A DNA stretch of 64,000 nucleotides, from positions 10,116,037-10,180,036 of the forward strand of contig OZ038532.1 in the NCBI GenBank assembly GCA_964036665.1. Direction: 5' to 3'. Source of the stretch: Gordius sp. MW1. Taxonomy: Eukaryota > Nematomorpha > Gordioida > Gordea > Gordiidae. The notes under the pieces were generated by a model. That model worked only from the letters and a program-made list of their open reading frames with translations, searched no databases and was not told where the DNA came from. Positions 1 to 64,000 of the stretch are shown piece after piece. The position numbers were made by a program, and so were the translations under genes. Positions within the stretch are counted from its first letter, which is position 1, and every line of letters starts with the position of its first letter.

Positions 1-160
1 GAATGTGTTTGTAGGCATAATAGAACTTAAATTATGTTTGTCTTAAAGGTGATTAAATATCAAGTAGTCATAATTATTAAAATTAGAATAAATTTAAAAG
101 TTCTCAATAACTTACATTCAAGAATTTATATCATGATTAAGACAATTTGGTACATTTAAG

Positions 161-880
161 GGTGCCCTATCAACTCGCCGAAAACAATCTTGCCGAATTC
201 ACCCTGGGACATTCACGAACATCTCTCCATCTCCATTATCAAAAGAAGGCACTAAATTGAGTACCTTTTATAATAATTATCAATTTCATTATAAATAAAA
301 TAATTTTATTTAAAAAAAGATAAAAAGTACATTTTCCTTTACTGTAGAATATTTCCTTATTATTTTTGATTTTTCTGATATTCCTTTGTTCTATTCTTTC
401 TTCCTTTAACTTCTGACACCAAATTAACGTATATAAGGGCATTTTTAAATTTCCAATCTGTGTTCCCCAAAATTAATATATGATACATATACTTCTTTCT
501 TAAATTCAATCATAAAAAATGATGATCACGCTAATAATGATTGCGATATATTTTCTTTTGAACATTGAAAGTTAAGTATATAATATTATGAATCATATAA
601 ATCGTATGATACAAAGGGGGGGGGGATCTTGCACCAGGCGCCCGTAAATTATAAAGTTTCGTGCGACGCAAGTGGGAAGGCGAAATATTTCGGGATCTTG
701 CAGCAGGCGCTCGTAAATTAAAGTATTATTCATGACAGAATAATACCTAAATAAAAACTTTAATCTAAAATTGAATGGTTAGTATGCTTAATTGTTGGGG
801 GACATTTTTTAATTGGGGGATTTTTTAACATTGGGACATGCAATTCGGTAAGATGGTTTTCGGCAAGTTGACAGGCCACC
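161..880. mobile_element. Non-autonomous hAT-like TIR element (MITE), 720 bp
   Basis: The ends are inverted repeats of about 35 bp. The left end reads GGTGCCCTATCAACTCGCCG and the reverse complement of the right end differs at only a few positions. Flanks at 153-160 (CATTTAAG) and 881-888 (CATTGAAG) match at 7 of 8 bases, which fits an 8-bp target duplication of the hAT type. There is no transposase reading frame inside. A related short copy lies at 41136-41287. Assignment to hAT is inferred from duplication length only. Confidence 0.7.
627..718. repeat. Two copies of a 26-bp motif inside the MITE
   Basis: A motif beginning GGGATCTTGCA and ending CGTAAATTA occurs at about 627-652 and again at about 692-717, separated by 40 bp. 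The copies differ by a few substitutions. The function is unknown; it may be a subterminal binding repeat of the surrounding element. Confidence 0.5.
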
Positions 881-888
881 CATTGAAG

Positions 889-1935
889 TAATATCCACTT
901 AATACAACTACTGGCGTATTCAGTGCATAGTTTTAGTCAGAGGTTAAAAAATACTTTCTACTGAAGATTTTCCTAAATATCTGTATCAGGATTTGAAGAA
1001 AATTTATTATCATTCATTAAAAAAAATTTTCCCCTCCCTAAAAATTATAATTTACTCTTTATGTACTTGTTTTGAAAGAAACCCAGGTAGATTTCAATGT
1101 TATGGTAATTTTAAAAACAAACTACAGCATCATCAAGGCCGGTTTACTATTTCTCAATGACTTTTCATACTAATATTAGACCTGATCGGCTAAGGTTTTG
1201 GAGCTGGGATGTTGTTTTTAACATAGAAAGTAATGCTTTTTGCTTTTCATCTTGCTAATTTATTAGATTTTTGAAGACTTTGACATAAACCTATATTTTA
1301 TTTAGTTAGGTTTACCTTTAACTTTTACATTAAAAATGGGGGTGGGTGTACATTATAAAATAATTAGTAATACTATACTCTATTATTAATCATTGATTTA
1401 AGTTTCTGGCAGAAGACACGTGCTGTGATGTCATGCCTATCCAATGATGATTGGCCAGGAAATAAGAGCTCCTGTGCATCGCGATAGGTAGGATTGCATG
1501 TAAATGTAATGAATGGGTAACATACGCAATTGAATCTTGGGCGTATATATGCATATGATGCGGACTCTCGATGTATGAGGAGGGCAAAATGATCTCTTTT
1601 TAACGTTATTTGTATTAGCGTTGTTAAGAAATGCATCTCACAGTTGAACATTTTTTCTGGGCTTGTCACAGGTCTATATCTTGTAAAAATAAGGGCGTAG
1701 TTGAGTAAAAATTGATTCACAAATGACAAATCAATCGTGGAAAGGCTGTTAAGGCAATAAGTAGCACCATTACGATAAATATGTATAAAAATGTTGTATC
1801 TCTCGTCCGCTAGATGACATTAAACACCACCAAATATCAGGTTTAGAGCTGTCGCAGGTCCATAAATTATGTTTGTAGTAACAATATCAAACAATAATTT
1901 ATCAGTACACGGATTTGGAATTTTTGCATAAATTA
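889..1935. other. AT-rich non-coding stretch
   Basis: No coding similarity is recognised on either strand. Short reading frames on the minus strand at 1373-1729 look random. No inverted ends or direct repeats stand out. Confidence 0.5.
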
Positions 1936-2545
1936 ACTGTCGATGTCTCTAAGGGGTATTTTGTCGATGAACTAAATCAAAATGTGAGCATGTGCTAATC
2001 CTCGCATTTGCCACTCAAACGAATACATCCAGCAACATGCGGGGCCAAATATTATTACTGATATGTTAATAAATAGAATTAAATAGAATACTTCAACCCT
2101 TTTTATATATGAAAGATTATTTAGATTGTTGCAGTACTATCGATGTCTTCAGGAGGTATTTTGTCGATGAACTAAATCAAAATGTGAGCATATGCTAATC
2201 CTCGCATTTGCCACTCATTCGAATACATCCAGCAACGTGCGGGGCCAAATATTATTGTTGATATGTTAATAAATAGAATACATTTAATAAATAGATCACT
2301 TCAGCCCTTTTTATATATGAAAGATTACTTAAATTGTTGCATTACTATTGATGTCTTCAGGAGGTATTTTGTCGATGAACTAAATCAAAATGTGAGCATG
2401 TGCTAATCCTCGCATTAGCCACTCATTCGAATACATCCAGCAACGTGCGGGGCCAAATATTATTGCTGATATGTTAATATATAAAGGACTTTTAATAAAT
2501 AGAATATTTCAGCGCTTTTTATATATGAAAGATTATTTATATTGT
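1936..2545. repeat. Tandem repeat, three copies of about 200-208 bp
   Basis: The block containing GTCGATGAACTAAATCAAAA starts at about 1963, 2163 and 2371, giving spacings of 200 and 208 bp. Each copy also carries CCAGCAAC[AG]TGCGGGGCC and ATATGAAAGATTA. A fourth copy degenerates after 2540. No reading frame is shared by the copies. Confidence 0.85.
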
Positions 2546-3374
2546 TGCATTTTACAAATAACGTCATACGACGTCTTACATTGTTGCATTTTACAGTATC
2601 CCTGTATGACGTCTTTATTAAGTGTCAAAACGTATACAACAAAAAAACTTGACCGTCTTATTACTTAGGTCGATAAAAAGTATATATAAACCATCTAGGA
2701 TGCTACGGCAATGATTTGGCCAAATTTGGTGGCAATTGGTCGAGAACTTTAGGAGTTATTAGAGGACAAAAAAAATGGAGTTACATTTCTATATAGATAG
2801 AAAATGTATGACAGGGACACTTTTACATTTAGCGCGCTATTACAGGAATTAGATCAAAATTGTTAAAAATTAAGCGATAAATTATAACCAAATGTCTAAA
2901 AATGTTTTAAGTAAGAAGCATTTAATTAAATATTAGATAAATGAAGTTTAATAGTAAACAGCTTAAAAATTAATAATTAAAAAAATGAGGATTTTTGAGG
3001 CCTCTGATATTTTGCCTTATGACCTATTTATGTTTTTTAATAAAAGTTTCAGACCTTAATTTTTATCATAGACTTCTTAGTCTACGGTTTTTAAAAAATA
3101 TTATTAATAGAAGTTATATTGCTTCTAATAATATACTTAATAGCCTATTTAACCTATCTATGGCTTAAAAAACAAAAATATGATTAAAATATGGACTTAA
3201 AGGCTCAGATTTAAGGCAGATATAAATGAATCCATACGTAAAGTCTTAAATTAATACTTTATAATTGATCAGGGCGTGTTAAACTTCTGGGTTAAACTGA
3301 ATCTCAATAAAAAGCGAGTTGAGAAAAGTCAAGAAGGAATTAAAAAAGTTATTCGGGTTTTTCTTTAAGACAGG
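2546..3374. other. AT-rich non-coding stretch
   Basis: Nothing recognisable. AT-rich sequence lies between the tandem repeat and the truncated reading frame that abuts the gypsy LTR. Confidence 0.5.
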
Positions 3375-3635
3375 GTGAATGGAGCAGGAATGAAAATGTT
3401 TGGAGATAATGTGGATTCACTTTTTAAAAAAAGCCACAGCACCTCCTTAATAGAATATTATAATTTAGACAATAACACTACCTACGACGGTCCCAAGTCC
3501 GTGTGCAAAAAGTGGAGGGTTGTCGTCAGGTCGGAAGCGGCTAGAACAATCTATTACAACAGGCAGCTAGAGCGTCCTCTATCAACGCCGCGCCCTGCTA
3601 TACCGCCCGTGAAATGTGAAAAATACATTGGCCTT
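3375..3635 (+). pseudogene. Unrecognised reading frame cut by the gypsy insertion
   Basis: An 87-codon open frame runs directly into the 5' LTR at 3636. I do not recognise its protein. The host sequence resumes after the 3' LTR at 23011, where a decayed RTE/craniofacial-type endonuclease begins. This frame may therefore be the 5' part of that non-LTR element, split by the LTR insertion. Joining the two sides does not keep one open frame, so the link rests on position only. Confidence 0.35.
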
Positions 3636-3819
3636 TGTAATGTATGCAAATACTATCTACCTAATTGGCATGACCTTGAGCGCTCGAATTGAAAGGCAAT
3701 GTTAATTGATTGTTAATTGGTTGTAAATTGAATGTATATTTAAATGTGTTATTGTAATTACCAACAGTCACCTTTTGTCTTGTTTCTTATATGTTACCTA
3801 ATAAACCAGATACATTATA
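3636..3819 (+). repeat. 5' LTR of the gypsy element
   Basis: The 184-bp repeat begins TGTAATGTATG and ends ACATTATA. It is nearly identical to 22826-23005. AATAAA occurs within it at about 3800, near its 3' end. The flank is GCCTT. Confidence 0.92.
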
Positions 3820-3820
3820 A

Positions 3821-3835
3821 TGGCGACGAGGCCTT
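3821..3835 (+). other. Putative primer-binding site of the gypsy element
   Basis: TGGCGACGAGG directly follows the 5' LTR, where a tRNA primer site is expected. A TGGCGAC-type start is common in Ty3/gypsy elements. The tRNA partner is not determined. Confidence 0.5.
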
Positions 3836-3924
3836 AGAACCCTTGGACCTTAAACTCAACCTCGTTTAGAAGACGCTCCCTACCTCGTTCAACTTAAATA
3901 ATTTATTATCCATTTTATTTTCAG

Positions 3925-5223
3925 ATGGACATCATACCGGAGACGAATATTTCTTGCGATTACTCAAAGGAATTGAAGGATTTAATTTTGTATGATCCAA
4001 GTAATTCGATTGATGACTATTTATTTAATATCGAGCTCTTATTCAAGTTGAGATACATCACGGGAGAAAGGCGAAAAACTTTGTTACTCACTTACGTAGG
4101 CTTTAACAATTTAACAAAAATAAGAGACTATTTATATCCAAAATTAGTAGACAAAACTAATTACGATGAGATAATTAAAGCCCTTAGGAGTATATTCGCA
4201 AATAAGTTTTCTATTTATCATCATAGAGAACAATTTTATAAGGCAATTAGAAATAACGAAAGTATTATGGACTTAGTATTCGTTTGAAATTTCTTTTGAA
4301 AAACTGTAAATTTGAAAATAATCTAGACGAGGTATTAATTAATATATTTGTCCTAGGATGTAACTTACCAAGGCTTAACATTGAGTTAAGAGCTAAGTAT
4401 CCGAGTGGTAACATAAGTTTCGAAGAAACAGTTAATCTAGCACTGGCGTTAGATTCGGTAGAACACGAAACATCGAGGGCTGTTGAAGTAAACAAGGTTA
4501 AGCAGTCGTTTAATAACTTCAACAATAGAGATGTACATTTTCCTCAATTTAGCACATATAGGAAAAAGCCACCCCCTAAATGTTATCGGTGTGGGAAACC
4601 AAACCATTTAGCAAAAAATTGTAGAACGGTGATGAATACGTTATCAGCCATCAACCACGATTTTGATCAGCACACCAAAGCTCACATCAACGTAGGAATT
4701 AACGATGTGCCCTATGAAATAATCTTCGATACGGGTGGCATGTAGCGTCATTGATGAAATAACGTGGTCTCGAATCGGCAAGCCTAAACTTTACCAAGCT
4801 CCGAAGATATACGGCTATGGTAGAACGGCTATTTCAACACTTGGTAAAACCAAAGTGAAGGTGGACGTTGGTGGTGTGACAAAGTATTTAGATATTTATG
4901 TCATCAAAGGTAAAGGTTCAGCAATATTCAGTATGCCATTTATCTCAAAATTTAACTTAACTTTACCAAAGTTGGTTTGCCTGAATTCTATTATTGAAAT
5001 ACCTTCAAATGTACATGCAATTATAAAACAATTTCCCCGCGTCTTTTGCGAAAAATTAGGAAAAGTAAAAGATTTCAAAGTGACGCTCGAAATCAATGAT
5101 AACGCGATGCCAAAAATGTTTGCAGCAAAAAGAGTACCGTTTCTACTACGACAAGCTGTAGAAGATGAACTACAACGGCTACTTAACGAAGACGTCATTC
5201 AATCCTACTTTAACGCCAATTAA
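3925..5223 (+). pseudogene. Gypsy gag and protease, frameshifted
   Basis: Three overlapping frames form one broken gag-pro. 3925-4287 is the gag matrix/capsid-like start, and 4284-4745 continues gag. The second part contains a CCHC zinc knuckle (CYRCGKPNHLAKNC, 4581-4622) and a DTGG protease active-site motif where DTGA or DTGS is usual. 4735-5223 holds the rest of the protease and the linker leading to RT. The breaks near 4284 and 4740 are frameshifts. In the family, this polyprotein forms the particle and processes itself. This copy cannot make the full product. Confidence 0.88.
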
Positions 5224-5717
5224 ATGGGCTACGCCAACTGTAAATGTTAAGAAGAAATAAGGGCAGGTGCGTATATGTGGTGATTTTCGTTTAACCATAA
5301 ATCAACACTTGGCTAAAAATCAGGATATTTTACCGACTTTCAGCGACGTGGCTGAAAGAATAGCCGGAGGTAAAAACTTTTCTATCATTGACCTCAAAGA
5401 TTCCTTTTTACAACTTGAACTTGTTGAGAAATCAAGGAAATATTTAAACATATCAACGCATATAGGATATTTTCGTTATAAGAGATTACCGTTTGGGCTC
5501 ACAACAGCGCCGATTATCTTTCAGAGGTTTATGAGACAATTGGTTAATAACATACCCGGGGTGAGCGTCTTTATGGACGATGTTATAATTAGCGGTAAAA
5601 ACGAAAAGGATCACTTAAACAAATTAGTAACAGTATTAAATCTCTTTCAAACTGTTGGTTTAACAACATCTCAAACAAAAATGCAACTATTTAAAAAGTC
5701 TGTCAAATACTTAGGAC
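5224..5717 (+). pseudogene. Gypsy reverse transcriptase, N-terminal part
   Basis: The frame at 5267-5710 carries RT fingers and palm motifs: IIDLKDSF with the first catalytic aspartate, LPFGL, and FMDD as the catalytic box (Y[IVL]DD in most relatives). A stop and frameshift near 5222-5265 separate it from protease. At 5718 the RT is interrupted by a hAT-like element, and the frame resumes at 6853 in the YLGHII motif. Confidence 0.88.
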
Positions 5718-6852
5718 TAGAGAACTGCAAAGTCACTTTTTTTCAACCCGAACCCGACCCGACCCGAAATCATTTTCAAATTTTCTACCCGGACCCGACC
5801 CGACCCGAAATCATTTTCAAATTTTCTACCTGGACCCGACCCGAAATCATTTTCAAATTTTCTACCCGAACCCGACCCGACCCGAAAGCATTTTAAAAAC
5901 TTCAACCCGAACCCGACCCGAAAAATTATAAAAAAATTACTTTCGAGCGCGAAAATTGCTGTGTGTAAAATTAAATCGACTAGTAAAAGCCATAATGATT
6001 TGTATTCTTTAAAGGGGATGGTGAAAAAAAACTCATAATTATTTATCTATATTTAGTTTCCTAATATCAAGTAAACTGCTCATATGTTATAGACTTGAGA
6101 CAACTATTAACATCCATTTATTGTTATTATGAAACCATTAATATTTAGCTGATTATAATCAATATAGTAAATAAGATGAAATTTATAGTGACTGTCCAAA
6201 TGTTTTAAGTTTGAAGTGCAATTTAAGATAAATTCATTTGATATGAAACTTTAAAATAATTATAAGTTATTATAAAAAAAATTGCACATGAAACATTTAT
6301 AAAATTATAACTTACTTTTAAGTTGGCTATGTATTAAATGTAATTTAAATTAACGATGAGGATTAGCTAAAACTTCACTGGTAACACTAAAAAAATTTAA
6401 AATATAACTTTATTGAAATACTTTACCTTTTAATAGTCAAATTAAAAACAGGAGTAATTTATGTAGTTTGAATTAGTGATGAGAATTAGCTAGCACTTCA
6501 GAGTTTGGAGTTTAAAATTTAAAAAAAGAGGAAGAGAATTAAATAAATGAATGATCCAAATTAATTGTGCATTTCGATATTTAAAAACACTCTTTGCTTA
6601 GCACATAACATTAATTAAAAAAATAGGTCTCGCGTGTTTTTTACAATGTATAAACCTTGGACCCGACTCTATAAATTTGACCCGACCCGACCCGAAAGCA
6701 TTTTCAAATTTTTTATCCGGACCCGACCCGACCCGAAATCATTTTCAAATTTTCTACCCGGACCCGACCCGAAATCATTTTCAAATTTTCTACCCGAACC
6801 CGACCCGAGGTCGGGTCCGGGTCGGGTCTCGGATCACCGGTGCAGTTCTTTA
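5718..6852. mobile_element. Non-autonomous hAT-like element in gypsy RT, 1135 bp
   Basis: A perfect 8-bp duplication, CTTAGGAC, flanks it (5710-5717 and 6853-6860). Terminal inverted repeats are TAGAGAACTGCA on the left and TAAAGAACTGCA from the right. Both subterminal zones are filled with ACCCG-type direct repeats (about 5745-5930 and 6655-6825). Short frames here are translations of those repeats, not genes. Removing the element restores the gypsy RT site. The 8-bp duplication and TAGAG end fit hAT. Confidence 0.9.
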
Positions 6853-7824
6853 CTTAGGACATATAATTAATAGTGAAGGTATAACAGCGAGTGAGGATAA
6901 GGTGTTAAAGATTAAAAGTTTTAAAACACCCGAAAACAAAAAAAACTTCGTTCTTTCCTTGGGTTGGTAAACTATTTAGAAACTTTTATCCCCAAACTTC
7001 AGATAAATTGCGCTCCTTTATACAAATTAACTTCCATAAATACAAAATTAACTTTTGAAAAAGTTAAAACTATAATTTCTAACAGAAGAACTATAGTGCC
7101 TTATCAAAAAGAATTGCCTATCATAATTTCAATCGACGCGTCGACAGAGAGGCATCGGCAGCAATTTATGCGATAAATAAATTCCATCAGTATATATATG
7201 ATCGTGAATTCACAATTCAGACAGATCACCACCCTCTTATAAATATTTTTGGGACAACCCGGGATCTTAGTAAAATAACCAATAATAGGTTACTAAGATG
7301 GGCAATTAAATTACTTCAATATGATTATGATATAAAATACATCCCAGGGAAATCTAATCAGTGTGCTGATGCACTTTCTCGGCCAAAGGATTCACCTCAT
7401 AATTTAAACATAGATAATGATATACGCAGAATTAAATTACAATTAATCGATGACTTAACTTTAAATACAAAAATTATTGTAGAGGAAACAATAAAAGATA
7501 ATGTACTTAAAGAAGTTATAGAGCAATGGCAAGGCTTTTCAAATAACGATAACGTACGAAAATACCTGCAATTAAGAAATTACATTTCTTTCGAAAATAA
7601 TCTTTTATTTTATAAAGATCGACTTATAATTCCGAAAAAATTAAGGCCAGATATTTTTAAAATTTTACATGATGGTCATACGGGAATCGTGGCTATGAAG
7701 TCATTAGGGAGATACTATGTGTACTGGAATAATATTGACGTAGACATAAAAAATTACGTTAATAGTAAATATTGCCAAGAAGAACGACCAAACATTAAAA
7801 AGGTACCCCTATACGCTTGGAACG
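6853..7824 (+). pseudogene. Gypsy RT end, RNase H and integrase zinc domain
   Basis: After the hAT insertion the frame resumes with the RT C-terminus (YLGHIINSEG), a connection domain and the RNase H core. RNase H motifs include SIDAST, TDHHPL and ADALSRP. The integrase N-terminal zinc region follows (HDGH...SKYCQ). The usual CxxC pair is degenerate, with only one cysteine visible. Stops and frameshifts lie near 6969 and 7176. The frame is cut at 7824 by another insertion. Confidence 0.85.
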
Positions 7825-8960
7825 AATCATGGTTGAGGCAGCACAATCGTCACAAAAAGCAGCACAAAATTAGGTTCGTATTTTAGAGATTACCTAGCTA
7901 CCTATCGTTTGCATATTGTTACATGGTCGTGCAAGAATTTAGAAATTTTCTAGCGAAAGATAAATTGTAAGTGTAATTATATAGGCTGTACATATTTTTT
8001 AGAATTTACGAAGTCAGCAAGAAATGGTCAGGTGTTGACTTATGGGCGATACTCCTATACCAAAGCAAAGATAGGAAAAAACCCAGGAATTTATTACCAA
8101 GTAATTTAAACCTAACCCTAACCCAATAATCACATAGAAGGATTCCTCAACAAATTAAAACACATGATAAAACAATCCCTACGAGTTCATAGATCACATT
8201 AAAGCAATACAACGAGAAAGTGACTCAAACATCAAAAAGATAAATAAAGGGAAAATGATCAATCTTATATAATACATATTGTTTACTTAAATATTGTATA
8301 CATGAGAATTAATAAAATTTTGGTTCTCATTTTATGAAATCTTTCAGATATAATTGATGATGACAAATTATTAAATAATTACCTACATATAGCTAAGATA
8401 TATACTTTCACCCACTTCTGTGCAAAATGTAATATAGGCAAGGGTTAGATTTAGTAATTTATTTGATAATATGTATTTATTTATAAAATAGTATTATACA
8501 TTTTGATATACCTTATTTTGTTTTAATTAACAATTATAGTATCCTTTTATTAAGTATAATTACATATTATAATTTCACCATTTTATAAATAATTACCTAC
8601 ATATAGCTAAGATCTAAGATATATACTTTCACCCACTTCTGTGCAAAATGTAATATAGGGAAAATGTAATATAGGCAAGGGTTAGGGTTAGATTTAGTGA
8701 TTTATTTGATAATATGTATTTATTTATAAAATAGTATTATACATTTTGATATACCTTATTTTGTTTTAATTAACAATTATAGTATCCTTTTATTAAGTTT
8801 ACATATTATAATTTCACCATTTTATAATCTGATGCCCAGATTCACTTTCACCATATCAATTTTCATATGGTTTTTCATATGGTTTTCGTGACGAGAGTAA
8901 CGAAATGTGATGATCGTGACGAATTTTAGCTCCTTTTTCTGTGCTGCCTCAACCAAGTCC
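7825..8960. mobile_element. TIR element in gypsy integrase, about 1.1 kb, MULE-like duplication
   Basis: The integrase sequence CGCTTGGAACG (11 bp) occurs on both sides, at 7814-7824 and 8961-8971. Just inside are inverted ends containing TTGAGGCAGCACA. No transposase is seen. The interior has a direct duplication of about 200 bp (about 8375-8575 and 8588-8823). A target duplication of 9-11 bp is typical of Mutator-like elements, but the outermost few bases of the two ends do not match, so the boundary could be a few bases off. Confidence 0.65.
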
Positions 8961-9585
8961 CGCTTGGAACGTTCCTAACAAGCCTTGGGAACGGGTCCAT
9001 GTAGACGATAGACTAATAGACTGCTCATTCACTTGAAAAAAGTGATGCCAATTTTGGCAGCCATTTGTGTGCTCTACAACGAGAGAGTCTATTCTAACCA
9101 TAGACTAGATAGACTGCTCATCATACGTACTAGTGTTGTAAAAAACCAAGGGTTTCTATTGGTTGCCTGCAAGCGTTGGCGTTTTTTTTCACCCAACCTT
9201 TTCAGTGTTAGGTGAATTTTCTTGGGAGGGCTTTGGCGTTTGGCGTTTTTGTAAAAAACACCCAAAGCGTTTTGGGTGTTTTTTTTGGGGCACCTTTGGC
9301 GTTTAGGTTTGGGTGTATTAAAGAGCTAAAGGGTTTGGGTGGATAATATTATTAACCTTTTGGTTTAGTTTTGGTCGTTTTGGGTTGGGCATGCAAATAT
9401 ATCGATTTGTTTATCATATTTGTGTATTTAGATTTAGGTAATGAACTTTTAATTTAAGAAAATAAAAATAAATGTATCATGACGTCACAATCTAGTAAAT
9501 TCAGTAAATTATAATTAATTATTATGCATTATAGAAGTAGGTAGTAAATTAATATGTTTTATTTATGAAAAAAATTTGTGAAGAT

Positions 9586-11190
9586 TTGCCGCCCCCCTTA
9601 TTTTTTACCCTCTTTCTCACCTGGGGAGGAACGGCGGGCAGGTGGGGTGTTTGCCCCCCCCCTAATTTTTTACCCTCTTTCTGATGGGGAGAGGGGGGTG
9701 TTTTGCCCCCCCCCCCCTAATTTTTTACCCTCTTTCTGATGCGGGGGAGAGGGGGGGGGCATGGGGGGTGTTTTGCCCCCCCCTTAATTTTTTACCCTCT
9801 TTCTGATGTGGGGGAGAGGGGGGCATGGGGGGTGTTTTGCCCCCCCCCCTAATTTTTTACCCTCTTTCTGATGTGGGGGAGAGGGGGGGCATAGGGGGTG
9901 TTTTGCCCCCCCTAATTTTTTATACTCTTTCTAATGCGGGGAGGGGGGGGGCATGGGGGGTGTTTTGCCCCCCCCCCCCCAATTTTTTACCCTCTTTCTG
10001 ATGCGAGGGAGAGGGGGGGCAGGGGGTGTTTTGCCCCCCCCCCCCTAATTTTTTATCCTCTTTCTAATGCGGGGGAGAGGGGGGCATGGTGGGGGGGGGG
10101 GGGGTGTTTTGCCCCCCCCCCCTAGTTTTTTACCCTCTTTTTAATGCGGGGGAGAGGGAAGCATGGGGGTGTTTTGCCCCCCCCCCCTAATTTTTTACCC
10201 TCTTTCTGATGTGGGGGAGAGGGGGGCATGGGGGGTGTTTTGCCCCCCCCCCCCCATTTTTACCCTCTTTCTGATGCGAGGGAGAGAGGGGCAAGGAGTG
10301 TTTTGCCCCCCCCCCTAATTTTTTATACTCTTTCTAATGCGGGGAGGGGGGGGGGGGCATGGGGGGTGTTTTGCCCCCCCCCTAATTTTTTACCCTCTTT
10401 CTGATGCGGGGGAGAGGGGGGTGTTTTGCCCCCCCCCTAATTTTTTACCCTCTTTCTGATGTGGGGGAGAGGGGGGCATGGGGGGTGTTTTGCCCCCCCC
10501 CTAATTTTTTACCCTCTTTCTGATGTGGGGGAGAGGGGGGCATGGGGGGTGTTTTGCCCCCCCCCCTAATTTTTTACCCTCTTTCTGATGCGAGGGAGAG
10601 GGGGGGGGCAAGGGGTGTTTTGCCCCCCCCCCTAATTTTTTATCCTCTTTTTAATGCGGGGGAGAGGGGGGGGCACTAATTTTTTACCCTCTTTCTGATG
10701 TGGGGGAGAGGGGGGCATGGGGGGTGTTTTGCCCCCCACCCTAATTTTTTACCCTCTTTCTGATGCGAGGGAGAGGGGGGGGCAAGGGGTGTTTTGCCCC
10801 CCCCCCCCCTAATTTTTTATCCTCTTTCTAATGCGGGGGAGAGGGGGGCATGGGGGGTGTTTTGCCCCCCCCCCTAATTTTTTACCCTCTTTTAATGCGG
10901 GCGAGAGGGAAGCATGGGGGGTGTTTTGCCCCCCCCCCTTATTTTTTATCCTCTTTCTAATGTGGGGGAGAGGGGGGGCATGGGGGTGTTTTGCCCCCCC
11001 CCCTTTTTTACCCTTTTTCTAATGCGGGTGAGAGGGGGGGCATGGGGGATTATTTGCCCCCCCCCCAATTTTTTACCCTCTTTCTGATGCGAGGGAGAAG
11101 GGGGGCAGGGGGTGTTTTGCCCCCTCCCCCCCCCCTAATTTTTTACCCTCTTTCTGATGCGGGGGAGAGGGGTGCAGGTGGGGTGTTTTC
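9586..11190 (+). repeat. Left minisatellite arm of the foldback element
   Basis: Roughly two dozen units of 55-70 bp. Each has a C-run, then TAATTTTTTACCCTC, TTTCTGATG, GGGGGAGAGGGG, CATGGGG and GGTGTTTTGCC. C-runs and G-runs alternate, so each unit can form a hairpin. Proline/glycine-rich reading frames here are by-products of the repeat and are not genes. Confidence 0.93.
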
Positions 11191-11798
11191 AATAAATAGA
11201 AACCGATTATAAAGTGAGATTTATCTGGCCATTCGAGAGCAGATTTTGAATTCAATCCTTCAATTAAAAATTAATATTTTAATTCATTCTAAATTAATGA
11301 CAGCTAACAGACCCCCATTTAAATATTCCCGGCAATAGCAATTTTAATCACAAAATTTAATTTAAATATATTTTGAATTCCTCGCCTCTTGTAAAAGATA
11401 AAGACTTATTAATTATATAATATCCCTTTTATTTTATATTTAAACTATATTTTCAATATGAGAGAACGGCATCCCGCGCGACTCGACATATCACCACTCC
11501 CATGTATCATGTACATGTTCATGTACTAATCCACCCTCTCTCTCCCTTTCTCGTTGCAATGCATGCGCAACCTATCAGATTTAAGATAAGTACTAAACTA
11601 AATATATAAAAAAATCATGGCACAACAAGGCATGGTGTGGCGTGGGCTGGCTAGGCTCTTTATTACATCATTTTACATTCATTTCTTTTTTAACGTAACA
11701 TATCAAGGTATGTAGAAGTTGCAAATCATATTATTATAAATAAAATTAATGAAAATTAAACTTTTTTTTATTATGTCAACTACTAATTAAGTCATAAG
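11191..11798. other. Left part of the foldback centre, no gene seen
   Basis: AT-rich single-copy-looking sequence between the left minisatellite arm and the nested hAT element. Nothing is recognised in either strand. Confidence 0.5.
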
Positions 11799-13566
11799 TA
11801 GTGATGCGGAAAAACCGAGAAAAATCTCGGTCTCGTCTCGTCTCGTCTCGAAAAACCGAGACGAGACGAGACGAGAATTTAAAAAATTGAGTCGAGATCG
11901 AGACGAGAATTTTTACCTCGAGACGAGACGAGACGAGATTTTATAGTCGAGATCTCGGCTTTTTATTTAACTATTGAAACTTAATTTAGCTAATTAAGAA
12001 TTTTTATTTTATTACATTTACATTTAGGATATTAAATGCAAATTAATATGATTTTGATTGATACTAATTTACGCACCTATTTATCCGCTTTGTGCGAATT
12101 TCAAAATTTGTAATATAATTTTATTCAATAGACAACATAGTATTAGTGGCCCTTAGGGTATATGAACAATTAATTATGTATTTTTTAATTATTTGCATAG
12201 CATTATCATACAATATAAGGTTTTAGACCTATAATGAGTTTATGCGCAGAAAGTTTATCATCCAACTCAAAAAAGAGCAAGCTTATCAAAAATTTGACAG
12301 TATCCAAGGATGAATCAAATAAAATGGGGAAGTGTAAATTGTCCTTTAAAGCACTAAGACTGATAGCAATACTTCAGTTCAGGCCTTCAACGACATCTTA
12401 AACGTTACCATCATGAGGATTACTATAACATTTACCCTACTAAGTTAATAAGGAATTAAACTGCCAAAAATTTTCAGCCAACCTAGATGCTTTAGAAAAT
12501 CTAAGCATTTAGTAGCAATTATATATCACACATATTTATTAAAAATGACCAAATAATTGTATATATTATATAATTAGTTGTTTGAAAAATATAATAATCC
12601 CAATTTAGCAGCAATGGCTAGAGATTTTTTGAGCACTCCGGCAACCTCGGTGCCTGCCGAAAGATTTTTTTCCAAGGCGTCTCTGACTATCGTAATAGAT
12701 TAACCCATGAATCTGTCAGGAGCTTGCTATGCCTAAACATATGGCACACCTCAACAATTTTCCACCCATCACTTTCATAACATTTTACAATGTAGGCTTG
12801 GCAGATGCATTCAAATTCACTGAATTTTTTGCAAAATGCTGCAATTTATCAATAAATTAAAAGATGTGAACATACGCTTTATAGTACGTAATTATTTTAT
12901 GCGAAAATTAATAAAAAAAAATGGATTAAGTTAATACCTTGTTATGTATAATGGGATGTCACACTATAATAGAATTGTTTATTTTTATATTTAACAACTT
13001 GAATTAAATTATATATGTGCATTTAACGTAAGATCTCAAAACATTTATGTTTTTCCACAATTAATGCCTATTTTATTGTATTTGCAATGTTCAGTTATTT
13101 ACTTGTTTTAAATAATAATATTTTTCAAAGTTTACTCTTGCATTTTCGTCATTATTTCAACGTTATTATATAAGATCTCATTAATCATTATGTTAAAATA
13201 TGATAATCTTATTACTCTTTATCCTTTAATGAGCTTTAGCCAGGAAATAAATCGAGTCAAGAAGTATATAACACCTATATTAATGCTTCCTAAGGTTATC
13301 TAGCTTATGTTTTAAGGTTTGAGATAAAAAACTGGTTCCATTATCACCAATTTATATCTTATATACTAATTTATAAAAGCCAGAAAAAAATATGTTTGGT
13401 ACAATTATTTTTAAAAGTCGAGACGAGACGAGAATTCTCGCCGAGACGAGACGAGATCGAGATTTTTCTAGGCCGAGACGAGACGAGATCGAGATTTTAA
13501 TAATCGCTCCCGAGACGAGACGAGATATTGCTTTCGAGACCGAGACGAGACGAGATCGAAACACTA
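11799..13566. mobile_element. hAT element with GAGACGA subterminal repeats, 1768 bp
   Basis: A perfect 8-bp duplication, GTCATAAG, flanks it (11791-11798 and 13567-13574). The ends are TAGTG... and ...CACTA. Both subterminal zones consist of GAGACGAGAC-type repeats (about 11815-11960 and 13415-13560). Part of a hAT transposase C-terminus survives inside. A fragment of the same repeat type is seen at 63868-63950. Confidence 0.88.
12602..12770 (+). pseudogene. hAT transposase C-terminal dimerisation region, fragment
   Basis: The translation gives LAAMARDFLSTPATSVPAER followed by FFSKA. After a one-base shift it continues NRLTHESVRSLLCLNIW. This is the well-known C-terminal hAT dimerisation signature (A..FL..P.TS..AER.FS). 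It is frameshifted and lacks the catalytic core, so it is inactive. It lies within the 11799-13566 element and supports its hAT assignment. Confidence 0.85.
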
Positions 13567-13574
13567 GTCATAAG

Positions 13575-14204
13575 CAATTAGAAATTTAAGTTTCTTATTA
13601 AATAATAAGCAACAATTTAAATTAAGATGCTTAACTCATTTTTGTTACTCAGAAAAGTCCGTTTTTTTATGATCCTTATAAGCATTGTAAACGCGAGGTC
13701 TAAGTCAATAGCATGATATGCTTTTTGGAAATACCTTAAGTTTTTCCATTAAATGCCCAGATAACTTAAATAGTAAAACTTACTTACCCATGATGGCAAA
13801 TTTTTTTAAATTGGTAAAATTTCATATTAATATTATATTTAATAATACATCTTATTCTTAAATGAAGTTAAATTAAAAAATTTATTTTAATTGATATGGT
13901 ATATTAAGACAATTGTTGACCGCAAATCTTCAAAAATATATTTTCGAATTTTAGAAAATCTTTGTCATATAATAAGTCAATTTTCAAAAAAAAAATAAAT
14001 TTTAATAGAAAATGTTGATTAAGACATTTGTCTCCACTGTGACCGCAAATCTCCACAAAAATATTTTTTATAATAGTAGAACATAAATATAAGAAGTCTA
14101 TTTTCAAAAAAAAATATTAATTTCAATAGAAAATGTTGATTATGACATTTGTCACCACCGTGACCGCAAAAATTCACAAAAATATTTTGAAAGGGTTAAA
14201 AAGG
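13575..14204. repeat. Right part of the foldback centre with a 125-bp tandem repeat
   Basis: AT-rich sequence. From about 13905 to 14185 a unit containing TGACCGCAAAT[CT]T and GAAAATGTTGATTA repeats about two and a half times at a spacing near 125 bp. No gene is recognised. Confidence 0.6.
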
Positions 14205-15577
14205 GCTTTCCGGTCCCCCCCCCCCGGGTGAGAAAGAGAGTAAAAAATAAGAAGAGGGGCGATTCACCCCCCCCTCTCCCCGGCATCAGAAAGAGGGTAA
14301 AAAATAAGGGGGTGGGGACAAAACACCCCCCATGCCCCCCCCTCTCCCCCGCATCAGAAAGAGGGTAAAAAATTAAAGGAGGTGTAAAACACCCCCCTGC
14401 CAGCCCCATCTCCCTCGCATCAGAAAGAGGGTAAAAAATTAGGGGGGAGGGGGGCCAAACACCCCCCTGCCCCCCCCTCTCCCCCGCATCAGAAAGAGGG
14501 TAAAAAATTGGGGGGGGGGGGGGGCAAAACAGCCCCCATGCCCCCCTCTCCCCCGGATCAGAAAGAGGGTAAATAATTAGGGGGGGGGCAAAACACCCCC
14601 TATGCCCCCCTCTCTTCCACATCAAAAAGAGGGTAAAAAATTAGGGGGGGGGGGGGCAAAACACCCCCCATGCCCCCCTCTCCCTCACATCAGAAAGAGG
14701 GTAAAAAAATTAGGGGGGAGGGGGGGGGGGACAAAACACCCCCTGCCCCCTCTCCCCCACTTAAGAAAGAGGGTAAAAAATTAGGAAGGGGCAAAACACC
14801 CCCCTTCCACCCCCCTCTCCCTCGCATCAGAAAGAGGGTAAAAAATTGGGGGGGGGGGGGTGGCAAAAACCCCCCATGCCCCCCTCTCCCCCACTTAAGA
14901 AAGAGGGTAAAAAATTAGGGGGGAGGGGGGCAAAACACCCCCCTGCCCCCCCTCTCCCTCGCATCAGAAAGAGGGTACTAAATTAGGGGGGGGCAAAACA
15001 CCCCCCCATGCCCTTCTCTCCCCCACATCAGAAAGAGGGTAGAAAATTAGGGGGAGGGGGGCAAAACACCCCCCTGCCCCCCCCCCCCCCCCACATCAGA
15101 AAGAGGGTAAAAAATTAGGGGGGGGGCAAAACACCCCCCATGCCCCCCCTCTCCTCCACATCAGAAAGAGGGTAAAAAATTAGGTGTCGGGGGGCAAAAC
15201 ACCCCACTCTCCCTCGCATCAGAAAGAGGGTAAAAAAGTAGGGGGGACAGGGGGGCAATACACCCCCCATGCCCCCCGCCCTCTCCCCCACATCAGAAAG
15301 AGGGTAAAAAATTAGGTGGGGGGGGGCAAAACACCCCCCATGCCCCCCTCTCCCCCACATCAGAAAGAGGGTAAAAGATTAGGGGGGGGGCAAAACACCC
15401 CCCTCTCCCCCGCATCAGAAAGAGGGTAAAAAATTTGGGGGGGGGGCAAAACGCCCCCCTCTCCCCCGCATCAGAAAGAGGGTAAAAAATTAGGGGGGGA
15501 GGGGGCAAACACCCCACCTGCCCGCCGTTCCTCCCCAGGTGAGAAAGAGGGTAAAAAATAAGGGGGGGGGGGCAAAT
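14205..15577 (-). repeat. Right minisatellite arm of the foldback element
   Basis: About twenty units of the same minisatellite as 9586-11190 but in reverse complement (GAAAGAGGGTAAAAAATTAG between G-runs and C-runs). Together the two arms form an inverted repeat of about 1.4-1.6 kb with a 3-kb centre. Reading frames here are repeat artefacts. Confidence 0.93.
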
Positions 15578-16192
15578 CTTCACAAATTTTTTTCATAAAT
15601 AAAACATATTAATTTACTACCTACTTCTATAATGCATAATAATTAATTATAATTTACTGAATTTCTAGATTGTGACGTCATGATACATTTATTTTTATTT
15701 TCTTAAATTAAAAGTTCATTACCTAAATCTAAATACACAAATATGATAAACAAATTGATATATTTGCATGCCCAACCCAAAACGACCAAAACCAAACCAA
15801 AAGGTTAATAATATTATCCACCCAAACCCTTTAGCTCTTTAATACACCCAAACCTAAACGCCAAAGGTGCCCCAAAAAAAACACCCAAAACGCTTTGGGT
15901 GTTTTTTACGAAAACGCCAAACGCCAAAGCCCTCCCAAGAAAATTCACCTAACACTGAAAAGGTTGGGTGAAAAAAAACGCCAACAACTAAGCTTAGCAA
16001 TACGCTGGGAAAAACCAGCCAGCCGTTTTTACAACACTAATACGTACACACGTACCGAAAAAGTGATGCTCATTTTACCGCCATCTTGAACATCATAAAA
16101 AACGCATCTGGTAAGTTAGGTAAGTTATAAAATTGTTATATAAATCTATAAATCTTATTCTTTATAGGAAAATAACAAAAACAAACCATACT

Positions 16193-16262
16193 ATGTCGTA
16201 CTGTGCTGCTATTAGGTGTTCGAATTCAAGAACAAGGAAGCCAGATTATTCTTATCACAAGT
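16193..16262 (+). pseudogene. THAP-domain first exon, orphan
   Basis: An ATG at 16193 opens MSYCAAIRCSNSRTRKPDYS followed by YHK and a donor-like GTAATT. The spacing of Cys-x4-Cys and the terminal aromatic-His-Lys match the start of a C2CH THAP zinc finger as in P-element transposases and THAP9. No matching second exon was found downstream on this strand. It lies near the left end of the 13-kb P-like element and reads inward. Confidence 0.6.
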
Positions 16263-17149
16263 AATTTATATTATCATTATGGCTGTAATATCTTTTTATA
16301 TCAATAAACTCTTTTTTTAACCAAAAATTGTATTTAATTCAAGCTTATCTATTAATAGAATATATATAGTTATTCTTAATAAGTTCTCTAAGTCTATGAT
16401 TCTAACGTTATAATGGGATTCTAAATATACTCTCTATTTATTTAAAGTTATAATGTTAATTTTTAAAATTATTAAACTTATATTTATGCTATATTAACAA
16501 AAAAAACCTTGTAAAGCCTTTTAAAAATTATGGAAAATAATAATATATAGAAAAAAACTTTAAAAATTGATAAAATAACACTATTTATGGAAGATGAGCT
16601 AAAATGCTTATAGCGACATCTATAATTGATTTAAAATCGAATTCATATTTTTGTAAAAAATTTTATTTTTAAAAATCACAAAGCTAATAGAAGATTGTAA
16701 AAATACATAGAATAAAAATTGGTATTGCCCTAAAAACAAAATATTTTTATTCAATTTATTACGAATATTTAACTTTAAAGTTTGATTTACAATACGCGAA
16801 TTATTATGAAATAAAATTTTAAGGAGTTTACGAATTATAAGTTTAATTAAAATGTAATAATGCGAAGATAAATTGTCTTAATCTAATATATGTGAAAAAA
16901 CTCGGGCCTTCGGCCCTCGTGGGAAGGGGGAGAAGGGAAGGGAAGATGGGAAGGGAAGGGGGGACGACTCATCTGTACTTCGTATAAATGTATCATATTT
17001 GCTATGCAATTTATGGGCGAGAAAGGTGGGAAGGGGCGAGAATGCCTACAGGGGGGTATTAAATGCCTAATGATTAATTAATTATTTACACAAATTTTCC
17101 ATTATAGGCAAAATGTAAGGCAAGGGTTAGGGTTAGATTTAGTGTTTGC
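16263..17149. repeat. AT-rich stretch ending in a purine-rich repeat
   Basis: 16263-16880 is AT-rich with nothing recognised. 16900-17070 has GGGAAGG-type purine repeats bounded by CGGGCCTTCGGCCCTCG and GGTATTAAATGC. This block occurs inverted at about 28000-28240. Confidence 0.6.
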
Positions 17150-17249
17150 ATCTAGTTGCGTATTACATTAGTTTTTATGGCCTTTAGTGATTATGGGTCT
17201 AACAAACATTATATTATAAAACAACACAATGTTAAGAATTTGCAGAATT

Positions 17250-18530
17250 GTTGGGAGAAATTTTTTGTTGAATTTGAACAATTTTTAATTAAAAAAATCA
17301 AAAATTTGGCCAATGGTCACTTTTTCTCTATTGGTCAGTACCAACAGATACTCTATAAGTCAATGATAGCCAAAAAAAACGGAAAAAAAAATTTTGATGC
17401 TCACTTTGGCCAATGGTCATTTATTCCATTGGTCAGTAGCCAGCACACGGTAAAAGTGGATATACATTCATAAGAGTAAAAAAAACGAAAAAAATTTCGA
17501 ATCACATTTTGGCCAATGGTCATTTTTTTCCATTGGTCAGCAGCCAGGACACGGTAAAAGCGGATATAAATTCATAATAGTCAAAAAAAACGAAAAAAAA
17601 GTTTTCGAATCACATTTTGGCCAATGGTCATTTTATTCCATTGGTCAGCAGCCAGCGGACGGCCAAAAAGTCATAATAGCAATGGTAGAAACAGGAACAA
17701 TCATAATAGTCAAAAAAAAACGAAAAAAATAATTTCGATTCACATTTTGGCCAATGGTCATTTTTTCCATCGGTCAGGAGCCAGCGGACGGCCAAAAAGT
17801 CATAATAGCAATGGTAGTAACAGGAACAATCATAATAGTCAAAAAAAACGAAAAATAAACTCGGATTCACATTTTGGCCAATGGTCATTTTTTCCATCGG
17901 TCAGGAGCCAGCGGACGGCCAAAAAGTCATAATAGCAATGATAGTAACAAGAACAATCATAAGAGTCAAAAAAACTCCGGGATTCTAACCCAAAAACTAG
18001 TTAAATTGCATAGCAATTAGAAGTAAACATCTTTTATTTATGTTTATTATATAACATTGGTCAGCAGCCAGCGGACGGCCAAAAAGTCATAATAGCAATG
18101 GTAGAAACAGGAACAATCATAATAGTCAAAAAAAAACGAAAAAAATAATTTCGATTCACATTTTGGCCAATGGTCATTTTTTTCATTGGTCAGCAGCCAA
18201 CGGACGGCCAAAAATTCTTATTATCAATGATAGTAACAAGAACAATCATAAGAGTCAAAAAAACTCCGGGATTCTAACCCCAATACTAGTTAAATTGCAT
18301 AGCAATTAAAAGTAAACAACTTTTATTTATGTTTATTATATAACTAGTTAAATTGCATAGCATTAAAAGTAAACAACTTTTATCTATGTTTATTATATAA
18401 CAAAAACTAGTTAAATTGCATAGCAAATAAAAGTAAACAACTTTTATTTATGTTTATTATATAACTAGTTAAACTGCATAGCAATTAAAAGTAAACAACT
18501 TTTATTTATGTTTATATAATAGATAATTTA
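17250..18530 (+). repeat. Tandem array of a GGCCAATGGTCA-containing unit and a 57-bp repeat
   Basis: From about 17300 to 18200, units of roughly 105-120 bp repeat the block TTTTGGCCAATGGTCATTTT, a CATTGGTCAGCAGCCAGC block, and AAAAAACGAAAAAA. From about 18000 to 18530 a 55-60-bp unit with TTAAATTGCATAGCAATTAA and AAGTAAACAACTTTTATTTA repeats about five times. The same units are found inverted at 25780-27000. No protein is supported. Confidence 0.85.
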
Positions 18531-18540
18531 ACAAATCTTA

Positions 18541-18760
18541 TATATAACACACCGAGGGAGATAGAGATGAGGGGTGGGGCACCTCTTATGCATAGCAATT
18601 AAAAATAACACAGCGAGGGAGATAGAGATGAGGGGTGGGGCACCTCTTTCTCATGCATTAATTTAAAAAAGCGATAACCTAATATACCCAATGCAAATAG
18701 ATAGGGAGGGTAACGGACGGACGGACAGACAACGGACAACGGACACCAAAAAACGAGCCC
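18541..18760. repeat. Short direct repeats and GGAC-rich stretch
   Basis: Two copies of GAGGGAGATAGAGATGAGGG followed by TGGGGCACCTCTT lie at about 18553 and 18613. At 18710-18745 there is a run of ACGGACGGACGGACAGACAA type. The run is followed by the recurrent GAGCCCATAAATTGCATAGC motif. Confidence 0.65.
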
Positions 18761-19826
18761 ATAAATTGCATAGCAATTAATAAATTATCGAAAATAAAAA
18801 TTTTATTTTCTATTCTTATTTTTATGTTTTTAGTTATTAAGCGTTTATCATTTTTAAAAGAATTAAAAACAGAATAAGTAAATTTGCATAATTTAATTAA
18901 ATTTGGGGATGGATAAAGATGATTACCTTTGTTTTTAATGTTTATCAAATAATAGTTAAAATCAAAAGGGCCACTACTTTGCATAAAATCCTTATTTACG
19001 TGTTCAGGCTCCACCATTGGTGATGGGGTTAAAATTTGTTTTTTCTTATTCCTTTTTTTGGGTAGATTGTTTGTGATATCTTGAAGAGGGCAGGCTGAAG
19101 AGTTTTGTATAGTTCTTTTACAAGGTGGTTTCTAACATAGTGTAAGAATAAGATTTAAAAAAAACTAAATATAAAATGATGTAATTATATATTGTATGAG
19201 ATTCGTTGAATATATATTTAGCATTGGTAGAATTAAATTCTTAAATTAATAGTCTAGAGCATTTATTTCAATTTTGGAAACGTTTGTGAAGGTGCAACTC
19301 TAGAAATGCCATCTTGGCCATTACAAGATAAGCAGTAAATAAAAATTCTAACTTTTAATTTCTTTTAGGAGAAAGGTTAAAACTATTGTTACAAAAAGAT
19401 TTTATGATTAAAGGGTCAACATATTATGTTTAATGAATATTGAGTCTAAATTACCTTTTGGAGGTGAAGTGGTAGATTAAATATGGTAGGGTTTGAGCCT
19501 TCTCTTAGTTGCTTATATTTAGCAGCTGTTGGAATAAATGAATCTGAGGTAAAATGAGCCCCACGAACTCTTGAGGATTTGGTAGGAGTAAAGTCCCTCT
19601 TTACATTGTGGAGCCATAATTTTAACAATGGTTTGTTTCACAGAGGAAATCTATAATACATAAAATTAACAAATAATTTTCTTTAAAATAGAGCAATCAA
19701 AAATAATGTGGCAATAATTTGTTGTTACATTTGAATATGTTATATAATATTACTTATGTAAGAAAAAATCCTTATTTTTCCTTTTGTTATTAGTGCAGCC
19801 ATAAGCTGAACAATGGGACATATGCT
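18679..19826 (-). pseudogene. THAP/P-type transposase gene, internally deleted and broken
   Basis: Minus strand. Exon 1 (about 19760-19826) encodes MSHCSAYGCTNNKRK...FLHK, a THAP start, with a GTAATA donor. Exon 2 (about 19456-19651, after TTATAG) encodes FPL then a TGA stop, then the rest of the THAP finger: KLWLHNVKRDFTPTKSSRV, HFTSDSF and NPTIF. Exon 3 (from about 19131) gives a basic linker and then YYLINIKNKGNHLYPSP, which resembles the C-terminal end of THAP9/P transposases. The RNase H-like catalytic middle is missing. The arrangement recalls internally deleted P elements that encode only DNA-binding products, but the in-frame stop suggests this copy is dead. Confidence 0.6.
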
Positions 19827-20043
19827 CTAATAATATAACAAAAGAATGTTAATATGTTGTAATGTAATAATAGGCATAAATATAAATATTTCCATAATCT
19901 TGTAAAAATTAATAATTACCTTAATAGAGTATTTATTAAATTTAACTTTTTTTACCGTCAGAGACTAATTTCTAAATAAGATCTGCCTAGAATTAGTATT
20001 TTTTGTATTTAAATTTCGTCAGGTGTAGATAACAAAGATGGCG
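19827..20043. other. 5' flank of the THAP remnant
   Basis: AT-rich sequence upstream (minus strand) of the THAP remnant, up to the next insertion. No clear promoter motif was recognised. Confidence 0.4.
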
Positions 20044-21953
20044 AATCAGGCTAAACATTCTCCACTTTTGGGCGACATTTTTCCTATCGTAAATACGCGT
20101 TGCTTAAACGTTCTCCTACGAACGAAAATAAACAACGCATCCGCGTTCGTAAATTTTTACTTGCTTGATTACAAATAAACAAACAACAATTCGCCATTTT
20201 TTAATTTTATTCCCATTTTAGTTTCACCCATCCCATATCATTTTTTTGCTCCATTTAGTTATTGAGCTGTGCAATGGTAAGAACAATTACACATATTTTA
20301 AATATATTTTGATACAATATAGATATTATAAGCCTCAATGGAACTTTTGATGGTGGAAATGTGAACAATATTATCTTGCCTCTAAAATTTAAGAAGTTCA
20401 GGTTACAACAGAATAGAAAGTAAATTTTGTTAATTTATTTTGTACTTGGGAATAATCACATATTGAACCAAAAAAGACAAGAGCCTAAACAATATCTCCT
20501 GTGAATAAATCTCTACCACGTGTTTTGAATTCCAACTTATCTAAAATTATGTATTTTTTATACAGAATAAACTATTTGTTATCATCATTTGTTAGTTCAA
20601 ACATAGAAATTATTAAAACTGTATAATTTATAAAGGTTCTATAAGCTCTGAATCTTATAAGCAAGCCCACTAAAAATAGAGGGTCAATAGAGATTAAAAC
20701 ATAGATATAAATTGAAACTACAAAACAGGTTTTATAAATCAATATGCTACATTGTTATTAATAAGTACAAATAACCTAAAATTGCATAGCAGTAAGTTGT
20801 TTAAATGAGCGTGACACAATTTTAAGTACTACTTTTTCATTAACAAATATGTATTTAGTTTTAAATTAATGTAACTAACAATTGATTTCTTTTCATCTCT
20901 TATCTGACCTTTCTATAGCTGATAAACATGGGCGTAGCCAGCTTTTAAATTAGAGGGGGCAAAAGGTATTTAATAACTTTTCACAATTTTAGCTGTATTT
21001 TTGTAAAATTCTTGCATTTTTTTAGATTTAGAGGGTGGCAGTCGTCCTCCCCTGGCTATGCCCATGCTGATATATGTATAATCTTATACAAACAAAGATA
21101 TTTAAATAGATATTAAAATGTGGACATGATTTAAAATTCCTTTATTAATAATGAGTATAATTTTTATATTACTTTTAAATTAAGGGTTGTATGTATTCTA
21201 AAATATAAAATTAATGCAGCATTAAATGTAATTACCAACAATTTGTTTTTCCCATCTCAAATCTAGCTTTTTTATAGGTAATAAATCTGACATCTAATTT
21301 TTTTAAATTATATGTCAGGATTCTTAAAATAAAATTTGAATAATATAACTATGTAGACATGAATCATGAAATACTTTATTAGTACAAAATAGGTACATAT
21401 AAATTTGCTATATTGCTACAATTAATTGGTAAATATATATTAATATTAATTTGAGTAAACACTATCTTCATATTCTCTCTTTGCAAGGGGCAATTTATCA
21501 AAAAATTCCTTTTCTAAAATTTTATGTAAAAATCTTGATTATACATATAATAATCCTTACCAATGCACAAAATAGCAATTTTTATTCTGTTGTAACCTGA
21601 ACTTCTCTTAAATTTTAGAGGCAAGGTAATATTTTTTACATTTTCACCATCAAAAGTTCCATTGAGGCTTATAATATCTATATTGTATCTAAAAAATGAT
21701 TAAAATATGTGTAATTGTTCTTACCATTGCACAGCTCAATAACTAAATTGAGCAAAAAAATGATATGGGTGAAACTAAAATGGGAATAAAATTAAAAAAT
21801 GGCACATTGTTGTTTGTTTATTTGTAATCAGGCAAGCAAAAATTTACGAACGCGGATGCGTTGTTTATTTTCGTTCGGTAGGAGAACGTTTAAGGAACAC
21901 GTTTTTACGTTAGGAAAAATGTCACCCAAAAGTGGAGAATGTTTAGCCTGATT
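20044..21953. mobile_element. TIR element with about 340-bp inverted ends, 1.9 kb
   Basis: The ends are long inverted repeats starting AATCAGGCTAAACATTCTCC and extending about 340 bp with few differences. The flanks are CAAAGATGGCG at 20033-20043 and 21954-21964, an 11-bp duplication as in Mutator-like elements. There is no transposase frame inside. A 140-bp MITE sits within (20927-21066). It was inserted in the 13-kb P-like element close to its right end. Confidence 0.8.
20927..21066. mobile_element. Small MITE with CATGGGCGTAGCCAG ends, 140 bp
   Basis: The left end is CATGGGCGTAGCCAG and the right end CTGGCTATGCCCATG. The flanks CTGATAAA and CTGATATA agree at 7 of 8 positions. The same terminal sequence recurs at 45259-45532 and a truncated one near 24382. 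hAT-like by duplication length. Confidence 0.75.
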
Positions 21954-22027
21954 CAAAGATGGCGGACGGTTTTGGAATCATATTGTTACATCGAATGTAC
22001 GTATGATGAGCAGTCTATTAGTCTATG

Positions 22028-22810
22028 ATGTAGACTTAGTGGGACCCATCAATAAGATAAGAAGTATTGGTTAGTTTGCATTGATGCTTTTACAAAATGG
22101 CCCCAAGTAATGGTGCTGGGCGAGATAAACTTAACGAAAATTATCCAAAATTTAAGGACAATTTTTGCGCGTTATGGGTTACCTAGATAAATTGTCAGTG
22201 ACAATGGCCCCCAATTTAAATCTACGGAATTTAAATTTTTTTGTAAAAACAATGGCATAGTTCAATTTACGGGACCGCCCTACCACCCCAAAACTAATGG
22301 TTTAGCCGAGAGATATGTTAAAACTATTAAAATAAGTTCTATGCGAATAAAAAGTCGGGGGTTAATGACTCGCTTGACTTACTACAAGTATTAATGAGCA
22401 TGCGTAGTAGTCAAAACGTGACTACAGGTATTAGCCCGGCTGAGGCGATGTTCAATCGCAGGATTCGTACGACGCTAGACCAGCTGAGAAGAACGACTTG
22501 CGACAAGGTTGAAAAATCAATCTGGAAACAAAAGTACTATAAAAACCGATGGACCCAAGAAAGATTCTTTGAACCCGAGCAGCAGGTGTGGGTACATAAT
22601 GACACAAGTCCGGGATGGAGGGAAGGACTTGTAGAAGCACGAACAAATTCGACCACGTATGACGTTTATATAGACTAAAATACAAGAAGAAAACACGGAG
22701 ATCAGTTACGAGAAAGAACAACGATTGACCAAGGTGCGGTGCCCGAGCGAAACGTTCTAGAACACAAAAGGGTGTCCAAGCCACCTGATCGATACGATGG
22801 AGGGCAACTT
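22028..22810 (+). pseudogene. Gypsy integrase core and C-terminus
   Basis: This continues the integrase interrupted at 7824, via the short piece 8961-9006. Catalytic motifs are visible: IDAFTKWP (first D), SDNGPQF (second D) and NGLAERYV (E), the DD35E core of Ty3/gypsy integrases. The frame is interrupted near 22060 and 22190 by stops and shifts. 22394-22678 is the C-terminal region with PAEAMFNRR and WVHNDTSPGWREG. It ends just before the polypurine tract. Confidence 0.88.
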
Positions 22811-22822
22811 TAAAAGGGGGAG
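22811..22822 (+). other. Polypurine tract of the gypsy element
   Basis: TAAAAGGGGGAG stands four bases before the 3' LTR start at 22826. This is the expected place and composition for the plus-strand primer. Confidence 0.75.
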
Positions 22823-22825
22823 TAA

Positions 22826-23005
22826 TGTAATGTATGCCAATACTATCTACCTAATTGGCATGACCTTGAGCGTTCGAATTAAAATGCAATGTTAATTGGT
22901 TGTTAGTTGGTTGTAAATTGAATGTCTATTTAAACGTGTTATTGTAATTACCAACAGTCACTGTTTTGTTTCTTATATGTTACCTAATAAACCAGATACA
23001 TTATA
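22826..23005 (+). repeat. 3' LTR of the gypsy element
   Basis: 180 bp, nearly identical to 3636-3819 with small substitutions and a 4-bp indel, followed by the duplication GCCTT at 23006-23010. Confidence 0.92.
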
Positions 23006-23010
23006 GCCTT

Positions 23011-24180
23011 ATTGCCTGACTCACCTCAAAGGCGGTTAAAGAAATTAACTTTGAATGCGAATAACATGTTTGGAATGTGGGCACGTTGACTGTAAAGAGC
23101 ATCGAGGCGCACTTATGCTAAAAAGAAGAAAAGTACAAAACGCCTACCTACAAGAAATGAGGTGAAGAATACAAGTTATTCTACAGTGGGTCACCAAATC
23201 GTAGAGACACGGTCGGTGTCGTTCTAAGCGAATCGTTCAAGGACAAGGTGGTAGAGTCAAACGTTGTTCAGTGAGGTTAATGTGGGTGGAGATTCAAGAT
23301 CAATGAGGCCTCCTAGCCGTTATGTGCGCCTATGCTCAATAAACTGGGTGTATAGAACCAGAGGACATATTCTTCGATTCATTTGAAAAGAAAATACACG
23401 GAATAGGACAGGAGGAAAAGCTAGTTATCGGGCAACGCCCACGTAGAGAAAGATCACCTCGGGTATGAACTAAATCATGGAGACTATGGGCATGGTCTGA
23501 AGAACAAAGATGGGGATACTTTATCAATACTCCCTATCATAGGACAAGGCGATCGTTAACACATGTTTTCTAAAACGCGAAGTTCATATTATGATTTATA
23601 GAAGTAGCAAGCACTTTAGCCAATTTGACTATTTATTCATAGGGTGAAAGGACTTATGGAGTATCAAGAATTTCAAAGTAAAATCGGGAAAAGAAATCGC
23701 CGGGGGACAGCTCCTAGTTATGGATCTTGAAGGCAGTTTTTTCCGATGAAGAAAGTTCTATGAACCTCTAATTCGATACGAAAGGGAAAAGAATATAAAC
23801 GAAAGAAAAATACTATCAGAGAGCCTCCACACTTTTGGATGCCAGAAAGTTTGAACATAACATAGACGACGATTGGGAGACGCTAACTATGTGCATAAAG
23901 AGAGCGGCGATTCAAGTTCTAGGACAGACCAAAGGAGGCAAAGCTTTAATAGAGAACTATGTTATTGGGATCAATCGGTTAGATATTTCATAGAAAAAAA
24001 GAATAGGCTGCGGCTTAAGTTAAAAAATTTATAGTATTATCAAAAATATAGGAAGGCAAAGAAAGCCACGAATAAGGCCGTCGCTATAGCGAATAACGCA
24101 GAATATCCCGAGCAACTTTGGATCACAAAGGGTTGACTATGTACAAGGCCAAGATAAGGGAAAAATGTTAATATACGACG
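23011..24180 (+). pseudogene. RTE/craniofacial-type non-LTR element, endonuclease remnant
   Basis: Recognisable pieces in shifting frames: WNVGTLT (usually WNVRTL), YKLFYSGSPNRRDTVGVVLS, FKDKVVES, PLCAYA, EEKLVIG (usually followed by GDLNGH) and GYFINT, then a linker with QVLGQTKGGK and KKATNKAVAIANNAE. This order is typical of the AP-endonuclease region and downstream linker of RTE-like elements. It has many stops. The gypsy element inserted into its 5' part. Confidence 0.72.
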
Positions 24181-24489
24181 TATTTTATCATATAACATAC
24201 CCCATAAAAATACGATTATTATTAATACATTCGTAAATTTTTAGCGAGATTTGTTTTAATATATATTTTAAGAATGTTATTATTAAACCTTTTACATATT
24301 TTTTTTGTTAATATTGTTATAATAATTACTATTCAAATTATCAATTGAACATTTTTAAACATGTCATCGTTAAATTCACGGGCGTAGCCTGGATTGGGTT
24401 TAGAGGGGGGCAATATTAGCGAACACACCAACAAAGTACAATATTTATAATTATAATTAAATTGCATTTAGATATCTAAAAACCTATTG
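24181..24489. other. AT-rich spacer with a truncated MITE end
   Basis: Mostly AT-rich. At 24382 a single CGGGCGTAGCCTGGATTGGG end of the CATGGGCGTAGCC MITE family is present without its partner. Confidence 0.45.
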
Positions 24490-25300
24490 ACTTTCCCAGG
24501 ATCACTTAGAAATCTACTTTTCTATGATAAGGTCCAAAGGAGGTTTTAATAACAATCCTTCTGCTTAGCTTATCAACTTCTGGCAGCTGTAAGGAAGGGG
24601 CACTTTGTGTGCCAGAGTCCTTAGTAATAACAACGGAAATTGTTTATTTTTGTGAAACTACGATCATTTGAGGCCAACGAAGGAATGAAGAAGATATTTT
24701 AACAAATGACGAGGACGATGAATTATTAAATATATCGCAATTACCAAATTTTTGTGACAACATAATGGTTTATATCGCTGGTTTTATTCTAGGAAAGCTA
24801 ATTGAGAAAGGTAAATTGACTTGTATTGAATGCATCTATTTTTTGTCATCATTTCTTAATAATTGTTTAAATAATAATTATCATTTAATTAATATAAAAA
24901 ATAATTTTGGTTTAATATATCCCTCTAATTTTATTATGTAAAACTACGTACCCTATCTTTAATAACTTTAAAAATAGAAATTTATTAAATAAAAAAACAT
25001 AAATTTAATAATATTAAATAATATATTGAGTCATCTAATCGGTTCTAATATTTTTAATACATTAAACAATCACCTAACTAATCAAGATTTTACACATTTA
25101 AAAATTTTATTTAATTTAATAGTTTTTAAAAATCTTAAAATTCTTTTTCATAATCATTCCCGTAATATAACTCAAAAATTAAGAATTAATATAAGAAATA
25201 AATTGAATAAAAATGTTTTATTTTTTAGGCCAATTATAGTCAATTTACCTTTCTCACTAGTTTATAATAAATTTGAACCAACGTCAATAAATTAATATTA
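24490..25300 (+). pseudogene. P/THAP9-type transposase C-terminal fragment
   Basis: The translation from about 24495 gives QDHLEIYFSMIRSKGGFNNN followed by PSA. This is the conserved C-terminal signature of P-element and THAP9 transposases (D.LE.FFS.IR..GG.NNNP). Further on are VYIAGFILGKLIEKGKLTC and, after gaps, LINIKNNFGLIYPS, which matches the end of the same family. The last motif resembles the C-terminal exon of the remnant at 18679-19826. Stops and shifts interrupt it. It shows independently that P-superfamily elements have been active in this genome. Confidence 0.75.
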
Positions 25301-25640
25301 TACATAATATAGATGGCGCTATATTTTTTAAACAAACATGATATTTATTTTAGAATGCTGTTATAGATATATACCGAATTCAATACTTTTTATTTACCTT
25401 TTTTAAGATTATTTAATTTACAAAAATTACTAATATCTATATAATCACCACTTTACCATGTACTCATCAAAATTGCAGAAAAAGAAGTACACCCTTTGTG
25501 CGTTGATAAGCAGTCTCTATGGAATATTTTTTTTAAATTGGTTTATTATGTGACTAAAACAAGCTTTAAGCTCGAAAAAAATTTTTATTGTGACACAAGT
25601 GACAAATGTCATATTCTTCAATATCTATTAAAATGAATTT
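25301..25640. other. AT-rich spacer
   Basis: No gene or repeat recognised between the P-type fragment and the inverted dispersed repeat. Confidence 0.4.
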
Positions 25641-28250
25641 TAATTGCTATGCAATTTATGGGCTCGTTTTTGGTTGTCCGTCGTCCACCAAGTTATTGGC
25701 GCCAGCTTTGTGACCTGTATATCCCGGGTTCAAGCCAGGGAGAAGACGGTTTTTTTTAAATTAAATTAATATTTTATGAATTTTTGACCATCCGCTGGTT
25801 ACTGACCAATGAAAAAATGACCATTGGCCAAATAAAGCGAAATTTTTAATTGCTATATGCAATTTATGGTATTTTTTCGTCTTTGAATAGGTTAATATTG
25901 ATAATTACCCTATGCCCTTTCCTACAAGGGCCTACGCCTCTACTGATATGGGTCCCTGTGCCCCTTACCAAAGCCTATGCCTTTACTGATATGGGTCCCT
26001 GTGCCCCTTACCAAACCCTATGCCTTTACTAAGGTGGGTTCGAATCCCGGAGAGGGCAAAATTTTTATTTATTTTTTAAATTAAATTAATATATTGTTCT
26101 TGTTAATACCATTCATAATGTGACCTTTTGGCCGTCCGCTGGCTACTGACCAATGAAAAAATGACCATTGGCCAAAGTATAAATCGAAATTTTTTTTTCG
26201 TTTTTGAATTGGTTAACATTGATTTACCCTATGCCCTCCCCTACAAGGGTCTATGTTTCATTATCTATTTATTGTCACGCTCTTCGGTGTCTTGCACCGA
26301 ATGTCTTGTCACGCATCGAATGTCTTCTCACGCTGTTTACTTTTAATTTTAATTAATTTAACTAGTTTGTGGGTTCGAATCCCGGAGTTTTTTTCACTCT
26401 TATGATTGTTCTTGTTACTACCATTGATAATAAGACTTTTTGGCCGTCCGCTGGCTGCTGACCAATGGAAAAAAATGACCATTGGCCAAAATGTGTATTA
26501 AAATGATTTTTTTCGTTTTTTTTGACTATTATGATTGTTCCTGTTACTACCATTGCTATTGTGACTTTTTGGCCGTCCGCTGGCTGCTGACCAATGGAAA
26601 AAAATGACCATTGGCCAAAATGTGATTCGAAATTTTTTTTTTCGTTTTTTTTCGACTATTATGAATTTATATCCACTTTTACTGTGTCCTGGCTGCTGAC
26701 CAATGGAAAAAAATGACCATTGGCCAAAATGTGATTCGAAAATTTTTTTTTCGTTTTTTTTTGACTCTTATGAATTTATATCCACTTTTACCATGTCCTG
26801 GCTGCTGACCAATGGAAAAAAATGACTGGCCAAATTGTGAATCGAAATTTTTTTTCCGTTTTTTTGACTCTTATGATTGTTCCTTGACCATTGGCCAAAG
26901 TGAGCATCAAAAATTTTTTTCCCGTTTTTTTTGGCTATCATTGACTTATAGAGTATCTGTTGGTACTGACCAATGAAAAAAATGACCATTGGCCAAATTT
27001 TATATATAACCTAAAAATTTATTATAGATGGTCTAACAGACAGCCAACTATGTAATATATATTTTTAACCTTATAAATGCACATATATTTTTTTATTGGG
27101 TTAATATATTTCATTTAATTAGATTGTGATTTCATAGAAAACCTAAAATGTAATAGTTAAAAAAATATAGGTATTAGATTCTAATTTAAGATACAATATA
27201 TTGATAGAAACTAACACAAAATTCGAAACCTCCTTCAAAGGTATAATCATAGCCCGTTCTTTCTAATTAAATTCAATCTACTATTAAACTATTAAAACAC
27301 AAATTGTACTTTATTAGATGGCGCGCGTAAGTTTAAATAATTAGTAAAATTTTCTACGTGTTATAGATATTACACCGCACGTGTGGCAGGGAAATGTCCG
27401 ATATTTTTAAAACGAAAAGGTATTTTAGGAATCTGAAAAGGCTATTTTACCCCTGGCCGCCCTGGGCACCTACGGGTAAAGTTTCGAGCAAATCGGGCGG
27501 GTAGTTTCAGAATTTAGCCCTTTTTTAAATTAAAAGGAATTTTTATTTTAATTTTTTTTTTTAAATTAAATTAATATTATGTTCTTGTTAATACCATTAA
27601 TAATTTGACTTTTTGACCGTCCGCTGGCTACTGACCGATGAAATATATTGATTTTCTAAACATAAAACAGAACTTTAGTATTTCATTATCTATGTAAATA
27701 ATATAATAACTTCTACTATTTTAATACCGGATGGTGTGACGGGTTATAGCGCACAAACAAGGTGACCTGGATGTCCCTGGTTCAAGCTCGGGAGAGGGCA
27801 AAATTTTTATTTTTTTTTAAATTAAATTAATATTTTGTTCTTGTTAATATCATTGATAATAAGACTTTATGATCGTCCGCAGGCTACTGACCAATGGAAA
27901 AAATGACCATTGGCCAAATAAATCAAAAAAATTTTTCGTTTTTGAATTAGTTAACATTGATAATTACCCTATGCCCTCCCCTACAAGGGTCTATAACTAA
28001 TTATTTTGCATTTAATACCCCCCTATAGGCATTCCCCCTTCCTACCTTTCTCGCCCATAAATTGCATAGCAAATATGCTACGTTTATAGGGAGTATAGAT
28101 GAGTCGCCCCCTCCCTTCCCTTCCCCTACTCCCCTTCTCCTTCCCCTACTCCCCTTCCCCTACTCCCCTTCCCCTACTCCCCTTCCCCTACTCCCCTTTT
28201 CCCCTACCTTCCCACGAGGGCCGAAGGCACGAGTTTTTTTAAAATTGGTT
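25640..28250 (-). repeat. Composite dispersed repeat, inverted relative to 16.9-18.7 kb
   Basis: It contains in reverse complement the same blocks as 16900-18760. The GGGCTCGTTTTT/AATTGCTATGCAATTTATGG motif is at about 25645. Repeated CTGACCAATGG...AATGACCATTGGCCAAA units lie at about 25800, 26150, 26455-26600, 26690-26830 and 26960. The pyrimidine-rich CCCCTACTCC tandem is at about 28095-28205. B-box-like GGTTCGAATCCCGG occurs at about 26037 and 26372, with diverged versions at 25727 and 27778, so tRNA-derived SINE pieces may be part of it. Its mobility class is not determined. Confidence 0.7.
27385..27540 (+). repeat. Dispersed 150-bp repeat, copy 1
   Basis: Begins GGGAAATGTCCGATATTTTT and includes TATTTTACCCCTGGCCGCCC, then AATCGGGC and TTTAGCCCTTTTTTAAA. 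Two further copies lie in tandem at 43105-43378. Confidence 0.8.
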
Positions 28251-29760
28251 TATTATATGACGAGAACAAATTCCTTTAGTACTTTTATTGATGCTTTTCT
28301 TCGAGCGAACTATATTCTTTTAAGTTATGGCACCCCACTATTTTAAAATTTAGACAAGTTTTTATTGATTCAGCTGAGGGGATACAACAGGGTGACCCCC
28401 TTTAATTTGCATGGTGGTTAAATCACTAATGCAATTTGAGGTTATACGTATAGTACTTCGACAATGCCACTTTATCAGGCACCCCGGAAGAGATGGTCAA
28501 AGCTCTTAACATCATTAATGAATATTAGATAAAACTTAAACGATCTTTAAACACGCGACAAAATGCGAAAATCATGCGGAACTACTACTGACATCCACCC
28601 ATCCTTTGCATCCTTTTTACGCTTTGAAAAGGCCGAGGTTCCTTTACTAGGTTCTCCAATAGGCGGTCAATGAATGCTAAAGAAGCTATCTCGACAATAA
28701 GCTAGAAAATTTAAAAATTAAATCTTTAAGATTATTACCGCCCATCATGCATTTTATATATTAAATAACTACTTAAATATTGCGAAAATATTATTTTGCT
28801 TCCGCTCCACAAACGCATTTTTGCATACATATATATTACATAATTTCTAAACCCACATAGAATATGTCGTCGAATCCACCCTCAACTTGTTATTCGATAT
28901 AACCCCTGGCAACAAGCCACATTACCAACAAAATCTAGAGGCCTGGGAATTCTTATACCCAGCTCCTTATCACTAGCCTTATTTATAACCTTCCATTTAT
29001 CCTCAAAATCTACCGTCGCTAAACTAATCCCATATTCCTTCTATAAAACATTCTTACAGGCCCTCTCCGTTTGGAATCCAAATGTTATACCAAAAACCTC
29101 GTAATCACAAACACCAAATCAAAATGATTGGGATGCCTGTTTGGTTTAGCACCGTTGCATATCTCCTTTCGAGCTGCTGTACCAAACAACATTACAACGT
29201 TAGATCCTTGGTGTTTGATAAAACATGACATGAATGGACTTTCCCCAGCAAGTTCTCCAATATGGTGTTAGAGGATTGAGAGCTAACGCTTTGGAATCAA
29301 ATACACCAAAGCATATGCCTGTAAAAATTGAAACCTGCTAGTTGATGAAGAAGCATGCCATCCATTACACTGCAAGCTGAATAAACTTAGACACTTGTGA
29401 CACTCTTAAATCAATGCCATTATCCAGTCAGCACTTAAAAAGGTCGAAATTTCATCCATACCTGAGCCTTCAGATCCTTCCCTTGAAGGTCGAATGCGTC
29501 CTAACGTTCCTCACTCACTAGTCTCATGTTAAAACGGTCTCCTTTTAAAATAAGATTTTACATCCATTGATTTATTTGCCCCTCTAATTAATTATGACCC
29601 CATGGCTCTCGCCAAAGAACACAAGCTCAAAAAATACAAGGCCCTCTTGGAGTCTAGTATTTTTATCCCAATAGTTTCCTCTTGTTTAGGATTTCATAAA
29701 AAAATGGCTTTGGCTTTATTCAAAAAAGAAAGCAGGGAATCTCCTCCCTCCAAATATTCT
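28251..29760 (+). pseudogene. Non-LTR retrotransposon reverse transcriptase remnant
   Basis: In shifting frames: LRANYILLSYGTP; FIDSAEGIQQGDPL, the RT block with QGDPL; and TLSGTPEEMVKALNII, which follows the position of the YxDD box (here FDNA, so the catalytic aspartates are lost). Further on are QQATLPTKSRGLGILIPSS and a C-terminal part with CHPLHCKLNKLRH. The order fits LINE-type RT plus a C-terminal zinc-finger-like region. Many stops show it is dead. The clade is not resolved. Confidence 0.75.
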
Positions 29761-30036
29761 CCCGCATTTTTATGAAACAATCAAAAGCAATTTTAATCAC
29801 AAATTTTAATTTCAAATCTTTTTTTGGATTCCTAGCCTATGACATTCTTTTTTATCATTATTATTATTATATAATTGTAGTATTTTATATCATGATCGAT
29901 CAGATATATATCAATAAACAAACTATTAGCTTAAGATAACTTAGGGTTATCAAGTGTAAATCCTAAATGATAAACAAATTTAATATTATGTAATTTAATT
30001 ACAAATTTATGGCATATTTCAAAATTTAGAAAATTT
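29761..30036. other. AT-rich spacer
   Basis: No gene or repeat recognised. Confidence 0.4.
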
Positions 30037-30629
30037 CATATCTTTAAAAAAAGGGGATATAAGATATGAATAAAAATGATTTGAAGGAAGGGGGAATTAT
30101 CATTGCTAGAATTGGGGGAAATATTGGTCCCTAAGTGTAAACCTTGTCCCCCCCAAAAGGGGGACTCACCATTTAATTCTTTCTTTAGGTCTTTTATGTA
30201 TTTTATTTATCTCCAAGAATAAATTTATTAATGAATAAAATCACGCAACTCTCGAGTATGTAAAAATCAATGATGCGTATTGATAGAAATAACAAATACG
30301 TATAAGCGCGTCGGGGGGGGGATAACATACGCGTACTAGAAATTAAATGTAAAGGAATAAAGTTCTATGTATATATTCAGTACACAGATGTTACAATCAA
30401 TTAACCTTTTGTGTCAGGGGGCATGGGGGAAAGAAAAAGTAACATACGTACCACGTATAGTGAGCGGCGGCGTTTCTTTTTATAAAAGAACAGGGGGGGG
30501 AAGATATCCTCGTATCTCCGGATACGATACCTTGCGGTTTTCCAAAAAAAAATTAGGACCAGGGGTGGATAAAAGAATAATTGATATCATGCAATCGGAT
30601 GGTTTTTATCACCAACGTTCTAATTATGG
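30037..30629 (+). repeat. Direct repeat copy 1 (about 590 bp), unidentified element
   Basis: Nearly identical to 31253-31827, at a spacing of about 1216 bp. The only difference noted is one base in an A-run. Both copies carry the same short frame (90 codons here, from 30367), ending in VDKRIIDIMQSDGFYHQRS. Copy 1 continues through GGTTTTTATCACCAACG, while copy 2 stops at GGTTTTTAT because of the retroelement insertion. This gives an empty-site reference. Confidence 0.85.
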
Positions 30630-31245
30630 GTTTACATGATATTAATAGTAACAATATCAAAAATATTATACTAACTATCCAAAAATTATTATATACGACA
30701 TGTGTATCCTTCAAAGCAATCACGTGGTCTCTTCTTTTGAAAAATTAAGTATTCATGGCCAACGGGATGTAATTATAAATACCTCATCTATGGCTTGTGG
30801 GAATACTCCTGGAATAATCCAATAATATCTTCCCCGCTCTATAGGTAACTGAATCCCGGCTCTATGAATTTCTTTTTATTGGATAATTCTGTTATTGTCG
30901 TTCTGAAATCCATCTAAAATGAGGAATTCTCAGCATTTTAATATGCCTTTACCTCCATACATGAGGAACTCTTGCCCTCATCTGAAAATTAAGGAGACTC
31001 CTGCTGCCTTAACAATTATGGATGTCTCAGACCCGACCTGAATTTTCCATGTACCAGTTTTCAATAAGTTTTTGAAGCAATTAGTCGATAATTCATGCAT
31101 TGGGTAGGGGTGATTTGTTTCGAATAACTTCTAAATCACTTTCAATCCTGTTTTCTTTACCTTGAGGAAATTTATATTTGTGCAGGATGCGATTGGGGTA
31201 TGATGAATAGGAATATACGAGGGTGGGATTTTTTTTATCTTCTGG
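30630..31245. other. Spacer between the two direct repeats
   Basis: No gene recognised. It ends in a G-rich and T-rich stretch at about 31215-31245, adjoining the TIR at 31246. Confidence 0.4.
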
Positions 31246-31825
31246 ACACCATTTTCATATCTTTAAAAAAAGGGGATATAAGATATGAATAAAAATGATT
31301 TGAAGGAAGGGGGAATTATCATTGCTAGAATTGGGGGAAATATTGGTCCCTAAGTGTAAACCTTGTCCCCCCCAAAAGGGGGACTCACCATTTAATTCTT
31401 TCTTTAGGTCTTTTATGTATTTTATTTATCTCCAAGAATAAATTTATTAATGAATAAAATCACGCAACTCTCGAGTATGTAAAAATCAATGATGCGTATT
31501 GATAGAAATAACAAATACGTATAAGCGCGTCGGGGGGGGGATAACATACGCGTACTAGAAATTAAATGTAAAGGAATAAAGTTCTATGTATATATTCAGT
31601 ACACAGATGTTACAATCAATTAACCTTTTGTGTCAGGGGGCATGGGGGAAAGAAAAAGTAACATACGTACCACGTATAGTGAGCGGCGGCGTTTCTTTTT
31701 ATAAAAGAACAGGGGGGGGAAGATATCCTCGTATCTCCGGATACGATACCTTGCGGTTTTCCAAAAAAAATTAGGACCAGGGGTGGATAAAAGAATAATT
31801 GATATCATGCAATCGGATGGTTTTT

Positions 31826-31926
31826 ATCCCCCGAGCACGTGACACGCGCACTATATAAACGCGTTACACCAACTCCATCGCATTCGCTTCTTACTTTGTT
31901 CCCACGCATTTACGCATTCTGCCCCC
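31826..31926 (+). repeat. Left 101-bp terminal repeat of the compact retroelement
   Basis: Identical to 34626-34726. It contains TATATAAA and probably the transcription start, so it works as the promoter-bearing terminal repeat. It is flanked inside and outside by C-runs. Confidence 0.93.
31852..31859 (+). promoter_or_regulatory. TATA box of the compact retroelement
   Basis: TATATAAA inside the left terminal repeat, about 120 bp upstream of the gag ATG at 31973. The same box recurs in the right repeat at 34652-34659. Confidence 0.65.
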
Positions 31927-31972
31927 CTCTTTTTACCACTCGATATTTACCTCCAAAATTTTTCCCCCCTAC

Positions 31973-32698
31973 ATGACTAAATCAGCCGGGAACCGTGGTA
32001 AGGACGGGGAAGCAACTCCACTCAGCCCTAACGGCTCCTCTTTGGGCCCTGTCAGAGCAGGGTTACCCGCTGGGGGCCCTAACGAGCTAATAGCGCAGCT
32101 GGTGGAGTTCCAGAAGGAACAAGCCAAAACTAACCAAAAGATGGCTGAAGCGAATCAGCGTCAAATAGACGCAATGCGGGAGATGCTGCAATCTTCCCTC
32201 ACTGTTATGGGCAACCTAGCCATCCGGGAAGTACCGCCAAATACTCTGCAGCCGATTACTCCCGCAACCATGCAGGTCTTGCCAGCACCGGAAATACCAA
32301 AAACACCGGCAAATGTGTATGACGATATCATAAAACATACACAAGGGCTAGACGCCCTCCTTAAAGATCCGGACCAAAGAATACAAAAGCGAGACCGACA
32401 TGAGGCCAAATATGCAATAGAAATGACAAAGGCCTGTACACCTCAAACACCTATGGAGGTTCTAACTACCCACGATAAACAGCTAAAAACGTTATGTCTG
32501 GCCATAAAGTACAACTGGGCCACCGCGATAAAGACAGACACAAGCTGGTTGGCCGAAATGGGATGGGCTAACGTCGACATTGAGAGGAGCGCCCCCAAAT
32601 CACCGAAAAAGTCGTTTTTTCGAGGCGCTGGCAGGGGCCGAGGCAGCAAGCCGGGCCGACACTTCACGAAGAACGCGGCCCCTGCCCCGCGTTCGTAA
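31973..32698 (+). CDS. Gag-like protein of the compact retroelement, 241 aa
   Basis: Intact frame from the first ATG after the left repeat. Residues 1-50 are Gly/Ser/Pro-rich. Residues 50-90 are Gln/Lys/Glu-rich (EFQKEQAKTNQKMAEANQRQ) and likely form a coiled coil for multimerisation. The C-terminus is basic and Gly/Arg-rich (FFRGAGRGRGSKPGRHFTKN), suited to RNA binding in place of a CCHC knuckle. No protease motif is seen. Naming it gag rests on position ahead of RT and this composition. No family match is recognised. It overlaps the pol frame by 119 nt. Confidence 0.75.
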   Translation: MTKSAGNRGKDGEATPLSPNGSSLGPVRAGLPAGGPNELIAQLVEFQKEQAKTNQKMAEANQRQIDAMREMLQSSLTVMGNLAIREVPPNTLQPITPATMQVLPAPEIPKTPANVYDDIIKHTQGLDALLKDPDQRIQKRDRHEAKYAIEMTKACTPQTPMEVLTTHDKQLKTLCLAIKYNWATAIKTDTSWLAEMGWANVDIERSAPKSPKKSFFRGAGRGRGSKPGRHFTKNAAPAPRS

Positions 32699-34625
32699 AC
32701 TCCTAAAACAAACGGTTAACAATTGGGGTTACGGGCCTTCGGGCGAACCGACCCTAAACGGTGGCGACAATATCGAGTCTCCCAGGTGGTGGCAACAAAT
32801 CGTAAATTTCTTAAGGGAGACTCGCCGCTTAATATTCTCGCCTCCTAAACCAACAGACGAACCGGACAATACACCACCGGATCCGCTACCACCTCGCACA
32901 TACCCAGTGCCGCCGCCGGACACTTCGGCAAGGGTAAACCCCACTGACGAGCCGCTCGATGCCGATCAAGGGTCAAGCTTAATACCATCGCTCATCGACC
33001 ACCACAAAGTCCTCTTCCGATGGGGAAAAGAGGCAGCTAGCAAGAAGCCCACAGGGCCTCTAGACATAAAAACCACGAGGCTGAAGCCTCATCCAATGAT
33101 GTCGCAGTTCACATTGGATATAGCCTTCAACGGCTTTAAACCCCCCCTGAACTTAGCCAAAATCAGGGCAAATGGTGGCTTGTTCAAGCCCAACAGGGGG
33201 GGTTGCATATCGAAAGGCAGTCCAAGCTATTATACCGCCATGAAAGAATCGGGGGTTGTTACTGAGACGCAAGCGCTCGCGATCACCTCCGCAACATTTT
33301 TCATAGCCAAGAGCAACGGGGACGCCCGAGTCATCACAGATATGTCGGAAGCCTCAAAAAACTTCCACCATCTCCCAGTGAAGTTGGCGACCATTCCGTT
33401 GACAGCAAAGCAGTTAGCAACAGCTAACTTCGCAGCCAAGATCGATCTGAAGGCTGCTTTCTTCAGTATTCCCCTCCACAAGAATTATAAACGTTATTGC
33501 GGTTACAAGTGGAGGGGAAAGGCATACCAATACAATGTCTTACCGATGGGTGCCTCGTTTTCGCCATACGTATTGCAGACTATCGTGGCAGATCTAGTCA
33601 AATCGGCAGTTACACGATGTAACTATAATGTATATCTCGACGATATACTGATCTTCGCAAAGGACGAAGACCACGTCATCACCGACCTAGGCAACATAGC
33701 CCAAATGGCGGCTGACTGGGGGCTCACCATCAATACCAGCAAATCGTCTTACACAGCAGAGACGAAAATCAAATACCTGGGCATGGTCCTAGACTTCACC
33801 ACGCACACAGTCAAGTGCACCCCTGAAACGCAACAACGCCTTCGTTACGCGGCCGATATCCTTTTCCTCTTCTTAGCCACGCCAAGGCCGCCAGAAGACT
33901 ACGTACTGCTGGAAGCTCTGGGCATCCTCAACTACTTCTACTACAACCTAACAGGGATGCCGAAGCTATTCACCACATTTTACTCCCTGTCCACCGGCAA
34001 CGGTACCAGTCACGACAGACCCGCTGCCTACAAAAAACTAGAAGGATGCTTAGCGTTGCTCACCCAAATCATCCCGCTACACAGGGAACACGACACGATC
34101 ATCTATGCAGACGCGTCAGACACCCACATCGGTATCGCATGGGGAGACGTCAAATTCTCCGTATCGTTCGAAGCAGCCGCTCAAGCTATTGGCCTCGAAT
34201 GGATCAGCACAAACCACATAACAGCTACGGAGACGCTAGCCGCCATCTATGCTTACCTGCATGCGATCCACAACGGTTTCCGCTACCCGAAGGTGTTTAC
34301 GGATTCCATGACGGCATATTTCGTACTCCGAAAAGGTGGCTCAAATTCACCTATAGTAGAAAGAATAATAGCGTACTTCGTCGCATCATATGACGCCTCT
34401 CACCTATTGAGGTTACATTTCAACTTAAGATGGGTATCGACAGCCGAAAACCCGGCAGACGAACCGTCACGTATTTTCCTGCCTCTCACACGCTATGCCG
34501 TACCTGAGCAGCTTCCCAACACGGAGGATCTAGATCTATTAAACATAGGAAACGACGAGAGCGAAATAGACTTGGGTTTCTGGGAAAGCGAAATCCTGGA
34601 GAGCGAGGAGGAGAACCGAGCTTAA
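32580..34625 (+). CDS. Reverse transcriptase/RNase H polyprotein, 681 codons open
   Basis: The frame is +1 relative to gag and open from a TTG within the gag end, so a +1 frameshift or re-initiation is implied. Residues 1-165 are a Pro-rich spacer. The RT spans about 165-410: VITDMSEASKNFHH, AKIDLKAAFFSIP (catalytic D), LPMGASFSPY and YLDDILIFA at 352-360, then IKYLGMVLDF. RNase H is at about 505-630 with a plausible D-E-D-D set: IIYADAS, TETLAAIYA, VFTDSMTA and NPADEPSR. The last 45 residues are acidic (ESEILESEEENRA). All visible catalytic residues are present. Nothing downstream encodes integration functions. The stop TAA abuts the right repeat. Confidence 0.9.
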   Translation: MRGAPPNHRKSRFFEALAGAEAASRADTSRRTRPLPRVRKLLKQTVNNWGYGPSGEPTLNGGDNIESPRWWQQIVNFLRETRRLIFSPPKPTDEPDNTPPDPLPPRTYPVPPPDTSARVNPTDEPLDADQGSSLIPSLIDHHKVLFRWGKEAASKKPTGPLDIKTTRLKPHPMMSQFTLDIAFNGFKPPLNLAKIRANGGLFKPNRGGCISKGSPSYYTAMKESGVVTETQALAITSATFFIAKSNGDARVITDMSEASKNFHHLPVKLATIPLTAKQLATANFAAKIDLKAAFFSIPLHKNYKRYCGYKWRGKAYQYNVLPMGASFSPYVLQTIVADLVKSAVTRCNYNVYLDDILIFAKDEDHVITDLGNIAQMAADWGLTINTSKSSYTAETKIKYLGMVLDFTTHTVKCTPETQQRLRYAADILFLFLATPRPPEDYVLLEALGILNYFYYNLTGMPKLFTTFYSLSTGNGTSHDRPAAYKKLEGCLALLTQIIPLHREHDTIIYADASDTHIGIAWGDVKFSVSFEAAAQAIGLEWISTNHITATETLAAIYAYLHAIHNGFRYPKVFTDSMTAYFVLRKGGSNSPIVERIIAYFVASYDASHLLRLHFNLRWVSTAENPADEPSRIFLPLTRYAVPEQLPNTEDLDLLNIGNDESEIDLGFWESEILESEEENRA

Positions 34626-34726
34626 ATCCCCCGAGCACGTGACACGCGCACTATATAAACGCGTTACACCAACTCCATCGCATTCGCTTCTTACTTTGTT
34701 CCCACGCATTTACGCATTCTGCCCCC
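34626..34726 (+). repeat. Right 101-bp terminal repeat of the compact retroelement
   Basis: Identical to the left copy. It immediately follows the pol stop codon. Downstream comes ACCAGGCTGCTCTGATTG and then a polyadenylation signal, so the transcript would carry the 3' part of this repeat, matching its 5' end. Confidence 0.93.
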
Positions 34727-34744
34727 ACCAGGCTGCTCTGATTG

Positions 34745-34750
34745 AATAAA
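34745..34750 (+). terminator. Polyadenylation signal of the compact retroelement
   Basis: AATAAA 19 bp after the right repeat, the first canonical signal after the pol stop. It may be adopted from flanking DNA. Confidence 0.5.
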
Positions 34751-34871
34751 CAAATTTAAATCAACAATCGCAAGAATAGTAATTGGATAATACACAAAAA
34801 CATAAAAAATATCCAATTCCCAAAATCAGAAAATCCTGAATAGTGTTTAGTTGTCTAACATTTTCGGCAGA

Positions 34872-35020
34872 TCATATTTTTGCTATAATTATATATTTGA
34901 ATATTGTAACCCCAAAACCAAAACCTGGTTGATAAAAACCCTTTAATTTCATTATAGCAATTATTTGTCTACATATATCTCTACCCCTGGCCCTATTCTT
35001 CAAAACCATATACATTATTA
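34872..35020 (-). repeat. Dispersed repeat with a short conserved frame, inverted copy
   Basis: The minus strand reads CAGGGG...ATAATTG...GTTTTTATCAACC and GGTTTTGG. This is similar both to 30560-30640/31770-31827 and to 57754-57925. Its translation RQIIAIMKLKGFYQPGFGFG parallels IIDIMQSDGFYHQRSNYGF and FHQLGFGYNIKTY in the other copies. The function is unknown. Confidence 0.55.
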
Positions 35021-35468
35021 AAATATTTATAAACCAATCCCAATGATTTGAAGAAAACATTAAATCTATAAAATTCAGACACGAAGTCAGAAAAATATAC
35101 AAAAAAAATCTCAACATAAACTATGCCTCAGCCTTAAAGTAAAACATCTAGAAATCAAAACTTTAGCCCACAGATCTATTAGTATCTTATCTATGCGTTG
35201 TCTAGTGAAAACGTTCCTCTCAATCTAAACCAAGGGATGGTCACATATAATCTGTCAACCATCCCACATCCAGTATCAAACCATACCACTTTTCAACGTC
35301 CAGTATCAAACAAAATCACTTTCCAGACTACAACAGATATTTTTCTTTGTAAAGAGGAAGGAATATTTCCCCCAATTCTAGCAATGATAATTCCCCCTTC
35401 CTTCAAATCATTTTTATTCATATCTTATATCCCCTTTTTTTAAAGATATGAAAATGGTGTCAGAAGTG

Positions 35469-36112
35469 TTTGTATATTACAAGTGAAAACTTTTGTATAT
35501 TACAAGTGAAATGATGATGGTTCTAATCTATCGCGTAAAGAGCAAATGGGGACTACTTAAATCTATATCGAAATTAGTACACAGATGTTATGCTAATGCG
35601 GGTAAGATCAAAAGGGGTATCCGACCTAAATAAGATACGAACTTGCAATTAAAGTATCTAGATAGAAGGGGGGAGGGGGGTATGAGATACGCCAGTTTAC
35701 AACTCTTGTGAATATAAGTACGGAGAGGGGGTGATCGATTATCAACGCGTGTGTATTGTATAGCAGCGCAGTGGAGGGTGGGGGGATTTGTATAGGAGGT
35801 AGTATATGATAATTTCTATAGGGGAGGACACAACAGAAAATATAAACAGTGTTTTAGTTGCTAATAGTTAGATGAATCATAATAAAAAAGGGGAAAATTT
35901 TTAGAATGTAATGTGTGATAAAATCTGATCAATGTAAATATTACTATAAGAAAAAAGACATTTATCTAATTGTAAAAAACATTTTATAACTTGCAAGCAT
36001 TTTCATCTTATGGTCTTAACCAAACACACCATTTATTTTAAATGACACTTTATTCCAGTATAAAACAATTGATTTACAAAAAATATTTAAATTAATAAGC
36101 CAATTATAAAAA
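35469..36112. other. Spacer and probable 3' UTR of MRPS18A
   Basis: G-rich and AT-rich sequence with no gene recognised. The part nearest 36112 should be the MRPS18A 3' UTR (minus strand). Confidence 0.45.
36032..36054 (-). terminator. Polyadenylation signals of MRPS18A
   Basis: Minus-strand AATAAA at 36049-36054 and again at 36032-36037, 60-80 nt past the stop codon at 36113-36115. Confidence 0.65.
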
Positions 36113-36776
36113 TTAAACAATATGTTGCACTTTTTGAAATGGCCACAAAGGTTTGTCAAGATAAATTCTATTGTATTTTTCCCATATTTTTTTAGGTGCA
36201 AGATCTGGATTATTGGTTGCATAAGGTTTTAATAACCCTAAATATAATAATATATATTACATAATTCTGAAATACCAGCTTTGTGTGCAAATTCTGTTAA
36301 TCTTTTTAACATAGAATGTTTTTCACGACAAAGCCCAGTTATTTCTGGATCTAGCACTTTCCCACTTTTGTCCAAAAATTGATTGATTATTAAAACATCC
36401 TAAAATAAGCAAAAATAAGATATGTTAATGTTAAAATATCAGCTTACAGTATAATCAATTCTTTTATTTAAGGCACACAATGGGCAACAACCTTTTGGAA
36501 CATTTAATTTAAGATTGAGAGAACTACGGGAAGATAATAAAATTGCTTCAACCTTATTAAATCATTAAATTTTTACTATAAATCTAAAAATTAGTCATAA
36601 AATTTCACATATTAAACAAATGAAGATCTTACTATTGTCGTATTTTCTTTAGTTTGGCTAACAACTTATATAAAAATAAATATGACAAAAAATTAATTAC
36701 TTTTTTTTAATGCCAACGACGCAGAAGTTTGGAAATAGCGTTTTGTTAAAAATGAATTTAGTTTAAGTTTTAACAT
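36113..36776 (-). CDS. MRPS18A: Mitochondrial ribosomal protein S18A (mL66), 5 exons, 153 aa
   Basis: Exons on the minus strand: 36776-36701, 36664-36633, 36552-36448, 36399-36276 and 36237-36113. All junctions are GT-AG and in frame, giving 153 residues. The start MLKLKLNSFLTKRYFQTSAS is a basic, hydroxyl-rich mitochondrial presequence. Next come CCPLCALNKRIDYT with the CxxC pair, and DVLIINQFLDKSGKVLDPEI followed by TGLCREKH, the S18 core that is specific to the S18A paralogue. AHKAGLLKP follows, then a short C-terminus. Human S18A is longer (about 196 aa) at the C-terminal end. The protein belongs to the large subunit of the mitoribosome. Introns are short (about 30-80 bp). Confidence 0.92.
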
Positions 36777-36875
36777 ATTATGAAGAATGGCCAATGTTAC
36801 ACGATCCAAATTCTTGTACTGTATAAGCGATCTGACATTCCATTTTCTTATTCGATCCAAAAAAAGTAATTATGC
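36777..36875 (-). promoter_or_regulatory. MRPS18A upstream/promoter region, present in two copies
   Basis: The roughly 90 bp immediately upstream of the MRPS18A ATG is nearly identical, in inverted orientation, to 38226-38310 just after the H2A fragment. The shared part includes GGATCGAATAAGAAAATGGA and CGCTTATACAGTACAAGAAT. No TATA box is evident. Confidence 0.65.
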
Positions 36876-36905
36876 ATCTTGAACCTAAAATGACTTAACC
36901 CTAAC

Positions 36906-37856
36906 CAGAGGTCAGATTTGTTAGGAAATTTCTGCCCGAACCCGGCCCGGTTCAATTCTCAAACCTAATTGCCCACCCGAGCCCTTCTGGTGTCCGCCCG
37001 AGCACGCCCGAAACATTAATGCTGCCCGAAATGCCCGGCCCGAAATATTAAATTTGCCTGTTAGGCTCGAAATTTGCGACCTCAAATACTTTCAATATTT
37101 AAAAGTCGAATGATTTTTTCAAATGAAACTTTTGTACTTTAATTTTAATCCTAATTGGTCAAAAACGTAGTAATTGGTCTTTCTAAAATATTTGAGCTTA
37201 GCGATAGCGATGAGTGATAAGGGAATAATAAGAGCGAATTGGAGAAGCCTTGTTAAATCATTTGTTTAAAAAAATTAAATGATATTATAATGAAATTTAA
37301 GGGAACCCCTCTAAATCCCGAAACGCCAGAATCCCGAAACTACGATTTGGCCACGACTACGATTTCAAATTTCCATATGTACGATTTCAAAATTCCATAT
37401 TTCTGTTTTTTTATTCAATATTAAACTTTTAAGGTTTATAATAAATTATAAGATGGTTCAACATGAAGTTTATGCTTACACTTTCAGGCGTTGTATCAAT
37501 TTGGCCGTGACGATTTTGTACTATGTATAGACGGCACATGCGAATTACGAACAATGAAAGGGCTGCATATATATAAATATTTTAATCCTTTCCATAACCT
37601 AGCTAGGGACTTGATGGAAATAAAGGGGTTCTGGCAAAAATTGTAAAAATAACTTGGGGACGGATGGCGATTTTTTAGCATTTTTATATGCAATTTAATG
37701 AAAAGTAACAAAAAAATACACTATCTAAAAAATCTCATTAAGCCCGAATTGCCCGAATCCGGTCTTCTTCGTGCCCGCCCGAGCCCGCCCGAAAATAAAA
37801 ATTTATGACAGTTGCCCGGCCCGACCCGGCCCACTGGCCGGGCAATCTGATCTCTG
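36906..37856. mobile_element. Non-autonomous hAT element with GCCCGA subterminal repeats, 951 bp
   Basis: A perfect 8-bp duplication, ACCCTAAC, flanks it (36898-36905 and 37857-37864). Ends are CAGAGGTCAGATT and, inverted, CAGAGATCAGATT. CCCGAGCCCG-type repeats fill both subterminal zones (about 36935-37090 and 37740-37850). There is no transposase. The target is a TTAGGG-like repeat stretch. Confidence 0.9.
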
Positions 37857-37953
37857 ACCCTAACCCTAGCCCTACAAAACCTGCCCTTGCCAAACCGAAA
37901 TCACAATATGAAAACGTGAGTAAGAAATTTTGTTTATTTCTTACGATTTGTGT

Positions 37954-38193
37954 GGGGCTCCCGTCTATTTAGCTGCCGTGATGGAATACCTCGCCGCCGA
38001 AGTATTAGAGTTAGCTGGCAACGCGGCTCGTGACAACAAAAAGACCAGGATCATTCCTCGTCATTTACAGTTAGCTATCAGGAACGATGAGGAGTTGAAT
38101 AAATTGCTCTCGGGCGTTACCATCGCTCAAGGTGGCGTTTTACCCAATATTCAAAGCATTCTCCTGCCCAAGAAATCCGAGACCAAAGCCTAA
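37954..38193 (+). pseudogene. Histone H2A, 5'-truncated
   Basis: From [20 protein letters not shown] to the stop, the frame matches canonical H2A from the middle of the histone fold to the C-terminal tail ([10 protein letters not shown]), 79 residues. The first 44 or so residues (N-tail, helix 1) are missing. The preceding sequence (TTTCTTACGATTTGT) has no splice acceptor, so an upstream exon is not supported. No histone 3' stem-loop is seen after the stop. The surviving part has no stop or frameshift, so the truncation may be fairly recent. What else could be true: a fragment copied together with the neighbouring promoter duplication. Confidence 0.85.
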
Positions 38194-38221
38194 TAGCTTA
38201 CTCACAAATCGGCGCTTCGTT

Positions 38222-38310
38222 ATTTTTTGGATCGAATAAGAAAATGGAATGTCAGATCGCTTATACAGTACAAGAATTTGGATCGTGGAACATTGGTCAT
38301 GAAGAATCGG
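38222..38310 (+). repeat. Orphan inverted copy of the MRPS18A promoter
   Basis: About 80 bp is nearly identical to the reverse complement of 36790-36870, with a few substitutions near its distal end. It points rightward, but no MRPS18A first exon follows. Together with the first copy it brackets the hAT MITE and the H2A fragment. Confidence 0.8.
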
Positions 38311-39017
38311 GGTCAAACGTTATAAAGTCAAATGTTTCATAGTACCGCATTTAGGTACATATTTAAAATATAAAAATAAAGATATAAAGATAAAATAATA
38401 GACAATATTTTAGTATAAAAGTTATTATATAAAAAAGGGTGCAAGGATATTATAATATAAATCTTTAGCATAAAAAATTAATTTAATTATAATTGCCTAA
38501 CTCTAATTGTATTAGTTTATTTAAATTAGTAAAGTTTATTATATGATAAAAATTTATATTGGCTTAGATATAATTTTTGATTGAATTGGAAATGTAGTTA
38601 AGGTTACGAATTGTAAATATTTAGTCTGTTAAAGTTTTATTAAAAATATAGAGAGATCTTTTCTTATTACGGGGCATATAAATTTTATTTTGAGATTTTA
38701 TTGTTTATGTTTGTAAATAAACATTATAAAATGATCTTTTAGTTTTATTTCAAGGACTAATCATAATAAGCAAGCGGCATTTATTTTACAGAAAATTATT
38801 TTATTAATTTCTTTTTACAAATAGATCCTTGAAGATAGTGATATTTGATTTCCTTAAGCCTAAACTAGAATTGGCAATACATATTTATTAATAAGATTGT
38901 GATTAATAATTAAGATGAAAAACACACCTTACTATAAAAATTTATAAATAGAAATAAATTTTATTTATATGGTTGTAATTGATTCATGAGATTGTAAATA
39001 CATATAAACAGATACAC
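38311..39017. other. AT-rich spacer
   Basis: No gene or repeat recognised before the satellite block. Confidence 0.45.
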
Positions 39018-39888
39018 TAGAAATTATGATATAAGTTTTTAAATTAAATTACTCAAATGGGATATAGGTAGATTTGTTGCATCATTTAAGTAAGATGACT
39101 GTATAGATCCACTGTCTATAGAAATTATGATATAAGTTTTTAAATTAAATAACTTAAATGAGATATAGGTAGATTTGTTGCATCATTTAAGTAAGATGAT
39201 TGTATAGATCCACTGTCTATAGAAATTATGATATAAGTTTTTAAATTAAATAACTTAAATGGGATATAGGTAGATTTGTTGCATCATTTAAGTAAGATGA
39301 TTGTATAGATCCACTGTCTATAGAAATTATGATATAAGTTTTTAAATTAAATTACTCAAATGGGATATAGGTAGATTTGTTGCATCATTTAAGTAAGATG
39401 ATTGTATAGACCCACTGTCTATAGAAATTATGATATAAGTTTTTAAATTAAATTACTCAAATGGGATATAGGTAGATTTGTTGCATCATTTAAGTAAGAT
39501 GATTGTATAGATCCACTGTCTATAGAAATTATGATATAAGTTTTTAAATTAAATTACTCAAATGGGATATAGGTAGATTTGTTGCATCATTTAAGTAAGA
39601 TGATTGTATAGATCCACTGTCTATAGAAATTATGATATAAGTTTTTAAATTAAATTACTCAAATGGGATATAGGTAGATTTGTTGCATCATTTAAGTAAG
39701 ATGATTGTATAGATCCACTGTCTATAGAAATTATGATATAAGTTTTTAAATTAAATTACTCAAATGGGATATAGGTAGATTTGTTGCATCATTTAAGTAA
39801 GATGATTGTATAGATCCACTGTCTATAGAAATTATGAGATAAGTTTTTAAATTGAAATACTCAAATGGGATATAGGTAGATCTGAAGG
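39018..39888 (+). repeat. Satellite-like tandem array, 101-bp unit, about 8.5 copies
   Basis: The junction CCACTGTCTATAGAAATTAT recurs at exact 101-bp spacing (about 39108, 39209, 39310, 39411 and onward to 39815). Units are almost identical. The first and last copies diverge at the edges. There is no open frame. Confidence 0.95.
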
Positions 39889-41135
39889 TATCAATCCATA
39901 ATTAGGGTACTCTATAATATAATAAGTAAAAATAACTATAAAAGTTACTTTTATGTGGGAGATTGTCATGCTCACGTGTCATTGTAAACCTGCATCTGAA
40001 TAGAAACCTCTGCCACCACATTCACTTACTCTAAATTTTTAGTAAGATTTTGAATCTTTCCCATTATTGACTTTTATATAATGATAATTTTGATAACTAA
40101 AATTGGTTTTCTTTTTTAGGATAGAGTAAAATGAACGTGATTCATATTACAATAGGTGTTTTTAGGGTTTTTAGTTATTTTTAGTTATTTTTAGTTGTTT
40201 TATATTTAGTGTCTTTATAACGTTTGACTTGGTACGTATTATGAATCAGCTGACTTAAAAAATATTTTTGACAGTACACTCACTACACATGTGCTCAACA
40301 AGTTTTTCAAATACTTAGCTCTAGGGTAGGATTAAAATAGTGGCGTACTTAGCACTTCCTTTTTGAGAGCCAGGTCAAATTTTAATTTTGCACTAGTGGG
40401 GAGGATCAAGGGCGGTTATGAAAAATTATTCCATCATTTTTCTAAATTGATAATCAGCTAGTAATTTGAGTAATCTTCTTTCAAAACTAGTTTAACTTTA
40501 AGTTTTTGAGTCCATATTAATAATATGTCCCAAAATCTTAGAACTTTCCTTTTAACTTCGACTTACACTTGAGCATGTGAAATTTGAGACCTTTAACAGA
40601 CCTTTCAATTAATCAGCCTGCCCGTCACAAGTATATAAAAGCCTAGGTTAAGTTCCGGCCAATTAAAATAATAGATGAGTTACAAAGCCCGAGGCTGCGA
40701 CTCCATCAAATTTTTTGGCTTTATATTAGATTGTGATCCCCTTAAATAATAACATTATGTGTTACAGATGATAATAATAATCATGCAAAAAATATGACTT
40801 ATCAAAATAAAACATTAAACAATTATAATTAATGTACAACATTAAAAAAACATACCTTTCTTTATATTTAATGCTTAAAATATCTATATGATTTTGTAAC
40901 GGGCTTTCAGCGGCTTAACTTATATCTATGCCCATCCTCATTCCGTTTGGTTTATTAGGGTCAGTCCCCGGTAAGTTTTGAGCTTTTAAGCCCAACAGGG
41001 CCAGGCCATATACGTCTCTAAGCGAAATTACCCGCAACAAAATAAAATTTTATTTAATATGATGGCATAGAGTTATAACAACGAAACTATGCAAATTAAA
41101 ATTATATTAAAGCAAAAAATTATATGGCCTTAAAT
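39889..41135. other. Non-coding stretch with a dispersed repeat
   Basis: No gene recognised. 40337-40560 (GTGGCGTACTTAGCAC..., GATAATCAGCTA...) resembles 63648-63860 in the same orientation, marking a dispersed repeat family. Confidence 0.5.
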
Positions 41136-41287
41136 GGTGGCCCGTCCACTTGCCGAAAACCATCTCGCCGAATTTAATGTCCCCCGGTTATAAATGGTCC
41201 CTTGGGGGACGATTTTAAATTAAGGGACCCTTTTTAACCGGGGGACATTAAATTCGGCGAGAGGATTACGGCGAGTTTATAGCACCG
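41136..41287. mobile_element. Near-palindromic MITE, 152 bp
   Basis: A perfect 8-bp duplication, CCTTAAAT, flanks it (41128-41135 and 41288-41295). The two halves are inverted copies, each carrying CTCGCCGAATTTAATGTCCC. The same family as 161-880, judged by the GCCGAAAAC and GCCGAATT blocks. Confidence 0.85.
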
Positions 41288-41295
41288 CCTTAAAT

Positions 41296-43059
41296 TAAAG
41301 CAATGGAACCGGTATATTGATAATAAAAATTCTAATTTTTGTAAAATGACGTACGATATTGCCCAAATTCCAAATAATACCACACATTTTTGATTTAACT
41401 GTTGTTTTGAGATAAAGACTTAAACAGTATTTTGAATATTAATTGTTTGTCTTTTCTCTTTGGGTTTTAATAAATAACAAAGCAGAAATGTAATATAAAT
41501 AAGTCGCTTAGCTCAATTATAAAAATAATAAATGATTAATACCATTAAAATATTTACTTATTTAAGAATTGATAATTTAATTATTATTTTATGTTAAGAT
41601 ATATTAGATAATTGCTTGGGCCTTGGGGGCCAAAGGGACCATGATTTTTCTCTTGGGGGGAGCAATGGGGCCAAGATTTTGCTCTTGTGAGGGGGGGGGG
41701 CTGCCTTGGCCCCCTTGGCACTTCCCTAGCTAAGCCACTGGATAAAGACATCAAATATGGATAATGTAATAAATTGTCTAGTGATTATACAAAAAATGTT
41801 CCATCTTAAAAATGTATCCACCCATTTCATTTTAGTAGGAGCATTTGTGGCTTGATATAAAACCTTTATAGTAGGTACATTTTTAATTTAAAATATAGAA
41901 TTATTTTCTCTTACAAATTTTTATTATTTTATAAATATTTTATAAATAAAGAAGGTTATTTAAATTATAGAGAGCCATTTAATACCTGATAAAATTCACC
42001 AATACGTGTAGAAGAACTACATAAATTTTGCAATTGTAAAAAAGGATGTCGGGGCTCCCAGCAAGTTTACACTTTTCCCTCACCTCTCACTTTAATTAAA
42101 TCCCATCACTAAACGCAAATGTTTCAACTCCCACACTGAAGGTAAATGTTAATATGAACGTGAGTTTGATAACCACAAAGAAACCTGATGGCGAGAAACG
42201 CGAATTACAGTTGTCCAACAATCGAACGCTTATATCTATATTTTTCCCCCTTAATTCCCTGATATTTTAAATATAGTTTTTACTTATTTTTGCTTCGCAC
42301 GTTTTTTGTATAATGCATGAATAAACTCATCTTAGTGCTCGCTCGGGAGAGTTTTTTATCATTATTATTCTTAGTGTAGTCGTAAGAGATTATAGTATTT
42401 AGCTTAATTATAGTTTCTCTTTTAACCTTTTTGTTAAAGGGTTTATTGTCACTTTAATTCATATTTATATTTGTCAAATTTCTTTTAACTTGTTATTAAT
42501 TTGACTATTTGCCTGCATTCAAATATTTCTTATTACAATTTGAACATTAGGAATTATAAATAAGAGTGGGATCACTAGAACAAACGAGTTAAATCAAATA
42601 AAAAAGGAATCTAAATAGTAGCCCTTATGATCACTTTGTTGTAAGAGATTTATCAAAGAGCTTTATCTCATACGCCTACCTAAATAAGTCCAATTCATTT
42701 AATAGCCAAAGTGTAGCATAAGATATTTTATTAAAGTCTCAAAATCCTAAACCTGGTAAAGTGCATTTGAGATATTTTATTAAATTCTCAAAAGATTAGG
42801 GCTCTGGAAAAGTGCATTTCGCTCGATGCCTCAACGATCCTTACATCATATATACAAGGAAAATTCGATACATCTGTTATCTAAGTTTTTATTTAATGAG
42901 ACTTATATTTCATATAGACAATTTTTAAAATGTTTGTATAGACACATATAAGATAAAATATAATATATTTTATATGAGACTAGCTGAACCGGCAAAAGTT
43001 GTTTTGCTAAAAATACAATTTTCTTTAATATAATAAAATTCGAGAAAACTTCAGCCTTG
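41296..43059. other. AT-rich non-coding stretch
   Basis: No gene supported. A G-rich, C-rich block at 41620-41735 (TTGGGGGCCAAAGGGACC to CCCTTGGCACTT, then TAGCTAAGCCACTGG) may be a decayed MITE end. Confidence 0.4.
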
Positions 43060-43104
43060 TATGTATGACGTCATTATTGTATATGATGCTATAAATAAAA
43101 CTGG

Positions 43105-43378
43105 CTGGGAAATGTCCGATATTTTTAAAACGAAAAGGTATTTTAAAAATTTGAAAAAGCTATTTTACCCCTGGCCGCCCTGGGCATCTACGGCTAAATT
43201 TTCGCGCGAATCGGGCCGGTATCAGAGTTTAGCCCTTTTTTAAAACAAAATGTCCGATATTTTCAAAACTAAAAGGAATTTTAGGAATCTGAAAAAGCTA
43301 TTTTACCCCTGGCCTCCCTGGGCATCTATGGCTAAATTTTCGCGCGAATCGGGCCGGTAGTTTTAGAATTTAGCCTTT
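43105..43378 (+). repeat. Dispersed 150-bp repeat, copies 2 and 3 in tandem
   Basis: Two head-to-tail copies (about 43109-43248 and 43249-43378) of the repeat at 27385-27540, each with GAAATGTCCGATATTTT and TTTTACCCCTGGCC. Confidence 0.82.
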
Positions 43379-43393
43379 ATCCACATACACACA

Positions 43394-44111
43394 ACATACA
43401 TACATACATACATACATACATACATACATACATACATACATACATACATACATACATACATACATACATACATACATACATACATACATACATACATACA
43501 TACATACATACATACATACATACATACATACATACATACATACATACATACATACATACATACATACATACATACATACATACATACATACATACATACA
43601 TACATACATACATACATACATACATACATACATACATACATACATACATACATACATACATACATACATACATACATACATACATACATACATACATACA
43701 TACATACATACATACATACATACATACATACATACATACATACATACATACATACATACATACATACATACATACATACATACATACATACATACATACA
43801 TACATACATACATACATACATACATACATACATACATACATACATACATACATACATACATACATACATACATACATACATACATACATACATACATACA
43901 TACATACATACATACATACATACATACATACATACATACATACATACATACATACATACATACATACATACATACATACATACATACATACATACATACA
44001 TACATACATACATACATACATACATACATACATACATACATACATACATACATACATACATACATACATACATACATACATACATACATACATACATACA
44101 TACATACATAC
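43394..44111. repeat. (CATA)n microsatellite, about 718 bp
   Basis: An essentially perfect tetranucleotide run of about 179 units. The long minus-strand frames of Met-Tyr-Val-Cys repeats are created by it and are not genes. Confidence 0.98.
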
Positions 44112-44464
44112 ACTTTACTTTATATATATAGATTTTCGTATTAAACGGTGTAGCAATCATTAACACACTATCTGAATAAGAATAACTCTAAAACTGAAGA
44201 GCACAACATACATCTAAAATATTAGCTAAAATTACACTTACTAAATCTAAAATTAATTATTTTTTTAATCCCTGGCCTCTCTATTATATAGTGGTTGTAT
44301 AGGCATATAAAATTTCTCATTGTCTTTAAATTTGAGCAATATCATTAGCAGCCTTATTTTTTTCAAACTAGATATATCCGAAATCCTCTATATCTGTAAG
44401 AGTAGGGACATATTTTGTTGAAGTTGAACTTTTTAATTATATAATATGAGATATAAGTGAAAAA
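44112..44464. other. AT-rich spacer
   Basis: No gene or repeat recognised. Confidence 0.4.
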
Positions 44465-44959
44465 CCACAACAAGTTATTTGCTAAGTATTTTATTCAAAT
44501 TGCTAAGTATTTTATTCATTTGCTAAGTATTTAAATCATGTGCTAAGTTTTTAAATTAATTCTAAGTTTTAAATTCAAATGATAAGTATTTTATTCATTT
44601 GCTAAGTATTAAAATAATTTTTGCTAAGTATTTTTTTGTTTTGCTATGTATTTTATTTATTTACTAAGTATTTTATTAATTTACAAAGTCTTTTAATGTT
44701 TTGCTAAGTATTTAAATTATATGCTAAGTATTTAAACATAGTATGCTAAGTATTAAATTATTGCTAAGTATTTATATAAATTTAAGTATTTAAATTATTT
44801 GCTAAGTATTTAAATAAATTATGTTAAGTATTTAATTATCTAGGTTTATTATTAAGTTATGCTAAGTATTCAAAAGATTTTATTTAAACAAATTAAGCTG
44901 TCTGTTAATTTTAAATTCATGTTTCAAAGTTTGACTAGTGAGGTCATGAAATTAAGGAA

Positions 44960-45725
44960 TAAAAACCCAGTTTTTGAAGTTCTTATCATTGATGCAGCCA
45001 GCATAATGCATTTAAAGCTGTTTTTGGGGTAAAATGGTTGTGGTATGCTGGGCTCATGTCAGAAGAAACATAGCAAAAAAGTCCTTGACTCAGAATTTAT
45101 AATTAGTTGATAAGCACTATCAAGAAGAATTAATTGAAAACATTACCAATGGGGAAAGCTCAACAAAAATGCTATAATATACAACAATAAAAATAAAAAG
45201 TTTATGTTATACCTGCCAAAATAAGTCAATTAATAAATAAAGGTACATCAATCAGAATCATGGGCGTACGCAGGGGGGGGGCGGCAGAATTTAAAAATAA
45301 AAATTCAATACAAAAACCCTTATAAATTAAAAAAAAATGTTTTGCCCCCCCCCCCCCAATTAGCCAGAGGGGGTCCGGCTGCCCCCACTGCCTAATTAGG
45401 TGAGTTGCTTTTTTTGGTCGCCGGAAAATTTTTGGATAGTCGAGATCTTCTTTTTTTTTGCTCTCAGGGAAAAAAATTTGTTAAAAATAATCTGCCCCCC
45501 CCCCCCTAATTCAAAACCTGGGTACGCCCATGATCAGAATAGATGACTGGGCCTCCTATGAGGATTTTTAAAAGCAAAATTTTAAGGCCTGGTCCATAAC
45601 CTTCTTTGAAAAAAGTCATATTTGGCAAAAGGGTCAATGCAGTTGCCCCACATTTCACAATAATTACATCTGCAAGCATATAATAGGATTAGCCTCAACA
45701 CAAATTTATGCAACCCCCCCTAAGA
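44960..45725 (+). pseudogene. MULE transposase remnant with SWIM-type zinc motif
   Basis: About 44970-45062 translates to FEVLIIDAASIMHLKAVFG followed by VKWLWYAGLM. This resembles the MULE segment with the second catalytic aspartate and the following VFG and C..H region. About 45595-45720 gives TFFEKSHIWQKGQCSCPTFH then NNYICKHIIGLA, a CxC...CxH SWIM finger as at the C-terminus of MULE transposases. A MITE (45259-45532) and stops interrupt it. Confidence 0.68.
45259..45532. mobile_element. MITE with CATGGGCGTA ends, 274 bp
   Basis: A perfect 8-bp duplication, ATCAGAAT, flanks it (45251-45258 and 45533-45540). The ends are CATGGGCGTACGCAG and CTGGGTACGCCCATG. The interior has long C- and G-runs. 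The same family as 20927-21066. Inserted in the MULE-like element. Confidence 0.9.
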
Positions 45726-46605
45726 AAGCTAAAAATGTCACAATAGGAGAAAAAGAAGACGAGGAAGATCTTTCAAAGCTAAAAAAGCTTAGAAAGTCTA
45801 ATAAATATATATATAAAGCCCCCATTATTAAAATTAAATTTTGTAGTTGCATTAAATCCCTATCAATAATCCTATTAGCTATTTAGATTATTTTATATGT
45901 GAAGCCATTATAGAACATAAAGAGTTTTTTACCTACAAATAAATAATCATAATTTTTTTTATTCAAATCTAAAATTATTTTCTATACTATAACAATATAA
46001 AATTGAAATATTAGATTTTTCAACTATAAATTTAGGTAATTCATTAAAATAATTCCCATTAAAACTTAACCTCAAATTTTCAACACTTTTTTGTGTCATA
46101 AATAAAACTTTGAATTAATAAACTTAGTATTTAAAGTAATAACTTAGCACTTCAAAATAGAAAATCTAGCATTTTAAAATTAAGAACCAAGCATTTTTAA
46201 AAATTAAACATTTTCTTTAAAATTATTACCATTAAAACTTTGCCCTTTTTAGCTTTAAAACATTATTATCTTATATTTTTTGTAATACTCAGCATTTTGA
46301 TTAAAATTCATAGCTTAAAATTTTTTTTAATAAATTACTTAGCATTTTAATAGAAAAACTTAGCATATCAAAATAAAAACTAAGCAATTTAATAAAAAAA
46401 CTTAGCATCTAAAACAAAAAACTTAGCATTTAAAAATAAAATAGTTAGCATTTCCTTTAAAATACTTAACATTTAGATTAAAATACTTAGCATAAAATAC
46501 TTGGCATTTTTTAATAAAATACTTAGCACTTTAATTAAAATACTTAGCATAAATTACTTAGCAATTTGTAATTATTTACTTAGCAGTTAAATAACACCCT
46601 AAGTA

Positions 46606-48954
46606 AATAAATAAAAGACCATAATCGATACAATACATTTACTACTAATTAGGTGGATTTTATTTTATATAAAATATTTACAATTACGTTATAAATTACA
46701 CAATTCCGTAATGTTTATCAGTTGGAAGGTATATTTGTCGAATTTTTATAGTTTTTTTTTATAGTGAGGATTGAGAAAAAATGATGTTTCTTCTTTTTCT
46801 TATGATAAAAATGCTGGTAATAAATTATGCAAGTTGTTTTTATTTTATTAATATATATTGATAAAGATGAGTGTATTGGCAGCTCTACTAATTGCTCAGT
46901 CTCTGAAAGTGAAAAACATGGGCAAAATTTAAAACTTAAACCATGATATAAATTTATGATTTCATGGACATCTAAATACGGCTAATTTTTGATGAAGCCT
47001 TAGGTGGGGCTTTATGCTCTGTCTGTTCTCTTTACAACATACTTTATTTAAAGAACACTTGCCCGTTAAAATATTACATGTATTTATTTAATGATTATGC
47101 GTGTATGTATCTATTTATATATCACTTATATCACCAATAAAAATCAGTAAATGTTATACAAAATGGTTTAGCAATTAAAAAAATTTCTACCCCCCCCCCC
47201 GGAAGTTGAAAATACCCTCCTTCCCCGGAGCATTTTTTCTGAAAGAAACCCTGAATCTCTTTCACTCATTCTTATTCATCAAATTCTAAACTAATCAAAA
47301 TGGCGAAGGGAAGCAAACAGAGGGGATGACATTGGAAAAGTCAATAGTCAGCCTTCCAAAACGTAAAACTTTGAATTGAGAGTTTTTTGATACTATATAA
47401 ATTTAAACAATTCGGTGTAGGCGACCCATAATTTGTATCATGACTATAGACTCTATTCAATTCAAAATAACAAAGCAACAATGAAATCTACTTTACCTAA
47501 TCTAACGAGTAAAAGAATGGATTATGGTGCGAATGTTAGTTGCGACGGTGAAATGAAGGTGAAAAATGAGGCGGCTGCCCTCCTTCAACTCCTGAAATTC
47601 TGTAGAATTTCAGATAACTATGGCTAAAATTTTAAAAAAATTATCCTTTCGCCTTTCCCTAAATCATTATTGCTTCCTTCTAGTTTCAATCCTGGCTAAG
47701 CCTATGGTTACATCCGCGATGAAATATTATTTATAAAATAGGTTCGATCATTATGTTAAAAAGGATGAGTATATAGGATTCGCTATACTAGCCCTCACTG
47801 TGATTTAAAAAAATGAGAGATTTTAGAAAGCCCATTAAATAAAATTGCATTTTTGTTACTATTTATGACCAAGTATGGATTTAAAAGGATGGGCGATTTG
47901 GGCTGAAGGTTTCCCGCACAAATTTTATATTATCTGCTAGTCGTGGGACGATTAAAATTTAACAAATTTAAATGAATTAGGTTAACAAGTTATTTAGCCT
48001 TGTTTATCCCCTAGCCCGATTAGTTATTGTATTGTTATCAACAACACTATCTAATTTCCATCAAACAAAGGATAGGTCAGGTGTAACTTTATTCCCTCGA
48101 TGCGGCCTCGATAAAAATGCGGAAAAAAGTAATGGTAGAGATAATCTGTAAAGACAATTAATCCGACATTGTACCCACTTTTCAATGACTTTAAAGGGTT
48201 AGAAAGGGGTGGGGTATAGTATAAAGCTGAAAGATCAAAAGAAATCTATCCTGTCTGCCTCGTCGTATTATTGTCAAAGCACATGTCCAACCAGTATTCA
48301 TTGCCTGAAGTCAAAGAAGCCTCGACGATTATGCTCTAGCTTAACTAACTATGTATATATGACCCTTTGGATTTTCAATTTGTTTACAGAAGAGTTGCAC
48401 TTTTTACCAGCCGAGTTGGCGATTTAATCTATATGCTTGGGAATTAGAAAAAAGATGGATTCAAATGTAGGGCTAAGGCAATAGATTCACTATTCGGAAA
48501 GGTAATCTAAAAGTTGTAATAAAATTTAAGCTTGCTTTAATAGATTTACGTTTTTTTGATGATATTTATTAAAAATTATTTAGTTAATAACTAATATATT
48601 AAATATCCAGCATTTGCCTATTCCCTTTGCCTTTATAATTTACCGTAAAAAGATTATTAAGAAGTCAAATATTTTTTGTCTTGCTAAATTAAACATTAGA
48701 ATCTAGGTGTCACATTACATTAATAGGGCTAAATTTTCGGATTTTTATAACAATCCATAAATAATTTAGGACAACAATGTTGCAATATTCAATAAAATTA
48801 CTCGACCAAAATGATCCCTGTCTTTAAATATATATTTTTTGCAAATACTCTAATTTTTTGGAGAATTTTGAGACAATTTAAGAAAAACTATATTCTTATA
48901 TTTAATGTTGTAGATGATATTTTAACAAAATATATTAAACCTAGGTAAACACTG
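46606..48954. other. Upstream region of the Wnt gene, no gene recognised
   Basis: AT-rich, with short open frames at 47433-47627 and 48209-48427 that I do not recognise and cannot support. It presumably contains the Wnt promoter and 5' UTR, but no element could be identified. Confidence 0.4.
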
Positions 48955-51900
48955 ATGCCTATAATAAGTATTCGAAATCTCGTATTCATAACCTTATGCT
49001 TTTACTGCGATTTGTACAATGCAAATTCCGTCACCACTAAAATACCAACCAATTTTTGGGACACGTAAGTGTTGTTGAAACTTGATTTTATCTTTAAATC
49101 AAATGCAATAATTCATGATTTATATTGATATAATAGATTATTTGGTCAAAGTCAGATATCTGTAGGCCTGCCAAGCAAATACATATATTCTTCAACTAAG
49201 GATAATGGAAGTGTTATCCCATTGATTCGTAAAGAACGCAATGGAGATTGGCAAGATGATGAACACTTTATAAAATTTTATTCTCGCTGCAAAAATCTAA
49301 TTCACACAAACCCGGACAACTTATACAGAATATACGGTATAATAAGATCAATATCTTGTAAATTTGATTTAATTGTCAATCAGTAACTAACGCATAAACA
49401 TTTCTTTCAAACACTTTTATTCAGGACCTTTAATAAACAACCAACATTTTTCGGATTTATGTATTTGTAAAACTAATTTGTTATAGATTAAATTAAGCTA
49501 ATATTTAAAATGTAATCTAATTTACAGTATTTTTTTCAACTCGAATATGAACAACTTAATGCACCACGATTCGATCGGAGACAAAAAAAATTCCTAAATT
49601 GTTGTTATTATTTTTAATTTAGCTTAAATTAAACACGGTAATTATTTAAAATGAACCAAACCAAACTCACTTTTAGAAAAAAATATTTTTCTCGACCCAG
49701 TTGTACCTTAAAATATTATAAAATCCACAATCATCATTAAATTTGCTATTTAAAAATTTATTTTAGTTGGTTAATTTTATTAGGTCAAATCCCAGCTTCT
49801 TTATTCACAATATGCCAACTGAGTCCCGACGTTTTAAAAGTGCTTACAAATGGCGCTCAACTAGGAATCGACGAATGCAAATACCAATTTAGACACAGAC
49901 GGTGGGATTGTCCAACATCTTTCAACGGCGGTCAATCATTATTTGGGAATATTCTAAACCTTGGTATAGATTAAATAATTAATCTTCCAAAGTTTTATAA
50001 TATTTACATTGCTGGTTTTTTGAAGGATAACTTTTACACCAAGGAATGTATCACACAAATTTATTTCTAAATTATCGACCGCTTAACGGCTCCATGCAAT
50101 TTATGGTTTTAGTCTCTGATTACCTTAACCCATTTTTATCACTTATTAGTTTAACTTAAAAAAGGTTCTGTCCGCCACCAGGGGTTTGAACCCGCCCAAA
50201 ATATAATCGGGTTTGGCCTAAATTTTGAAATCGGGTTCGTGTTCGGGTTTAAGGAATTGGGTTCGGGTTCAAGAAATTATGTTATACTAATAATACATTT
50301 TTACCTTCAAAAAATTGTTGAATAGTTAACTTAATTTTTAAAAAGCCCCTAATTAAATTCACAAACTAATATATATCAATTATATATATATAATACTTAC
50401 AAATAATTCGTAAGAGAATTAGATCGATTGATGAATGAAAAATGCCGGAAACATAAAAATATTGAAATTACAATCGTATGGTTTTCGTTACATTGTCATG
50501 ATAGAGATAACTGAGATATTCAATCACAATATATTTTTAAATTAAAAACCCGAACCCGACCCTTTTTTGTATTCGTCGGGTTCGGGTTTTAAGGGTGTTT
50601 TTAAAAATGGGTTCGGTAAAACATCGGGTTACCCGGTTCCAGGGGTTCGGGACAAACCCCTGCCCGCCACATGCACATAGCTAAGTTAATGTATATAGAT
50701 TTATTTAAAGCTCTCCATCATATAAATGCCACCATTTATCGTTGTAATACCTTAAAACATATAAATAAGACAAACAATTAAAATTGAGATCAAAGTGCGA
50801 TATGCTACAAACTCCCGCTATTATAATTATTTAATCAAGTTAATTATTTTTAAATATGTTCGATGACTTAAATATCTCTTTTTCTAACCAAACTCCGCAC
50901 GATTTTTTTCAACCCAAAGCCCACCCGGTTTTTTAAAACCTAAACTCACCGACCGCCCCCCCCCTTCCCTCGAATAACAATTACCCAAACTCATCCCTCA
51001 AAAATAACAAGTATTAAATTTGAAATCATAAAAATTTGTTAATTCCGGCTGTAAGTTTCGGTGACAATTTTTGCATTGCAGAAGCAAAGTCAATTTTTAA
51101 AACCCGAACCTGTCCTGTTTAGTATCACTACAACCCAAATTATTTTAAAAATTCTCAACCCAGAGCAAAAAAATTATTCTAAATTTTAATCCTAACCCGA
51201 CTTTGGTCGTGTTTTTGTAAAACGCTCTACCTCCTATCATTTTAAAATCCGTTTCAGCGTATAACTTAATATAAAAATTGCTGCCAAATCATTCGAGGTA
51301 TCAAAGAAAAGGCTTTTGTTTATGCAATCACTGCCAGCGCCCTCTCGTACGACCTAACACGAGCCTGTCGAAGAGGTCATATATTGCATGGGACGATTTG
51401 TGGCTGCGCCGATAAAGAAAATTTTTATCCGAAGATAATTCCTTTTGAATTGACCACCGACAGCAATATAAGAGGCGATAATATAGGGAAAAATAAACGC
51501 GTACCCCCTTCATTTTCGTTTCTGACCCGAAAACCTACGATACTTAACGGAGCGAGTATGTTAGAAATGCGTGATTAATTTTAAAACTATATCTTAGCAA
51601 CAAATGCAGTGTACCGAGACGCATCTAAGATGGGTAATTTATAATTGTTACTCAATCTCTAGATATTTTATTTATAACAGGGCAATTCAGAGGAAAAGGC
51701 AATGAGCTATCGAAGGCTAATATCAAAAAAGATTTAATTAGTGATAAGAGCGCTTTAAGTGAAGATTCTTGGGTAAGGGGAGGCTGTTCCGACGATTTAA
51801 AATATGGTCAAAGGGTTAGCAAATTGGTGATGAACGCATTCGAAAATGCTAATAGCCACGTCAACCAAATGAATATCCACAATATCGGCAGCGGTAGAAA

Positions 51901-52759
51901 AGTATATACGTTTATAAATTTTCTATATATCATTTTATTCTGTCCATCAAAAAAATGGCATAACACCCAAGTCAGCAAATTGATAAATGGGTTTAATAGA
52001 CATGTTCTATTTAATGAGTTAGTTTGGTATTTTTTAAAAATCCAACCTACAGGTAAAACCTCAAATTAGATGAAAGAAAATCAATAAAGTCAAATCAAAT
52101 TATAACGATTTTTATCGAGGATAAGAAGATTTTGACAGTGACAAAAACATTTTTAATAAATATTCCTGATAAAAAATATAATAAAGATCTAAGACAATGT
52201 TTTCTTTTAAATTGTGAAATGACATTTTTGCTTTGTATAATACAAAACTCATTTAACGCAGATTTTGAAGTCGACCACGAGAATGGCTTGCAAATGTCAC
52301 GGCGTTTCGGGTTCGTGTTCGGCTAAGATTTGTTGGAAAAAGTTGCCCAGTTTTCGTGTCCTAAGCAGCAGAATGATGGAAAAATATGACGGAGCTATTC
52401 TAGTCGACAAAGGGTTTTTTGGTGCAAAGAAGAGTGCAGTCGCAGTTGAAAAACAAAAATATATTAACAAAGAAAAATCTTTTTGGGTCACACCTACCAA
52501 AAGGCACTTAATATATTTTGAAGAGTCGCCAGATTTTTGTAATGCAAATCTTGAGATTGGATCAAGAGGAACTCGAGACCGTACATGTCAACCGAATGCT
52601 TTAAAAATGGACGCCTGCGACCTATTATGCTGCGATCGGGGCTACGTCGAAAAAAACGAAACGCGCGTTAAAAGAGATTGCAGATGTTCCTTTAAATGGT
52701 GTTGCAGGGTTGAATGTCAAGCCTGCACAACTCACACCACGAATTATTATTGTAATTGA
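48955..52759 (+). CDS. Wnt: Wnt-family secreted ligand, 6 coding exons, about 483 aa
   Basis: Exons: 48955-49064, 49152-49336, 49784-49963, 51298-51555 (or 51570), 51681-51901 and 52262-52759. All are GT-AG and in phase. The start encodes a hydrophobic signal peptide (LVFITLCFYC). Wnt hallmarks in order: ECKYQFRHRRWDCP, EKAFVYAITASALSYDLTRA, GGCSDDLKYGQRVSK, CKCHGVSGSCSAKICW (the acylation hairpin with its serine), LIYFEESPDFC, GTRDRTCQPNA, LLCCDRGY and FKWCCRVEC...C near the end. Length exceeds the usual 350-400 aa because of a polar insert of about 75-80 residues before WVRGGCSDD. The subfamily is not resolved. The acceptor of exon 2 (AAAG) is the least certain junction. Secreted, acting on Frizzled receptors. 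Confidence 0.93.
50179..50662. mobile_element. Non-autonomous hAT-like element in Wnt intron 3, 484 bp
   Basis: Ends CAGGGGTTTG and, inverted, CAGGGGTTTG. The flanks TCCGCCAC and CCCGCCAC (50171-50178 and 50663-50670) agree at 7 of 8 bases. Subterminal GGGTTCGGGTT repeats on both sides recall the ACCCG repeats of 5718-6852. A degenerate CCCGA-rich stretch at 51090-51220 may be a further fragment. Confidence 0.82.
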
Positions 52760-52814
52760 ACGCACAATACGTCAACTTCTCTGTATAACAGTCGTAAAAC
52801 CGCGCATTTTCTTA

Positions 52815-52820
52815 TTTATT
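52815..52820 (-). terminator. Polyadenylation signal of DDX42
   Basis: Minus-strand AATAAA about 98 nt downstream of the DDX42 stop (52918-52920). It lies upstream of the Wnt signal in genome order, so the two predicted 3' ends overlap. Confidence 0.65.
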
Positions 52821-52831
52821 TTAGCAAAATC

Positions 52832-52837
52832 AATAAA
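52832..52837 (+). terminator. Polyadenylation signal of the Wnt gene
   Basis: AATAAA 73 nt after the Wnt stop codon, followed by a TG-rich stretch (TTCGTGTGTAC). Confidence 0.7.
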
Positions 52838-52917
52838 TATTCGTGTGTACATATGAGGAATCGCTAAAAATTATACATTATTACGAAACACAATTGGGAA
52901 ACAAGAGATAAAAATAA

Positions 52918-62747
<9,830 letters not shown>

Positions 62748-62859
62748 TAAAATCTTGATGATGAATGAAGCGACAAAAAACACATGTATATAGTTATCAC
62801 ATTTGCCATTTCAAGCGACTTTAGCTCAAATAAGCAAAACTATTTATTTATGTCTTGGG

Positions 62860-63096
62860 TTCAAAATGTCACAGTCCAAAATGTCACACGAATATCACGA
62901 AAAATTAAATCTCAAATGGGGAGGGAATTTGATGTACATCTAATCCTAACCCAACCCCTAACCTAAAACGCTGACCTAAAACACTACCCAATGGAAATTA
63001 TGCGCTTGCGCAATGAGTAATTGCGAATCTCACGATCGTGAGATTCGCGAATCTCACGATGTGGCTTTGTTACATTTTGGACTGTGACATTTTGAA
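62860..63096. mobile_element. Putative MITE upstream of DDX42, 237 bp
   Basis: Inverted ends of about 28 bp beginning TTCAAAATGTCACAGTCC. The interior has a perfect 26-bp palindrome at 63023-63048 centred on CACGATCGTG, followed by a further half copy. No target duplication was found. It ends 113 bp from the DDX42 start codon, so it may lie in or near the promoter. Confidence 0.65.
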
Positions 63097-64000
63097 ACGA
63101 TACCTTTATTTATATAGCCCTTATATACTTCACTTTAAATTTCAAACCTAAAATCATCATAAATTCAGCAGGTTAATAATACATCCACTTAGGGCTTAGA
63201 TTCTGAGTTGGTGACGATGAGGATTCATAATGCGATTTGGCCTCTTATGTGTCCTAAATAATAATAGTTTTTTGGGCATTTAGGAAATTTTTTTCGCTTA
63301 TAACATTTTTGTAAACTATTATATTTTGCTGTCCTTCAATAAAAACTTTTTTAATCCCCTTGTACCCTCTCAAATTATATCTTACAATTATTATTATAGG
63401 AAAATGTCATGGAATGGTCTAAACGACCCACGCCATGAGCGTAGTGAGGGGGGCAGGGCGTCGACCCCTCCCCCCTCCCCTAAATGACAAAAAAAAAATT
63501 TTAATGCAAAAGCCAGCAAAAATTAAAAAAAAAATTATGTTTTGCTCCCCGCCCCCCTAATTGAACTTAAACTTCTTTCGCCCCCCCCCCATCCAAAACT
63601 TAGCTAAGCCTGTGACCCAGGCTAAGTCATCAGTACAAATAAAAAACCAGTGGCGTCATTTTTCTATGGGGGGGGGCATACTTTAATTTTAAACCATAGG
63701 GGAGGGGTCAATGGCTTTTAAAAAAATCTATAGTTATTTATCAAACTTGATAATCAGCTATTCCCTTCAGTAAAAATTTTCCCCAATATTGTTTAAACTT
63801 GTACTCTTTCAAGTCCAATCATTATTCCAAATCTTAGATCTTCCCTCTTACCTAATGTTTTAATCTCGTTTCGTCTCTGGTGTTTTGAGAATCTAGATCT
63901 CGTCTCAGCCTAAAAAATTTTGGTCTCGTCTCGACAAAAATTCTGGATTTTCCCCTGATTTATTATTATTAAATAAATAAAATATTAAAAACTTTTATAA
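63097..64000. other. Non-coding stretch with repeat fragments
   Basis: No gene recognised. 63425-63625 carries C/G-runs and a TAGCTAAGCCTG end like a decayed MITE. 63648-63860 matches the dispersed repeat at 40337-40560. 63868-63950 has TCTCGTCTCG-type repeats of the hAT family seen at 11799-13566, cut by the window edge. Confidence 0.5.

Follow-up and report, generated by a model that had tools for sequence, protein, structure and literature searches.

Retroelements with a reverse transcriptase (RT) of the long terminal repeat (LTR) type are, to our knowledge, usually assumed to depend on an integrase or a recombinase. Plant endogenous pararetroviruses, as described in the accessible part of the literature, have no integrase and occur as tandem and rearranged copies. 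According to the available portions of the respective reports, DIRS1-like elements occur without target duplications (PMC3266345), TATE elements are found in telomere repeats and in tandem clusters (PMC6681497), and HeT-A lies with its 5′ end towards the telomere and its 3′ end inward, an endonuclease not being needed (PMC4700185). The capture of retroelement sequences at DNA breaks is also known from other systems, as far as the accessible sources go. In the open literature, comprising few subscription papers and no preprints, no LTR or DIRS lineage that lacks an integrase and carries a hairpin tail was recognised; this is no proof of absence in print, and the lineage described below is apparently undescribed.

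In the window, i.e., the whole 64-kb stretch of DNA that was analysed, two identical 101-nt direct repeats (31826-31926 and 34626-34726) flank a gag-like frame and an RT/RNase H frame, both on the + strand. The gag-like frame (31973-32698, 241 aa) is overlapped in another reading frame by the RT/RNase H frame, which is open from 32532, has its first listed start at 32580 and ends at 34625 (681 aa). The 681-aa protein matches RVT_1 (2.9e-26), all other Pfam matches of the two frames being sub-threshold, and its YLDD motif lies at ~33633-33644. The first-pass annotation had described an element with gag and RT/RNase H only, between identical repeats and with no space for an integration gene. Frames and repeats were confirmed, and, as the RT/RNase H stop codon lies directly 5′ of the right repeat, there is no room for a further gene. 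The gag-like protein is predicted to consist of a long helix, a small helical domain and an Arg/Gly-rich end, in a model (mean pLDDT 65) too weak for naming a capsid.

Regarding the non-coding parts, the left repeat begins at a C-run and, in register with full copies, extends over ~136 nt (31826-31961, +). The TATA box noted previously in the repeat was found as TATATAAA at 31852-31859 (+), and the left ends of other copies suggest that the RNA starts ~35 nt past this box, near 31887. By reading, there is no room for a primer-binding site between the left repeat and gag. A purine-rich stretch at 34590-34625 (+), which may serve as a polypurine tract, directly precedes the right repeat (34626-34726, +). 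The latter is cut off after 101 nt, with the rest of the repeat and a tail of ~127 nt missing; position 34726, initially taken as the element end, is therefore the point at which a 3′-truncated copy breaks off inside its right repeat. Elsewhere in the window are a Wnt exon (52241-52756; PF00110, 2.6e-51), which indicates an animal host, and a decayed Ty3-like element.

The complete organisation of the element was seen in other copies. A search of the genome (211.8 Mb, 12 contigs) with the element gave at least 70 matches (40 of 139 candidates scored), 14 of the 70 listed, including the window's own, aligning over 2,700 or more of the 2,901 bases in the query. In the copies extracted, the repeat is ~131-136 nt long, 30-35 nt more than the 101 nt left in the window, and is followed on the right by the ~127-nt tail, so that the earlier view of terminal, 101-nt repeats had to be revised. 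The tail is AT-rich with AATAAA, folds as two tandem hairpins and has a short variable end, for example ATTGATTG or ATTTAATAAT; no poly(A) end was seen in the tails listed. The full plan is thus repeat, gag, RT/RNase H, repeat and two-hairpin tail. The tail is single, having no second copy inside the element, and the repeats are plain direct ones with no inverted or split repeats. A search for the tail (55 pattern sites; 40 of 82 candidates scored) led to 20 fetched loci, three of which were satellite arrays with units of ~475 nt. The element's own repeat lies directly upstream by BLAST in 15 of the 17 non-satellite loci; a decayed element repeat was recognised by eye upstream at L039, and L038 has none. 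No known structured RNA or ribozyme matched the window copy, L012 or L022 at Rfam gathering scores.

The genome span of all 14 near-full matches among those listed is 2,901 bases or less, and hence none can also hold an integrase or a recombinase. Longer copies with such a gene, sought as a sign that the window copy had merely lost its integrase, were not among these matches, and this explanation was rejected. An assembly artefact was also rejected as the source of the repeats, because repeat pairs recur at independent loci. Neither an integrase nor a protease was found by Pfam in the element frames, where RVT_1 was the only domain, and the copies leave no room for either; endonucleases (APE, RLE, GIY-YIG) were not detected by Pfam in the two window frames and the RTs of two more families. 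The tyrosine recombinase domain PF00589 gave no candidates in the 212-Mb genome in a search whose 14 controls were all prokaryotic, with no eukaryotic control, and the DIRS recombinase of P0003 gave none in a search run without a control. The near-full matches listed support the view that the lack of an integration gene characterises the lineage and did not arise by deletion in the window copy.

The same plan is found in three families. In addition to the window's family, these are a second family, B (P0019/P0020), which sits among copies of the C8 array, and a third, L049, from C7; the copies read from these families carry gag and RT/RNase H and nothing more. The RT of the window copy is 93% identical to that of L012 and 69% to those of L022 and L028, and identity drops to 47% for L049 and 32% for B, i.e., 32-47% in the other families. 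When the L049 RT was searched against the genome (64 of 2,231 candidates scored), 20 of the 69 listed matches, the window's family included, were free of stops over 600 or more of the 696 residues. The dN/dS ratio of the RT is 0.045-0.107 in the six of 15 pairs having finite dS, with dS above 1.4 in three of these six; judging from these ratios, the RT frames are under strong constraint. YLDD is present, and by reading, five of the six proteins aligned retain the RNase H acidic residues, L028 having lost one. The tails of the families differ in sequence, and each is predicted to fold as two tandem hairpins, the folding z-scores being -8.1, -5.8 and -6.4 in the first group (three tails), -5.3 for L049 and -7.5 for B. 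Among nine first-group tails, 96% of cells are paired, as against 38-60% with shifted partners and 95% with letters shuffled among the sequences, 79 of 500 shuffles reaching the observed value; covariation is weak, both sides having changed in 2 of 22 pairs. Taken by its sequence divergence, the element is a lineage with at least three deep families instead of a single family.

The relatives of the lineage were sought among 5.8 billion proteins, 7,997 candidates being scored each time, and the labels DIRS and Ty3 used here are a reading of domains. The best match was P0001, an RT with a Dam domain (1.5e-15 as a single protein, 7.6e-25 with a profile), followed by P0003 and P0004; from 1.8e-16 onward, Ty3-type proteins are mixed with DIRS-like ones. 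Judged by Pfam domains and length, none of the 26 listed protein matches has the plan of the element. The best match among solved structures was the Ty3 RT (1.6e-20). Maximum-likelihood trees of RT (24 rows) and RT/RNase H (22 rows), which include six DIRS-like and twelve Ty3-like rows and no Ngaro, PAT, VIPER, caulimovirid or hepadnavirid rows, recover the lineage as a single branch (support 100/100), whose stem measures 2.9 changes per site for RT and 2.2 for RT/RNase H. The unrooted tree has three separate groups and does not give the sister pair. The trees point to a deep, separate branch for this RT in the vicinity of DIRS and Ty3, in agreement with the earlier proposal of a new lineage, its nearest relatives being DIRS and Ty3 proteins. 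Phage records gave no tblastn match, and of 47 pattern matches in viral contigs none was confirmed.

Two kinds of left end were observed. In the first (for example L009, L020, L022, L028, L044 and the tandem joints), the repeat starts at the C-run or within ~12 nt of it; in the second (L048, L023 and L026, and L031 by reading), the copy starts at TCTTTTTTC/TTTCTTAC, 35-40 nt past the TATA box. L016 begins between the two kinds, L049 begins 48 nt past the TATA box, and other copies are truncated in the body. The left end past the TATA box looks like an RNA 5′ end. The purine-rich stretch before the C-run of the right repeat is present at all ten joints measured (8 loci). Purines make up 80-90% of the richest 20-mer within 40 nt, a level that 0.04-1.9% of body windows reach, and 72-88% of the 25 nt adjoining the C-run, a level that 0.08-4.9% of body windows reach. 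Such a stretch, like the existence of two types of left end, would fit plus-strand priming and an LTR-like strand transfer between the repeats.

Regarding insertion sites, the window copy joins two unrelated repeats, A on the left (31253-31827) and B on the right (34727-34849), each broken off at the element by comparison with its other copies. Repeat A, whose sequence recurs upstream at 30034-30609, continues differently at 30034-30613 and at C2:3394043 than at the left joint of the element, and repeat B has 12 identical copies listed, including the window's own, four of the others having been read. The joints share 1-4 letters, and the initial observation that the window copy has no target duplication was upheld. 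Empty sites were sought for seven loci (L031, L020, L044, L025, L023, L028 and the window). L031 interrupts a high-copy repeat with an open frame, which resembles a LINE endonuclease by eye and has no Pfam match. Of the 37 paralogues that span the two flanks of L031, 36 exceed the joined flanks in length by 32-39 nt and one falls short of them by 10 nt; the insertion thus cost ~38 nt of target and duplicated none. At L020, the joined flanks are longer by 21-22 nt than each of the six spanning paralogues. Part of this excess is a second AAGCCC, so that a 6-nt target duplication is possible, and the rest is a C-run with ACT and two tail letters. The comparison of empty and filled sites was informative for L031, L020 and the window. 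At L044, the length difference between spanning paralogues and joined flanks varies from -3 to +22 nt, the extra bases being present in two of three aligned paralogues and mostly absent in the third, and a 4-nt CAAC could be a duplication or filler. L025 lies in the middle of a palindromic repeat, where some spanning paralogues exceed the joined flanks in length and others fall short of them; L023 and L028 had no empty site among 40 scored of 2,326 candidates. Inverted duplicates surround the insertions at L029 (at least 416 nt at 99.3%) and L036 (495 nt at 99.8%, the left arm ~1 kb from the element piece). L038 is flanked by an RT frame on the left (RVT_1, 2.1e-19) and by a GIY-YIG domain on the right (3.5e-5), Penelope-like by reading. 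In a loose duplication scan of 10 copies, the longest match averaged 4.2 nt as against 3.3 nt in 90 mismatched pairs, and matches of 5-7 nt occurred in 4 of 10 copies and in 9 of 90 mismatched pairs. L031 is among these four copies, and its empty site excludes a duplication there. Overall, the joints show no constant target duplication, and L020 and the loose scan leave room for some staggered cutting.

Copies are also joined to each other and, in one case, to telomeric repeats. In direct arrays (L012, L013, L010), the tail end is joined to the next C-run, and repeats are shared in L022; inverted joints of several kinds occur at L010, L011, L015, L017-L019 and L021, and the array joints are variable. 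L049 begins directly at a CCCTAA array without the promoter part, and its tail faces a 31-nt satellite. This array is telomeric in samples at C7:15001, 20001 and 24800-25436. Because the 31-nt satellite, by eye, recurs just inside the left telomere of C8 and near the right telomere of C7, the site resembles a telomere/subtelomere border. Telomeric sequence is absent from C7:1-240 and 12001-12240, however, and an outer piece may therefore be misplaced or the L049 array internal. Telomere repeats end 12 of the 16 contig tips read. At the right border of C7, the ~190 nt that were read include a GTAT microsatellite but nothing of the element; this second border and the restriction to one telomere joint weaken the case for capture at chromosome ends, and a single joint cannot show a preference for them.

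Fixed element ends, an undefined target, deletion, inverted flanks, concatemers and the telomere joint are expected of DNA captured at breaks. It is therefore somewhat probable that this LTR/DIRS-type lineage, having no integration enzyme, inserts via capture at DNA breaks or chromosome ends. In such a cycle, the RNA would start ~35 nt past the TATA box and end just past the second hairpin, and the element's own RT would start the minus strand at or beyond the hairpin tail. Copying halted at the RNA 5′ end would leave a short, promoterless left repeat, whereas plus-strand synthesis from the purine stretch and pairing of the two repeats would restore the promoter and place the left end at the C-run. 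Entry into chromosomes would follow where DNA is broken or an end lies exposed, either as linear cDNA through end joining by the host or by the copying of RNA with a broken 3′ end as primer, and several DNAs joined together would yield direct and inverted arrays. Counting against break capture, short variable ends like ATTGATTG resemble LINE ends, L020 has a possible 6-nt duplication and L044 is ambiguous.

The main rival is insertion as a passenger of LINE or Penelope-like elements, whose RT and nuclease would recognise the hairpin tail and its ATTG-type end and perform target-primed reverse transcription as with SINEs. The defined hairpin tail with short variable 3′ ends, the left ends at the presumed RNA start, the 5′-truncated copies and the presence of LINE-like and Penelope-like frames in the genome all suit this explanation. 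However, no LINE with this tail occurs among the tail loci fetched, nearly all of the non-satellite ones carrying the element's repeat upstream as stated above; at L038, which has an RT frame upstream, no LINE end sharing the tail was seen. Deleted target and inverted flanks also differ from what ordinary target-primed insertion leaves. Passenger insertion is on balance unlikely. Somewhat less probable still is an endogenised, non-integrating reverse-transcribing virus or episome of pararetrovirus-like type that entered chromosomes by accident: the lack of an integrase, the concatemers and the rearranged copies recall plant endogenous pararetroviruses as far as the accessible sources describe them, but two fixed ends, the position of the 3′ tail beyond the repeat, left ends that lack the promoter, the diversity of families kept over long times within one genome, the absence of further genes and the lack of a confirmed viral contig speak against it. 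The use of another element's integrase or tyrosine recombinase in trans, suggested initially and favoured by the closeness of DIRS RTs, the decayed Ty3-like element in the window and the possible duplication at L020, is very improbable given that the recombinase searches described above (prokaryotic controls only for PF00589, no control for P0003) found none and that there are no inverted or split repeats, no constant duplication and a tail outside the repeat.

If capture at breaks is the true route, this mode of persistence would be unusual for such an element; a lineage relying on nothing else would be new, and break capture could sustain an element in the long term, as at least three deep families, intact frames and strong selection on RT would attest. 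LTR-type strand transfer would be joined to end-primed copying, and the element copies would mark past chromosome breaks. A separate order, combining an LTR-type RT/RNase H and LTR-like promoter restoration with a minus-strand start at the two-hairpin tail on broken or telomeric ends, without an own or borrowed integration enzyme and with long persistence via chromosome breaks, may tentatively be considered.

Among known systems, the DIRS1-like/PAT/Ngaro/VIPER/TATE elements provide the nearest RT/RNase H by profile search (P0001); further points of likeness are the lack of target duplications in DIRS1-like elements and the telomeric, tandemly clustered sites of TATE, as cited above. In contrast to the order DIRS, the element has no tyrosine recombinase, methyltransferase, or inverted or split repeats, and it has a hairpin tail beyond the right repeat and its own deep branch in the tree. 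With Ty3/Gypsy elements it shares the LTR-type RT/RNase H, direct repeats with a promoter and a purine-rich stretch before the right repeat, but it lacks a protease, an integrase and a constant target duplication, and its repeat is not terminal on the right. HeT-A and TART are non-LTR elements; L049 resembles them, as portrayed in the available portion of the sources, in its orientation at the telomere, at one joint only, whereas the RT of the element carries RNase H and lies among LTR/DIRS types. Plant endogenous pararetroviruses, as far as the accessible accounts extend, are similar in lacking an integrase and in forming tandem and rearranged copies, and the present element differs from them in its animal host, its two genes and its fixed ends with a hairpin tail.

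Sequences derived from the element are also arranged in satellite form. At three loci of the same genome assembly (L041-L043; C1:22967470-22978006 and C4:20349642-20352087), units of approximately 475 nt, in part inverted, are composed of the repeat of the element, the hairpin-bearing tail that lies beyond the right repeat in other copies, and a piece of the body. Copies of family B, the second family of the lineage, are repeated in tandem every 2,857 nt on contig C7 (C7:19615582-19631974), followed by two copies in inverted orientation. On contig C6 (C6:19309962-19338604), four RT copies are spaced approximately 8.9 kb apart, which suggests that the element is part of a larger unit that is itself repeated. 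In the region C7:1-25436, telomere repeats lie internal to the contig, the first 12 kb being non-telomeric at the sampled points, and this placement is possibly a scaffolding error.

In the window, the element and its flanks are enclosed by inverted repeats of 107 nt with 97% complementarity (31245-31351 and 35355-35461), which are probably the ends of another repeat; the left arm occurs again upstream, near 30034. Other features of the window include an exon of a Wnt gene (52241-52756; PF00110, 2.6e-51), which identifies the host as an animal, and a long microsatellite (43336-44187), of which both strands contain frames of repeated His-Thr-Tyr-Ile / Met-Tyr-Val-Cys. A decayed Ty3-like element (4257-7886) retains pieces of a zinc-knuckle gag, RT, and RNase H, each in a separate frame as read by eye.
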